From Bacteroidota bacterium (GTDB taxonomy: Bacteria > Bacteroidota > Ignavibacteria > Kapaibacteriales > UBA2268), in the NCBI GenBank assembly GCA_021780815.1, contig JAJXYC010000015.1, positions 461,796 through 525,795 on the forward strand: 64,000 nucleotides of DNA, read 5' to 3'. The translations under genes were made by a program, and so were the position numbers. A model generated the notes under the pieces. The model saw only the letters and a program-made list of their open reading frames with translations. It had not been told where the DNA came from and ran no database searches. Position 1 is the first letter of the stretch; every line of letters starts with the position of its first letter. Shown one piece after another: positions 1-64,000 of this stretch.

Positions 1-1289
1 TAATTATCACTATGACCGAAATAGATATCATCTTCTAATTTTTTCTCAAAAATTACTTCCCTAATTTTTCCTAATTGATTTTTATAAAAAATTTCTGTTT
101 TTCTTTTGGATAATTCTCGCAAAATATTTGTTCGTTCTTTTTTAATTTTTTCAGGTATTTTATTCTGCATCGTTGTTGCCAATGTATTATCTCGTTCAGA
201 GTAAGAAAAAACGTGCAAGTAACTAATCGCTAAATTATCTAATAAAGTATATGTTTCTTGAAAATATTCTTCTATCTCATCAGGAAAACCTGTGATAACG
301 TCAACCCCAATACCTGCATCAGGAATATATTGGCTAATTAAATCAATCTTTGTTTTAAATTGTTCTGCTGTATATCTTCTTCGCATTAATTTTAAAATAT
401 TGTTTGAACCACTTTGAAGTGGAATATGGAAATGGTGGCAGATCTTTTGTGATTCAGCAATAAATTTTATAATTTCAGCATTTAATATATTAGGTTCAAT
501 AGAAGAAATTCTAATTCTTATATCAATATCGCTCTCTTCTAATAACTTCAGAACATCTAAGAATCTTTTATTTTGAAATTGATATTCCGATAAATTAATT
601 CCTACTAATACAATTTCATTAAATCCATTACTTTTGACTTTTTCAACAGTGGAAATTATCTCGTTAAAAGGCATAGAGCGGAAATGTCCACGAGCCAAAG
701 GAATTGTACAATATGAGCAGTTGTATTCACAACCATCTTGAATTTTTAAAACTGCTCTTGACCGTGAATCTTCTTCATTACTATAAGCAAACTGAAATTG
801 CACATTTTCGATTTTTGAATCTATTATTTTACTTTCATCTAACTTTTTAAAGTCATCGGAATATTTCAATATATTAAATTTTTCGTTATTTGGAATTATT
901 AAATCAGCACCTTCTATTGAACTAAATTGAAAGGGGTTAATATCAACAGCACATCCTGTAATTATCACGTACAAATTCGGATTAATTTTTAAAGAATGCC
1001 GAATTGCTTTTCTTGCATCAGCATCTGCTTTTTTTGTTACTGAACAAGTATTAATTACTAAAATATCAGCGTCGTTAATATTATCAGCAAGAAAAATCCC
1101 TTGTTCAACAAATTCTTCGGCAATTCTTTGAGTTTCAGCATAGTTCACTTTACAACCAAATGTGGCAAGATATACTTTGTGTTGAGTTGTATTTGCTGAT
1201 ACATTTAAATTAAGACTGCCGAAATTGCTAACATTATTGCTAACATTATTATCATTGTTATAATTATTATATATATCGTTATTGCCCAT
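1..1289 (-). CDS. mtaB: tRNA (N6-threonylcarbamoyladenosine(37)-C2)-methylthiotransferase MtaB (C-terminus outside window)
   Basis: Reverse-strand translation gives ...KVYLATFGCKVNYAETQRIAEEFVEQGIFLADNINDADILVINTCSVTKKADADARKAIR..., the MiaB/MtaB methylthiotransferase N-terminus; runs off the left edge, so it is absent from the ORF track. Confidence 0.85.
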   Translation of the reverse strand, partial: MGNNDIYNNYNNDNNVSNNVSNFGSLNLNVSANTTQHKVYLATFGCKVNYAETQRIAEEFVEQGIFLADNINDADILVINTCSVTKKADADARKAIRHSLKINPNLYVIITGCAVDINPFQFSSIEGADLIIPNNEKFNILKYSDDFKKLDESKIIDSKIENVQFQFAYSNEEDSRSRAVLKIQDGCEYNCSYCTIPLARGHFRSMPFNEIISTVEKVKSNGFNEIVLVGINLSEYQFQNKRFLDVLKLLEESDIDIRIRISSIEPNILNAEIIKFIAESQKICHHFHIPLQSGSNNILKLMRRRYTAEQFKTKIDLISQYIPDAGIGVDVITGFPDEIEEYFQETYTLLDNLAISYLHVFSYSERDNTLATTMQNKIPEKIKKERTNILRELSKRKTEIFYKNQLGKIREVIFEKKLEDDIYFGHSDN

Positions 1290-2190
1290 TTTTGATTATT
1301 TCATTAATAATCTCAATACCATCATAAGATTTATAGAACCAACCATCAACAAAAGCTTTGATTGTGTATTTAATATCCGAAAACGAATTACTCCGAAAAA
1401 TCCATTTTACAGAATATATTAAAGGTCGCAAATTTTTGACTACAAAATTACCATGCATACGGTCAACTGCTATTTGGTTACGAATAAAATAATATCTACG
1501 TGGAGTATGCATTAATTTAAATGGCTCTGCCAACAAAAGTCTATCCAATTTTGCAGATGTTAAAATTCCAGGAGTAAACCCTGCTCTTTTAGCTCTTATA
1601 AAGAAATCACTATCATCTGCAAAAATAAAAAAATTCTTCTGAGGTAATCCAATTTTTTCAATTACACTTCTATGAAAGAATGCCCCTTCAAATGTTAATC
1701 CTTCTGCTGGAATAAAATCTTTATCTAAATCTTCCTGACTAATTATCTGCAACCAAAATGATTTAAATGGATTGGTTAAATTAAATTTAATCGTTTCGTT
1801 ATAAAACACCGTACCATCAACAGAATAACGTAAAGGTGAATAAATCATTTCTTTCTTACGAGCTTTGAACAATTCTTCTAAACAATTTAATCTCACCACC
1901 ACATCATCGTCCATTTGCCAAATCCACTCATAACCCATTTCAAAAGCAACTTTAAACCCTGTAAATTGTCCGCCCGAACCACCTAAATTACCTTGTGTAA
2001 TTACTTTGATTTTAGAGTTATCTTTTTCTAATTTTTGCAAGTAATCCAACGTACCATCAGTTGAACCATTATTTATTACAATTATTTTATCTACTTCTTT
2101 GGTTTGATTTAATAAACCGGCTATTACCTTTTTTAGTAATTCCAACCTATTATATGTTATCACCACTGTCGCAACGGAATCACTAATCAA
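1279..2190 (-). CDS. Family 2 glycosyltransferase
   Basis: VATVVITYNRLELLKKVIAGLLNQT...IIVINNGSTDGT...WIWQMDDDVVV GT-A signature; start of the next gene overlaps its end. Confidence 0.85.
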   Translation of the reverse strand: MISDSVATVVITYNRLELLKKVIAGLLNQTKEVDKIIVINNGSTDGTLDYLQKLEKDNSKIKVITQGNLGGSGGQFTGFKVAFEMGYEWIWQMDDDVVVRLNCLEELFKARKKEMIYSPLRYSVDGTVFYNETIKFNLTNPFKSFWLQIISQEDLDKDFIPAEGLTFEGAFFHRSVIEKIGLPQKNFFIFADDSDFFIRAKRAGFTPGILTSAKLDRLLLAEPFKLMHTPRRYYFIRNQIAVDRMHGNFVVKNLRPLIYSVKWIFRSNSFSDIKYTIKAFVDGWFYKSYDGIEIINEIIKNGQ

Positions 2191-2207
2191 TTTCTACTCC
2201 TCAATTT

Positions 2208-2693
2208 TTATATAATATTTTTATTATGTCCAATGTGAAATAAGTTAGAAGAGGCTTCATTCAATATATATTCTTTCACTGTGTTTAACGAATATTTATA
2301 CGAAGGTATAAATAGTAAATTTTGGGCTTTTTCGAAATCTATCCAAAAATAATCAGTATGCTCCTCAGAAATTTTTACTTCTTGGTCTTCTTTAACTTCA
2401 AAAGCAAAAATTGGCGAAAAACAAATTCCATCACGGTGCACGCTATAATAAGTTGCAACTTGTGGAACAACCCAAATATTTAGAATGTCTTGAATACCTG
2501 TTTCTTCTTTTACTTCTCTTATAGACGTTTGTAGTGCTGTTTCATCTCCGATAGAAGTTCCTGTACATATTTGCCAAATATTAGGATAAACTTCATCATA
2601 TTCACTTCTTTTCAAAATTAAAAATTTTACTAAACTTGTATCGTTTTCACGATAAAAAATTACAACTTGAACTGTGTCAGAAAAAATTTTCAT
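2208..2693 (-). CDS. NUDIX hydrolase
   Basis: Exact Nudix box GX5EX7REVKEETGI (GTSIGDETALQTSIREVKEETGI). Confidence 0.9.
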   Translation of the reverse strand: MKIFSDTVQVVIFYRENDTSLVKFLILKRSEYDEVYPNIWQICTGTSIGDETALQTSIREVKEETGIQDILNIWVVPQVATYYSVHRDGICFSPIFAFEVKEDQEVKISEEHTDYFWIDFEKAQNLLFIPSYKYSLNTVKEYILNEASSNLFHIGHNKNII

Positions 2694-2749
2694 TTTTGTC
2701 CCTAAAAATTTTGTAAATTACGATTTTTGATTTAATTAAAGAAAAATAA

Positions 2750-3955
2750 ATGGAAACAAAAACTTTTAATCTAATTATAGTTGACGATTCTAAAATGACT
2801 GTTGAGACAGTTGCATCAATGATTGAGCATTGCAAAGAACCACATTTTAATATTTTTAAAGCTTATTCCGGAATGGATTGCTTGCGTTTACTTGGCAATC
2901 ACGAAGTGGACTTAATACTTATGGATATAGTTATGGAAAATTTTGATGGATTTGAAACAACAAAAGTAATAAGAGCAAATCCAAAATATGAAAATATACC
3001 TATCATTTTTATGACTGCGAATGACCCTGATGCAAAGATGAAGGAATTCGCCATTACTCATGGGGGTATTGACTATTTACTTAAACCTTTTACCGACAAA
3101 GAAATTTGTAATTACCTTGGGCTTTATACACGGTTCCTTGTTCGTGAAAGAATAATTAATAACACGCTTTCCAATTTAAATTTGCAATTAAATAAAGAAG
3201 TCATTGAAAAAAATAATGCTTTAAAAGAATTAAAAGAAGCTCTCGAAATTAGACACAAAATGTTTTCAATTATTTCTCACGATTTAAAAAATCCAATTCT
3301 TGGATTTAAGACTTTGATTGATGATTATGTTTCTAATTTTGACTCATTAGATATTAAAGATTTTCAGGAATTACTCCAATTATTGCAAAAATCTTCTGAT
3401 AACTTAGGTTCATTATTACAGGATTTATTAATGTGGGCTAACTTTCAAAGAAATCAAATTTCTTTTAATCCTGTTGAATTTGATTTATCTTATATTGCTA
3501 ATCAAACTATTGAACAATCTAAATTGCAAGCACAAGCAAAAAAAATTGTAATTGCCTCCCAAATTCCCAGTGAAACTTTTGTGTTTGCAGACCCAAATTT
3601 AATAAATCTAATTTTGCGTAACTTAATTAGCAATGCTATTAAGTTCACCCCCTCTGGTGGTTTTGTTACCCTTTTTTCAAAAATTATTAAAGAGCAAAAA
3701 TTAGTTGAAGTTTCTGTTTCTGATACGGGCGTTGGCATAGATGAACATAGAATTAACAGCCTATTTAATCTTTCTACACAAAAGTCTACATTAGGAACTA
3801 ACAATGAAACTGGCACTGGTCTGGGACTAATTTTGGTTAAAGATGCTGTTGCTATGAATCGTGGCGAAATTAATGTAACCAGCAAATTAAATAAAGGCAC
3901 TACTTTTTCTTTTACTTTGCCTTTTGCTGAACATGAAATACACATTGATTTGTAA
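2750..3955 (+). CDS. Soluble hybrid protein: N-terminal receiver domain plus HisKA/HATPase histidine kinase
   Basis: REC motifs (IVDDSKMT, DLILMDIVM, K in LLKPF), H-box SHDLKNPILGF, N-box NLISNAIKFTP, G-box DTGVGID and GTGLGL. Confidence 0.9.
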   Translation: METKTFNLIIVDDSKMTVETVASMIEHCKEPHFNIFKAYSGMDCLRLLGNHEVDLILMDIVMENFDGFETTKVIRANPKYENIPIIFMTANDPDAKMKEFAITHGGIDYLLKPFTDKEICNYLGLYTRFLVRERIINNTLSNLNLQLNKEVIEKNNALKELKEALEIRHKMFSIISHDLKNPILGFKTLIDDYVSNFDSLDIKDFQELLQLLQKSSDNLGSLLQDLLMWANFQRNQISFNPVEFDLSYIANQTIEQSKLQAQAKKIVIASQIPSETFVFADPNLINLILRNLISNAIKFTPSGGFVTLFSKIIKEQKLVEVSVSDTGVGIDEHRINSLFNLSTQKSTLGTNNETGTGLGLILVKDAVAMNRGEINVTSKLNKGTTFSFTLPFAEHEIHIDL

Positions 3956-3959
3956 TGTT

Positions 3960-3994
3960 TTTGAAAATAAAAACTATAACACTTTATTTTCAAA
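3960..3994. repeat. Inverted repeat, 12-bp perfect arms (TTTGAAAATAAA/TTTATTTTCAAA), 11-nt loop
   Basis: Read directly; just downstream of the REC-kinase gene, no clear T-tract. Confidence 0.75.
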
Positions 3995-4078
3995 CAATCA
4001 CTTAATTATTATTTCAAAAAAATTTCATAATTTGCTATTCTTAATTTGTTGTTTTATCTTTAATTTAAAATAAAGAAT

Positions 4079-5983
4079 ATGAAAATTTATTACTATTTAT
4101 TTTTATACATATTTTTAATTATTCCGGCAAAAAATATAGCATTAGCTAATGCAGATTCAACAGAAATATTCGCTATACAACCACGAATTGGTATTAATTA
4201 CAACTTTTATATAGCAGATTTTAATGGATACCAAGGCACAGTAGATTGTGGGCATTTTACAAATGGATTTGGCTGGGAAATACCATTAGGTATTTCATTA
4301 GAAAAATATTTCACTGTATCAACTTATGGCGAACTTGGTTTATTTTATAATTTCGGTAAGGGATCTTTAACACAATCAATGTCTTTCCCGATGCGAGATT
4401 TAAACAATGGTAATATTGTAGATGTTCAAACATCAAATCAATTAAATATGAATATATCGTTTTTAGAGTTAAATCCTTCAGTAGGATATGATATTTTTCA
4501 AAAAGATGATTATTTCACACGTTTAAATGGTGGTTTGAATTTTTCTATTCCTATAAAAAAGACATTTGACCAAAAGGAAGTCCTTTCTTCTCCAAGTAAC
4601 GCATATTTTGTTAATAATAATAACAATCACGTAAAGGAACGTCCTTTGGCAAGTGGAACAATTACCACTATGAACTCATTATTAATAGCACCAAAAGTAG
4701 CAATTGAAACTGTAACAAAAAGTTATGGTACATTTCATCTTTCAATTTCATATTTACTCAATAATTATACAAGCGATGTAAATTGGAAATCTTTCTCTGT
4801 ACGGTATGAATATGGATATAGATTTTCAATAAAAGAAGCCAAAAAAGAAGCACCAAAAATTATAGAAGTACCACCTGAACCAATTCCTGTAATTGTTGAA
4901 CCTAAACCAAGTATCACATTAAAAAATCTTCATATCGTAGGACAAATAGAATTTGGCAATGAATTGCTTGCAAGTTTACCTGTTGTTAATAGCGTATTCT
5001 TCCAAAATGAAAGTGCCGAAATACCCAACCAATATAAGACAAGAGATTTACCAGTATCTAACTTTTCAGGTGATGCTGTAAAAATTCACGATTATTTATT
5101 ACCAAGAATAGCCGAAATTGTTGCAAAAAATCCCAATGCTATTGTTACTTTACAATCGGCAACTTCGGGACAAACAAACGAACCAACAGGATTGGAACTG
5201 TCAAAAGCAAGAGCCAATGCAGTCAAAGATTATTTAATTAATCTGGGAGTGCCAAAAAATAAAATAAAAGAAGAATCTTTATTAACTCCTAAAAATCCAT
5301 CTAATCAAGATTTTAAAGAAGGAGTTGCAGAAAATCAACGTGTTGATCTAATTTTAACAAATGCTCCTTTACAAGAATACGTAAATTTGCAAAAATATGC
5401 TAATTTTAAAGGAAAACTTATTTTTGATGCGGACGTAAAAAACTTTAAAAATGAAAAAGTTGAAATTGAAAATAATTTAAATAATCAAAAAATACTAATT
5501 AATCATGCAGGAACGTACGAAATTCCGCTAAATTACAGATTGCCAGATAACTTTGTTCAAGACACAGCAAAAATTTCTTTCAATTTCAAAGGTCAAGAAC
5601 AACATTCTGAAAAAATTATACAATACAATGATTTCCCAAAACAACAAGTAAATTTAAATTTAGATAACTTTTTAGCAATTTTACGTTTTGATTACAATAG
5701 TAGTAAAATTAGCGATGAAAATCAAGAACTTTTAAAACAATTAGTGGCTAAATTGCCTACTGATGCTACAATTGAAATATTAGGAAGTACTGATGAGCTT
5801 GGGACACAACAAAGAAATGCTATTTTAGCTCATGAACGAGCTGAAAACACAATGAACTTTATCAAATCTATTTCAGGAGATAAATTGAATATTGTTATAG
5901 GCACTAACAACGATAAATTCCCAGAAGATACTCCACAAGGTAGATTTTTGAATCGCTCTATTAGAATTAAAGTTAAAAAATAA
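4079..5983 (+). CDS. OmpA-family outer membrane protein with N-terminal barrel-like region and two OmpA-like segments
   Basis: Signal peptide; OmpA-like segments LELSKARANAVKDYLINLGVPKNKI and ILRFDYNSSKISDENQELLKQL...ILGSTDELGTQQRNAILAHERAENTMNFI...GRFLNRSIRIKV. Confidence 0.8.
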   Translation: MKIYYYLFLYIFLIIPAKNIALANADSTEIFAIQPRIGINYNFYIADFNGYQGTVDCGHFTNGFGWEIPLGISLEKYFTVSTYGELGLFYNFGKGSLTQSMSFPMRDLNNGNIVDVQTSNQLNMNISFLELNPSVGYDIFQKDDYFTRLNGGLNFSIPIKKTFDQKEVLSSPSNAYFVNNNNNHVKERPLASGTITTMNSLLIAPKVAIETVTKSYGTFHLSISYLLNNYTSDVNWKSFSVRYEYGYRFSIKEAKKEAPKIIEVPPEPIPVIVEPKPSITLKNLHIVGQIEFGNELLASLPVVNSVFFQNESAEIPNQYKTRDLPVSNFSGDAVKIHDYLLPRIAEIVAKNPNAIVTLQSATSGQTNEPTGLELSKARANAVKDYLINLGVPKNKIKEESLLTPKNPSNQDFKEGVAENQRVDLILTNAPLQEYVNLQKYANFKGKLIFDADVKNFKNEKVEIENNLNNQKILINHAGTYEIPLNYRLPDNFVQDTAKISFNFKGQEQHSEKIIQYNDFPKQQVNLNLDNFLAILRFDYNSSKISDENQELLKQLVAKLPTDATIEILGSTDELGTQQRNAILAHERAENTMNFIKSISGDKLNIVIGTNNDKFPEDTPQGRFLNRSIRIKVKK

Positions 5984-6011
5984 TTAAGAAACAATTAATG
6001 AAATAACAAGT

Positions 6012-7013
6012 TTACAGAAATAACTGTTTAAAGGCTTGGAAAGCATTGTCTAAACTTATTAAATCAAGATTATCTTTTTCTTTTGAATTATTTGCAGGGG
6101 TTAAAATAATATTTTTCTGGTTCATTGGTCCCCATCGTCTTGGACCAATATTCGGTGAATTTGGATAAAATCCTATAATTTTCTTGTCAAGTGAAGCAGC
6201 TATATGTAAAACTCCAGTTGAATTTGTAATAATTCCTTCCGATAAATTTATTAAAGTTATCATTTCTTCTAAATTGATTTTACCACTTAAATTCAATATA
6301 CTCCGCTCATTATTAACAACATAATCACATAGTTCTTTTTCGCTTTCAACACCAGTTATAATTACTTGGTATTCAGTTTCGCACGTAATTTTAAATGCTA
6401 ATTGTCTATACTTTTGATTTGACCACTTCGGAGCAGAATCACCTCCACCTGGGTGGATAATAACTACTTTCTTATTAAAATCAAACGGGATTTTATTCTT
6501 CAAATTTTCTAATGTCTTAGCAGTAATTATTGGTTTTATAAGCTCGCAATTATAACTTTCATTAGTCAGAAATGAAATAAGATTCAAATTGTATTCACAT
6601 TCATTTTTTTTGCCTATTTTTCTATGTTCATAGACTTTTTTATTCAACAAAAAAGAATACCACCGATAACCACTTCCTATACGCAATGGTAATTTTACTT
6701 GATAAGCTGCCCATACCTCATCAAATTTTAAACGTGGAAAGAAAATTGCATCTAAATTCAAATTGAGCAAAAATTCTTTAAGTTTAATATTTAATTTATC
6801 AACAAAATAAAACTCATCTATTGATGGTTGATTGTATAAAAGTGGCTTAACATAACTATTAGCAATAATAATAATTTTTGAATCAGGGAAACTCTGTTTT
6901 AAAGCTTTTACCATCGGCAAAGTTAAGACCATATCGCCTAATCTATCTGTACGAATAATTCCTATTCTCTTAATACTTAAATTATTTTTTATTTTTTTGT
7001 TCAATTTATTCAA
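6012..7013 (-). CDS. Glycosyltransferase family 9 (ADP-heptose:LPS heptosyltransferase-like)
   Basis: IGIIRTDRLGDMVLTLPMVKALKQSFP ... VVIIHPGGGDSAPKWSNQKYRQLA ... NSTGVLHIAASLDKKIIGFYP. Confidence 0.9.
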   Translation of the reverse strand: MNKLNKKIKNNLSIKRIGIIRTDRLGDMVLTLPMVKALKQSFPDSKIIIIANSYVKPLLYNQPSIDEFYFVDKLNIKLKEFLLNLNLDAIFFPRLKFDEVWAAYQVKLPLRIGSGYRWYSFLLNKKVYEHRKIGKKNECEYNLNLISFLTNESYNCELIKPIITAKTLENLKNKIPFDFNKKVVIIHPGGGDSAPKWSNQKYRQLAFKITCETEYQVIITGVESEKELCDYVVNNERSILNLSGKINLEEMITLINLSEGIITNSTGVLHIAASLDKKIIGFYPNSPNIGPRRWGPMNQKNIILTPANNSKEKDNLDLISLDNAFQAFKQLFL

Positions 7014-7078
7014 TTAATTCGTTTTTAAAAATTATATAATTACAAAACTACTAATTTATAATTTTTTATTTAAAGAAA

Positions 7079-8464
7079 ATGGCAATAATATCTTCAATTT
7101 CAGGGTTAAGGGCAACATTAAGCGATGATAGCTTAAATCAAAGTTTAATATACAAGTATGCAAAAGCATTCCATAAATTTTTACAAGATGGAACATTGAT
7201 CATTGGACGAGATGGTCGTCCTTCTGGTAAATGGATTGAAAAAGTACTAATAGAAACTTTCACCAAATTAGGTCGCAAATATATTGCAATTGGAGTTGTT
7301 CCCTCTCCTACTGTTCAATTGATTACACAAATAATGAATGCCGCAGGTGGAATTTCCATAACAGCATCGCATAACCCCGATGATTGGAATGGCTTAAAAT
7401 TTATTAATTCACAGGGAATATTCTTAGATAAAGATGAAAATATCAAATTGCAAAATATACTCGCTGCTATTCAGCACGAGGATAATGGTTCTTTGGTTCA
7501 ATCAAACTCTGATTTTAACGAAACTAACGAAGCAAATAAAAACGCTTTAACAGCACACATTGACAATATACTTAAATTACATTATATTACTGATTTTAAT
7601 ATAATAAATAAATTAGCAGAAATAAATTTAACAGCAGTAATTGATGCAGTAAACTCATCAGGTTCAGCCATAGTTCCAAATTTACTCGATAGAATGAACG
7701 TAAATTACAAGAAATTATATTGCGATGGCACAGGTATCTTCCCTCATTTACCAGAGCCTTTACCACAAAATCTACAAAAATTATCTAATACTGTTAAAGA
7801 AACAAAAGCAGATTTGGGAATTGCTGTAGACCCAGATGCTGATAGATTAGTGCTAATAGATGAAAATGGCATCCCAATTGGAGAAGAAAATACTATTGTG
7901 CTTGCAATTTATGCTCTATTGAGTTCAATTGACAATGCAAAAGAAGCGAAAATTGTTGTCAATCATTCTACAACAATGGGGGTAGAATTTATCGCAAGTA
8001 AATTTGGTGCAAAAGTTTTTAGGTCATCCGTTGGTGAAATTAACGTTGTTAAAAAGATGATTGAAGTTGGTGCAATGATTGGTGGAGAAGGTAGCGGCGG
8101 AGTTATTTTACCTGCTTCCCATTATGGTCGTGATTCGCTCGTCGGAATTTCTTTGATTTTATCATTAATTGCCCGTTCGGGTAAAACTTTAAGTCAATTA
8201 CGAAAAGAAATTCCTAATTACTTCTTAAAAAAAATTAAAATTGATTTTAATGGAGACCTAAATAAAAAAATTAATTTAATAAAGAATTACTATACCAACC
8301 AAGAAATCGTTTTAGAAGATGGGATGAAAATTAATTTTTCGGACTTTTGGATTCAAATTCGCAAATCAAATACTGAACCTATCGTCAGAGTAATTTGTGA
8401 AGCAATTAATTCTGACAAGTCCGAAAAAGAACTTGAAAAAATTTTAAATTTAATACAAGTTTAG
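7079..8464 (+). CDS. Phosphoglucosamine mutase / phosphomannomutase family protein
   Basis: IGRDGRPSG, catalytic ITASHNPDDWNGLKF, metal-binding VDPDADRLVLID, GGEGSGGVI, C-terminal RKSNTEPIVRVI. Confidence 0.9.
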   Translation: MAIISSISGLRATLSDDSLNQSLIYKYAKAFHKFLQDGTLIIGRDGRPSGKWIEKVLIETFTKLGRKYIAIGVVPSPTVQLITQIMNAAGGISITASHNPDDWNGLKFINSQGIFLDKDENIKLQNILAAIQHEDNGSLVQSNSDFNETNEANKNALTAHIDNILKLHYITDFNIINKLAEINLTAVIDAVNSSGSAIVPNLLDRMNVNYKKLYCDGTGIFPHLPEPLPQNLQKLSNTVKETKADLGIAVDPDADRLVLIDENGIPIGEENTIVLAIYALLSSIDNAKEAKIVVNHSTTMGVEFIASKFGAKVFRSSVGEINVVKKMIEVGAMIGGEGSGGVILPASHYGRDSLVGISLILSLIARSGKTLSQLRKEIPNYFLKKIKIDFNGDLNKKINLIKNYYTNQEIVLEDGMKINFSDFWIQIRKSNTEPIVRVICEAINSDKSEKELEKILNLIQV

Positions 8465-8501
8465 TTTTTTATAGAAATTAAATAAAAATAAAAAAAAATA
8501 C

Positions 8502-8529
8502 TTTTTTAGGTATTTTTTTAGGTATTTTT
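8502..8529. repeat. Overlapping 12-bp tandem repeat (TTTTTTAGGTAT x2 plus partial)
   Basis: ttttttaggtattttt at 8502-8517 and 8514-8529, directly upstream of the ECF sigma gene. Confidence 0.8.
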
Positions 8530-8565
8530 GTAACAATTAACCTTTTTTTTTATCTATTATATTAA

Positions 8566-9150
8566 ATGAAAGATAATTATGAAATATTAAGTGACGAAGA
8601 ATTGTTTTCACTGCTTTCAGAAAGCAAAGAGGTGAGTCATATTGCTTTTTCTATACTTTATAATCGTTACTCGAAGATAATATACACTTATATCTATAAA
8701 TTTTTAGGGAAAAATAAGTTCTTTATTCAAGATATATATCAGGAAGCTTTTATTAGGTTATATAAATTAGCACTTACAAAGCAATTTCAAGATATAACTA
8801 TGAACAATTTCCATTCATATTTGTATCAAATAGTCAAAAATCTGTGTATAAGCTATCACAACAACAAAGAAAGGCAAGAAAAAATGAAAGAGGAACTGGA
8901 ACAAAGCAATCATATAAATACTTCAAATGAAGAAGAAACTTTGGAATTAGTGAGAGAAGCCGTTGCTAAATTGCCTTATAATTTACGTGAAATTTTTATT
9001 TTAAGCGAGTATGAAGGTCTTTCTTATGATACAATTGAAAAAATAACTGGTATTAAACAATCCAATATCAGAGTGAGAATATATCGTGCCCGCAAGTTAA
9101 TTAAAGAAATGGTTGTCAATATGAGAAAACAAATGAATAAAGTGAGTTGA
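8566..9150 (+). CDS. ECF-family RNA polymerase sigma-70 factor
   Basis: Region 2 (FSILYNRYSKIIYTYIYKFLGKNKFFIQDIYQEAFIRLYKLA) and region 4 HTH (LPYNLREIFILSEYEGLSYDTIEKITGIKQSNIRVRIYRARKLIKE). Confidence 0.9.
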   Translation: MKDNYEILSDEELFSLLSESKEVSHIAFSILYNRYSKIIYTYIYKFLGKNKFFIQDIYQEAFIRLYKLALTKQFQDITMNNFHSYLYQIVKNLCISYHNNKERQEKMKEELEQSNHINTSNEEETLELVREAVAKLPYNLREIFILSEYEGLSYDTIEKITGIKQSNIRVRIYRARKLIKEMVVNMRKQMNKVS

Positions 9151-9153
9151 AAA

Positions 9154-10494
9154 ATGAATAAATCGGATTTAAATAAAACTGATAAATTGATTAATCAATT
9201 ATTTGATAAAGATATTAGTCCTCAAAAAAAGGAACATATATTAAAAGAACTTTCTCAATATCCTGAATATAAGAGTGAATTGGATATGTACAACGAGATT
9301 AACTCTGCTATTCAAAGCGATAAAGAAATCCTATCGCCTCCTATTGAATTTAAAAATGCAATATTTTCACAAATTCAATCTATATCAGAACAACATTTCA
9401 GTAAAGATCCAACTCATTATTCAAAATATATATTCTTTGGCGCCTTATTGTTGTTGTTTGTTTTTGTATCTTATTTTTCACTACATAACTTTTCAAATAA
9501 TTATCAAACGGTCAATAATCTAAGTAATTCAACAAATAAAACCGCCACACAAACAGAACAAAATCAAAAACAAAGATATACTCAATCTAATAGTTCTATA
9601 AACTCTAGTTCCGAGCATATTGAGGCAATTAATAACATATCTAATGATACAAAGTCTAATTCAAATAACTTTGAAGCAATAAAAAGTAATAACAATAAGA
9701 CATATACAAATCTATTAGATAATATTCAACCAAAAGCACGCAAAATCTCATCTAATGATGATATATCAAAAAATTTAAATGATATAAAGTCCGTAGATAG
9801 AGATATAGCGCCAACTCAAGGAATTACTTTTGAAAATACATCTATAACAGACAATAATCAAAATACAAATACTAAGGACAAGAGAACAAACAATATTTTA
9901 GCAATGAACAATATTGCCAGTTCCAACCCTTCAAGTAATAAATTTGCAATAATTAATAGTTTAAATAGCGGACTAAATGTATTCCGCCAATTCAACCCTT
10001 CTTATGAAAGTCCTAAATCATATATCTTAATTCAATATAGAGGTCTTTCAGCATTGTCAAATCCAGAAAAGAGTATTCAGCCAAACAATGCTTTTCTTGC
10101 AAATTATTGTTTAGGAATATTTTTAGAAACATTTAACGAACTATATTTTGGTGCAGAATTTGGCAATGAAACCTTTTCACAAATTTATTTAGACCAAAAC
10201 ACACAAATTAAATATGAACAAACTCCCAAAGTGTTTTATTTTGGAGTAGCAGGTAAATACAATTTAACAGACTATCATTTTATTGGAATTTATCCATCGG
10301 TACAACTCTTTGCAGGAAGTTCCTCGCTCGGTCCTGTATTTCGTTCTAATTTACTTTTGCAAAGCAATGCAATATCTAATAAATTCAGCATCTTTGCTGG
10401 AATTGAAGGTAGTACTGTCTTATATTCAAACCAAAATGTCTGGTATACTTCTAAAAAATTAAGTATAGTAGGAGGTCTTAACGTCAAACTCTAA
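9154..10494 (+). CDS. Putative anti-sigma factor with single TM helix, Asn/Ser/Thr-rich linker and C-terminal outer-membrane beta-barrel-like domain
   Basis: Starts 3 nt after the sigma stop; acidic/basic N-terminal head (~90 aa), TM YIFFGALLLLFVFVSYFSL, low-complexity linker, then alternating amphipathic strands ending KLSIVGGLNVKL. Confidence 0.6.
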   Translation: MNKSDLNKTDKLINQLFDKDISPQKKEHILKELSQYPEYKSELDMYNEINSAIQSDKEILSPPIEFKNAIFSQIQSISEQHFSKDPTHYSKYIFFGALLLLFVFVSYFSLHNFSNNYQTVNNLSNSTNKTATQTEQNQKQRYTQSNSSINSSSEHIEAINNISNDTKSNSNNFEAIKSNNNKTYTNLLDNIQPKARKISSNDDISKNLNDIKSVDRDIAPTQGITFENTSITDNNQNTNTKDKRTNNILAMNNIASSNPSSNKFAIINSLNSGLNVFRQFNPSYESPKSYILIQYRGLSALSNPEKSIQPNNAFLANYCLGIFLETFNELYFGAEFGNETFSQIYLDQNTQIKYEQTPKVFYFGVAGKYNLTDYHFIGIYPSVQLFAGSSSLGPVFRSNLLLQSNAISNKFSIFAGIEGSTVLYSNQNVWYTSKKLSIVGGLNVKL

Positions 10495-10522
10495 ATAATA
10501 TTTTTTATTTTTCACCTAATGT

Positions 10523-10560
10523 AAAACCCCAAGTTTGTAGAATTTTCTTGGGGTTTTTTA
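10523..10560. terminator. Rho-independent terminator between convergent genes
   Basis: AAAACCCCAAG...CTTGGGGTTTTTT stem with T-tract. Confidence 0.9.
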
Positions 10561-10586
10561 TTTTAATTACAAATATACCTATAAAA

Positions 10587-11483
10587 TTAGATTTCTTTTA
10601 AAGCATTCGCTCCTGATACAATCTCAATAATTTCTCTTGTAATATTTGATTGTCGTATATTGTTGTAAATCAAATTCAAGGAGTTAATTAAATCACCTGC
10701 ATTTGTTGTTGCATTATCCATAGCAACTCTTCTTGCTGCCTGTTCAGAAGCATTTGATTCTAAAATTGAATACCAAAAAATTGAATCAATTAATTTAGGA
10801 ATTAAAGAATTAAGGATTAATTTTTTATCTGGTTCAAATATAAAATTAGTGTTATACTTATCTTTTTTAACTATTTCATTTTTTGTATCAGGTATAAAAG
10901 GCAAAAGTTGAGTTTTTGCAGGAATTTGCTTTAATATATTTAAAAATTTTACAGAATAAATCAGCACTAAATCATATTCACCTAAAATAAATCTGTTCTT
11001 AATTGGATCAATAATTGATTTGACAACAGGAAATTCAGGATTGTTTGTAATATTTGCAAATTCTTTAATTATTTGGATATTTTGCTTCTTAAAAAACGAA
11101 ATAGCTTTCTTCCCTATTGGCAAAACCGAAATATTAGCAGATGGATATTCAGCAGGTAGTTGTTCAGAAATTGCCAAATTAGCTTCACGTAACAAGTTAG
11201 TGTTAAAACTACCACACATACCTTTATCAGCAGAAATCACAATCACAGCAATATTTTTAATATATTCGTGTTTTTCAAGAAATGGATGCACAAATTCTCC
11301 CCCTAATGAATCAATTATAGTGCTAATTGAGGAAGAAAGTTTAGAAAAATAAGGGCGAGAATCTTCAACCATATTTTGAGCTTTCCGCAATTTTGCAGTT
11401 GCAACCATTTTCATTGCTTGCGTTATTTTTTGAATGCTTTTAACTGAGTTTACTCTGCTTCTTATATCTCTTAATGTTGCCAT
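10587..11483 (-). CDS. atpG: ATP synthase F1 gamma subunit
   Basis: MATLRDIRSRVNSVKSIQKITQAMKMVATAKLRKAQ N-terminus; SADKGMCGSFNTNLL; C-terminal IYNNIRQSNITREIIEIVSGANAL. Confidence 0.97.
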   Translation of the reverse strand: MATLRDIRSRVNSVKSIQKITQAMKMVATAKLRKAQNMVEDSRPYFSKLSSSISTIIDSLGGEFVHPFLEKHEYIKNIAVIVISADKGMCGSFNTNLLREANLAISEQLPAEYPSANISVLPIGKKAISFFKKQNIQIIKEFANITNNPEFPVVKSIIDPIKNRFILGEYDLVLIYSVKFLNILKQIPAKTQLLPFIPDTKNEIVKKDKYNTNFIFEPDKKLILNSLIPKLIDSIFWYSILESNASEQAARRVAMDNATTNAGDLINSLNLIYNNIRQSNITREIIEIVSGANALKEI

Positions 11484-11501
11484 TTAATCGACCTTGTTAA
11501 A

Positions 11502-12461
11502 TTAAAAATAAATATTATCTTGTAGCAAATGATTATTAATATAATCATCAACACTTTCTTCAAGAGAAGAAAACTGATAATCAACTCCTGAGATCTTTAG
11601 TTTTTGCATATCAGCTTGTGTAAAATATTGATATTGTTTTTTAATATCATCAGGCATTTCAATATATTTAATATTAACAGACAATTTTAAAGATTGAAAT
11701 ACAGCAGTTGCTAGCTGCTTCCAAGTATGTGCAACTCCTGTTCCTAAGTTAAATATCCCTGATATTCTTTTATCAAATAGTTGCCAAACTACTTCAACAA
11801 CATCTTTTACATAAATAAAATCACGTAATTGCTCGCCATCTGCATATTTTGAATTATACGATTTAAAAAGAGAGATTGTTCCCGTATCCAAAGCTTGATG
11901 GAAGCTTTTAAATACCATACTTGCCATATTTTCTTTATGGTATTCATTAGGTCCAAACACATTAAAGAATTTGATACCTGTTATTTGAGATTCAAATTTA
12001 TGATTTAAAACCCACAAATCAAACAAGTGCTTGGAAAAGCCGTAACCATTAAGAGGACGTAAAGAATGGAATGTATCATCATTATATCCATCTTCTCCAT
12101 TACCGTAAGTTGCCGCACTACTAGCATAAATAAAAGGAATAGATTTGCTTATTGCAAATTCAGCTAATTTAATACTATAATGGTAATTATTCCTCATTAA
12201 ATAATCAATATCTTTTTCAGTTGTTGAAGAGCAAGCTCCTAAATGGAAAATGGCTTCAATATCTTTGTCCGCAAATTTGTTTAAATTATCAATAAATTCT
12301 TGCTTTTGAATATAATTAGAAAAGTTTTTACCGACAAGGTTTTTCCATTTTGAACTTGTTGACAAATTATCTACGACAAGAATATCATTATATCCTTTCT
12401 TGTTAAGATATTTTAAAAAGCATGAGCCAATAAATCCAGCACCACCGGTAAGTATAATCAT
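11502..12461 (-). CDS. hldD: ADP-L-glycero-D-manno-heptose 6-epimerase (NAD-dependent epimerase)
   Basis: MIILTGGAGFIGSCFLKYLNKKG, YASSAATYGNGEDGY, YGFSKHLFDLWVL, GIKFFNVFGPNEYHKENMASMVFK typical of HldD/RfaD. Confidence 0.9.
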   Translation of the reverse strand: MIILTGGAGFIGSCFLKYLNKKGYNDILVVDNLSTSSKWKNLVGKNFSNYIQKQEFIDNLNKFADKDIEAIFHLGACSSTTEKDIDYLMRNNYHYSIKLAEFAISKSIPFIYASSAATYGNGEDGYNDDTFHSLRPLNGYGFSKHLFDLWVLNHKFESQITGIKFFNVFGPNEYHKENMASMVFKSFHQALDTGTISLFKSYNSKYADGEQLRDFIYVKDVVEVVWQLFDKRISGIFNLGTGVAHTWKQLATAVFQSLKLSVNIKYIEMPDDIKKQYQYFTQADMQKLKISGVDYQFSSLEESVDDYINNHLLQDNIYF

Positions 12462-12465
12462 TCCC

Positions 12466-14010
12466 TTAATTATTTATAGTTTTAAAAAATGAATCGCACA
12501 CTTCTTTCAATTCTTTTTCAAGAGAATCTGAAATTTGTTTCTCTTTTAAAATAGTCTTCAATATATTTTTATTTTGAGACTTCATAAACTCTAAGAATGC
12601 AGATTCGGTTTTACGCACTTTATTAATATCTAAATTATCAAAATAACCATTAGTAGCCGCATAAAATACAGCAATTTGTTGTTCTACAGGAATAGGTTGC
12701 AAAGTAGGCTGTTTTAAAATTTCAGTGATTACATAACCCCTACGAAGTCTTTGCTGAGTAGATTTATCTAAATCAGAGCCAAATTTAGCGAAAGATTCAA
12801 GTTCTCTAAACATAGCATGCTCGATTTTCAATTTACCAGCAATTTTCTTCATTGCTTTGATTTGAGCATTACCCCCTACACGAGATACAGAAATACCTAC
12901 GTTCATAGCAGGGCGGATACCAGCATTAAATAAATTAGGTTCTAGATAAATTTGACCATCAGTAATAGAAATAACATTAGTTGGGATATAAGCAGAAACA
13001 TCACCTGCTTGAGTTTCAATTACAGGAAGAGCCGTAAGCGAACCACCTTTTAATTCATTTGATAATTTAGCAGCTCTTTCGAGCAATCTGCTATGCAAAT
13101 AGAAAATATCACCTGGATAGGCTTCACGTCCAGGAGGACGACGCAATAAAAGAGACACTTGACGATAAGCAGCGGCATGTTTCGATAAATCATCGTAAAT
13201 AACAAGAGCATGCATACCATTATCTCTAAAATATTCACCCATTGAGCAACCGCAATAAGGAGCTAAAAATTGTAATGGAGCTGGGTCGGAAGCATTGGCG
13301 GCTACAACAATGGTATAATCCATTGCACCTTGTTCTTGTAAAGTTTGTACAATTTGAGCAACCGTTGATGCCTTTTGACCTATTGCAACATAAATACAGT
13401 AAACTTCGTCAATCCCATTTTCTTTTGCCTCAGATGTATGAGTATATTTTTGATTTACAATTGCATCAATTGCTACTGACGTTTTACCTGTTTGTCTATC
13501 GCCAATAATTAATTCTCTTTGACCACGACCAATTGGTATCATTGCATCAATTGCTTTAATACCTGTTTGTAATGGTTCTTTCACAGGTTGTCTGAAAATA
13601 ACGCCTGGTGCTTTGCGCTCAATAGGATAGTAATCCTTATATTCAATTTTACCTTTTCCGTCAATTGGCTCACCTAAAGGATTAACTACTCTGCCAAGTA
13701 AATTCATCCCAACAGGAACTGATGCGATACGTCCAGTTCTTTTAACCGTATCGCCTTCTTTTACAAGGTTTTCTTCGCCAAACAAAATAACTCCAACACT
13801 ATCTTCTTCCAAATTCAAAGTCATTCCTACCACATCATTCGGAAACTCAACAAGTTCAGATGCCATCACTTTTTGCATACCATAAACTTGTGCAACACCA
13901 TCACCAATTTGTAGAACTGTGCCTATTTCATAAATATCTGATTCACTTTCATATCCTGATATTTGTCGCCTTATTATTGAAGATATTTCTTCCGGTTTTA
14001 ATTCGTACAT
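12466..14010 (-). CDS. atpA: ATP synthase F1 alpha subunit
   Basis: [15 protein letters not shown] Walker [34 protein letters not shown]. Confidence 0.99.
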
Positions 14011-14050
14011 TTTATACCTAATTTTTTATTTTCTATTTAAGTTTTGATTT

Positions 14051-14587
14051 TTAATTTGCAATTTCATCAAACAAATCAGATAATTGCTTTTTTATTGATG
14101 CATCAAAAAAGAAATCGGCAAATTTTATTTGCACACCACCAATTATTGCTGCATCTTGTTTAAATTCTGGTAAAATTGTCTTGCCTGTCAATTGATTTAC
14201 TTTACCAACTATCGCTTCTTTCAATAATTGTGAAAGTTCTTTAGCTGTTGAAATTTGCACTTCAAGTAAATTATTCAATTCGTTATATTGTTCTTTATAA
14301 CTTATAATTATTGCTTTGATATGTGCTTCTCTGCCTTTTTTAATCAACAATTCCATAAATTTAAAAGTTAAATCTGAAACTTTATCTTTTAAAATTTCAT
14401 TAAATATTGCTAATTTTTTTGATGGTCTAATAACTGGACTTTGTGTTAACAAATAAAAATCTTTTGAAGTATTCAAAAGACCTGATATATTTTCTAATTC
14501 ATCAAGAACTATTTTTGTAGAATCAAATTCTTTTGCAATATTCAACAAAGCTTTTGCGTAGCGACTTGCAACTTTATCATTTACCAT
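14051..14587 (-). CDS. atpH: ATP synthase F1 delta subunit
   Basis: VASRYAKALLNIAKE... position in operon, C-terminal IIGGVQIKFADFFFDASIKKQLSDL. Confidence 0.93.
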   Translation of the reverse strand: MVNDKVASRYAKALLNIAKEFDSTKIVLDELENISGLLNTSKDFYLLTQSPVIRPSKKLAIFNEILKDKVSDLTFKFMELLIKKGREAHIKAIIISYKEQYNELNNLLEVQISTAKELSQLLKEAIVGKVNQLTGKTILPEFKQDAAIIGGVQIKFADFFFDASIKKQLSDLFDEIAN

Positions 14588-14592
14588 ATTAT

Positions 14593-15087
14593 TTAATTTT
14601 TAGATAAATTTTCAATATACTTATTAATGAGTTCGTAATCTTTTTCTTTTTCTAACTTTTCGTTAATAATTTTTTCAGTAGCATCAACAACAAGACCTGC
14701 AATTTCATATTTAATCTGTTTAAAAGCGGCTTCTTGCGCAAGAGTAATTTCTTTTACCGCATTTTCCATTTTTTCTTGTCTTAATTTTTCAGCTTCTTCT
14801 TTCGCTTCATTAATGATTGCATTAGATTGTTCTCTGCCTTTTTGAATAATTGTCAAAACTTCTTTGGAAGCTTCATTTAACTTATTTTGTGCTTCTTGAA
14901 GTAATTTTTGTGCATTCTCTGTTGCGGCTTCAGCACTTTTGATAGAATTTTGAATACCATCTTCTCTTGCTTTTAAAGCATTCATCATAGGTTTAAAGCC
15001 AAATTTAAGGAGTAGAAAGAGAAAGATTAAAAAATTAATCATCGTCCAAATTAATAGTCCAGGATCAACTGATAATAATTTTTCCAT
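14593..15087 (-). CDS. atpF: ATP synthase F0 b subunit
   Basis: Single N-terminal TM followed by long Ala/Glu/Lys coiled coil; operon position. Confidence 0.95.
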   Translation of the reverse strand: MEKLLSVDPGLLIWTMINFLIFLFLLLKFGFKPMMNALKAREDGIQNSIKSAEAATENAQKLLQEAQNKLNEASKEVLTIIQKGREQSNAIINEAKEEAEKLRQEKMENAVKEITLAQEAAFKQIKYEIAGLVVDATEKIINEKLEKEKDYELINKYIENLSKN

Positions 15088-15202
15088 AATTTTTATATTT
15101 AAAGTTTATTTTTATATTTAAATTTTCATTTTAAACTTCCTGTTGCGAAAGAAGAAACCTCCTCCACAACAGGTAAAAGTAATCGATTAACAAAGTAAAA
15201 AA

Positions 15203-15430
15203 CTATTTAATAGCTAACAACAAACTGATAACTTCAGCAAACAAAGCCACACCTTCGATAAGAGCGGCAGCAATAATCATCATAGTTTGCAATTTACCTG
15301 ATGCTTCTGGTTGACGTCCAGCAGATTCTAATGCGGAAGCAGCTAATTTACCAATACCAACACCTGCACCAATAACTGACATACCAGCGCCTAAACCTGC
15401 GGCTAAAAATGCTAATGCTTTTGGATCCAT
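15203..15430 (-). CDS. atpE: ATP synthase F0 c subunit
   Basis: 75 aa, two TM helices, GAGMSVIGAGVGIGKLAASALESAGRQPEA ... AALIEGVALFAEVISLLL. Confidence 0.97.
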   Translation of the reverse strand: MDPKALAFLAAGLGAGMSVIGAGVGIGKLAASALESAGRQPEASGKLQTMMIIAAALIEGVALFAEVISLLLAIK

Positions 15431-15467
15431 TTTAAACTCCTAATATATTTATAAAAAAATTTTAAAA

Positions 15468-16517
15468 TTAATGTTCTAAACTATGTTCCGCTGTTGTTAA
15501 GCCTACAAATACAGCAGTTAAAATTGTAAAAACATAAGCTTGTATAAATGCAACTAATAGCTCTAATGTATATATAAATAGAGAAAAACCAATTGAAATG
15601 GGGACAATTGCAAAAGTATGCAACATAAAAATTAAGCCAAGCAAACTAAAAATAATCACGTGTCCTGCCGTCATATTTGCAAAAAGACGAATAGTCAATG
15701 CAAAAGGTTTAGTAAACATTGACAAGATTTCAATTGGAATCATTATAATCCAAATACCCCAAGGTGCTCCTCCTGTAAGTTCTTTTAACCAATGTGAAAA
15801 ACCTACATGAAATATTGCACTTCCATTAATTACAAAATACGCTATTATTGATAATCCCGCCGTTACAGCTAAATTGCCTGTTGCCGAATGCCCACCAGGA
15901 ATTAAGCCAAATAAATTCATTACTAATATAAAAAAGAATAAAGCAACAAAATATGGACTTAAAACATCTGCCAATCGTTTACTTGATATATTTGGTCTGA
16001 CAATTTCATCACGAATATAAAGAACTAACACTTCAAGCATATTTTGCAAGCCCTTCGGTGCTGTCTTTGGTTGCTTTTTATACTTCTTTGCTGATGTAAT
16101 AAATGCAAATAACAACAATAAAATAGATAGCCATTGGAACATCACTAGTGCTGTTATTGACATATCTAATTTTGGAGGTTGTTGTGTATCTTTTCTTACA
16201 ATTTGATGATGTATTTCAGTAAACGTTCCCTCCGCCATCATTGATTTCATAGATGGATATAGGTATAATTGTTTGTCGTATAAAATTACAGGCAAATCTA
16301 TATGAAAAACATTAAAAAAATTGTAACTATGGTGGTCAAGCAAATGTTCTTGCAAAATATCGGAAATTACGTTCCCTTCTTCTTGTTTGGCTTCGCTATG
16401 GCTTTGAGTTGTATCTTTTAAATTTACAGATTTTGTTTGTGTTATCTGTAAATTGGAACTCTGTGCCTGCGCTATTCCTACATTTTGCTGAGTTTTTACT
16501 TCGGATAAATTTGACAT
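15468..16517 (-). CDS. atpB: ATP synthase F0 a subunit with atypical N-terminal extension
   Basis: LTIRLFANMTAGHVIIFSLLGL and LELLVAFIQAYVFTILTAVFVGL; long hydrophilic Gln/Ser-rich N-terminus. Confidence 0.96.
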   Translation of the reverse strand: MSNLSEVKTQQNVGIAQAQSSNLQITQTKSVNLKDTTQSHSEAKQEEGNVISDILQEHLLDHHSYNFFNVFHIDLPVILYDKQLYLYPSMKSMMAEGTFTEIHHQIVRKDTQQPPKLDMSITALVMFQWLSILLLLFAFITSAKKYKKQPKTAPKGLQNMLEVLVLYIRDEIVRPNISSKRLADVLSPYFVALFFFILVMNLFGLIPGGHSATGNLAVTAGLSIIAYFVINGSAIFHVGFSHWLKELTGGAPWGIWIIMIPIEILSMFTKPFALTIRLFANMTAGHVIIFSLLGLIFMLHTFAIVPISIGFSLFIYTLELLVAFIQAYVFTILTAVFVGLTTAEHSLEH

Positions 16518-16581
16518 AAGTTTTGTAATTAAAATATTTACAAACTTAATGAATTTTTATAATTAAACAAAATTTCTAATC

Positions 16582-16869
16582 TCATTTTTTTCGAAATTTA
16601 TTAATAAACAATACTTCTCCAATTATTTCACAAAAAAAGAAAATTGAAAGACTTATAACAAAAGTGGGATTCTGAATTTTATAAAAATAATTTGCAATAA
16701 TTAGTAAACTGAAAAGCAAAATTGCTTTAATCACTACTTTTGCTCCAATATTTTTTATTAACTTATTCCAATCAGTAATTTGCAACTTTCTAAAAAAAAA
16801 CAAAAAAGAAAGGAATATAATACCATTTATTAATAAAGCAATTACAAAAGATAAAAAATCAAATTTCAA
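16582..16869 (-). CDS. Small membrane protein in ATP synthase operon (AtpI-like position)
   Basis: Several predicted TM helices; located between the AtpZ-like gene and atpB. Confidence 0.6.
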   Translation of the reverse strand: MKFDFLSFVIALLINGIIFLSFLFFFRKLQITDWNKLIKNIGAKVVIKAILLFSLLIIANYFYKIQNPTFVISLSIFFFCEIIGEVLFINKFRKK

Positions 16870-16904
16870 GATATTAAAATATTATTTAGAGATGAATAGA
16901 CAAA

Positions 16905-17174
16905 TTATTTATTATCATTATTTAATTTTCTAATTATTTTCCAAAAGTTGTAAACTCCGACAATAATCCCAACAATAAGAAGAATTACAGTCCAACGTGC
17001 ACCTGTATTATTATCTACATCTAACCAATGACCAAAAAGCACTCCAAGAATAATTGGAATTACCAATTCAGATCCTAAATTTAAGGCTGGACCTGACGCT
17101 TTTAGTAAAGATTCTTCTTTATTCTTAGGATTGTTTTTATCTTTATCATTCTTTTTATTATCTTCTTTTGTCAT
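16905..17174 (-). CDS. AtpZ/AtpI-type F0F1 ATPase-associated membrane protein
   Basis: GSELVIPIILGVLFGHWLDVDNNTGARWTVILLIVGIIVGVYNFWKII; ORF-track start 17186 is a GTG, ATG at 17174 preferred. Confidence 0.8.
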   Translation of the reverse strand: MTKEDNKKNDKDKNNPKNKEESLLKASGPALNLGSELVIPIILGVLFGHWLDVDNNTGARWTVILLIVGIIVGVYNFWKIIRKLNNDNK

Positions 17175-17195
17175 ACATTTAAACACTAAAATTGG

Positions 17196-18554
17196 TTAAT
17201 ATCCAAACTCTAATAAAGTTTGATAGATATCTTGTTTATAAATATTAGTCGAACGTCCATACCAATCATTATTCGGCACAAATAATAATGTCCCAAATGT
17301 TGAAGCATTAGTTATATCAAATTGTGAAGTAGATAAAACAGTTTCTTCCTCTGGGCGAAATCCGTTATCTACATCATGAACTTGAATAGTACAGGAAATT
17401 CTATAAAAAGAATTTGTAAAATTCATAGGGTCAATATCTAATATTTCGTACGGAATTTTAATTTTCACAACATAGCCACTATCGATTTTATTTGCCGCAA
17501 CCTTTATATGTGATGCTGAAACTTGTTGTAAAGAAGTTAAAATATCATTAGAAAATGTATTAACATAAGCAGGAATATCAACAAAATCACCCGGGAAAAT
17601 TTGAAAATTATAAACGCTTTTACTTAATTGATTTAATATAGTTAAATTTTTATCTTTAATTTGGTATCTTTGTAAAGTATCTCCAACATTTAAAGCATCG
17701 AACCACAGACTTACATAATCACCAGCACAAGAATCGCATTTTTTTACCACAACATTATCATCATACACTTTTATTTGGAAATACACATATTCTTGGTCAT
17801 AGGCAGAAGAAACTTCAAAGTTTGCATCTTTTGGTCCATCCCAATAATATGCTCCTTTGGTAACAAAATCAATATCGTCAACTTTCACAACATCTGAAAA
17901 TCCGTGATATATTAATCTTCCACGATTATAACAAGGAATTACATAATAAGAACGGCTATATTTTTCCATTCCTTTGGTATTTTCATAGATTTTTTCGCTA
18001 TTTTTCAAATTATAATAGTCATTTTTTTTGTCTATCGTATAAAAATCAAGTTTTTCAGAAGAATAATCATTTCTTAATATCAACGAACCATCAACTAATT
18101 GATACCCGTCCATTTTCCAATTTGCATTAGCAATTTTCTGTGTAACATAACACACACCATTTTTGATTGATGCTCCAACTTCCAGCGGTAAATCAATAAA
18201 TTGATAAGGGAACTCACCCACTTTAACAAAGTATCCATCAATATCAACAAACAAATCTAAATAAACAACATTTTTTTTCTCACCATTAATTCTATAAGTA
18301 AATGCTACATCCAGATTTCCATCACCTGAATAATCTCCTACATCCCAACCCCAGATTGTGGATTTATCTACATCTTGCAAAGATTTAGCTATATCTTGAA
18401 TCATTTCTTTATCAAAATATGTTTCCAACCTTTTAGCAAATTCGCCAAAGGTAATTCCTGATTGTGCTTTACTTCGGAAAGGAAAAACAAAAACTACAAA
18501 AATTATTGTTGCAATAATTAACTTAATATTTTTTTTATTTAAATAATAGGACAT
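17196..18554 (-). CDS. Secreted protein with CBM9-like C-terminal domain
   Basis: ATG at 18554 gives a clean signal peptide (MSYYLNKKNIKLIIATIIFVVFVFPFRSKAQS); YYWDGPKDANFEVSSAYDQEYVYFQIKVYDDNV resembles CBM9-like folds. Confidence 0.6.
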   Translation of the reverse strand: MSYYLNKKNIKLIIATIIFVVFVFPFRSKAQSGITFGEFAKRLETYFDKEMIQDIAKSLQDVDKSTIWGWDVGDYSGDGNLDVAFTYRINGEKKNVVYLDLFVDIDGYFVKVGEFPYQFIDLPLEVGASIKNGVCYVTQKIANANWKMDGYQLVDGSLILRNDYSSEKLDFYTIDKKNDYYNLKNSEKIYENTKGMEKYSRSYYVIPCYNRGRLIYHGFSDVVKVDDIDFVTKGAYYWDGPKDANFEVSSAYDQEYVYFQIKVYDDNVVVKKCDSCAGDYVSLWFDALNVGDTLQRYQIKDKNLTILNQLSKSVYNFQIFPGDFVDIPAYVNTFSNDILTSLQQVSASHIKVAANKIDSGYVVKIKIPYEILDIDPMNFTNSFYRISCTIQVHDVDNGFRPEEETVLSTSQFDITNASTFGTLLFVPNNDWYGRSTNIYKQDIYQTLLEFGY

Positions 18555-18582
18555 ATCTTTTGGCGTCAAATTAACAAAACAA

Positions 18583-19593
18583 TTAAAGAAAAAGAATCTC
18601 TTTTTTAATTTTATCATAGTTATCATTCATTCTTGCACCGAGTTGCGAAACAACTTTTGCCGATAAATATGAAGCAAGTTTTCCAGCATAATAAGGGTCA
18701 TTTTTTTCAATGATACCATACAAAAAAGCTCCAGCAAACATATCGCCAGCACCGGTTGAATCTACTGCTTGTGTAGGAAATGCTTTAATATCTATAACTT
18801 CATTATTCCATTTAACGATTGAACCTTTGGCTCCTTTTGTAATAACAACATTTTCGACCGAACTAAACAATTTATCCTGAGCTTTTTCAATTGTGTTTTC
18901 TTTGGTAAATGAAAGTGCTTCATTTTCATTGCAGAAAAACAAATTAGCATCAGGGACAGCTTTGGCAACAGGTTCATAAAAATTTTCAGTAATAAATACA
19001 TCAGAAACACCAAATGCAATTTTTGTATTATGCTTTTTAGCAAATTCAATTGATTTAAAAACAGATTTTGTGCTATCGCTTTGAGAAAATTTATAACCCT
19101 CCAAATATATCCACTCAGATTTTACAATTACATCTTCAATTAAGTTTTTAGGAGAAAAAAATGCAGTTGCCCCTAAGGAAGTAAGCATAGTTCTTTCCGA
19201 ATCGGGAGCAATAAACACAAAGCATAATCCTGTTGGAGCATCATTACGAAATTCCGCAAATAGATGAATACCAAGTTCTTTAAACTCATCTGCATAAAAA
19301 TGTCCTAATTCATCATTTCCAAGGACAGTTTTATAAGCCGCTTTGCCACCTAATTGTGAAAAAGCAATAATAGAATTTGCCGCAGAACCTCCACTGCATC
19401 TATTAAAAGAATAATTTGTAAAGTATTTTTCTAATCTGGCTCGTTCTTCATTATCTATTAACCTCATTTCTCCTTTTTTCATTCCAAAATCAGACATCGT
19501 CTTTTCATCAATTCTATATTGAATATCTACTAAACCATTGCCTAAACCGCAAAGTTGAATTTCTTTGTTCATTTCAAATCCTTTTTTATTCAA
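18583..19593 (-). CDS. PfkB-family carbohydrate/nucleoside kinase
   Basis: RCSGGSAANSIIAFSQLGG and DSTGAGDMFAGAFLYG PfkB signatures. Confidence 0.92.
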   Translation of the reverse strand: MNKKGFEMNKEIQLCGLGNGLVDIQYRIDEKTMSDFGMKKGEMRLIDNEERARLEKYFTNYSFNRCSGGSAANSIIAFSQLGGKAAYKTVLGNDELGHFYADEFKELGIHLFAEFRNDAPTGLCFVFIAPDSERTMLTSLGATAFFSPKNLIEDVIVKSEWIYLEGYKFSQSDSTKSVFKSIEFAKKHNTKIAFGVSDVFITENFYEPVAKAVPDANLFFCNENEALSFTKENTIEKAQDKLFSSVENVVITKGAKGSIVKWNNEVIDIKAFPTQAVDSTGAGDMFAGAFLYGIIEKNDPYYAGKLASYLSAKVVSQLGARMNDNYDKIKKEILFL

Positions 19594-21709
19594 TTACAAC
19601 TAAATGATAATTTTCTTGTTCTGTGCCTTTGTCTATAAGAATATAATAATTACCAGCATTTAAATTGCTTGTTAGTATGCTAATTTCATAACTTGCATCA
19701 TTACTATTCAAATTTCCCGTAAATATATTATTTACAAGTTCACCGAGAACATTATATAAATTAATTTTAATTACATCATTGTTGTTATTAGTTATTTTAA
19801 ATTTTGCAATTTCTCCTTTGTGTATAGGATTAGGAAAGATTAAATTATCAGTTATTGAATTATGCAGTTCTTTAACTGATGTTACATTTGAAATTACTTC
19901 ACACAAAAGTTTATTCCGATTAATTGCAATTGAGTCAGGAGAAAACCCCAATTCATATTCAACTTGTTGATTTCGTTCCTTCATTAAAAAAGTTGTAGAA
20001 TCAATAAGTGAGCCATTTTTGAAAAATTGCAATTCAACTGGCGAAACAAAAATCAATGGCACATTATCTGCATTTTGAGTTTGATTAATATTAACTGTAA
20101 CTTTGCTATGTCCTGCTCCCCAATCTTGCACACTTGAAGTCATATCAATTTGAGGATGACCTGCCTTAGCAAGCCATTGGTTAAAGAAAATGTTAAAATC
20201 TATATTGCTATTCGGTAAAGATTGTTTAAAACTATTCATAAAATCAATACTTTCAAGACTTTTATATTTATACGTTTCTATCAAATTATGCAAAGCTAGC
20301 TTAAATTGGTCTTCACCAAGTTGTTCTCGTAACATATGATAGACCCAAGCGGCTTTATTGTATTCAAGCAAACTAATAGGATAAGTAAAAATACTTTGAG
20401 AAGGTTCACCATAAATAGGCATACCAAATAAAGCTTGTTCTTGAAAATACTTTTGCGATAAACTATTCATATAGGCATAATAAGATTCTTTTCCAAATTG
20501 ACTTTCTTCCCATAACGCTTCACACCAAGAGGCGCCCCCTTCATTAATCCAAATATCAAGCCAAGTTGCACAAGTAATCAAATCACCCAACCATTGATGT
20601 GATAATTCGTGGGCAATTCCCGTTTCGTAATAACCTCTTAACCAAACTCTGTTGATTGTTGTCATTGTTTGGTGTTCCATACCACCAAAACTAAAAGGTT
20701 GAACTGCGGTCATTCCATATTTTTCATAAGGATATTCACCAAAATAATTAGCATAAACTTTAATCATTTCTGGAACTTTTTGAAATGAATATTGTGCATT
20801 ATATGCACCTCCATTTGTTGTATCACTTGTCCAATCCTGGTCCCAAACATCATATTCAATTGGGACAACTTCATTCGTATCTGTTATTTTTTTATATTGG
20901 GCATATTCTTTTCTAAATTTTGAAGCATTCATAACCATCAAATACGTAGACATTGGGTGCTGAGATACAAATGAATAATAAACTGAATCAACTATAATTT
21001 TTGTATCAACTAATAAACCATTAGAAGAAGCATTATAATATTTGGGTAATTTTACTCTCATACTCACCATTGCCTTGTCAAAAGGACTATCATTGCATGG
21101 CACCCATTTGTGGGCATCTTTTGGCTCACTCATTGTATAAGCTAATCTTTCCGGCACAAATATAGAGTCATATTTTGGCGGAGGTCCTTGTCCAACATAT
21201 AATCCTTTGGGATAGAGATAAAGGCCTACTTGGTCTTGACCAATATATGTATAAAAAATCACAATGTTTACTGTATCCCCTTGAAATTTTGTATCAAGCA
21301 ATGATATGGTAAACATCTTTGAATCTTGCACAAAATTTAATTTGAAGTCTTGCTCTTTTAACTTTACTGAATCTATTAATAAATTTTCTGCATCAAATTG
21401 CAAATCATTTGCAACACTATCTGTTATAACTAATTTTACTGAATTACTCCCTGAAAATTTTCTATAACTACCTGTTGTATATTGACTTGCCATAATATTA
21501 TACCAGTCTAAATATATATCATAGTTCAATACATCATAATTCCTTTTAACTAATGCAGACCCAAGTTGTAGATCTTGTAGTTCATTTTTAATTTTTGCCC
21601 CTGTCATTAAACTTTTACTTTCAAAGGGCATACCCGGTACTAAATAGTCAGGTATTTGTGAATAGGAAATATAAATTGCACAAATTAGTATAACAATAAC
21701 TTTTTTCAT
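19586..21709 (-). CDS. M1-family metallopeptidase with T9SS C-terminal sorting domain
   Basis: GGMEHQTM and HELSHQWLGDLITCATWLDIWINEG zinc-site motifs; C-terminal NLIFPNPIHKGEIAKFKI...LYNVLGELV...LNAGNYYILI. Confidence 0.92.
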   Translation of the reverse strand: MKKVIVILICAIYISYSQIPDYLVPGMPFESKSLMTGAKIKNELQDLQLGSALVKRNYDVLNYDIYLDWYNIMASQYTTGSYRKFSGSNSVKLVITDSVANDLQFDAENLLIDSVKLKEQDFKLNFVQDSKMFTISLLDTKFQGDTVNIVIFYTYIGQDQVGLYLYPKGLYVGQGPPPKYDSIFVPERLAYTMSEPKDAHKWVPCNDSPFDKAMVSMRVKLPKYYNASSNGLLVDTKIIVDSVYYSFVSQHPMSTYLMVMNASKFRKEYAQYKKITDTNEVVPIEYDVWDQDWTSDTTNGGAYNAQYSFQKVPEMIKVYANYFGEYPYEKYGMTAVQPFSFGGMEHQTMTTINRVWLRGYYETGIAHELSHQWLGDLITCATWLDIWINEGGASWCEALWEESQFGKESYYAYMNSLSQKYFQEQALFGMPIYGEPSQSIFTYPISLLEYNKAAWVYHMLREQLGEDQFKLALHNLIETYKYKSLESIDFMNSFKQSLPNSNIDFNIFFNQWLAKAGHPQIDMTSSVQDWGAGHSKVTVNINQTQNADNVPLIFVSPVELQFFKNGSLIDSTTFLMKERNQQVEYELGFSPDSIAINRNKLLCEVISNVTSVKELHNSITDNLIFPNPIHKGEIAKFKITNNNNDVIKINLYNVLGELVNNIFTGNLNSNDASYEISILTSNLNAGNYYILIDKGTEQENYHLVVIE

Positions 21710-21811
21710 TATAATGGTAATGTATTTTTATTATAAATTTTTTATTTCTACAAAATTATACATTTTCTGTAAACAAATCTACAATGGTTAATTAATAGTA
21801 AATAAATTTGT

Positions 21812-23758
21812 TTAAGTTCTACCAAATTGCTTATCTAAATCTTTTAAAGATATTTCCAAAACAATAGGTCGTCCGTGTGGACAAACGTAAGGAATTTTAC
21901 AATTAAATAAATCAATTACAAGTTGCTTCATTTTTTCGCTTGTTAATCTTTCACCAGTTTTAATTGCAGATTTGCAACTATAAGTAGCAATTATTTTATC
22001 TCTTTTAGTCGTTTGTTTAACTTGCAGATTAATCAAATAGTCTTCTAAAATATCAGATAATACTTCGGCTTCTTTACCTAATGCAACATCTTTGGGTATT
22101 GCAAACATCTTCACTGTATTCGGTTGAATTATTTCATATTTAAAACCTATTTTTTCAATATCTTCTTTAATTTCATTAAGCAAGGCAATATAAGCAATTT
22201 TAAATTGTATTTCAACTGGAAAAATTAATTCTTGATTGTTAGATAAAAGTGAACTAAAAGATTCCGAAACCCTTTCAAAAATTACTCTTTCGTGAGCATT
22301 ATGTTGGTCCACAATTATCATCCCGTCTTCAACTTGCACAATAATATATTTATTATGTAATTGAAAATAGTTTGCAAAAGGCAAATCTTTTTTAATTTCT
22401 TCAATTGATTGTTTGTGCGTTGTTATAAATAAAACATTAGTCAATTCATTAGAACTTGCCTCACTTGGTTTTAATAATTTATTCTCCAATAATTTATTAA
22501 AATTATCGGAGTTAAAGTTTCTTGGATTAAATTCATCTTGTTTGTACGGAATAAAATAATTATCCTTAAAGGGACCTTCTTTTTTTGGTAAACCAAAATC
22601 ACGATGAGGTGGCGAAAAGTTAGGTAAAGCAATCTTTTGCGAAGAGATAATTTCACCTGTAACTTGGTTGATTAACAATGATTCGTTGTTATTTGTTTCG
22701 TCAGTAATCCTTACAAAAGGTGAGTCAATAGTTCTACCATTGATTTCAACGCTTGTCATCAAATTATTATCAGCAAGCACTAAAGAAACTGCTTTACGCA
22801 AAGTATTATAAACATAGTTTTCATTATCGAACTTTACTTCGTTTTTCTGTGGATGAATATTTACATCAATCCTTTCAGGGTTTATTTCAAGGTTCAAAAC
22901 AAAAACAGGCTTATATTTTTTTTCAAGGAGATGCTCAAATGCAGAAAAAATAGCAAAAGAAAGATTTCTAGATTCAATAGGTCTTCTATTAACAAATAAG
23001 TACTGTCCTGAGTTATTAGGTTTTGCAAGAGAAGGTTTACCGATATAACCCGAAATTTTCATTAATTCATTTTGATAGTTTAATTCCATAAATCCATCTT
23101 TAGAAGAAGAACCTAATATATGCTCTAATCTTTCTTTTAAAGAACTTGGTTTCACATCGAAAATTAATGTGTCATCATTATAAAAAGTAAATCGTAAATC
23201 AGGATGTGCTAATGAAAATCGAATTAAAGTATCGCTGATATATCGTATTTCGGTTAATTTAGACTTTAAAAATTTTTTTCTCGCTGGTACATTATAAAAC
23301 AAATTCCTTACAAAAACTTGCGTCCCCTGTTCTTGATTAAATGGCTCAATAGATTGCTGTTTCATAGGCTCAGAAATTAATTTCCAACCGTGTGCTTCAT
23401 TTTTCAAACGAGTCCTAATTTCTAAATCTGCAACAGAAGAAATAGAAGCTAACGCCTCACCTCGAAAACCGAATGTAAGAATATTTTCTAAATCTTCTTG
23501 TGTCTTAATTTTGCTTGTAGCATGCCTTTTGATTGCAATTTCTAAATCTGCACGACTCATTCCAAAGCCATTATCTATAACTGAAATTAATTGCTTCCCA
23601 CCATCTTGAATAATTACAGCAATTTCTGTCGCTGTGCTATCCAACGAATTTTCTACTAATTCTTTTACTACTGATTCTGGACGCTGGACAACTTCTCCTG
23701 CCGCTATTTGATTTGCTATATAATCTGGTAAAATCGCTATTCGTGAACCTATTTCCAT
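21812..23758 (-). CDS. mutL: DNA mismatch repair protein MutL
   Basis: IANQIAAGEVVQRPESVVKELVENSLDS, DNGFGM, TFGFRGEALASISSV, C-terminal CPHGRPIVL. Confidence 0.98.
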   Translation of the reverse strand: MEIGSRIAILPDYIANQIAAGEVVQRPESVVKELVENSLDSTATEIAVIIQDGGKQLISVIDNGFGMSRADLEIAIKRHATSKIKTQEDLENILTFGFRGEALASISSVADLEIRTRLKNEAHGWKLISEPMKQQSIEPFNQEQGTQVFVRNLFYNVPARKKFLKSKLTEIRYISDTLIRFSLAHPDLRFTFYNDDTLIFDVKPSSLKERLEHILGSSSKDGFMELNYQNELMKISGYIGKPSLAKPNNSGQYLFVNRRPIESRNLSFAIFSAFEHLLEKKYKPVFVLNLEINPERIDVNIHPQKNEVKFDNENYVYNTLRKAVSLVLADNNLMTSVEINGRTIDSPFVRITDETNNNESLLINQVTGEIISSQKIALPNFSPPHRDFGLPKKEGPFKDNYFIPYKQDEFNPRNFNSDNFNKLLENKLLKPSEASSNELTNVLFITTHKQSIEEIKKDLPFANYFQLHNKYIIVQVEDGMIIVDQHNAHERVIFERVSESFSSLLSNNQELIFPVEIQFKIAYIALLNEIKEDIEKIGFKYEIIQPNTVKMFAIPKDVALGKEAEVLSDILEDYLINLQVKQTTKRDKIIATYSCKSAIKTGERLTSEKMKQLVIDLFNCKIPYVCPHGRPIVLEISLKDLDKQFGRT

Positions 23759-23784
23759 CTAAAATCCAACATCAAATAATGAGT

Positions 23785-23800
23785 AAATGTTTAAACATTT
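23785..23800. repeat. Perfect 16-bp palindrome AAATGTTTAAACATTT
   Basis: Read directly in the mutL/orphan-gene divergent intergenic region. Confidence 0.9.
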
Positions 23801-23838
23801 TTAGACGTTTATTCTATTATTTTTGTGAAAAAGTTTTT

Positions 23839-23873
23839 AATTGTTAAATTACAAATTGTAAATTGTTAAATTA
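23839..23873. repeat. Two direct copies of AATTGTTAAATTA with 22-bp period
   Basis: 23839-23851 and 23861-23873, just upstream of the 23889 ORF. Confidence 0.85.
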
Positions 23874-23888
23874 TCTACAGAATAAATT

Positions 23889-24398
23889 ATGAATATCACT
23901 GAAACAAAAAAGTATAAATATTTTATAAATTTAACAACAGGAATTGAGGCATTTCAAGATTTACCACTTGTTGTTGACGAGGTTTCTTTCATAAGAATTC
24001 AATCCAGCCATATCGAAAGATCTGCTTTTGATGATTTGCTTTATATATTAGATGATAACCTGCTTATTCATTTAGCATTAGGCTACACTTGTGTGATAAT
24101 TGATTATGGTGCTCGTTCCAACACATCTAAAGTAACACGAATTGGATTAGAATGGATTCGGTTTTATCTTAATCGTGTTTGGTTTAACAAATTTTCCGAT
24201 GCATTTATTAATAATATGAATATTACCGAAAGATTTACTGATATTAGTTTTACAATAGAACCTAAAACTCGCAAACGAATCTCGTATTTTAGAAAATTCT
24301 TAAAAACAGATAAATTGAAATTAATTGGATTATCAAAAGCCACTTTTAACGATGGAAAGAATAAATACTTTGAGACCATTATGAAAGAACTTGTCTAA
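23889..24398 (+). CDS. Hypothetical protein, no recognised family
   Basis: 169 aa ORF with sound start; no motif recognised. Confidence 0.7.
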   Translation: MNITETKKYKYFINLTTGIEAFQDLPLVVDEVSFIRIQSSHIERSAFDDLLYILDDNLLIHLALGYTCVIIDYGARSNTSKVTRIGLEWIRFYLNRVWFNKFSDAFINNMNITERFTDISFTIEPKTRKRISYFRKFLKTDKLKLIGLSKATFNDGKNKYFETIMKELV

Positions 24399-24477
24399 CA
24401 ATGCTTTTAAAACTTTATAATTTCGGCATAAAAGTTGATAGTATTTTCAGAAATAATATATATAATTGCTTGATGAA

Positions 24478-25776
24478 ATGAACATTATTGCCGAGAAAAT
24501 TGAACAATATCTAATCTCAGATACTACTGAAATAAACAGTCTAGAAGACATTCTTGAATTGATTTTTTTAGTAATTGACGATTTACCATTTGGTGTTTCA
24601 ATCAACCGTATAATGATTAACCAATTTGGCGAACCTTCCGATTATAAATTTTTATATGTAAATAAAGAGATAGAGAAATTTTTCAATAAATCTCGCAGTG
24701 AATTGATTGGTAAAAGATATTCTGACTTTTTTGAAATTACTGAACAAGAAAAAAAAGAAATTAAGCAATACGGTCGCATCTCACTAAAAGGCGGAACTTA
24801 CCGCTTTGAAGTATTAGACGAAGTCAAAGATCAATGGTTCCAATATGTTATTTTTTCTCCTTTAAAAGAAATTTTCGTCATTACTTTAATAGATGTAACT
24901 GATAATAAAAAATTGCAGTTAAATTTTGCTGAAATTATTAAAAATTTGGAAACCCAGTTAATCTCACGTACAACGAGATTACAAGAAACAATCGAATCTT
25001 TACAAATCGAAATTTCAGAAAGAAAATTCGTCGAACAACAATTATTGGAAGCACGTGAAGAATTGCAAGTATTATTAAAAAATGAACAAAAAATTAGAGA
25101 ATTAAAAGAGAAATTCTTGAATATTTTAGTAAAAGAATTCCGAGACCCACTCACTGTAATAAAAACTTCAGTAGATTTATTAAAGATTATCCAAAAACGG
25201 AGCAAAGTGGAAATGAGTACGGAAATCTTTGATAGAATGGAAAAATCAATAAATTTATTGGTGGATTCTATGGAAAATGTCCATCTAATAGCCGAAGAAG
25301 AAATTAAAACCAATATTGACATTTATGAATTTGATTTAATAAGTGCTTGCAATGAAGTAATTGAAGATGTGAAAGCTTTTGATGAATACCAACACCAAAT
25401 TTATTTTAAACATAATTTGCCAACTTTAAAATGTAATACCGATAAAATAATTATACAAGCCATTTTGAGAATTTTACTAAAAAATGCCTGTCAATACTCA
25501 TCTCCCGATAAACCTGTAATTTTAGAAATTGCCTTTGTAGATGCATTTTTGCATCTCAAAGTTCAAGATTTTGGAGTTGGAATCCCTGATAATGAATTAC
25601 CTCTAATTTTTGAACCTCTCTACCGTGCCTCAAATGCGGCGAATATATTTGGAAGTGGTTTAGGGCTTTCTATTGTAAGAAAATATGTAGAAATGCTAAA
25701 TGCTGATGTACACATAATTTCAAAGGTAGAAGAAGGCAGTCAATTTATTATTGCATTAGAAAAAGATAATTGCTAA
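24478..25776 (+). CDS. PAS-containing sensor histidine kinase (no TM helix seen)
   Basis: PAS-like LYVNKEIEKFFNKSRSELIGKRYSDFF; coiled coil; HATPase ILRILLKNACQYSS, DFGVGIPDNELPLIFEPLYR, GSGLGLSIVRKYVE; ATG at 24478 preferred to TTG at 24466. Confidence 0.85.
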   Translation: MNIIAEKIEQYLISDTTEINSLEDILELIFLVIDDLPFGVSINRIMINQFGEPSDYKFLYVNKEIEKFFNKSRSELIGKRYSDFFEITEQEKKEIKQYGRISLKGGTYRFEVLDEVKDQWFQYVIFSPLKEIFVITLIDVTDNKKLQLNFAEIIKNLETQLISRTTRLQETIESLQIEISERKFVEQQLLEAREELQVLLKNEQKIRELKEKFLNILVKEFRDPLTVIKTSVDLLKIIQKRSKVEMSTEIFDRMEKSINLLVDSMENVHLIAEEEIKTNIDIYEFDLISACNEVIEDVKAFDEYQHQIYFKHNLPTLKCNTDKIIIQAILRILLKNACQYSSPDKPVILEIAFVDAFLHLKVQDFGVGIPDNELPLIFEPLYRASNAANIFGSGLGLSIVRKYVEMLNADVHIISKVEEGSQFIIALEKDNC

Positions 25777-25801
25777 AAATACATTTTCGTCCAAAGTTGC
25801 A

Positions 25802-25809
25802 TAATTTTG
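25802..25809 (+). promoter_or_regulatory. Bacteroidota-type -7 element TAATTTTG upstream of the UDG gene
   Basis: Matches TAnnTTTG; falls inside the ORF-track extension, supporting a start at 25837. Confidence 0.5.
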
Positions 25810-25836
25810 TATTTTAGTGATGATACACTTTTAAAA

Positions 25837-26649
25837 ATGCAACCTAAAAATTTAAAAGATTCTATTCTAGATTTTTTCTTAAATCTACAACAAGATGAAG
25901 GTGAATATCTGCCTTTTCAATTTGATAATTTTCAAAGTAATATTACTTATGAAAAAAATCTATTTACTAACCTAATCCCTCAACAAAATTCAAATTTAAA
26001 TGATGCTTTTTTCAATAATATAAAAAGAACTGAGGAGTCAGATTTGCAAAGTATCCCAAACCAAGAAGATGACTGGAAAAATGCAAAAACATTAGATGAA
26101 CTTTATAATAAAATTCATACTTGCAAAAAATGCAAATTTGGAAATACACGTAAAAATTTTGTTTTTGGCTCTGGTAATAACAATGCAAAGTTGATGTTAG
26201 TTGGAGAAGCACCAGGCGCCGATGAAGATGAACAAGGTGAACCTTTTGTTGGACGAGCAGGACAACTATTGACCAAAATAATAGAATCAATTAATTTCAC
26301 GAGGGAGGAAATTTATATTGCTAACATTGTCAAATGTAGACCCCCTGAAAACAAAACTCCGACAGAAGACGAATATAAAGATTGCCTACCCTATCTTTTA
26401 AAACAAATTAATTTAATTAAACCAAAATTTATTTTAACTTTGGGTGCTGTACCTTTAAAAGCCTTAATGGGAAACGATTGGCAAATTAGCAAATGTCGTG
26501 GGAAAGTTTATGATTATAATGGTATTACTTTAATTCCAACTTTTCACCCCGCATATTTATTACGCAATCCAAATGCTAAAAAAGATGTATGGGAAGATGT
26601 AAAATTACTTAGAAAACTCTTTGATGAACAAATTATAGATACATTATAA
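25837..26649 (+). CDS. Uracil-DNA glycosylase, family 4/5-like (Fe-S)
   Basis: [65 protein letters not shown]. Confidence 0.92.
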
Positions 26650-26670
26650 ATTTAAAATTATTAAAACTAT

Positions 26671-27690
26671 ATGAACATAGCAGTAATATTTGGAGGAATT
26701 TCCACAGAACGTAATGTTTCAATAGCAGGTGGAAAAGCAGTAATTGAAGCACTTCGTGCAAAAGGACATAATGTAATTGCAGTTGACCCTGCTCTTGGAA
26801 AAAACTATAAAGATTCCGAAAATTTCACATTAAACGCTTCTGTATTCAATACTTTAGATGAATTAAAACAAATGGACACACGAAATTATATCGAAGCAAT
26901 TAATTCGGAAGCATTTGATAACATTGATATTGCCTTTATTGTTTTACATGGCAAAAATGGAGAAGATGGATTAATACAATCTTTACTTGAATTACGTGGA
27001 ATACACTATACTGGAAGTGGCGTTAGATCTTGTGCTGTTGCTATTGATAAAGCTATGTCTAAAAATTTATTTGCGGCTGCCGGGTTGCTTACTCCACCTT
27101 GGATGCACGTCCATATAAATGAAATTGATGATGATAATAATATCTCAAAAGAAATTAAACGTGAACTTGGCAACCAAGTTGTTATTAAACCAAATTATCA
27201 AGGCAGTTCAATTGGTATCTCTATCATCAAAGATGGTGATATAGATAAAATTCACCAAGGTTTAATTCTTGCAAGTCAATACTCAAATTCTATTATTGTA
27301 GAAAAATTTATTAAAGGGAGAGAAATTACAGTTGGAATACTTGGGGCAGAGGCTCTTCCTGTTATTGAGATAATTCCACAAGAAAATTATTATGATTACG
27401 AGCATAAATATACAAAAGGACATACAAAATATGAATGCCCTGCTGATATCCCGGAAGATATTGCAGAATTCGCACAATCTATGTCCATAATTTGCAACAA
27501 TGTTATTGGTGCAAGCGGTTTTTCACGGGTTGATTTTCGTTTAACTGATGAAGGTGAACCTTATTTGCTAGAAATTAATACTATTCCAGGTTTTACTGCA
27601 ACAAGTCTAGTGCCAATGGCAGCAAATCAAATTGGAATAGAATTTCCCGAATTATGTGAGAAAATAATTGATTTAGCTCTAAAAAAATGA
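26671..27690 (+). CDS. ddl: D-alanine--D-alanine ligase
   Basis: FGGISTERNVSIAGG, HGKNGEDGLIQSLLELRGIHYTGSGV, KPNYQGSSIGIS, EINTIPGFTATSLVP. Confidence 0.96.
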   Translation: MNIAVIFGGISTERNVSIAGGKAVIEALRAKGHNVIAVDPALGKNYKDSENFTLNASVFNTLDELKQMDTRNYIEAINSEAFDNIDIAFIVLHGKNGEDGLIQSLLELRGIHYTGSGVRSCAVAIDKAMSKNLFAAAGLLTPPWMHVHINEIDDDNNISKEIKRELGNQVVIKPNYQGSSIGISIIKDGDIDKIHQGLILASQYSNSIIVEKFIKGREITVGILGAEALPVIEIIPQENYYDYEHKYTKGHTKYECPADIPEDIAEFAQSMSIICNNVIGASGFSRVDFRLTDEGEPYLLEINTIPGFTATSLVPMAANQIGIEFPELCEKIIDLALKK

Positions 27691-27727
27691 TATTTATTAT
27701 ATCTTTTATTATATTTTTAGGTACGAT

Positions 27728-29446
27728 ATGAAACTATTTAGTCAAAAAATTGATAATTTAACAAACGAAGAATTTGTTGAAGTTTATATCAAAGGACCCC
27801 ATTTGATGAATAATGCTTTATTAAACAAAGGAGCAGCTTTCACAGCAAGTGAAAGAATTGAACTTGGTTTAGATGGTCTCATAAGAGACAAAGTTTTAAC
27901 AATTGATGATCAAGTAACTCGCTCTTATGATATGTTTTTAAGAAAAAGCGATGACCTTGAAAAGTATATCTTTCTGCAAAGTGTTTTGAATAGAAATGAA
28001 ACATTGTTTTACAATCTTTTAAAGGCACATCTAAAAGAAATGCTACCAATTGTTTACACTCCAACTGTTGGTCAAGCTTGTATGTTGATGAGCCATATTT
28101 TAAGGAAGTTCCGTGGCATTTATATTACAGAAGAAAATATTGACAGAATCGACCAAATTTTCCAAAATGTAGAAAGTCCTGAAATCTTTTTAATAGTAGT
28201 AACTGATGGTGAGCGTATTTTAGGTTTAGGTGACCTTGGCTCTGATGGAATGGGCATTCCTGTTGGGAAAGTAAATCTATACGTAAGTGCAGGGGGATTA
28301 AATCCTTCTGGTTGCCTACCTATAACTCTTGACGTTGGAACTAATTGTGAAAGACTTTTAAATGACCCGCTATACTTGGGCGTTCATAAACATAGACTTC
28401 GTGGTCAAGAATATGAAGAATTTATAGAAAAGTTTGTTCTCGGTGTAAAGCGTAATTTCCCTAATGCTTTGTTACAGTGGGAAGACTTTGGCAAACAAAA
28501 TGCCTTTATGCTTTTAGAAAGATACCAAAAACGTATTCTTTCATTTAATGACGATATACAAGGAACCGGTGCTGTTGTTCTTGCCGCTTTATATTCTGCA
28601 ATGAAAATTAAGCACTCACATTTTAAAGATGAAAAGTTTGTAGTTGTTGGTGTTGGTCAAGCAGGCTCAGGTGTTTGCTTTAATATTTATAATGCTTTAA
28701 AGGAAGAGGGTTTAACCGATGATGAAATTCGTCAAAGAATTTTCGCTATTGATGTAAATGGTCTCCTTATTGATACCCAAACCAATTTGGAACCACAAAT
28801 GATGCAATTTGCTCAAAAACGTTCTGATTTAATCAATTGGAAAGTTGCTGATAAAAATAACATCAATTTAAAAGAAGTTGTTGAAAATGCAAAAGCTACT
28901 GTTTTAATTGGAGCAACTGCACAACCTAATTTATTTAGCGATGAAATTATTCAAATGGTAGCACAAAATACAGAACGACCTGTCTTTTTTGCGTTATCCA
29001 ATCCTACTTCACAATCTGAATGTACTCCTGAATCTGTTTATAATAATACCAAAGGGAAAGGATTAATTGCTACTGGCTCTCCATTTGAACCAATAGTCGG
29101 TGAATATGGAACATCATATTCTTCACAATCAAATAATATGTATATTTTCCCCGGCATTGGACTGGGTGCGCTTGTTGCAAAGGCTCCCTATATTACTTAT
29201 AAAATGTTCTTGGCTGCAAGCAAACGTTTGTCTGAATTAGTTACTGATGAAGAATTATCACTTGGTAAATTACTCCCTGAAATGGAAGATATTAGAGCCA
29301 TTTCCGCACAAATTGCTATCGCTGTTGCCAAAGAAGCCCGTGATTCTAAACTCGGGAGAATTGATAGTGATGAAAATTTGACTAAATCTATTAAAAACGC
29401 TCAATGGGACGGTATTTATAGACAATATAGATTTGCTAAACCATAA
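27728..29446 (+). CDS. NAD(P)-dependent malic enzyme
   Basis: YTPTVGQAC, GLGDLGSDGMGIPVGKVNLYVSAGGL, QWEDFGKQNAFMLLERYQKRILSFNDDIQGTGAVVLAAL. Confidence 0.96.
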   Translation: MKLFSQKIDNLTNEEFVEVYIKGPHLMNNALLNKGAAFTASERIELGLDGLIRDKVLTIDDQVTRSYDMFLRKSDDLEKYIFLQSVLNRNETLFYNLLKAHLKEMLPIVYTPTVGQACMLMSHILRKFRGIYITEENIDRIDQIFQNVESPEIFLIVVTDGERILGLGDLGSDGMGIPVGKVNLYVSAGGLNPSGCLPITLDVGTNCERLLNDPLYLGVHKHRLRGQEYEEFIEKFVLGVKRNFPNALLQWEDFGKQNAFMLLERYQKRILSFNDDIQGTGAVVLAALYSAMKIKHSHFKDEKFVVVGVGQAGSGVCFNIYNALKEEGLTDDEIRQRIFAIDVNGLLIDTQTNLEPQMMQFAQKRSDLINWKVADKNNINLKEVVENAKATVLIGATAQPNLFSDEIIQMVAQNTERPVFFALSNPTSQSECTPESVYNNTKGKGLIATGSPFEPIVGEYGTSYSSQSNNMYIFPGIGLGALVAKAPYITYKMFLAASKRLSELVTDEELSLGKLLPEMEDIRAISAQIAIAVAKEARDSKLGRIDSDENLTKSIKNAQWDGIYRQYRFAKP

Positions 29447-29518
29447 CTATATTTTTTATATTTTTATCTAAACAATAAAATTTTATTATTTTTTTTAAAT
29501 TATTTTAAATTTTATTCG

Positions 29519-29526
29519 TAAATTTG
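29519..29526 (+). promoter_or_regulatory. Bacteroidota-type -7 element TAAATTTG upstream of rpmB
   Basis: Matches TAnnTTTG; -33 element degenerate. Confidence 0.4.
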
Positions 29527-29553
29527 TAATCTTTAAAAAGGAATAAATGCTTT

Positions 29554-29778
29554 ATGGCAAGAAGATGTGAAATAACAGGAAAAGGTGTTCTTACAGGTAA
29601 CAATGTTTCTCATGCTAATAATAGAACTCGCAGACGTTTTCTTCCAAATCTTCAAACTAAAAGAATTTGGTTAGCAGAAGAAAAACGTTTTGTTACTTTA
29701 AAAGTATCTGCTCGTACTCTGAGAACTATTGATAAAAAAGGTTTGCACGCTGTTCTTAAAGATGTACAAGCTATTTAA
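29554..29778 (+). CDS. rpmB: 50S ribosomal protein L28
   Basis: [40 protein letters not shown]. Confidence 0.97.
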
Positions 29779-29882
29779 TTTGATTTTTAATTATCAAAAT
29801 AAATTTAATCTCTTCCATTAGATTTTCTTCTAATAGTAAGAATTAAATTATATCTTTGAATATAAAAAATGTAACTTCTTTG

Positions 29883-29916
29883 AAGAGGTTGTCCTAAAAA
29901 GATAACCTCTTTTTTA
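29883..29916. terminator. Rho-independent terminator
   Basis: AAGAGGTTGTC-ctaaaaa-GATAACCTCTT followed by T-tract. Confidence 0.9.
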
Positions 29917-29997
29917 TTTATATTTTTTTGTAACTTATGAAAATCTCCTAAACAATTAAATTATAGAATTATAAACAAGAATCTTTTGCAATAAAAT

Positions 29998-32900
29998 TTA
30001 CAGCTTAATAAATTTCATTGGTATTGCTTGGCTATTTAACTTCAAGAAATATAATCCTGCCGCTAAGTTTGAAACATCAATTTGATTTGAAACTACTCCT
30101 TCACTTACTTTAATTCCAAAAGAATTATATATCGCATAACTACATGCAGTTTCAGGAAGATTAAAGACATTTAACCTATTTGACACAGGATTCGGATATA
30201 AATTTATAGTTGAATTATTACTCTTGTGTTCCTCAATAGAATTTGGGTCTACACCTTTTCCTGAAACAGATATATTGTTTACACCATCGGTAAAATTACA
30301 ATTAACAATGATACTTCCTGTATATGTAATAAGTTTCGTTGGAGCAAATTCCACTATTATATTTTGGTTTTGATTAGGTCCAATTGTTCCCCCTTTCCAA
30401 TTACCACTAAATCCAGCAGGATAAGATATGGAAGCAACATCTAAGTTAGAATTACCTGAATTTGAAATTGTCATTGTCAATAATTTACCTCTACCTAATC
30501 CAACATTTCCAAAATCCAAAGTTCCCTCAATACCAACAATCGCAGTATTAGATGATTTATTAAAACCAGTTCCCGAAACTTCAATAGTTGTATGGGAATC
30601 TCTGGCATTAGAAAAAATTATAACAGAGCCGTAATAATCATCAGCTTCGGTCGGTGTAAATTTCACATTAATAATAGTGTCTTGATTAGGTTCCAGTGTA
30701 AAACTTACAGGGGCAACGGTAAATCCATCAGGACAGAAAATATCAGTTACATTCATAACAAAAGCACCTTGATTTTGAACTTTTAAAGTTTTGATAGCAA
30801 AAGTATCAATAGCCACTTTGTTAAAATTTAAATCACCCTCTACCAACATAATAGGAATACTGTCTTCATTTCGTGTAATGTTCAAATCTAATCTATAAGT
30901 ACCCATTAATCCATCAAAATAAGGAATAACTTTAAAATATATCGTTTTATTACCGCTCGTTTCAATAACTCTTTGAGCAATGTTTGAATAATTATCAGAC
31001 CACGTTGTACCATCAAAAGAATATAAAAGAGAACCTTTTAAAGTAAAATTGTTTGTTTCTTGAAAATCTTCTGCATCTTCAAAATTTATATTTATCCTAT
31101 AATTATACCCCACCTCTAATTTTATTTGATAAATATCCACATCGGTTGGTTTATTAATATTCGCAGAATCGGTGAAAACAGAACATTTATTATCAATAAA
31201 GTTCATCTGTAAGTGAGTTGCAGATAAAACTGTATTATTAGGTTCATATTTATCTGGTGGCAAAGGCTTTGGCAAAATTACAATCTGTTTAGGATTTTGT
31301 TCTTCATTATTTGAATTTATTAATAAATTTTTATCAGAACTATCCTCTTGATAAAATACAGCAACAAAGTAGTTTCCATAAGGTATATCAATACTATCAG
31401 TTTTAAACATTAAATTATTCGGATAATATGATTTTGGTAACAATCCTGCTACCTCATCATAAGTACCAAGAGTTTTAGTAATTTGACTATTCTCTTTATT
31501 AATCAATTTTAATATGATTTTGCCTTTAAAAGTATTTGTATTGCTATTATTTATCACGTTAAAATTAACATACATACTATCACCTTGAACTAAAGTATCA
31601 AGAGGTAAAATGTTAATTGGGGAATAAAGCGAAAGTTCACTATTATTGAAAACTTCAATATTTAGGACATCAGAAAAACTGGCAGAAGAACCTTTACGAA
31701 CCTGTTTCCATTGACCATTTGTTTCTCTAAATAAAATATAAACTTTGTATTTACCCGGCGTCATCTTTACAATACCGCCAGTTAAAAAAGAAATTGTATC
31801 TTCAACACCTTGTTTAAGAGAAATATTTGAAAGAACATCTACATAATCAATAAAATTATTACTCTCATCTAAAATTGCGGCACAGATATCACCTGAAAAA
31901 TCACTCGATGAATTATTGACAATATCAGCAGAAATAGAAAAGTTAGAGCCATAAGAAATTAGAGGATTATTAATTTTTATTTCATTTTCAAGTTCAAGAT
32001 TTAATCTCATTTGGTCGGTTGGAGGTTGAATCCCTATCACAGCAGATTGCCCTCTATTAAAGGTCGTTCCAACTGGATTAAGTACATCTATTAAAAAATA
32101 GCCATCAGCCATACCGCCCCAACCCCAATTAAAGTGGAAATAATTATCATCATTAAACCCATCACAAACAAAAGCATGACCACCTGAACCATTACTAAAC
32201 CCTTGGTAGTAAATCGGTCGTCCCATCAAAAGTTCGCCTTTAAGTAAATTTACCCAATCATTATATGAATATGAACTTCTAATTGCAATGGATAGTGCTT
32301 TATCATATCTAAAATAATTTGTTAAAGCAGGCGCAACTAAATATGTACCACCGGCACCACTTGCACTCACTCCATAATTCATATCCACACTAACACCACA
32401 ATTATACATTAGAACAGCAACTGAATTATTGGAGCTCTTTACTTCTAAGGGCATATCACCCCAATTATAATATGTTGCCGCAAAATTCGCCGATAATGTA
32501 CCATATAAAGGATGCGTGTAACTATGGAACCCTGAACCCATTGCAGGATAACTCCAATATCTCATTATTTGTGCCATCGCTGTTGCTACACAACCTGTTA
32601 AAGTATGCGTTTTATAAGTCTCATCATACGGGCATAAATCATTATAGTATGGCTTTTGATTCCATTTAGTTTTAATTAAAGAAGTAACTCCCGATTGTAT
32701 TTTATTTCTATTATCTTTCTTGTTATTTATATCTGCCCAATTTTTTTTGATTTGTGCAGTTTGTGGAATTTTATTTGCGATAATATAATTAACTTCTAAT
32801 TGATATTCATTTAACCAATTTAATGTATTTTCCGGAATACTATTTTGATTAAAATTATTTTCAAACGAATATCCTAAAATTGGTATTGAAGCATCATCAC

Positions 32901-33150
32901 CAGCAACAATAACAAACGAATTGTCTCCTCCATTAAAAACATAATAATACGCTATATCTAAATTCGAAGCCATATTTATATTGTTTGCATCTGCTTTAAA
33001 AACTAAATGTATTTGACTCGTATCTTTAATTTGACTGTTTTGTTGTAAGAATTTTTTTGCTATTTCAGAAGCATAATTCTCGGTTATAGGAGTTGCAAAA
33101 AGAATTTCAGGAAGAACAAATGCTATAATAACAAGTAATAACTTTTTCAT
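29998..33150 (-). CDS. C10-family (streptopain-like) cysteine protease with T9SS sorting domain
   Basis: TKWNQKPYYNDLCP...TLTGCVATAMAQIMRYWSYP and GGHAFVCDGFNDDNYFHFNWGWGGMADGYF; repeated immunoglobulin-like DFGNV segments; C-terminal LYPNPVSNRLNV...GLYFLKL. Confidence 0.92.
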   Translation of the reverse strand: MKKLLLVIIAFVLPEILFATPITENYASEIAKKFLQQNSQIKDTSQIHLVFKADANNINMASNLDIAYYYVFNGGDNSFVIVAGDDASIPILGYSFENNFNQNSIPENTLNWLNEYQLEVNYIIANKIPQTAQIKKNWADINNKKDNRNKIQSGVTSLIKTKWNQKPYYNDLCPYDETYKTHTLTGCVATAMAQIMRYWSYPAMGSGFHSYTHPLYGTLSANFAATYYNWGDMPLEVKSSNNSVAVLMYNCGVSVDMNYGVSASGAGGTYLVAPALTNYFRYDKALSIAIRSSYSYNDWVNLLKGELLMGRPIYYQGFSNGSGGHAFVCDGFNDDNYFHFNWGWGGMADGYFLIDVLNPVGTTFNRGQSAVIGIQPPTDQMRLNLELENEIKINNPLISYGSNFSISADIVNNSSSDFSGDICAAILDESNNFIDYVDVLSNISLKQGVEDTISFLTGGIVKMTPGKYKVYILFRETNGQWKQVRKGSSASFSDVLNIEVFNNSELSLYSPINILPLDTLVQGDSMYVNFNVINNSNTNTFKGKIILKLINKENSQITKTLGTYDEVAGLLPKSYYPNNLMFKTDSIDIPYGNYFVAVFYQEDSSDKNLLINSNNEEQNPKQIVILPKPLPPDKYEPNNTVLSATHLQMNFIDNKCSVFTDSANINKPTDVDIYQIKLEVGYNYRININFEDAEDFQETNNFTLKGSLLYSFDGTTWSDNYSNIAQRVIETSGNKTIYFKVIPYFDGLMGTYRLDLNITRNEDSIPIMLVEGDLNFNKVAIDTFAIKTLKVQNQGAFVMNVTDIFCPDGFTVAPVSFTLEPNQDTIINVKFTPTEADDYYGSVIIFSNARDSHTTIEVSGTGFNKSSNTAIVGIEGTLDFGNVGLGRGKLLTMTISNSGNSNLDVASISYPAGFSGNWKGGTIGPNQNQNIIVEFAPTKLITYTGSIIVNCNFTDGVNNISVSGKGVDPNSIEEHKSNNSTINLYPNPVSNRLNVFNLPETACSYAIYNSFGIKVSEGVVSNQIDVSNLAAGLYFLKLNSQAIPMKFIKL

Positions 33151-33310
33151 AAAAATCCTAATATTTTATACTATTCCAATTATGTGTTTTATGTATTCAA
33201 AATTAAGAATTAATTAATTTAAAATAATAATAAACCATCTACTAATTATTATAGACAAAATTAATAAAAAACAAATTAAAATGGATAGAATTTAATAAGA
33301 AAAATACTAA

Positions 33311-33994
33311 TTATTCTTTCCAGATAAAATCAAATAATAGATAAGACATAGCTGTTATAAAACCAACATACGCAACAATTAATTGTAAGTCGGAAAAAAT
33401 TGCTGAAAAAGATGTACCAATAAAAGTTGAAACCGTCAAATCTATGCCAATTTTAATTATTGGTAAAAGAATAGGAAAAGATAAAATTGGGAATAAGGCA
33501 TTTTTCGAATTTGCTTTTGAGATTATTGCCGATATTACGGTAGTAGAAGTTGCAATTGCCGCAGAACTTATTGCAATAACAAGTATTAATAAATCAGGTG
33601 TAGATACTGCTTTGGAATTAGAAAAAAGAAAAAATAAGATTAAAGCAAAAAAATTGATAAATAAACTTAATAATACATTAAAGATTAATTTACCAAAATA
33701 AATAGAAGTTGAACTTGCAAAAACTTGTAGCAGAAAAGAAGTTCCTCTTTCTTCTTCACTTACAAATGTTTTAGAAAGTCCAATCATTGAAGCAAAAAAT
33801 ATAACAATCCAAAGTAAACCGGCTGAAAGTTCTGCACCCATTTTTTCATTGACTAATGCAAGTGCTATCATTGTTATCGTGGTAAGTATAAAAAGAAAAA
33901 TGGTGCTAATTGAATATCTTGTTCGAAACTCACTTAAAATTTCTTTGTATAAAATAGCATAAATTTCTTTAAAATAGTTTTTAGTAGTTATCAT
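33311..33994 (-). CDS. CcmB-like heme exporter/ABC transporter permease
   Basis: KEILSEFRTRYSISTIFLFIL...FVSEEERGTSFLLQVFASSTSIYFGKL with multiple TM helices. Confidence 0.75.
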   Translation of the reverse strand: MITTKNYFKEIYAILYKEILSEFRTRYSISTIFLFILTTITMIALALVNEKMGAELSAGLLWIVIFFASMIGLSKTFVSEEERGTSFLLQVFASSTSIYFGKLIFNVLLSLFINFFALILFFLFSNSKAVSTPDLLILVIAISSAAIATSTTVISAIISKANSKNALFPILSFPILLPIIKIGIDLTVSTFIGTSFSAIFSDLQLIVAYVGFITAMSYLLFDFIWKE

Positions 33995-34000
33995 AAAGTA

Positions 34001-36436
34001 TTACAATCTGTATTTAGCTCCGAATAAAATTGAAAAATTAGAAATATACCAACTGCCATCACTTATTAAACTTGAAAAGTATTTTTTATAATTTGTTTCT
34101 AAAAACAAACTAAAATTATATTGCAAAGGATAAGTAAAACCAATTCCTGCAAAAGCACCAATATTTAAAGTTCTAAGAGAAGACAAATTACTTGGATAGC
34201 GTACTTGCATTCTATATAATTCATCGGCAGAATACTCTACAAAAGGTGGAGAAATAATTTTGCTGGAATAATTAATAGCATTACTTGTCACCAAATAGAA
34301 AGAAAGTCCTATATAACCATAAAATTTTTGATTAAAATAATATTCGCCTTGTAAATCAATACATAAGTTTCTACCGTTAAGTTGCAATAAACGTCCTTCT
34401 TGAAAAGGTAATAAATCACCATTATCAGGATTTCTGTATTGAGAAATCGTAATATCAGGTGCTTCCAAATTACCTGTAAATTTTTCTAAAGTTAATTTTC
34501 CGGTTGCATAAAGACGATTTATAATTTTGTGAGAAAGAGAAAAACCAAGAAATAAATTAGAACCATTTGCATCTTTAAATTTTCCTAATTCTCTTGGAAC
34601 AATAGGGACGGAATTATTAACTTCTCCTGATATAGAAAAATCTGCATGTTGTGAAAAGAAAGTCGGTTGCAAGAATGCTCCCAAAAGCCACCCTTCATCA
34701 ACATTACATTCAGAAGACAAAGCAGGGACAATTGAATAATCATAATTTCCAGTTCTTGGATTTATTTGGTAACAAATTGTAAGATAAGATTCATTAAGAG
34801 CATTATCAACAGCTTTAAGCACTAATCGGTCTGAACTATTTGCTTGTGGAGTAAAAAAACCTTCAATTTGTGGAACTCCTTCGGAAAAATTAGGAATTTT
34901 AACAAAGAAACCTGAATTTTCCATAATATCAATTGTTTTCAGCCCAACATCATTTTCACGGTCATCACGAAAAATAACTTTAACATTACTATTTGATTCT
35001 TTTGCTTCAATCATAGGCGGTAAAGTATCTTTGGCAGGTTCATACTCAACAAAGGATTGTCCTCCCATATTACCATAAGCATCGAAAGAATCGTGTCCAA
35101 AGCCAAAACCGTAGGAATACATTCCAAAAGGCATACTTGCAGAAATTGAATGTGTACCATAAGGAATTTGAATAGCACCTATTGCATAACGTGTAATCCC
35201 TATTGTTGAAAATAAATCGGGGTCAACACTTTTCCCATCTAATATCAATGTATTAATAGCCTGAACTGGTATTACAATATTGACAAAATGGTCCCATTCA
35301 CCATTAACAGGTGTTGCAAAGCGATATTTACTTAAAAACTGCTGTGTAGGACTTATTAATATCATACATGGGTCACCAATAGAATCGCCATTTCTAAAAC
35401 CTTGTGAATATTGGGCAACTAAAACAGGTTTATCTGCTTTTACTTGAATATTTTGCGTAGATATTGCTTCGTAATATTGTCCCGCATTCAAAAATCCAAT
35501 AAGCTTTTGGTCTACAAATATTCTCGTGGAATCTTGATTAGCTAGTACCCGCCAGGTATATTTTGACCTTTTTTTTAATTTTCCAACAAAGAAATGCTTG
35601 CCCCATGAACTTATAGGAGGAATTTGTTCAACAAGATGATTACATGCAGTAACAACTGGTGGGGGAGAAGGAACATAAGCACACTGATGGCCACCATAAA
35701 CAGAAATTGGCTTTGTAGAAGTTACTAAACTACCCGTAAAATCAATTTTCAACCCTGCACGGTACTCTATTTTAGCTATTACTTGATACGCATCACCTTT
35801 ATTTAATGTTACATTAAATGGTACATTTGCTTTTTGTCCTCCAACTGTTTCAACTGTTGGAACAATCGTAACAAGAGTATTATCTTCGGTAGCAACTAAT
35901 GCAAATTCAGGCATTAACGGACTGGACATTGTATAAGACATAATACGATAGCTTGTTCCTAATACTTTTGTTGGCAAACCTAAATATGTATCCGTTGTTT
36001 GGTATCGCCGATTTAACCCATAAACAGAAATTGGGCTATCCGAAGTAATATGCACCGACATACCAGGTTCAATTATCTCGCTCGTTTGCAATTCAGCAGC
36101 GGCAGGTAATTGCACACTTTGCACCGTTCTCGCTGGAACTTTTATACTCTTCTTATAATTTAATGCTTTGATTTCTATATTTACATTGGCATCAAATTGG
36201 GCAGTTATAAATAAATCTAATATAAGAGCATTTCCTTCCTCATTATTTGAGCGATAGTTCTGCATAAAACATAACCAAAATTCTTGCCCTTCTGGATTTT
36301 GTAAATTCAATTTAAGCTTAGTCTTTGTTTCATCATATTTTACACTATCAAGTGGTTCATTCTGACTGAACAATTGAATACTATTAATTACTAGCACTAT
36401 TATATATATAAATATAATCTTAAATGTAATTTTCAT
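34001..36436 (-). CDS. IgGFc-binding-like N-terminal domain protein with C-terminal outer-membrane barrel-like region
   Basis: EGQEFWLCFMQNYR, ISVYGLNRRYQTTDTYLGLPTKVLGTSYRIMSY, ISVYGGHQCAYVP; C-terminal alternating strands ending FSILFGAKYRL. Confidence 0.7.
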   Translation of the reverse strand: MKITFKIIFIYIIVLVINSIQLFSQNEPLDSVKYDETKTKLKLNLQNPEGQEFWLCFMQNYRSNNEEGNALILDLFITAQFDANVNIEIKALNYKKSIKVPARTVQSVQLPAAAELQTSEIIEPGMSVHITSDSPISVYGLNRRYQTTDTYLGLPTKVLGTSYRIMSYTMSSPLMPEFALVATEDNTLVTIVPTVETVGGQKANVPFNVTLNKGDAYQVIAKIEYRAGLKIDFTGSLVTSTKPISVYGGHQCAYVPSPPPVVTACNHLVEQIPPISSWGKHFFVGKLKKRSKYTWRVLANQDSTRIFVDQKLIGFLNAGQYYEAISTQNIQVKADKPVLVAQYSQGFRNGDSIGDPCMILISPTQQFLSKYRFATPVNGEWDHFVNIVIPVQAINTLILDGKSVDPDLFSTIGITRYAIGAIQIPYGTHSISASMPFGMYSYGFGFGHDSFDAYGNMGGQSFVEYEPAKDTLPPMIEAKESNSNVKVIFRDDRENDVGLKTIDIMENSGFFVKIPNFSEGVPQIEGFFTPQANSSDRLVLKAVDNALNESYLTICYQINPRTGNYDYSIVPALSSECNVDEGWLLGAFLQPTFFSQHADFSISGEVNNSVPIVPRELGKFKDANGSNLFLGFSLSHKIINRLYATGKLTLEKFTGNLEAPDITISQYRNPDNGDLLPFQEGRLLQLNGRNLCIDLQGEYYFNQKFYGYIGLSFYLVTSNAINYSSKIISPPFVEYSADELYRMQVRYPSNLSSLRTLNIGAFAGIGFTYPLQYNFSLFLETNYKKYFSSLISDGSWYISNFSILFGAKYRL

Positions 36437-36444
36437 ATTGTCAT

Positions 36445-37266
36445 CTATTTTAAATGTATAAAATTAGAATGATAAGTCCCAAGTTTTGTTTCCATTACAA
36501 TGAAATAATTTCCAGCGGCAAACATCCAAGGTATAGTATTGATTTTTACTTTGTAAAATCCACGAATAAATGTGTAATTTGTAAAATCTGTTATTTCATT
36601 GCCATTCTTATCATAAAAAATATAATTTACTAATCCATTACCGGGAATTAATGAAACCAACCTACCCAACATTGAATAAATTTTAAAAGTTACCTTTGTT
36701 GGCTCTTTTATATAAAAAGATATTGTGCCTTCTTCAAAAAATGGATTTGGATAAATTTGCGATATGCCTTCATTAATCGTTTCATACACTGGTAAACCAA
36801 TATTAATTTTACCTTCTTTTAAAGCAATTTGTGGTTGCGTTACTCCATTAATTTGTATTTCAATCGGATTTAATATAGCTATTGAATCAGGTCCTGCTAA
36901 TGGTTCTACTAATAAATTTGCTAATATTCCATTGTTTGTTAAATTAATTCGATTTGTTGATATTTGTATTGTAGAATGCGCATAATCAGCACTATTAATA
37001 GTATAAGAAGGATTACTGTCGTTTATTATAAATTGACTTCCACCTTCAACTCCTTTTATATATAATAATTGATAATTAAACTCTAATGTAATTGATAAAT
37101 CATTTACATTTGCTAAATCAAAATTCCCATAAATCGGGATTTTAAATGTTCCTCCATTGTGAAATAAAGTTGTGTCTTTAATTTCAACAAAAGATTGAGC
37201 AAAAACAATTTTAGGTATCCAAATTAATATAACTATAAATAAAATAAAGTCCTTTGAAAGTTTCAT
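36445..37266 (-). CDS. Secreted cohesin-like protein with T9SS sorting domain
   Basis: Signal peptide; beta-rich N-terminus; C-terminal IYPNPFFEEGTISFYIKEPTKVTFKIYSMLGRLV...AAGNYFIVME. Confidence 0.75.
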   Translation of the reverse strand: MKLSKDFILFIVILIWIPKIVFAQSFVEIKDTTLFHNGGTFKIPIYGNFDLANVNDLSITLEFNYQLLYIKGVEGGSQFIINDSNPSYTINSADYAHSTIQISTNRINLTNNGILANLLVEPLAGPDSIAILNPIEIQINGVTQPQIALKEGKINIGLPVYETINEGISQIYPNPFFEEGTISFYIKEPTKVTFKIYSMLGRLVSLIPGNGLVNYIFYDKNGNEITDFTNYTFIRGFYKVKINTIPWMFAAGNYFIVMETKLGTYHSNFIHLK

Positions 37267-37404
37267 TTTTTGTTTTATTTTGCTTCATAAAAAATGTATT
37301 AATGAAATTTAAATTAATACAAACATTTACTAAAAAAGTAAAATTAATAAAAATTTGACGAAATTAATTAATTTAAATTTATGAAAAGAACAAATTAATA
37401 AAAT

Positions 37405-40371
37405 ATGGAAAATCAAGATACATATCTAAATCAAATTAAGAAACTTTTAGAAAATAAAATCGCCGGTGAAATCAATTTTGATAATTTGCACAAAATTTTA
37501 TATTCAACAGATGCATCAGATTATTCCGATAAACCTTTTGGAGTAATTTATCCCAAAAATCAACAAGATATTCAAATAATAATTGAAATAGCAAATAAAT
37601 ATAAAATTCCATTAATTCCGCGAGGTGGTGGAACTTCTCTTGCAGGTCAAGTAGTTGGAAAAGGTTTAGTAATTGATGTATCAAAGCATTTGAATAAAAT
37701 TTTAGAAATTAATGTTGAAGAAAAGTGGGTAAGAGTTGAACCAGGTGTTATTCCCGATGTCCTCAATCTGGAACTTCGTAATTACGACCTGTTTTGGGGT
37801 CCAGAAACTTCTACATCTAACCGCAATACTTTAGGTGGTATGCTTGGCAATAATTCCTGTGGTTCTCATTTCCCATTATATGGGAACACTCGTGAGCATA
37901 TTCTTGAAGTCAAAGGATTTTTTGCTGATGGAACTCCTTTCTTTTTTAAACCTTTGCTCAAAGATGATTTCCTCAACATTTTAAAATCGGATACACCAGA
38001 ATCTAAAATATATAACTTTTTTTATAGTACATTAAAAAACAAAGAGTTCAGAAAAGAAATAATTGATAATTTTCCAAAATCATCAATCAGACGTAGAAAT
38101 TCTGGTTATGCCGTAGATGCTCTTCTTGATTCAGATGTCTTTCAAAACAATTTAAAACCTTTTAATTTATCTAAATTAATTGCTGGAAGTGAAGGAACAC
38201 TTGTTTTTGTTACGGAACTTAAATTAGATTTAGTCCCTGCTCCACCTAAAAATGTAGCAATAATTTTGGCACACTTTAACGACTTAATTGAATCTTTAAG
38301 AGCTAATGTTGAAATTATGAAATTTCAGCCGGGAGCAGTAGAATTAATAGATAACCAAGTTTTAGAATTAACTAAGACCAACCCAATACAAAGAAAGAAC
38401 AGAGCAATAATATCAGGAGAACCTGCCGCTGTTCTTGTTATAGAATTTGCCCACCATAATAACGACGATTTAAATTCAATTCTTCAAGATGTTATAAATA
38501 TGTTGAAAGAAAAAAATTTGGGTTACGATTATCCAATAATTAGAGGCTCGCAAATTAATCAAATTTGGGAATTGAGAAAAGCAGGACTCGGTGTTTTATC
38601 TAATATAACTTCTGATGAAAGAAGCGTTACTGTAATTGAAGATACAGCCGTCGATATTGCAGATTTACCCGACTATACATCTGAACTAATTAGCAGAATG
38701 AAAGAATTAGATATTAAATTGATTTCTTATGCACATGTTGCAACGGGAGAAATTCATTCCCATCCAATTTTAAATTTAAAAACAAAAGAAGGTGTTGAAA
38801 ATTATAGAAAAGTTCTAATAGAAACCGCAAAAATAGTTAAAAAATATCGTGGTTCATTATGTGGAGAACACGGCGATGGTCGGCTGCGTGGAGAAATGAT
38901 ACCTTTTATGTTCGGTGAAAATATTTATAATTACTTTAAATCAATCAAGAACATATTTGACCCTAAAAATATCTTAAATCCAGGCAAAATTATTGATGTA
39001 CCAGCAATGAACACTAATTTAAGATTTGATTATAGCAAAGTTTTCCCGGAAATTCATACGTATTTTGATTATTCAACCGACAATGGCTTCAAATATGCTG
39101 TTGAACGTTGCAATGGTTCGGGTGATTGCCGACGTCCTCAAATTCTTGGCGGAACTATGTGTCCAAGCTATAAAGCAACTTTAAATGAAAAAGATTCTAC
39201 CCGTGCAAGGGCTAATGCTTTACGTGAAATTTTGCTTGATTCTTGTAAAGGCAACCCTTTCGATAGCGAAGAACTTTTAGAAGTATTTAGTCTTTGTTTA
39301 TCTTGCAAAGCTTGTAAAAATGAATGCCCTTCAAATGTTGATATTACAAAACTTAAAGCAGAATTTTTACAACATTATTTTGATGTTAATGGAATTCCTC
39401 TTCCTTCCTTTTTAATTGGATATTTCCCTAAATTGCAGAAGATTGCCTCGTTTTTCCCTACTATTTATAATTTTATTATTTCAAATCCATCTTTTGCAAA
39501 GTTTATTAAAAAAGTTTTAAATTTTGACCAACGACGAGAACTACCTAAATTAAATAATATAACTTTAGCGAAATTCTTTTCTAAAAACAACAAACAGCAA
39601 ATTCAATCTTTATCATCAGAAAAAGAAAAAGTAAGCAAACAAGTATATTTATTTAATGATGAATTTACAAATTATGTTGATTCTGAAATTGGAATAAAAT
39701 CAATTTTACTTTTAACAAAATTAGGTTACCAAGTAAAAATTACAAAGAATTTAGAAAGTGGACGAACATATTTATCTAAAGGTTTATTAAAACAAGCTAA
39801 AAAAGTTGCTGAAAAAAATATTAAGAAATTATCCTCAATTATTAATCAAGATACACCTTTAATCGGACTTGAACCATCGGCTATACTTACATTCCGTGAT
39901 GAATATATCGAATTAGTTAATAATAGTTTAAAAGAAAAAATAAAGGAAATTGCAAACTATACATTTTTAATTGACGAATTCATTGCAAAGGAAATAGATG
40001 CTGGAAAGATAAGACAAGAACAATTTAGCGATAAAGAATTAAAAATAAAATTCCATACTCATTGCCACCAAAAATCTTTGGCTTCGAGCGAAACACTTTT
40101 TAAAATGCTAAAAGTTTTGAAAAATGCTGAAATTTCGGAGATACCATCAGGCTGTTGTGGAATGGCTGGTTCTTTTGGCTTTGAAAAAGGAAAATACGAT
40201 TTATCAATGCAAATAGGAGAATTAATTTTATTTCCTACAATACGAGAAAGCAATGAAGATACAATAATTATTGCTTCAGGAACAAGTTGCCGACATCAAA
40301 TAAAAGATGGGACGGGACGCATAGCACTGCATCCCGTTGAATTATTGTTTAATTTTTTAAAGTTAAATTAA
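37405..40371 (+). CDS. FAD-linked oxidase fused to 4Fe-4S/CCG-domain protein (GlcD-GlcF / D-lactate dehydrogenase-like)
   Basis: IPLIPRGGGTSLAGQVVGKGLVIDVS, GEHGDGRLRGEMIP, CLSCKACKNECPSNVDI, HCHQKSL, GCCGMAGSFGFE. Confidence 0.93.
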   Translation: MENQDTYLNQIKKLLENKIAGEINFDNLHKILYSTDASDYSDKPFGVIYPKNQQDIQIIIEIANKYKIPLIPRGGGTSLAGQVVGKGLVIDVSKHLNKILEINVEEKWVRVEPGVIPDVLNLELRNYDLFWGPETSTSNRNTLGGMLGNNSCGSHFPLYGNTREHILEVKGFFADGTPFFFKPLLKDDFLNILKSDTPESKIYNFFYSTLKNKEFRKEIIDNFPKSSIRRRNSGYAVDALLDSDVFQNNLKPFNLSKLIAGSEGTLVFVTELKLDLVPAPPKNVAIILAHFNDLIESLRANVEIMKFQPGAVELIDNQVLELTKTNPIQRKNRAIISGEPAAVLVIEFAHHNNDDLNSILQDVINMLKEKNLGYDYPIIRGSQINQIWELRKAGLGVLSNITSDERSVTVIEDTAVDIADLPDYTSELISRMKELDIKLISYAHVATGEIHSHPILNLKTKEGVENYRKVLIETAKIVKKYRGSLCGEHGDGRLRGEMIPFMFGENIYNYFKSIKNIFDPKNILNPGKIIDVPAMNTNLRFDYSKVFPEIHTYFDYSTDNGFKYAVERCNGSGDCRRPQILGGTMCPSYKATLNEKDSTRARANALREILLDSCKGNPFDSEELLEVFSLCLSCKACKNECPSNVDITKLKAEFLQHYFDVNGIPLPSFLIGYFPKLQKIASFFPTIYNFIISNPSFAKFIKKVLNFDQRRELPKLNNITLAKFFSKNNKQQIQSLSSEKEKVSKQVYLFNDEFTNYVDSEIGIKSILLLTKLGYQVKITKNLESGRTYLSKGLLKQAKKVAEKNIKKLSSIINQDTPLIGLEPSAILTFRDEYIELVNNSLKEKIKEIANYTFLIDEFIAKEIDAGKIRQEQFSDKELKIKFHTHCHQKSLASSETLFKMLKVLKNAEISEIPSGCCGMAGSFGFEKGKYDLSMQIGELILFPTIRESNEDTIIIASGTSCRHQIKDGTGRIALHPVELLFNFLKLN

Positions 40372-41562
40372 ATTGACGTATTTTAATGATTTTTTAATTC
40401 TCTCTAAAGTTTCTTCAATATCGTCATCTAATCCTATTGATATTCTCACTAAACCGGGTGTCATTCCCATTGCATTTTGTTCTTCTACTGGTATTTCGCT
40501 CGATGTGCTTGAACCTGGTGAACTAAATAAAGATTTATAAAATCCTAAGCTTACAGCAAAGTAGCCAACTTTCTCTTCTTGCATTTTCTCCATTAATGCT
40601 GTGGCAGTTTCTTGTTCTTTTGCATCTAATGTTATCATTCCACCAAATCCATATCGTTCGCTCATCAAAGATTTATGTAATTTATACTGTGCATAAGACG
40701 GCAAACCAGGATAAAATACTTTTAATCCAAGTTTTTCTAAATTTTCAGCAATAAACATTGCATTACTGCTATGTTGCTTAATTCTAACATGTAAAGTATG
40801 TAAATTCTTTAAAATCATTGAAGCTCTTATTGGGTCTAAAACTGGTCCTAAAAGCATAGCTGCGCCGTCATTTACATTCCTTAGACTTGCTATAAAATCG
40901 TGGTCTGAACATACAGCACCTGCTACTGCATCATTCATACCATTTGCAAATTTTGTTAAACTGTAAACTACAATATGAGCACCTAATTTATATGGAGCAA
41001 ATATCATTGGAGTAAAAGTATTATCTACTACTAACTTTAAATTATACTTATCTGCTAATTTTCTAAGTTCAGGTATATCTGACAACTCAAGCAATGGATT
41101 GCTAATTGTTTCACAATAAATTACTTTGGTCTTTTCATTTATTGCATTTTCAATTTGCTTTAAATTTTTTATATCTACAAATTGAGTACTAACACCAAAT
41201 TTTGGCAAGAAATTTTTCATAAATGCGTAAGATCCACCATAAATTGTCCTACTGGAAATAATTTCGTCACCAGTATGAACAAGTTGCATTAAGGTAGATG
41301 TAATTGCACCCATTCCACTTCCCATTACTTGTGCTGTGTCTGTGCCTTCCATTGCGGCAAGTGTTTGTCCTAAATAAAAATCACTTGGATTCAAATGTCT
41401 CGAATATAGAAAACATCCTTCTACTTCTTGATGGAATAATTCGCCCATCTTTTCTGCTGTCATAAATGTAAATGTTGCTCCATCTGATACAGATGGATTA
41501 ACTTCTCCAAATTCTCCAAATACTTGATAATCTTGAATTTTTCTTGCTGGACTTTCTTTCAT
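40363..41562 (-). CDS. PLP-dependent Cys/Met metabolism enzyme (methionine gamma-lyase / cystathionine synthase-lyase family)
   Basis: YSRHLNPS, GSGMGAITSTLMQL, VDNTFTPMIFAP, HIVVYSLTKFANGMNDAVAGAV. Confidence 0.9.
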   Translation of the reverse strand: MKESPARKIQDYQVFGEFGEVNPSVSDGATFTFMTAEKMGELFHQEVEGCFLYSRHLNPSDFYLGQTLAAMEGTDTAQVMGSGMGAITSTLMQLVHTGDEIISSRTIYGGSYAFMKNFLPKFGVSTQFVDIKNLKQIENAINEKTKVIYCETISNPLLELSDIPELRKLADKYNLKLVVDNTFTPMIFAPYKLGAHIVVYSLTKFANGMNDAVAGAVCSDHDFIASLRNVNDGAAMLLGPVLDPIRASMILKNLHTLHVRIKQHSSNAMFIAENLEKLGLKVFYPGLPSYAQYKLHKSLMSERYGFGGMITLDAKEQETATALMEKMQEEKVGYFAVSLGFYKSLFSSPGSSTSSEIPVEEQNAMGMTPGLVRISIGLDDDIEETLERIKKSLKYVNLI

Positions 41563-41588
41563 TTTTTTGCCTTAAATTTTTATTATTT

Positions 41589-41622
41589 ATTTTTGTTTTT
41601 TATTTTTGTTTTTTATTTTTTG
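41589..41622. repeat. 13-bp tandem repeat (ATTTTTGTTTTTT x2 plus partial) in divergent intergenic region
   Basis: Read directly. Confidence 0.75.
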
Positions 41623-41652
41623 AGATTTATAAAAATACAAAATTATTATTTT

Positions 41653-42294
41653 ATGGGAAACAATATGAATAAATTATTTTATTTAATTGATTCAAACCAA
41701 GAATGTAGTTCTTGGGATTTAACAGATAAACTTATACTACCCATTAAAGATGTCAATTTGCAAAATTACGAAGAAGAACTTCAACAGATTACTTCTGATA
41801 TTAATACTTTACACGAAAGAATTGAACAAGAAATTGCTTTAACTGAAAAAATTACTTCATCTATTAAATCCAGAACCAATGACCCTAAAAAAGACCTTTC
41901 TGCGATGAAAGATATTGAAATTCAATGGAGAACAGCACAAGCTAACATTGACAACATTAAAAGAATGATACAACCTAAAATTGAAAAAAAAGAAAGATTA
42001 TTAGAAAAAATTAAATTAGAGCAGAAACTCGCTATTGACAATGCTACCGAAAGCATTCAAAATAATTTATCTAAGGAGATTGCAAATATCGAAACAAATT
42101 TGAATTCCATTAATTTAAGTATTAGAAATATTTTTACTCTTCATAAATCTTTAACGCAAATTCATAAGCAGTATGGTAAATTTAACGGGATTGAAGATAT
42201 TGTCCCCAATCCCGTGGATTCATTTGACGTTTTCTATAATAGTATTGGAAATTATTTAGAGGCTTTAAAACCTTTTCTTGGTCTCAATAAATAA
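41653..42294 (+). CDS. Hypothetical coiled-coil protein
   Basis: Heptad-rich Glu/Lys/Ile sequence; ATG at 41653 (or 41665) preferred to the ORF-track start, which overlaps the opposite gene. Confidence 0.65.
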   Translation: MGNNMNKLFYLIDSNQECSSWDLTDKLILPIKDVNLQNYEEELQQITSDINTLHERIEQEIALTEKITSSIKSRTNDPKKDLSAMKDIEIQWRTAQANIDNIKRMIQPKIEKKERLLEKIKLEQKLAIDNATESIQNNLSKEIANIETNLNSINLSIRNIFTLHKSLTQIHKQYGKFNGIEDIVPNPVDSFDVFYNSIGNYLEALKPFLGLNK

Positions 42295-42303
42295 TTTAAA
42301 TAA

Positions 42304-42720
42304 TTAATTTTCAATTATCGCTTCTGTCGTTACAATGCAGCCAGCACGTTGGAACATTGCAGAAGCTCCACAATATGTGGTTTGACTTAATTCAATTGCT
42401 CTTTCCAAATCTTTTATTTCAGCATCAGGACTTTGCAATATATATTTCAAATGTACAGTTTCATATACTTTGGGGTGCTTTTCAGCACGTCGCCCTTCTA
42501 CTTCCATTTTCAATCCATCAACTTGTTTGCGTTTCTTCCTTAAAATTGAAACAACATCCATAAAAGAACAAGCTGCCATTGATTGCAACATCACTGTCAT
42601 CGGTGCTGCAGCTGTGTTTTCTCCACCTACTTCTGGAACTGTGTCAAAATTTGTTATATGCCCATTGCTATCTGTTGCAACTATATGCATATTTTTATCA
42701 AGTGTTAAATTTACTTGCAT
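42304..42720 (-). CDS. OsmC-family protein
   Basis: GGENTAAAPMTVMLQSMAACSFMDVVSILRKKRK...LERAIELSQTTYCGASAMFQ. Confidence 0.85.
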   Translation of the reverse strand: MQVNLTLDKNMHIVATDSNGHITNFDTVPEVGGENTAAAPMTVMLQSMAACSFMDVVSILRKKRKQVDGLKMEVEGRRAEKHPKVYETVHLKYILQSPDAEIKDLERAIELSQTTYCGASAMFQRAGCIVTTEAIIEN

Positions 42721-42853
42721 ATATTACTCTTTATTCATTTAAAATAAGATTATTGACGAGTAGCAACAATTTATATTGATTATATATTAGTTAGTTTTTC
42801 TTAAAAAATAAAACAAAAGAATTTATTAAAATTTTCTTTTGAACATAACAAAA

Positions 42854-42882
42854 AAAAGACTGTCTTTTCAGAACAGTCTTTT
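42854..42882 (-). terminator. Rho-independent terminator downstream of pgk
   Basis: AAAAGACTGT-loop-ACAGTCTTTT; minus-strand T-tract (poly-A on plus strand at 42850-42857). Confidence 0.85.
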
Positions 42883-42911
42883 CAAAGATTTTTATATCTC
42901 GAAATAGTTTT

Positions 42912-44102
42912 TTAACTTTCTAATGCTTTAACGCCAGGTAATTCTTTCCCTTCTAAAAATTCTAACGAAGCACCACCACCAGTTGAAACGTGTGTAATGT
43001 ATTTTTCATAGTGTAATTGGTCAATTGCAGAAGCAGAATCTCCCCCACCAACAACAGAAATAGCCCCGTTTTCAGTGGCTTTTTTCATCGCATCTGCAAT
43101 TGCAAAAGTACCTTTTGCAAAATTTGACATTTCAAATATGCCCATTGGTCCATTCCAAAAGATTGTTTTAGATTGTAAAATCTCATTAGCAAACAAACTT
43201 TGTGTTTCAGGACCAATATCAACACCAATCCAATCTTTTGGGATTGCATCGGATGTTACTAATTGATTTTCAGAATTATTGTTTAGCTCTTTTGCAACAA
43301 CAACATCAATAGGAAGTAAGAGTTTAACATTATTTTTTTTAGCATCTTCGATTAATTGAGACGCAATATCTATTTTATCTTCCTCAACAATAGAATTTCC
43401 AATTTCTTTCCCGAGCGATTTAAAGAAAGTAAACATCATACCGCCGCCAATTAAAATTGTGTCGCATTTACTCAACAAATTATTCAAGACATCAATTTTA
43501 CCTGAAATTTTAGCACCACCAATAATTGCAACAAATGGCTTTTTAGGATTATTCAATGCTTCACCAAGATATTGTAGTTCGCTTTCCATTAATAAGCCAG
43601 CATATTTTTCAGTAAAAAACTTTGCAACCATTGTAGTGCTTGCATGAGCCCGATGCGCACTGCCAAATGCATCATTCACATATACATCGGCAAGCTTAGC
43701 TAATTTAGAAGCAAAAATTTCATCATTTGCTTCTTCTTCGGGATGAAATCGTAAATTTTCAAGTAGTACAACTTCACCTACGTTTGCGTTTTTTACAACA
43801 TTCTCAGCATTAGCACCAATACAATCATCAACAAATAAAATATTATATTTTAATTTATCTTTTAATAGATTGGCTACTGGCTTTAATGAATACTTTAAAT
43901 TTACTTTACCTCCCGGACGCCCTAAATGCGACATAAGAATTGGTATTCCGCCATCAGAAATAATTTTGTTTATCGTAAATATGCTTGCTTTAACACGCAT
44001 ATCATCAGTAATATATCCGCTGTCATCAATTGGAACATTAAAATCAACTCTTACCAGCACTCTCTTGTTTTTCAAATTGGCTTGTGAAATTGATTTAATC
44101 AT
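42912..44102 (-). CDS. pgk: Phosphoglycerate kinase
   Basis: RVLVRVDFNVPIDDSGYITDDMRVKAS, SHLGRPGGK, FHPEEEANDE, VVGGGDSASAI, STGGGASLEFLEG. Confidence 0.98.
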   Translation of the reverse strand: MIKSISQANLKNKRVLVRVDFNVPIDDSGYITDDMRVKASIFTINKIISDGGIPILMSHLGRPGGKVNLKYSLKPVANLLKDKLKYNILFVDDCIGANAENVVKNANVGEVVLLENLRFHPEEEANDEIFASKLAKLADVYVNDAFGSAHRAHASTTMVAKFFTEKYAGLLMESELQYLGEALNNPKKPFVAIIGGAKISGKIDVLNNLLSKCDTILIGGGMMFTFFKSLGKEIGNSIVEEDKIDIASQLIEDAKKNNVKLLLPIDVVVAKELNNNSENQLVTSDAIPKDWIGVDIGPETQSLFANEILQSKTIFWNGPMGIFEMSNFAKGTFAIADAMKKATENGAISVVGGGDSASAIDQLHYEKYITHVSTGGGASLEFLEGKELPGVKALES

Positions 44103-44128
44103 AATTATTAATTTTAAATATTTAAATA

Positions 44129-45133
<1,005 letters not shown>

Positions 45134-45186
45134 TTACTCCTTTAAGAAATTATTATTTATTTTGAAATTTGAAATTTTTTAAACTA

Positions 45187-45194
45187 CAAAATTA
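45187..45194 (-). promoter_or_regulatory. Bacteroidota-type -7 element TAATTTTG upstream of gap
   Basis: Minus strand TAATTTTGTAG. Confidence 0.5.
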
Positions 45195-45216
45195 AATGTT
45201 TAATTAAATATTTAAT
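45191..45216. repeat. Near-perfect 26-bp palindrome ATTAAATGTTTAATTAAATATTTAAT (one mismatched pair)
   Basis: Read directly; abuts gap -7 element. Confidence 0.7.
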
Positions 45217-45430
45217 CTAAATTAATAATAAAAATCTTATTACCAAAAAATTTAAAGTAATTTTATAATAAAATAAATAGCAAAATAAATAGCAAAAATT
45301 TATTTGTGATAAACTTGCAATACAATACAAAATAAACTTACAATTTTTAAGTTATATACATTAAATTTTAAAACAACATTTTTAATGTTTAAAGTATTGA
45401 AAATTATAAAATTAAAATTCACTCAAAACA

Positions 45431-45460
45431 TTGTTTTTTGAAAAATATTTCCTAATTTTG
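45431..45460 (+). promoter_or_regulatory. Bacteroidota-type promoter TTG-N19-TAATTTTG upstream of ffh
   Basis: TTG 45431-45433, TAATTTTG 45453-45460; 28 nt before ffh ATG. Confidence 0.7.
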
Positions 45461-45488
45461 TAATTCTTATAAAAATCACAGAAAAAAA

Positions 45489-46814
45489 ATGTTTGAAAGT
45501 TTGCAAGAAAAACTTGAAGTAGCATTAAAGCGCTTCCGAGGACAACATAAAATATCAGAAGAGAATGTAAGCGAAGCTTTAAAAGAAATCCGTAAAGCAC
45601 TAATAGAAGCAGACGTAAATTTACAAGTAATTAATAAATTTATTGAAAATGTAAAGACAAAAGCCATAGGGACAGAAGTCAAAGGTTCATTATTGCCAGA
45701 ACAAGCAATTGTAAAAATTGTCAATGAAGAATTAGTTGAGTTAATGGGTAAAAAGATGAGCGACATCACTTTTTCACCCAAACCACCAACAATAATATTA
45801 GTTGCAGGATTGCAAGGTTCGGGAAAAACAACCTTCTGCGGGAAATTAGCGAAGAATTTACGCAAAAGAGGTCGTCATCCATTACTTGTAGCCGCAGATG
45901 TGCATCGTCCAGCTGCAATTTTACAACTAAAACAATTAGCTGAACAAATAAAAATTCCCGTATATTCGGAAGAAGGAAAAGATGCCCGCTCTGTTTCTAA
46001 AAATGCTATGGATTATGCTCGTAAATTCGGCAGAGACGTTGTTATAGTTGATACTGCTGGTCGTACAACAATAGATGAAGTGATGATGGAAGAAGTTGCC
46101 GATATTGCCAAATTAATCAATCCAACTGAAACTTACTTTGTTGTTGATGCAATGATTGGTCAAGATGCTGTTACAACGGCAAAAGCCTTTCACGATGCTC
46201 TATCATTAACAGGCATTGTCCTTACCAAACTTGATGGTGATACTCGTGGTGGAGCGGCACTTTCAGTTCTTGATGTTGTTGGTAAACCAATTAAATTTAT
46301 CTCAACTGGTGAAAAACTTGATGCTTTAGAACCTTTTCACCCTGATAGAATTGCTTCCCGTATTCTTGGTATGGGTGATATTCTATCTCTTGTAGAAAAA
46401 GCTGAACAACAATTTGACGAAAAAGAAGCCCAAAAGATGGAAGAAAAACTTCGAAAAAATCAGTTCACTTTTGATGACTTCCTCGAACAAATCGCAATGA
46501 TTAAGAAAATGGGACCTTTGAAAGATTTGCTCGGTATGTTGCCAGGTATGGATAAGCAACTTCGTAATATCAATATTGATGATAAAGCCTTTGTAAAAGT
46601 TGAAGCAATTATCCATTCAATGACTAAATTAGAACGTGAGAACCCAAAAGTAATTAATGGTTCTCGTAGAACACGAATTGCCAAAGGTAGCGGTACGAAA
46701 GTTCAAGATGTAAATAATTTATTAAAACAATTTGAACAGATGCAAAAACTAATGAAAAATTATGTTCATGGTAAAAAGAATAGATTTTTCCCAAGAATTC
46801 CAGGTATGAATTAA
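45489..46814 (+). CDS. ffh: Signal recognition particle protein Ffh
   Basis: VAGLQGSGKTTFCGKLA, DTAGRTTIDEVMM, TKLDGDTRGGAALS, Met-rich M domain. Confidence 0.98.
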   Translation: MFESLQEKLEVALKRFRGQHKISEENVSEALKEIRKALIEADVNLQVINKFIENVKTKAIGTEVKGSLLPEQAIVKIVNEELVELMGKKMSDITFSPKPPTIILVAGLQGSGKTTFCGKLAKNLRKRGRHPLLVAADVHRPAAILQLKQLAEQIKIPVYSEEGKDARSVSKNAMDYARKFGRDVVIVDTAGRTTIDEVMMEEVADIAKLINPTETYFVVDAMIGQDAVTTAKAFHDALSLTGIVLTKLDGDTRGGAALSVLDVVGKPIKFISTGEKLDALEPFHPDRIASRILGMGDILSLVEKAEQQFDEKEAQKMEEKLRKNQFTFDDFLEQIAMIKKMGPLKDLLGMLPGMDKQLRNINIDDKAFVKVEAIIHSMTKLERENPKVINGSRRTRIAKGSGTKVQDVNNLLKQFEQMQKLMKNYVHGKKNRFFPRIPGMN

Positions 46815-46876
46815 ATAAATCTATATAATCTATATATTAAATTAATATATTAAAACTTAATAATTAAGGTAAAAAA

Positions 46877-47281
46877 ATGGTAAAATTAAGATTAAGAAGA
46901 AAAGGAGCAAAGCACCATCCTGTATATGATATAGTTGCAGTTGATGGTAAAGCAAAACGTGATGGCGCATTTCTTGAAAGATTAGGTTATTACGACCCAA
47001 ACACAAACCCAAGCACTTTTAAAATTAATCACGAAAGAGCAATTTATTGGCTTGGTGTAGGCGCACAACCTACTCTTGTTGTACATAACTTACTTAGTTA
47101 TGACGGTGTTTTGTTGCGGAGATCTTTAACATTTAAAGATAAACCAGCAGAAGAAATTGAAGAACAAGTTTCAAAACATAAACAAATTGCTATCGCACGC
47201 TACAATAGACGTAAAGAACTTAGGAAAAAACGTATTATTGCTAAAAAGAAAGCAGAAGCTGCTGAAAAAGATAAAAAATAA
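46877..47281 (+). CDS. rpsP: 30S ribosomal protein S16
   Basis: MVKLRLRRKGAKHHPVYDIVAVDGKAKRDGAFLERLGYYDPNTNP. Confidence 0.98.
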   Translation: MVKLRLRRKGAKHHPVYDIVAVDGKAKRDGAFLERLGYYDPNTNPSTFKINHERAIYWLGVGAQPTLVVHNLLSYDGVLLRRSLTFKDKPAEEIEEQVSKHKQIAIARYNRRKELRKKRIIAKKKAEAAEKDKK

Positions 47282-47322
47282 TATATTTTTTTTAATTAAT
47301 TTAAATTTAATTAATTAATTGA

Positions 47323-47351
47323 TTGTAATATTAATAAGTTTTGTAATTTTG
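47323..47351 (+). promoter_or_regulatory. Bacteroidota-type promoter TTG-N18-TAATTTTG upstream of S1-domain gene
   Basis: TTG 47323-47325; TAATTTTG 47344-47351. Confidence 0.5.
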
Positions 47352-47444
47352 AATTTTAAGTTACAGACAAAAAAACAAAAAATAAACCTAATTTATAAAG
47401 ACTACAAAAATAATTTTAAAAATTAAAAAATGCAGGAATAAGTA

Positions 47445-48896
47445 ATGAGTGAACAATCTTCTGTTATCAATGCACAAAGTGATAACAATCAAAGCAACTT
47501 AGTTGAAGATTTAAATCAAAATGTTGAACAAAAATCGGCTCCCAACGAAGTTTTAGAAATAAGTGAGCAAATTGAAGTAAACAGCAAAAACGTAGTAGAG
47601 CAACAGCCCTCAACAGAACAACCAGAAAATAATGGAACAATTGAAACTAAAACAAAACCTGCACATCAAACGGCAGAGTTAGATCCAGCAATTTTAGAAA
47701 AGTTAAAGCAAATTAAAGCAGAAGGAAAAACAGTTACCGCAAAAGTGGAAGATAGAGTTCGTGGTGGGTTGAAACTTGTTTTTGAAAATATCCCTTTATT
47801 TTTGCCAATTTCCCATTATACTTTGAAATCCAATCCTTCCGAAGATGAGTTAATAAGATCTGTTGGCGATATTTTGGAAGTTGAAATTCTTGAAATTAAC
47901 GAAGATGTACCTTCTCATAGGCGTAATATCATTGTTTCAAGAAAGAATATTTTGGAAAAGAAATTCTGGGAAGAAATCAGGGAAGGAACTATCGTTGAAG
48001 GAACAGTTACTTCAATAACAACATTTGGTATATTCCTTGAAGTAGGTGGCTTTGAAGGATTAGTTCATATCAGCAGAATGTCCCGCAAAAGATTAAGTTC
48101 TACAAAGAACTTTGCTAAGAAAGGTGATAAATTAAAAGCGGTAGTGGTTGAAGTTGATAAAGCCAAAAAAAGAATTGGATTAAGTATTGCCGATTTAGAG
48201 CCTTCACCTTGGACTAATGTTGCTGAAAAATATCCTGTAAACTCTATACAAAAAGTTACAGTTAAAAAAATCGTTGATTTTGGTGTTTTTGTTGAACTTC
48301 CTGACGGTATTGAAGGTCTAATTAGAAGTAACAATTTATCTTGGACACAACGCTTTGATAATCCAAAAGAAATCTTACAAGTTGGTCAAGAAATTGATGC
48401 TATGGTTGTTTCTGTTTCTCCTGATAAAGAAATGCTTGCTTTAAGTTATAAACATACTTTACACAATCCTTGGTTAGATATTGAACAAAAAATTAAAATT
48501 AATGATGAAGTTCAAGGCATTGTTAAACAAGTTAAACCAGAAGGCGTAATTGTTACTGTTGCTGACGAATACGATGGATTTATGCCTAAAAGTAAAATTA
48601 AAAATATTGGAAAAGGCAAAAAAATTCCTTTCAAAAAGGGAGATAAAGTTGATGTGATTATCGTTGATTTATCCCCTAATAATCAATCTTTAATTTTAGA
48701 ATTAAAACAAGATGCCGATGCTTTGGAAAATGACAATTTCAACAGACAAAAGAATCGTTCAAATAATAAGCAAAAACACGATGATAGACCACAATATCAT
48801 CAACCAATTGAAACTACTTCTACTGAAGTTAGTAGTTTTTCGCTTTCCGATATGATTGGTGAAGACGCATTCAATAAATTATTCAAAAATAATTAA
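47445..48896 (+). CDS. S1 RNA-binding domain protein (RpsA-like) with low-complexity N-terminus
   Basis: Several S1 repeats, e.g. GTIVEGTVTSITTFGIFLEVGGFEGLVHISRMS and IQKVTVKKIVDFGVFVELPDGIEGLIRSNNLSW. Confidence 0.92.
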   Translation: MSEQSSVINAQSDNNQSNLVEDLNQNVEQKSAPNEVLEISEQIEVNSKNVVEQQPSTEQPENNGTIETKTKPAHQTAELDPAILEKLKQIKAEGKTVTAKVEDRVRGGLKLVFENIPLFLPISHYTLKSNPSEDELIRSVGDILEVEILEINEDVPSHRRNIIVSRKNILEKKFWEEIREGTIVEGTVTSITTFGIFLEVGGFEGLVHISRMSRKRLSSTKNFAKKGDKLKAVVVEVDKAKKRIGLSIADLEPSPWTNVAEKYPVNSIQKVTVKKIVDFGVFVELPDGIEGLIRSNNLSWTQRFDNPKEILQVGQEIDAMVVSVSPDKEMLALSYKHTLHNPWLDIEQKIKINDEVQGIVKQVKPEGVIVTVADEYDGFMPKSKIKNIGKGKKIPFKKGDKVDVIIVDLSPNNQSLILELKQDADALENDNFNRQKNRSNNKQKHDDRPQYHQPIETTSTEVSSFSLSDMIGEDAFNKLFKNN

Positions 48897-48927
48897 TATC
48901 ATTTTTTCATATTAATTATTTCTGCTC

Positions 48928-48968
48928 AAAAAAACGTAGTGAAGAATTTTTCCTTCACTACGTTTTTT
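48928..48968. terminator. Bidirectional rho-independent terminator between convergent genes
   Basis: AAAAAACGTAGTGAAG...CTTCACTACGTTTTTT. Confidence 0.93.
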
Positions 48969-49020
48969 TTATATTCTTTTTTTAATATTTTTTAATTTTT
49001 TTTGAATAAATATAACGAGA

Positions 49021-51162
49021 TTAAAACTTTACAACTTCTAAAACTGCTTGCTTAATATCGTTTTGGTTTGGAAGAATGATTTTTTCATAATTTTTAGCAA
49101 ATCCAACTGGTGAAAATTTTGAGCCAACTCTTATTATAGGAGCATCAAGAAATTTAAAGCAATTCTTCTGTATTTCAGATACAATTTCACCACCTACACC
49201 ACCAATAATTTTATCTTCATGGGCAACAATTACTTTATTGGTCTTTTGAACTGATGCAAAAACAGTTTCTTTATCCCAAGGCGCCAATGAGCGTAAATCA
49301 ATAACTTCGACATCAATTCCTTCTTTTGCCAGATCATCAGCAGCAAACAGCGAAAGATGGACCGCTGTCCCATAAGTAATAATAGTTATATCCTTTCCTG
49401 TCCTTCTAATTCGTGCCTTACCAAAAGGAATTATATAGTCATCAGAGGGTAAAGAAGTACTGGCTTGCTTAAAGTTATATAAATATTTAGGTTCAAGGAA
49501 CAAAGTAATCCCTTTCGAACGAATAGCATTTCTTAATAAACCAGCGGCATCATCAGCAAAAGCAGGCTGAACTACTCGAATACCTGGTAAAGTAATAAAT
49601 GTTCCTTCTAAATTTTGTGAATGATAAAGACCACCTTGTATATATCCACCACTTGCTAAACGTATTACAAAATTCGGAGAAAATTGCCCATTTGTGCGCC
49701 AATAATCATGGGAAGATTCAACAAGTTGTTCCATAGCAGGCCAAAAGTAATCTGCAAATTCTGCACCTTCAATTATTACTCTAATTTCAGGGTCATAACG
49801 AGTAAAGCCATTGGCAGTCCCTACAATACTATCTTCTGCAATTGGTGAATTGAAAACCCTTTCTCGTCCAAATTCCTCTGGCATTCCTTTCACTACATTA
49901 AAAACTCCACCTTTACTTATATCTTGTCCCCAAAGAAATGTTTTCTTATTTTTACGAAATTCTTTTTTTAATGTATCATTAATAGAATGAATTAAATTTA
50001 CTTTTTCACCTATATCAGAATTATTTTCATTAAAATCATTAAAATCATTATCTTCAAAATAAGAAATTGGAACAATGTTTTGAGACCATTTAGAACCATC
50101 CGCATCAGGAGCAACTTCTGCTAAATCGGCGGCTTGAAAAATAATATTCCTATTATCTTCTTCTATTTTTAAAATTTCTGCTTCTGTTAAAATTCCATCA
50201 TTTAAGATATGATAACGGAATTGCAACAATGGGTCTCTTCTTTTAACAGATTTTAGTTCATCTTCTGAACGATAGATTTCATGTCTATCGGAATTTGAAT
50301 GTGAACCAATTCTATCACAACTTGCATGAACCAAAGCGGCACCTTGTCCACTTGCAACATAATCACGAGCTTGTTTTAAAGTATTAAACGAATCAAAAGG
50401 GTCTCTTCCATCACAATTTATTATTTTTAAATTTTTAAATCCAACCAAATTATCTGATATGCGAGTATTGGCACTTTGGTCTGTTACAGGAACAGAGATT
50501 CCATATCCATTATTTTGTATAACAAAAATTACAGGTAATTTTTCTAATGTAGCCCCATTAATCGCCTCATAAAAATATCCTTCTGACGTAGAAGATTCGC
50601 CGAATGAAGCAAAAGCAATTTCATCGCCATTAAATTTTTTAATTGCACGAGCTACTCCAACTGCATGCAAAGAATGGTTAGAAACACAAGAAGAAACATT
50701 TTGAATATTAATCGATGGTTTGGCAAAATGATTGCTCATATGCCTTCCTCCACCGGCAACATCAGTATCTTTGCTCAAACCATTTAATATGATTTCTTCT
50801 GGGGAAATACCCGCAGACAATACAGTCATTAAATCTCGGTAGTAGGGGAAAAGATAATCTTTACTTGGTCTAAATATTTGTCCTAATGCTAATTGTATCC
50901 CATCATGACCCCCAAAAGGAGCATGATAAGACCAGCCTTTTGCCATTTTCAAATATAACGATGCCTTTTCATCAAGTTTACGACCCAAATGGTTTAATTT
51001 ATACCACTGAATTATTCTTTCTTTTTTATATCCTGAAAAATCAAATTTGCTATATAATTCAAGTTCATGTTCTTGCCCTTGATATAAAATTGATGTAATA
51101 AAAGATTTTGTTGATACACTTATTTGGTTCTTTTCTTTTAATATAGTATTTTTCTTTGCCAT
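49021..51162 (-). CDS. Fused E1 alpha-beta subunit of a 2-oxoacid dehydrogenase (branched-chain type likely)
   Basis: E1 alpha segment (GGRHMSNHFAKPSINIQNVSSCVSNHSLHAVGVARAIK, FGESSTSEGYFYEAINGATLEKLPVIFVIQNNGYGISVP) and E1 beta segment (FNSPIAEDSIVGTANGFTRYDPEIRVIIEGAEFADYFWPAMEQL) in one ORF. Confidence 0.92.
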   Translation of the reverse strand: MAKKNTILKEKNQISVSTKSFITSILYQGQEHELELYSKFDFSGYKKERIIQWYKLNHLGRKLDEKASLYLKMAKGWSYHAPFGGHDGIQLALGQIFRPSKDYLFPYYRDLMTVLSAGISPEEIILNGLSKDTDVAGGGRHMSNHFAKPSINIQNVSSCVSNHSLHAVGVARAIKKFNGDEIAFASFGESSTSEGYFYEAINGATLEKLPVIFVIQNNGYGISVPVTDQSANTRISDNLVGFKNLKIINCDGRDPFDSFNTLKQARDYVASGQGAALVHASCDRIGSHSNSDRHEIYRSEDELKSVKRRDPLLQFRYHILNDGILTEAEILKIEEDNRNIIFQAADLAEVAPDADGSKWSQNIVPISYFEDNDFNDFNENNSDIGEKVNLIHSINDTLKKEFRKNKKTFLWGQDISKGGVFNVVKGMPEEFGRERVFNSPIAEDSIVGTANGFTRYDPEIRVIIEGAEFADYFWPAMEQLVESSHDYWRTNGQFSPNFVIRLASGGYIQGGLYHSQNLEGTFITLPGIRVVQPAFADDAAGLLRNAIRSKGITLFLEPKYLYNFKQASTSLPSDDYIIPFGKARIRRTGKDITIITYGTAVHLSLFAADDLAKEGIDVEVIDLRSLAPWDKETVFASVQKTNKVIVAHEDKIIGGVGGEIVSEIQKNCFKFLDAPIIRVGSKFSPVGFAKNYEKIILPNQNDIKQAVLEVVKF

Positions 51163-51276
51163 TATTCACCAAAATAAAAATTTTTTATAATATTCATTTA
51201 TATTTTAGTTAAAACTAATAAATATAAAAAAAATTGTAAAAAAGAATAATTTTCTTTATCCGAAGTGCTAACCTCA

Positions 51277-51303
51277 AAATGACATATTTTATCATTGTCA
51301 TTT
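51277..51303. repeat. Inverted repeat AAATGACA-N11-TGTCATTT
   Basis: Read directly between cdaA 3' end and E1 start. Confidence 0.75.
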
Positions 51304-51414
51304 CACTAAAAGAGAGAATAATCTCTAAAAATAAACAAAATAAAAAAAAGATATTCCCATCTGTCAAAATGCAAATATACTTTACTAAAAATAGTAATTA
51401 GATTTATTAGAGAT

Positions 51415-52188
51415 TTATTTTGTATTTATCATAAAGTTAGTTAATTCTTTTAAAAGAGAATCAATTTTAATATTTAATCTCAATTCACCTTTATAAGCAA
51501 TAGATATCCAACCTGTTTCTTCCGAAACAATAAGGATCACAGAATCAACTTGTTCGGAAAGTCCCAAAGCGGCACGGTGGCGAGTTCCCAAATTATGATT
51601 ATTATATTTGGATACACTTGAAAGTGGGAGAACACATCTTGCCGCAGTTATCATCTGATTGTCAATAATAACTGCTCCATCATGAAGAGGAGATTTGGTG
51701 TTGAATATTGATAGCAGTAATTCTTTTGAAATATTAGCATTAATTGGGATACCTGTATCGATTGTCATTTGCACATTTTGAGATTTTGGGAAAACAAACA
51801 AAGCACCAATATGTTTACTAGATAATTCCCTTGTGGTATCAACAATTTCATCAAACGATTCGTTAATTTTAGTCTTCACAAATAATTGAAATATTGGAGA
51901 TTTGGTGAGCATAACCAATGCTTTCCTAATTTCAGGTTGAAATAAAACAACAAATCCAAGCAACCAAATATTCAATATTGTTTTAATAATCCAATTTAAT
52001 GTTCTTAAATGAATTGTTTCAGTAAAAAATGAAAGAAAAATTAGAACAACTAAACCAAAAAGGATTTTTAAAGCAATAGTATTTTTTAAAGCATAATAAA
52101 TTGCCCCAATGATAATACTCACCAAGAGGACATCAATAAAATCCACGAAAGTAAAATTAATAAATCCTATTTTTAGAAGTTCAAACAA
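51415..52188 (-). CDS. cdaA: Diadenylate cyclase CdaA (DisA_N domain)
   Basis: N-terminal TM helices; DGAVIIDNQMITAARCVLPLS and LGTRHRAALGLSEQVDSVILIVSEETG. Confidence 0.95.
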   Translation of the reverse strand: MFELLKIGFINFTFVDFIDVLLVSIIIGAIYYALKNTIALKILFGLVVLIFLSFFTETIHLRTLNWIIKTILNIWLLGFVVLFQPEIRKALVMLTKSPIFQLFVKTKINESFDEIVDTTRELSSKHIGALFVFPKSQNVQMTIDTGIPINANISKELLLSIFNTKSPLHDGAVIIDNQMITAARCVLPLSSVSKYNNHNLGTRHRAALGLSEQVDSVILIVSEETGWISIAYKGELRLNIKIDSLLKELTNFMINTK

Positions 52189-52224
52189 ATTTGTATTTAT
52201 TTTTTAGTATAAATTAATTATAAA

Positions 52225-53214
52225 TTAATCATTTTTTTCTGAATTAGAATTATTTTTTTTATCGTAAGCTTTAATAATATCTGCTACAAGCTTATGCCTG
52301 ACAACATCTTTTTCAGAGAAATAAACAAACTCAATACCTTCTATATCTTGTAAAATAAATTTCGCATTAATAAGCCCCGAAGGTTTACTTTCAGGTAAAT
52401 CAATTTGAGTAATATCTCCAGTAATAATCGCTTTGGAATGCACACCTAAACGAGTCAAGAACATTTTCATCTGAGTAATTGTAGCATTTTGTGCTTCATC
52501 TAAAATGATAAAAGAATAATTTAAAGTTCTGCCCCTCATATAAGCTAGTGGGGTAATTTCAATCACACCTTTTTCAAGAAGACTTTTAAACTTTTCGGGA
52601 GTAAGCATTTGTTGTAAAGCATCAGTTAATGGTTTTAAGTAAGGGTCAATCTTTTCCTGTAAATCACCGGGTAAAAAGCCAAGCGATTCGCCCGCTTCTA
52701 CGGCAGGTCGTGAAAGGACTATTTTAGAAACTTCGTTCCTGCGTAATGATGCAATTGCCATAGCAACAGCTAAAAAAGTTTTACCAGTTCCCGCCGGTCC
52801 AATAGCAAAAACAACATCATTATTTAAAACTTTATTATAATATTCGGCTTGAGTTGGGGTTTTGGGCTTAATAATTTCTTTTGTGGCATGCAAAATAATA
52901 TTCGAACTTTGAGAAAAATTATTTTTCTTGGCTCCAACTTTTTCTTCGTCGTCGTTTGATAGCAACGCTACTACTTGCACAACATCTTCTGGAGTTAAAT
53001 CACCATTCTTTTTTAAAATATAAGTTAATTCGGAGAGAAGTTTTTCAATTATAGATATTTCACTTGGCTGACCAATTAATGTGATTGTATTTCCACGAGT
53101 TGTAATAGAACTTTCAAACTTATTTTCTATAACATTCAAATTTTCATCGTGTAAACCAATCAACTTCACAAAATCTATATCATCAAAGTACAATTTTTTT
53201 TCGATTACTTCCAT
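52225..53214 (-). CDS. PhoH-like ATPase
   Basis: AIGPAGTGKTFLAVAMAI, LSRPAVEAGESLGFLPGDLQEKIDPYLKPL, FIILDEAQNATITQMKMFLTRLG; ORF-track start 53229 is TTG, ATG at 53214 preferred. Confidence 0.95.
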   Translation of the reverse strand: MEVIEKKLYFDDIDFVKLIGLHDENLNVIENKFESSITTRGNTITLIGQPSEISIIEKLLSELTYILKKNGDLTPEDVVQVVALLSNDDEEKVGAKKNNFSQSSNIILHATKEIIKPKTPTQAEYYNKVLNNDVVFAIGPAGTGKTFLAVAMAIASLRRNEVSKIVLSRPAVEAGESLGFLPGDLQEKIDPYLKPLTDALQQMLTPEKFKSLLEKGVIEITPLAYMRGRTLNYSFIILDEAQNATITQMKMFLTRLGVHSKAIITGDITQIDLPESKPSGLINAKFILQDIEGIEFVYFSEKDVVRHKLVADIIKAYDKKNNSNSEKND

Positions 53215-53289
53215 AAATAAATTAAGCAATAAATGGATAAAATTATAAGTGGATTATTTTTTATGATCACATTTTCACTATAACAAATT

Positions 53290-53332
53290 AAAGTGAAGAA
53301 TCTTATATTAATTTAATCAGATTCTTCACTTT
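53290..53332. repeat. Inverted repeat, 14-bp perfect arms (AAAGTGAAGAATCT/AGATTCTTCACTTT), 15-nt loop
   Basis: Read directly between the LysM-like gene and phoH. Confidence 0.85.
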
Positions 53333-53403
53333 GAATAAAATTTAATTAACTTTGCTTTCAAAATAACATCTAAAAACGAAATTAACAAACAAAACCGAAT
53401 AAG

Positions 53404-54186
53404 CTATTGTCCTGGCGTAACAGTTTTGTCAGTAGCAACTTGCGCACGTTTATTTCTCCAATAACGGCGTTCAGCTTTTTGTTCTTCAGTTGAAATAGGT
53501 GCTTTATTAGGTATACTAAGAACTTGACCAGGGAAAATAATATCAGGATTTTTAATTTTATCTGTATTTGCTTGCCAAATTTTTACCCAAAGTAATGGGT
53601 CAGAATAAATTTCAATTTTTCCTGAAATATTCCACAAACAATCTCTGTTTTCAGCCCAAGTACCAACTGTATAAGTAGTGATTTTCTTTTCTCTATATAG
53701 ACCTTTAATTTCACGAGCAAGAGCAATAATTTTGTCATAAAATTCTGGCAATATAGAAATCTTGTTGGCACGAAGTTGATTTAATTCATCTTCTAAAGCT
53801 TTTACTTCATTTTGCTTATCAGCAAGAGCATCATTGGAAAGACTTTTAAGTTCTCTAACTTTTCCTTCTATGACACCGATTTTTTGGCGGAAAGCATCAA
53901 CTTCCGCATCGTTAGCACCAATTAAACTATAAATTTCTTTATGGCAGTTCACATATGAATTTTTTAAATTGTCAAGGTCAGATTTAGCTTTTGATATTTG
54001 GTCATCTAAGCTTTTCAATTCACCTGTTAAATTATCAATTCTGGATTTGAAATCCAAAATACGGGCTTCCGCTTCTTTCTTTAAAAGTTCAGCATCAGGT
54101 TTGCTTGCTGGTGGTAATTCACTCTGAGCCATTGCAAAGTTAATTGCAAAAATAGTAGTGATGAAAAATACTAAATATCTTCTCAT
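53404..54186 (-). CDS. Secreted coiled-coil protein with C-terminal LysM-like domain
   Basis: Signal peptide ending AMAQS; long coiled coil; YTVGTWAENRDCLWNISGKIEIYSDPLLWVKIWQANTDKIKNPDIIFPGQVLSIP. Confidence 0.8.
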   Translation of the reverse strand: MRRYLVFFITTIFAINFAMAQSELPPASKPDAELLKKEAEARILDFKSRIDNLTGELKSLDDQISKAKSDLDNLKNSYVNCHKEIYSLIGANDAEVDAFRQKIGVIEGKVRELKSLSNDALADKQNEVKALEDELNQLRANKISILPEFYDKIIALAREIKGLYREKKITTYTVGTWAENRDCLWNISGKIEIYSDPLLWVKIWQANTDKIKNPDIIFPGQVLSIPNKAPISTEEQKAERRYWRNKRAQVATDKTVTPGQ

Positions 54187-54201
54187 TTCATTCTCCTTAA
54201 A

Positions 54202-54507
54202 TTACTTATTAGGGGTATAATCAGGCCATATATCTGGCCATTTCGACAAACGTTGCTTCACTAAATCAAGTTCGGATTGACAATCTTTCAATTCTGTTTT
54301 TCGTAAGTTAATCTCATCACGAATTTTGCTAAGTTCTGATTTCTTTTCAGAAATCCCATCTTGTAGTGAACGTTCTTGACGACGAAGCTCTTGAAGTTGA
54401 GCTAATTGCTCTTCTGTTATTTTGCTCGAACAAGCAGACATAGAGAGCATTGTCGCTGGAATAACCGTAATTAATCCAATTCTAATTACTATTTTTTTCC
54501 AGTTCAT
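54202..54507 (-). CDS. Small coiled-coil lipoprotein
   Basis: Lipobox LSMSAC; heptad repeats; ends WPDIWPDYTPNK. Confidence 0.8.
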   Translation of the reverse strand: MNWKKIVIRIGLITVIPATMLSMSACSSKITEEQLAQLQELRRQERSLQDGISEKKSELSKIRDEINLRKTELKDCQSELDLVKQRLSKWPDIWPDYTPNK

Positions 54508-54654
54508 AAAATAACTCCATTAAGTTGTCAAAAATTGAATTTACAAATATATAAAATAATATTTAAATTACAATCAAAGTTGATTAAAAATATTCAAACT
54601 ATTTTTTCTCTCATTTCTTAATATTAAATTTTATAGTTTCTTCATTTTTTTAAC

Positions 54655-54662
54655 TAATTTTG
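54655..54662 (+). promoter_or_regulatory. Bacteroidota-type -7 element TAATTTTG upstream of flippase
   Basis: Matches TAnnTTTG; -33 element weak. Confidence 0.4.
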
Positions 54663-54707
54663 TTTTTTAATATTTTATTTTGAGAAATTATTTAAAATTC
54701 AAATCAA

Positions 54708-56189
54708 ATGATAAGCAAAATTAAACAATTATCCCGAGACACAGCAATATATGGGACATCTATTGTTCTAGGACGATTTCTAAATTTCTTGTTAACTCCT
54801 TTTTATACTAACTTTTTACACGAAAAAGAACTTGCCTTTGTAATTTATATATACTCTGCTCTTGCTTTTATAAATATTGCCTATTCTTTTGGAATGGAAA
54901 CGGCTTTTTTTAGATTTTATAAAAGCGATAAACAATTAGTAGATGAAAATCTACATCATAAAATAGTTTTTAGTAATGCTTACATTAGTATTATCTTTTT
55001 TTCAATTATAAGCACCTTGTTAATTTTTATTTTTTCACCACAAATTACCAACTCGTTTAATAATTTTCATTACAATGTCTCACAATCATTAATTATATTA
55101 ATTGGTTTTATTCCTTTGTTAGATGCTTTGGTTTTAATTCCTTTTGCTTATTTACGAATGACGCATCAAGCAGTAAAATTCTCGACTTTGAGATTTGTAG
55201 CAATTTTCATTAATGTTATTTTAAATATTTATTTTATCGCATATTTGCATAAAGGAGTGGAAGGAATAATTCTTGCACAAATTATTTCTTCATCAATTGC
55301 TTTATTAATATTTTCAACTTTAATAACAAAGAATTTTGTCTTCAAAATAAATTTCAATCTCATCAAAGAGATGCTATGGTTCGGATTACCAACCTTGCCA
55401 GCAAGTGTTTCAGCAATAATTTTGCAAGTTGCAGATAGGCAAATAATGGAAATTATTGCCCCGAAATATCTCGCTGTTTATGGAGTAAATTATCGATTAG
55501 GAATCCCTATGATGATTTTCGTTTCTGTATTTGAATATGCTTGGAAACCATTTTATTTACATCATTACAAAGATGAAGAAGCAAAAGACTTGTTCAGCCA
55601 AGTATTCACATATTTCACCGTAATTTCAATGCTTTTAATTTTGTTTTGGTCTCTTTTTGTCGATGTAATTGTTAAATTCCCATTTCCCGGTGGAACATTG
55701 ATTAACCATAAATATTGGATAGGTCTTGATATTGTCCCGATTGTTCTTTGGGGCTATTATTTTAATGGGGCATTTACTAATTTGAATGCTGGATTTTTAA
55801 TCCAAAAGAAAACCAAATATTTACCCATTGCCGTCGGCGCTTCCGCAATTTTTAATGTTATTCTAAATATTTTAATTATTCCACAATATACTTATGTAGG
55901 GGCAGCTTGGGCAACTTTTCTTGCTTATCTCCTTGAAGCAGTGCTTATTTATTGGTATAGTAGAAAAATTTATTATATCAAATACGATTGGAAAAAAGTT
56001 TTTACTATTTTAATAATAACAGGATGCTTAATTCTTTTAAACGTGTATATAAAAGATTATTTCACCTCTTGGTTGCTCTTATTAGTAATAAAATTTTTAT
56101 TTATGCTCGTTTTTATTATTTTATTATTTATTTTTGGATTTTTGAATAAACGTAATTTGCAATTTCTTAAACATTTCGTTAAAAGTTGA
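54708..56189 (+). CDS. Polysaccharide biosynthesis/flippase protein (MATE/Wzx-like)
   Basis: ~14 hydrophobic segments; KQLSRDTAIYGTSIVLGRFLNFLLTPFYTNFL. Confidence 0.88.
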   Translation: MISKIKQLSRDTAIYGTSIVLGRFLNFLLTPFYTNFLHEKELAFVIYIYSALAFINIAYSFGMETAFFRFYKSDKQLVDENLHHKIVFSNAYISIIFFSIISTLLIFIFSPQITNSFNNFHYNVSQSLIILIGFIPLLDALVLIPFAYLRMTHQAVKFSTLRFVAIFINVILNIYFIAYLHKGVEGIILAQIISSSIALLIFSTLITKNFVFKINFNLIKEMLWFGLPTLPASVSAIILQVADRQIMEIIAPKYLAVYGVNYRLGIPMMIFVSVFEYAWKPFYLHHYKDEEAKDLFSQVFTYFTVISMLLILFWSLFVDVIVKFPFPGGTLINHKYWIGLDIVPIVLWGYYFNGAFTNLNAGFLIQKKTKYLPIAVGASAIFNVILNILIIPQYTYVGAAWATFLAYLLEAVLIYWYSRKIYYIKYDWKKVFTILIITGCLILLNVYIKDYFTSWLLLLVIKFLFMLVFIILLFIFGFLNKRNLQFLKHFVKS

Positions 56190-56803
56190 TGCCTCAAAAC
56201 CAAGAAGCAAAGATATTGAACAATAACGAAGATATTGAAATAATCCAATCAATTATTTCAGGCGATATTAACGCTTTTAGTAAATTGCAAAAAAAATATT
56301 ATCGTAATATCCGTGCTATTATTAGAAAAATGATTAGGAATGAAAATGATGCTGATGATTTAACACAAGAAACTTTTATTAAAGCATATAAAGCTTTAAG
56401 CTCGTACGACTCTAAATACTTATTTTCTTCTTGGTTAATGCGTATAGCTTCAAACAACTGTATTGATTTTTTACGAAAAAGGAAGATAGAAACTATTTCA
56501 TATAGCCAAAGCCTTCAAAAAAGTGATGATGATGATTTATTTTTTCAAATTCCTTCAAATGAGTTAAATCCTTATGAAAAAATCGAATCAACTGAACAAA
56601 GAAATATTATATTTAGTCTAATTGAACAGCTTCCACAAAATTATAGACAAATTATTCTTTTACGCTTCCAACAAGAATTAGATTATAACGAAATTGCAAA
56701 AATATTGAATATACCTATTGGCACGGTTAAAGCAACTTTATTTAGAGCAAAAAAAATGATTAGTATCTTATTGAAAAAAAAACAAAAATTATTGAATATC
56801 TAA
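56189..56803 (+). CDS. ECF-family RNA polymerase sigma factor
   Basis: MIRNENDADDLTQETFIKAYKALSSYDSKYLFSSWLMRIASNNCIDFLRKRK and LPQNYRQIILLRFQQELDYNEIAKILNIPIGTVKATLFRAKKM; TGATG overlap with flippase stop. Confidence 0.93.
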   Translation: MPQNQEAKILNNNEDIEIIQSIISGDINAFSKLQKKYYRNIRAIIRKMIRNENDADDLTQETFIKAYKALSSYDSKYLFSSWLMRIASNNCIDFLRKRKIETISYSQSLQKSDDDDLFFQIPSNELNPYEKIESTEQRNIIFSLIEQLPQNYRQIILLRFQQELDYNEIAKILNIPIGTVKATLFRAKKMISILLKKKQKLLNI

Positions 56804-56867
56804 CATTTAAAAACTTTCAATTAAAATATTCGTCATAATTTTAATTTACTTTTATTTTGCAAAATTA

Positions 56868-58841
56868 ATGAAAAAAATAATTACCATATTGCTTCTTACA
56901 CTCTCAATAGCGTTTGTTGCTTGTATTGATGAAAATCCAAATTTAGTTAATCCTCCTTCAAACGTTGATAAAATTTATGTAAGATTTGTTAATTTATCTG
57001 GTGATTTTAATTCATATTACTTTACTTTTAACGGAACAAATCCTACTTCAACAATTAGTTTTGCCACGGCTACCGATGCTATGCATCCCCCTTTGGATAG
57101 TGCCGTAATTGCCGCACAAAGTAATGGTTCAATGGTATTTCAGTTTAAAAGACAAATTAAATTTACACGAAATATAAATTATTCATATATAGCAATCCCT
57201 TCCGCTAAGGGAGATTCAATTCAAAAAAATGTAGATACTTTAATTGCATTGACCACTTCTCTTAGTATGCCTTCTTACTCAACTGATGCTTACATTTCTT
57301 TAATGAACGCAGTTCCTGATTCAACCTACTTCTTTTCTTTGACTATGGGTTGTCCAAACGCTAATCCACTTATATCAGGAATTCTCTATAAAAATGTATC
57401 TCAACCAAGTTTTATTAGTACAGGTGATGTCCCAATTTCTATATTACAAACACACAATGGTATTACTACTGTTCTCGGAACATATAAAGTCCCAGTTGTT
57501 TCAAGAGGACAATATGTTGCTATTGTGATGAAAGATAAAGATGAACAAATAAAATTATATATTTTAGATGAACTAAACTTGCAAAGCAATGCTTTTTACC
57601 CGGCCGAAATTATTACTGATAAACAGTCTTTTATTAGGACAATAAATTTATCCTCCGATAACGTAAGCATAATCAAAAACCCGAGTGAGGTAATTGCCGC
57701 TAATTTAGCATCTAATTCAATATCAAATTATCAACAAACATCGGCTTGCACAAGTAATATCTTAGATTCTCTTATAATTCAATCAAACAATACATATTCC
57801 ACTTCATACAGGTATTCGTTTAATGTTCTTTCTAATTACTCATTAATAGTGGCGGATTCAGCAGGCTACAAAGCAAATAATTTAGTGATAGTCCCGCCAT
57901 CACCGATTAGTAATTTAAATGGTCAAACATCATTAAGATTTGTGAATCTTGCTTGGTCGCTTCAAGTTTTAGATGTGGCAATGTCATCGAGGCAAAGTGA
58001 TTCATCGGCATCAGGTTATACTGCTGGTACTTCTCTTGCAAAACAACTACCATACGGGCAAATTTCTACTTTATCTGTTCTACCAGCCGGCGAAATTCCT
58101 TTATCTGTTTTTACTTCTTTTGTCCCTTATCGACTTTTATCAAATACCTTCATCAATACTCAACCAAACAAAGACTACGTAATTGTTATTACAAATGATG
58201 CACAAGGAAATTTGATTTTAAGTATCGTTGAAAGTTCGGAACAAAATTCAAACATCAACTTCCTGCAATCTTCTTCTTTCGTTCAAGTTATAAATGCTAT
58301 TTCAAGAACAGGAAATGTAAATATTTCAATTGGCAATTATTTCCAAAATGCAAAACTTTATTATGGCAATACTATTGCAACCAATATACCTTTTCAAAAT
58401 AATACAATTTCGTATAGTTACGGTAACGTTTCAAATACCATCCCGATTTCTCCACAACCAAATAATAGATATACCGTAATTTTATGTGGCGATAAAGACA
58501 GTCCTGATTATATTATTTTAGAAAATCCAATTTCAGTGCAAAATCCTAATCTTGCTGATATTAGATTTGCAAATTGTTCAAATGATTTTAATTCAATTTC
58601 AGTAACCGATAATGTTACAAATAATTATGTCATTGCAGAATTAAATTACAAAGTAACTACATCTTTCTACGATTTAGATAAATCCAAGCGATATACATAC
58701 TATTTTTTAAACACTGCCGATATGAAGCAAATCAATAGCTTTGATTTTGATATTACTTTTGGCAAAAGATATACAATTTTATTCGCTGGAACAAATAAAG
58801 ACAATTTCGGATATAATATAATTATGGTCCAAGAATATTAA
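56868..58841 (+). CDS. Repeat lipoprotein (DUF4397-like repeats)
   Basis: Lipobox AFVAC; internal repeats VRFVNLSGDFNSYYFTFNG, LRFVNLAWSLQVLDVAMSS, VQVINAISRTGNVNISIGN, IRFANCSNDFNSISVTDN. Confidence 0.65.
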   Translation: MKKIITILLLTLSIAFVACIDENPNLVNPPSNVDKIYVRFVNLSGDFNSYYFTFNGTNPTSTISFATATDAMHPPLDSAVIAAQSNGSMVFQFKRQIKFTRNINYSYIAIPSAKGDSIQKNVDTLIALTTSLSMPSYSTDAYISLMNAVPDSTYFFSLTMGCPNANPLISGILYKNVSQPSFISTGDVPISILQTHNGITTVLGTYKVPVVSRGQYVAIVMKDKDEQIKLYILDELNLQSNAFYPAEIITDKQSFIRTINLSSDNVSIIKNPSEVIAANLASNSISNYQQTSACTSNILDSLIIQSNNTYSTSYRYSFNVLSNYSLIVADSAGYKANNLVIVPPSPISNLNGQTSLRFVNLAWSLQVLDVAMSSRQSDSSASGYTAGTSLAKQLPYGQISTLSVLPAGEIPLSVFTSFVPYRLLSNTFINTQPNKDYVIVITNDAQGNLILSIVESSEQNSNINFLQSSSFVQVINAISRTGNVNISIGNYFQNAKLYYGNTIATNIPFQNNTISYSYGNVSNTIPISPQPNNRYTVILCGDKDSPDYIILENPISVQNPNLADIRFANCSNDFNSISVTDNVTNNYVIAELNYKVTTSFYDLDKSKRYTYYFLNTADMKQINSFDFDITFGKRYTILFAGTNKDNFGYNIIMVQEY

Positions 58842-58874
58842 ACATTTATTTTTGTTAAATTTAAATAAAAAAAT

Positions 58875-59444
58875 ATGGCTGTACAACCCGTTTATAATTG
58901 TTTTCACGAAGTTTTGAATAAACCTACAAAAACAATAGATAATATTAATGGTCAAATTGCACAATTAGCAAAAGATTTAATTGATACTTTAAGTTCTATT
59001 TCAACAGGTGTAGGATTAGCAGGGAATCAAATAGGAGCAGAAAAATCAATTTTATTAATTGATGTTTCGCAAATTGATGAATATAAAAATTCTAAACCAA
59101 TTTTAATGATAAATCCAGAAATTTTGGAATTTTCAGACGAAACTATAGAAATGCAAGAAGGTTGTTTGTCTGTCCCTGATTTTTACGAACAAGTTGTAAG
59201 AGCAAAAAATATAAAAGTGCGATATTGGGATTTAAAAGAAAAAGAACATATTGAAGATATGGACGAGTATATTGCTCGTGTCGCCCAACATGAAATTGAC
59301 CATTTAAATGGTGTATTATTTTACCAAAGATTAACTCCGCTAAAAAAAACACTTGCTAAAAATAAATTAAATAAAATTAAAAAAGGGGTAATTTTACCTG
59401 ATTATCCTTATGTTTTACCTGATGGGAAATTAATAAATACTTAA
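58875..59444 (+). CDS. def: Peptide deformylase
   Basis: GVGLAGNQIG, EGCLSVPDFY, QHEIDHLNGVLF. Confidence 0.95.
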   Translation: MAVQPVYNCFHEVLNKPTKTIDNINGQIAQLAKDLIDTLSSISTGVGLAGNQIGAEKSILLIDVSQIDEYKNSKPILMINPEILEFSDETIEMQEGCLSVPDFYEQVVRAKNIKVRYWDLKEKEHIEDMDEYIARVAQHEIDHLNGVLFYQRLTPLKKTLAKNKLNKIKKGVILPDYPYVLPDGKLINT

Positions 59445-59491
59445 AGAAGTTTTTATTATATTTAATGAACAAGTTTATAGATTTATTATTT

Positions 59492-60514
59492 ATGAAAATT
59501 TTTAAAAATATTCTGTTCTTAATTAGCACCTATTTGTGCTTATCTTTATCTACACTTTTTTCGCAAAATCCTGATTCTACTTCTATTAAAAATTTTGATT
59601 CAATCAAATTAAGACAAGCAGATTCAATTCGGAATTTTGTTAAGTCCCATAAATTAGAGTATGATTCAGTTGTGATTTTTAAAAATTTAAAATATAAAAA
59701 TACTGTTGCAAGCGATTCAATAGACAATATGCTGGATGTTTATTTACCCGCAAAACTTCAAAGAAATAAGAATTATCCATTAATTTTCTTCTTACATGGG
59801 GGTGGTTGGAATTCAGGAGATAAATCGTTTTCATTGCAAAAAATAAAAACGATACTTGATAGTGGTTTTATTTTTATTAGCACAAATTATCGTTTATCTC
59901 CTAATCCTGTTCAATTGAATAATTCCAAAAGAATTAAATTTCCAGACCATTTAGAAGATGTCGATGAATCTTTAGTTTATTCACTTTCATTTTTAGATAA
60001 CCTAAATATTGATATTTCTAAAGTAATATTAATGGGTCATTCGGCAGGTGGCAATTTGGCAGTAAGTTTAGTTACAATGCCAAGATATGTTAAACATTTT
60101 AATGAAATAATGAAAAAAGTTAGAGGAGTCGTAGATTTAGATGGTATTGCTTTAAATATTCCAAGTTTTATAAATTCAATTAACGGCTCATATAAAAATT
60201 GGTTTATTAATGCATTCGGAAATAATACCGATGAATTGATTGCCGCTTCTCCAATTTTCAATTTTCCAAAAAAGAAAAAAATCCCAGATATTTTACTTAT
60301 ATCACAAAATAACTCTAAAAGAATCAAATTCTATAATGAATTTAAAGATAGTTTGTTGAAATTTGATAATAATGTGATAGTATATATTGCAAATACTTTC
60401 AATCACAATCAAATCCTAATGAATTTTTGTGATTTCTCCAATGAGACTTCAAAAGAATACACAAAATTAATTTTTTCCTTTATCAAAGACTGTTTGCGAA
60501 AAAACTATAAATAA
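59492..60514 (+). CDS. Secreted alpha/beta hydrolase (carboxylesterase-like)
   Basis: Signal peptide from internal ATG 59492; HGGGWNSGDKS oxyanion motif and nucleophile GHSAGGN. Confidence 0.88.
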   Translation: MKIFKNILFLISTYLCLSLSTLFSQNPDSTSIKNFDSIKLRQADSIRNFVKSHKLEYDSVVIFKNLKYKNTVASDSIDNMLDVYLPAKLQRNKNYPLIFFLHGGGWNSGDKSFSLQKIKTILDSGFIFISTNYRLSPNPVQLNNSKRIKFPDHLEDVDESLVYSLSFLDNLNIDISKVILMGHSAGGNLAVSLVTMPRYVKHFNEIMKKVRGVVDLDGIALNIPSFINSINGSYKNWFINAFGNNTDELIAASPIFNFPKKKKIPDILLISQNNSKRIKFYNEFKDSLLKFDNNVIVYIANTFNHNQILMNFCDFSNETSKEYTKLIFSFIKDCLRKNYK

Positions 60515-60535
60515 ATTTATATTTAACTTATCATA

Positions 60536-60585
60536 TAATAAAATTTATTTAAATAATATTTTGTTTATTTAAATAAATTTTATTA
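60536..60585. repeat. 21-bp perfect inverted repeat with 8-nt loop
   Basis: TAATAAAATTTATTTAAATAA (60536-60556) / TTATTTAAATAAATTTTATTA (60565-60585). Confidence 0.92.
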
Positions 60586-60591
60586 AGTTTG
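60561..60591 (+). promoter_or_regulatory. Bacteroidota-type promoter TTG-N20-TAAGTTTG upstream of lipoprotein gene
   Basis: TTG 60561-60563; TAAGTTTG 60584-60591; overlaps inverted repeat. Confidence 0.6.
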
Positions 60592-60636
60592 CACTTAAAC
60601 TAATTAATGAATTTTCAAATCAATCAAAGAGGGCTT

Positions 60637-62070
60637 ATGAAAAAATATAGTAACTCCTTAATAATTAAGATATTTGTCTTAATTATCTCTACAAGTATAT
60701 TTTTCGCTTGTAGTAGTAATTCAACTTCACCGGCAAAAAGTTCAGCGAAACAAATTCTATCATTTGTTTTCAATGATTTTACAACACCCGTAGTAGGAAT
60801 TATTGACCAAAATGCCAAGACAATTAATTTAAAAGTTCCTTTTGGAACAAACCTTACTAATTTAGTTCCAACAATTACAATTTCAGACAAAGCAATATTA
60901 TCACCCGCAACTGATGTTGCTCAAAACTTTACTAATGCAGTGATTTACACTGTTACCGCAGAAGATGGCTCAACAGCATCTTATACTGTAACAGTTACTT
61001 ATGATACAAGCAACCCAGTAACTTTATCGGGAAAAATGAGTACTAATACAACATTAAAAGACCTCGGATTACCAATAGATTATATAATTGATGGTGCTTT
61101 TTATGTTGATGGAAATGCTTTATTAACAATAGAACCTGGAACAACTATTGCTTTTACAAGTGTTGATAGTTATTTCCAAGTAAACGAAAATGCAGGGATT
61201 AGTGCAGTTGGAACAACTGATAAACCAATTATTTTCATTGGTCCAGTAAACAATCCTAATAAAGGCTCTTGGGACGGTATATATATAGAATCTAATCGTG
61301 CTGATAACAAATTCTCTTATGTAAATATTATTAATGGCGGTAGCACAACTTCTGGTGCAGCTTTAAATATTCAATCGGGAGCAAAATTGGCAATGTCTAA
61401 TTGCAAAATTTCAGGTTCGCTTAACGATGGCCTTTATTTAGAAAGTAATGCTGTTTTATCACAATTCGATAACAATACAATTGAGATTTGCGATGCTTAT
61501 CCTATTAGTTGCGATAACTTAACTCAAACAGCAAATTTCAATATTACTGATACTTTATCTAATAATACACAACCTTCAGTAGAAGTTAGATCTCGTTCTA
61601 CTTTTTCAAAAAATTTCACATTAAATAAAATTGGAATACCTTATGATGTAAACCAAATATATGTTACTGGCGGCACACTTACTATTTCTGATGGAGTAAC
61701 TTTGAGATTCCAAAATTCAGGTTATTTAACTGTCAAAGATGGCGGTATGTTAAATGCTACTGGAACAACCTTTACATCAACAACTCCAATTGCAGGATTT
61801 TGGTATAGCATTGAAATTAATAATCAATATAACAATATATTGCAAAATTGTATTATTGAGTATTGTGGAATGGATGACGAAGGTGGAATTTATACACCCG
61901 ATGGTAAAGTAAGTTTAACAAACGTTGCAATTATGCACAGTTCTTCTTATGGCATTGTATTTTCATCAAAGAATAATTTAATTATTCATAGCGGCGTTAC
62001 ATTCTCTGATTGTGCGAAAGGGAATGTTTTTGATTACTCAAAAAATGAAATACTAAATGATTTACCTTAA
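60637..62070 (+). CDS. Lipoprotein with N-terminal beta-sandwich-like and C-terminal right-handed beta-helix-like regions
   Basis: Start 60637 gives MKKYSNSLIIKIFVLIISTSIFFACSSN lipobox; repeated GGTLTISDGVTLRFQNSGYLTVKDGG-type coils. Confidence 0.75.
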   Translation: MKKYSNSLIIKIFVLIISTSIFFACSSNSTSPAKSSAKQILSFVFNDFTTPVVGIIDQNAKTINLKVPFGTNLTNLVPTITISDKAILSPATDVAQNFTNAVIYTVTAEDGSTASYTVTVTYDTSNPVTLSGKMSTNTTLKDLGLPIDYIIDGAFYVDGNALLTIEPGTTIAFTSVDSYFQVNENAGISAVGTTDKPIIFIGPVNNPNKGSWDGIYIESNRADNKFSYVNIINGGSTTSGAALNIQSGAKLAMSNCKISGSLNDGLYLESNAVLSQFDNNTIEICDAYPISCDNLTQTANFNITDTLSNNTQPSVEVRSRSTFSKNFTLNKIGIPYDVNQIYVTGGTLTISDGVTLRFQNSGYLTVKDGGMLNATGTTFTSTTPIAGFWYSIEINNQYNNILQNCIIEYCGMDDEGGIYTPDGKVSLTNVAIMHSSSYGIVFSSKNNLIIHSGVTFSDCAKGNVFDYSKNEILNDLP

Positions 62071-62091
62071 AAATTATTTTTTTTAATTATT

Positions 62092-62127
62092 AAAAGAGGT
62101 TGTCTTTGCAGACAACCTCTTTTTTTG
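62092..62127. terminator. Rho-independent terminator
   Basis: Perfect 13-bp stem AAAAGAGGTTGTC-tttgca-GACAACCTCTTTT with T-tract. Confidence 0.93.
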
Positions 62128-62155
62128 TAACTTTGCAAATTAATATTATTTTGTA

Positions 62156-63490
62156 TTATTTTGTAAAACTAGATAAAAACTTCACAAAATCATCTATTTC
62201 TTGTTTTGTTCTTTTTTCAGTTACAGCAATAAGCAAACCTTGTTTATCTGTATAATTGCTAACATCAACACCGGCAAAAAATCCATTTTCTACCCCCTGA
62301 TTAAAGATTAAATCAGGATTTACAGGTGTCTTAACAAGGAATTCATTAAAAAATGGTCTATTGCTTATTAGTTCAAAACCATTTAATTTGCTTATTTCAT
62401 TTGCTAAATAATGAGCTTTATGATATGAATGTTCAGCAACTTCAATTAACCCAGATTTACCCATTGTTTCTAAATAAACAGTTGCGGTAAGCATAATTAG
62501 ACCTTGATTAGTGCAAATATTAGAAGTTGCTTTTTCTCTTTTAATTTGTTGTTCACGAGTCTGTAAAGTTAAAACAAATGCTCTATTGTTATTACTATCA
62601 ATTGTTAATCCTGCCAATCTGCCGGGCATAACACGAATAAGAGACTCTTTACAAGTAAACAACCCTAAAATTGGTCCTCCGAAGCTCATAGGAACTCCTA
62701 ATGGTTGTCCTTCTCCGAGTGCAATATCAGCATTATATTGACCTGGAGGTGTTAAAATACCTAATGAAATAGGATTAAAAATTGAAATGTAAAGTGATTT
62801 ATTCGAATGAGCAATTTTTTCAAGTTCAAATACATCTTCAAGGTTACCGAAAAAATTTGGATGTTGTACGATAACACCTGCTGTGTTCTCGTTAATATTT
62901 TTTTTCAAATTATCTAAATCGGTTGTACCATCTGCTAATGCAAATGTTTTAAAAGTTAGTTTGCGCCCTGCAGTAACAGTTTTTGCTGTTTCAAAATATA
63001 AAGGATTAATAGTTCCAGCAATTAAAAATTCGGTGCGCTTTGTTGAAGCATGAGCCATTAAGCAAGCTTCTGCTAAGCCTGTTGCTGCATCATATAGCGA
63101 AGCATTGGATATATCCATTTCAGTTAATCTGCACATTAAACTCTGAAATTCATACATCATTTGCAATGTACCTTGTGAAACTTCCGCTTGGTAAGGTGTA
63201 TATGCTGTTTTAAATTCAGGACGTTCTAATACTGATGTAACTAACGTAGGTATAAAGTGGTCATAAATACCACCACCCATAAACATAACTTTTTGTGATG
63301 ATGTAAAATTCTTGTTTGCTATTGATTCTAACATTTTAGTTGTTTCATATTCGCTTAAAGCATCAGGTAAATCTAACTTTTCTACTCTTGCTTTTTTAGG
63401 AATATCTTTGAGTAGTTCTTCAAAATCATTCACTCCAATTTGTTGGAGCATATCATTTAATTCTTCTTTTGTATTTGGAACGTATGACAT
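62156..63490 (-). CDS. gcvPA: Glycine dehydrogenase (decarboxylating) subunit 1
   Basis: FMGGGIYDHFIPTLVTSVLERPEFKTAYTPYQAEVSQGTLQMMYEFQSLMCRLTEMDISNASLYDAATGLAEA. Confidence 0.96.
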   Translation of the reverse strand: MSYVPNTKEELNDMLQQIGVNDFEELLKDIPKKARVEKLDLPDALSEYETTKMLESIANKNFTSSQKVMFMGGGIYDHFIPTLVTSVLERPEFKTAYTPYQAEVSQGTLQMMYEFQSLMCRLTEMDISNASLYDAATGLAEACLMAHASTKRTEFLIAGTINPLYFETAKTVTAGRKLTFKTFALADGTTDLDNLKKNINENTAGVIVQHPNFFGNLEDVFELEKIAHSNKSLYISIFNPISLGILTPPGQYNADIALGEGQPLGVPMSFGGPILGLFTCKESLIRVMPGRLAGLTIDSNNNRAFVLTLQTREQQIKREKATSNICTNQGLIMLTATVYLETMGKSGLIEVAEHSYHKAHYLANEISKLNGFELISNRPFFNEFLVKTPVNPDLIFNQGVENGFFAGVDVSNYTDKQGLLIAVTEKRTKQEIDDFVKFLSSFTK

Positions 63491-63517
63491 TTTTAACCTA
63501 AAAAATTTTTTAAACTA

Positions 63518-63525
63518 CAAAATTA
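63518..63525 (-). promoter_or_regulatory. Bacteroidota-type -7 element TAATTTTG upstream of gcvPA
   Basis: Minus strand TAATTTTGTAG; same as upstream of gap. Confidence 0.5.
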
Positions 63526-63694
63526 CGAAAGAATAAGTGAAACTTATATTAATCAAAATCTTTTTTTATTTAATGTATTATGTAAGTTTTATAAATTATT
63601 AGTATATAACAGTGATTTCATTGTTTGTAATATCTATAATAATTCTTAATACACAGTAAGTAATAAAAATGCAAAAAATATAATTCAGAAATGA

Positions 63695-64000
63695 TCACGC
63701 TAAAATTTCAGCAAGTTCCATCATATAGCCCCAAATAGGTTTTTGCCTTGTCCAAGTTTCTTCTAATGGAGTGTAAGCAATATCGTGGTCTTGTCGACCA
63801 ACCATAATATCGGTTTTACCATTAATAAGTGCCTCAACAGCGGCAACTCCAAGATGACTTGCTAATACTCTATCTCTCACAGTCGGAGAACCACCACGCT
63901 GAATATGTCCTAAAATAGTATATTTGGCGTCAATGTCATATTGCTCTTTCATCATACTTGCAATTTTTGCGGCACCACCATACTCATCACCTTCACCAAC
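63695..64000 (-). CDS. pfkA: 6-phosphofructokinase (N-terminus outside window)
   Basis: Frame open to right edge: VGEGDEYGGAAKIASMMKEQYDIDAKYTILGHIQRGGSPTVRDRVLASHLGVAAVEAL. Confidence 0.9.
   Translation of the reverse strand, partial: VGEGDEYGGAAKIASMMKEQYDIDAKYTILGHIQRGGSPTVRDRVLASHLGVAAVEALINGKTDIMVGRQDHDIAYTPLEETWTRQKPIWGYMMELAEILA

Follow-up and report, generated by a model that had tools for sequence, protein, structure and literature searches.

Does a single polypeptide connect the outer membrane to an ECF sigma factor? The question is raised by two adjacent genes in a 64,000-nucleotide stretch of DNA from a Bacteroidota bacterium of the order Kapaibacteriales (contig JAJXYC010000015.1), referred to here as the window. 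An initial annotation had proposed that the gene following the sigma gene encodes a sensor barrel and an anti-sigma factor in one chain. Both open reading frames, their lengths and the 3-nt gap between the sigma stop codon and the partner start codon were recovered as that annotation gave them. The features of the locus, in window positions, are listed below.

8529 to 8555, forward strand: ECF-type promoter TGTAAC-N16-TATCT, directly before the sigma gene, with the same element and spacing at five orthologues.
8566 to 9150, forward strand: ECF sigma factor gene, 194 amino acids (ORF list and Pfam; placed by the tree in a clade with the sigma factors of other pairs).
9154 to 10494, forward strand: partner gene, 446 amino acids, predicted envelope-spanning anti-sigma factor.
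9154 to 9423, forward strand: predicted cytoplasmic head, amino acids 1–90, a helical bundle resembling class I anti-sigma domains (AlphaFold, profile matches).
9424 to 9483, forward strand: transmembrane helix, amino acids 91–110 (sequence, hydropathy).
9484 to 10023, forward strand: disordered periplasmic tether, amino acids 111–290 (pLDDT, composition).
10024 to 10491, forward strand: predicted eight-stranded outer-membrane barrel, amino acids 291–446 (AlphaFold, fold search, family conservation, C-terminal residue).
10526 to 10554, no strand assigned: probable intrinsic terminator after the operon, ACCCCAAG-loop-CTTGGGGT followed by a T run, read from the sequence.

By its sequence the sigma protein is a normal ECF factor, with Pfam matches to Sigma70_r2 (1e-10) and Sigma70_r4_2 (1e-14). 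The partner matched no family in Pfam or NCBIfam; it is nevertheless not a chance ORF, because 56 of 61 related genomes contain homologues. A scan for sigma-70 promoters in the region gave no signal exceeding chance, and an RNA family search around the operon found none. Note that the 13-nt loop of the probable terminator exceeds the limits of the terminator scan that was run.

Several neighboring genes were also recorded. A phosphoglucomutase/phosphomannomutase gene (Pfam) lies upstream of the sigma gene both in the window (7079–8464) and at locus L039 (979–2343), and at loci L041 and L042 that position is occupied by an ORF of similar length. Close upstream, at 4079–5983, is a gene for a 634-amino-acid protein with a signal peptide, an apparently barrel-like N-terminal half and two OmpA-family stretches. 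An apparent NAD-dependent sugar-nucleotide epimerase, HldD-like by sequence, is encoded on the reverse strand at 11502–12461, between the genes for ATP synthase gamma (10587–11483) and alpha (12466–14010), which is an unusual insertion for an atp operon.

The partner was modeled with AlphaFold using an alignment of nine sequences, which is shallow. Four helices were predicted in the head (amino acids 3–16, 23–33, 37–58 and 64–81). When a profile of 42 family heads was searched against the PDB, the first match was the anti-sigma domain of RsiW (1.3e-4), and DdvA (0.006) and RseA (0.02) were among the top five, with two phage scaffold-type proteins (0.018) ranked between these anti-sigma matches. 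At loose thresholds, RseA_N was matched in 5 of 42 family heads (best 1.6e-5) and zf-HC2 in 12 of 42 members; the window's own head, searched alone, gave no Pfam match to either. These matches are modest, and the interleaved phage proteins count against reading the head as an anti-sigma domain. The best reading of the head is still a class I anti-sigma domain lacking the zinc site. The description of the head as a hydrophilic N-terminal stretch of about 90 residues is thereby refined to a helical bundle with likeness to RsiW, DdvA and RseA. Known single-helix anti-sigma factors of class I (the RseA, RsiW and zf-HC2 types) share with the window protein a profile-related head, an operon with an ECF sigma gene and one transmembrane helix, but lack its long tether and outer-membrane barrel on the periplasmic side, and the window-type head differs in having no zinc ligands. 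In Bacteroidetes, only 6% of ECFs are found near a class I anti-sigma-type domain (PMC7406223).

The single transmembrane helix and the low-complexity stretch rich in Asn, Ser and Thr were both confirmed. Residues 91–110 carry a lysine on the N-terminal side and none close behind, and the AlphaFold model has a long helix running through this segment. The tether (residues 111–288, about 180 amino acids) is 51% N/S/T/Q and its sequence is not conserved across the family; pLDDT values were below 50 for residues 107–287, which are taken to be disordered. In one family member (L035, 712–1974) the tether is built from short near-repeats (RDTESATLARD...SEASRDTEVGR), and differences in repeat number may therefore alter tether length.

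Exactly eight C-terminal strands, spanning residues 291 to 445, were predicted (291–302, 314–327, 330–345, 353–370, 379–388, 394–404, 411–426 and 429–445), in agreement with the barrel of about eight strands that had been anticipated. Folded alone, the domain gave a mean pLDDT of 79.5 and a pTM of 0.74. The best fold matches in the PDB were OmpA, NspA, Ail, OprF, OmpX and OmpW, and the C-terminus is accordingly modeled as an OmpA-like eight-stranded barrel. Identity to these structures is only 7–15%, and therefore the likeness concerns fold and not family. The barrel is the conserved region of the partner family, whose last residue is F in 34 of 47 members and L in nine; this fits a BAM signal, although it is no proof of an outer-membrane location.

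The pairing with a sigma gene, which had been named as a point on which the proposal depended, proved to be conserved. A sigma gene lies directly upstream in all 50 full-length homologues examined, of which 48 were scored on the same strand by script and two by inspection (L011, where a run of N lies between the sigma gene and the partner, and L066, where the sigma ORF overlaps an over-long partner start). The putative anti-sigma factor is therefore encoded next to the ECF sigma factor that it presumably binds. In a phylum-wide sample the family was present in 25 of 25 genomes of the window's order, often in several copies; the highest number of matches in a single genome was 12 (G051). Full-length members also occur in another order of the same class (f18, locus L072); elsewhere in the phylum mostly the head alone was found, in short ORFs. 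When genome contigs were scanned with a 7-row alignment, the nearest named relatives of the partner protein came from Ignavibacteria bacterium GWF2_33_9 and Candidatus Kapaibacterium MAGs, which places the window in the Candidatus Kapabacteria lineage. Over 44 pairs, distances correlated at 0.82 for sigma and head, 0.65 for sigma and barrel and 0.67 for head and barrel, with shared species history contributing to these values.

The operon is probably autoregulated. TGTAAC-N16-TRTYW was found about 10 nt before the sigma start codon in the window and at the five orthologues, that is, in 6 of 6 genomes examined. Within the window the promoter pattern has a single match, at 8529–8555, where 0.46 would be expected on average by chance. 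An order-wide form, GTAAC-N17-GTYW, precedes 22 of 47 sigma genes at one exact spacing and 0–2 at any other; in Markov-random sequence 0.06 are expected.

Genes for large secreted proteins are also preceded by this promoter, in the version seen at the window sigma gene and at its orthologues. Motif counts were taken from pattern searches and from sequence stretches. In six close genomes, TGTAAC-N-TTGTCT had 32 matches with a 15-nt gap, eight with 16 nt and 0–4 with other gaps; the −10 element of the window promoter (TATCT) departs from this cargo consensus. Most of the related motif matches in other genera of the family had different gaps. A type IX secretion (T9SS) sorting tail scoring above the curated cut-off was present in 22 of 32 complete genes downstream of intergenic motif sites in four genomes, where five of the 32 genes had no visible tail and were left out of the tail scan. 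Assuming a background of 6–8% of genes, the probability of this by chance is <1e-16; the window's own genome encodes 107 such tails in all. Because sites were chosen to be intergenic and away from contig ends, and those of G001 and G002 were left out, this enrichment should be regarded as an estimate. Nearly all motif-downstream genes encode a signal peptide by a crude test, and the motif is retained at orthologous cargo genes from at least two genomes. Five loci from three genomes (L233, L246, L251, L257 and L260) encode paralogous secreted proteins of about 1,900 amino acids with both a T9SS tail and the motif.

The design had been put forward as under-described. In this respect the proposal did not hold, as the same domain order has been published for the dual membrane-spanning anti-sigma (Dma) proteins of Bacteroides, which consist of an N-terminal anti-sigma domain, a transmembrane helix, a disordered tether and a C-terminal beta-barrel, are encoded adjacent to an ECF sigma gene, repress their sigma factor and affect vesiculation (OMVs) and polysaccharide loci (PMC13088901). 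Since the design is known from Bacteroides, the system can be called under-described for the Kapabacteria lineage only. A text search of the literature, with the original Dma and EcfO/Reo papers and the 2021 ECF re-classification outside its scope, found no mention of the Kapabacteria group. For comparison, 11 Dma-type proteins were collected from Bacteroidales-type genomes; locus tags were not used, and the proteins were recognized by linkage to NigD or as Dma3-like relatives fused to a sigma factor. GFO_1088-type sigma factors were tried as a route to Dma loci and rejected; their partners are short anti-sigma factors without a barrel. At two loci (L152, 316–2016, and L153, 1501–3141) a sigma factor, a Dma-like anti-sigma factor and a barrel are encoded in one ORF, as published for Dma3.

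Three other readings of these data were weighed. The C-terminal domain could be a soluble periplasmic sensor, as in ordinary membrane-bound anti-sigma factors, given that outer-membrane topology is a prediction drawn from a shallow alignment; we regard this as very improbable and rejected it, since the strands are predicted to close into a barrel of eight, all leading fold matches are outer-membrane barrels, and 43 of 47 members end in F or L. With the barrel retained, the window protein could truly belong to the Dma family and have diverged far, its design inherited from a common Bacteroidota ancestor. The four-part order and the neighboring ECF sigma gene are common to both, both groups fall within Bacteroidota in the GTDB sense, and barrels diverge fast. 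Profile–profile comparison by hhalign, however, detected no homology between the window family and the 11 Dma-type proteins (probability 1.3% for the whole protein, 0.4% for the head and 4.4% for the barrel). The heads also differ in length and pattern, that of Dma being about 45 amino acids with W..LR..P..WE.LE, and that of the window type a 90-residue bundle of class I type. In the tree, one clade (support 0.906) unites the sigma factors of the 47 Kapabacteria pairs with a further sigma factor from the same class (L073, where the locus ends within the partner gene). A separate clade (support 1.0), which does not neighbor the first and does not contain the window sigma, is made up of the 11 Das-type (ECF21) sigma factors. 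Common descent with Dma is thus unlikely, and because neither head nor barrel has detectable homology to Dma and the sigma factors are in separate clades, the window system is probably a Kapabacteria-wide variant independent of Dma. It differs further in being order-wide with often several copies per genome and in its regulon, which is probably T9SS cargo.

The third reading accepts the operon as real but assigns the cargo promoters to another sigma factor, leaving the window sigma gene as a mere member of the regulon. The candidate is an orphan ECF-like sigma of the window's own genome (L005, 1177–1842; C7:338317–338982), which has no anti-sigma neighbor. It is strongly conserved (78–80%) and carries the TGTAAC motif upstream in 4 of the 5 genomes where it was found, which makes it a possible reader of the cargo promoters. 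It is a possible SigP-like regulator of T9SS genes: in Porphyromonas gingivalis, SigP governs the genes for T9SS components (PMC4800418). A search of one paper for a SigP motif found none. The window sigma is likewise an ECF factor, probably tied to type IX secretion, but SigP works with the PorXY two-component system on component genes (PMC4800418, PMC8265659), whereas the window sigma has a putative anti-sigma neighbor and probably mainly cargo genes. Against L005 as the reader, the motif stands close before the window-type sigma gene in every genome examined, as in autoregulated ECF operons, and a promoter of this type also precedes other pairs of the order. Moreover, no L005 orthologue was found in G003, an incomplete genome, despite motifs at its cargo genes. 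On balance we consider L005 a serious though less favored candidate, and give the window sigma roughly even chances of being the reader of the cargo promoters. Because L005 carries the same motif, the cargo-gating step is one that we infer, and the likely role of the window pair is that of an outer-membrane sensor gating the expression of T9SS cargo.

Our preferred reading, held with fair confidence, is an ECF sigma factor with a cognate envelope-spanning anti-sigma factor, the freed sigma reading its own operon and a set of mostly T9SS cargo genes. Within this model, membrane topology, sigma binding, the signal and the release step are parts that we infer. The class I head would hold the sigma factor in the cytoplasm, one helix would anchor the protein in the inner membrane, the disordered tether would cross the periplasm, and the OmpA-like barrel would sit in the outer membrane. 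A trigger at the barrel (a ligand, load or failed assembly of the barrel itself) would be relayed through the chain, with regulated proteolysis of the tether and transmembrane helix or a pull on the head as the most likely means, and the sigma would be freed. It would then read TGTAAC-N16-T(G/A)TYW promoters at its own operon and at a gene set made up mostly of large signal-peptide proteins with type IX secretion tails.

In signaling of the FecI-FecR-FecA type, the route runs from an outer-membrane barrel through an inner-membrane anti-sigma factor to an ECF sigma factor. A review of this type is available (PMC9249621). The same route is proposed for the window pair, with two differences: barrel and anti-sigma factor are separate proteins in the Fec type and one chain here, and the window barrel, at about 155 amino acids, is too small for a plugged TonB-dependent receptor. 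The novelty lies in a set that spans the order, seems to be separate, and combines a class I head with an autoregulatory promoter common to its members and, probably, a connection to T9SS cargo. To our knowledge, the first descriptions of one-chain signaling from outer membrane to transcription are recent and come from Bacteroides. We suggest, tentatively and at somewhat less than even probability, that envelope-spanning anti-sigma factors arose at least twice, and that in Kapabacteria a class I anti-sigma factor and an OmpA-like barrel were fused independently of Dma, multiplied within genomes and, in this clade, came to gate T9SS cargo expression from an outer-membrane sensor. If the set in this lineage is indeed unrelated, as it seems to be, the design is one that evolution can reach more than once. 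With as many as 12 matches in a genome, the family offers many natural variants in which to study signal passage along a disordered tether. Members of the regulon can be predicted from the conserved promoter, and the link to T9SS cargo, if true, would provide a testable regulatory circuit for the secreted proteins of Kapabacteria.
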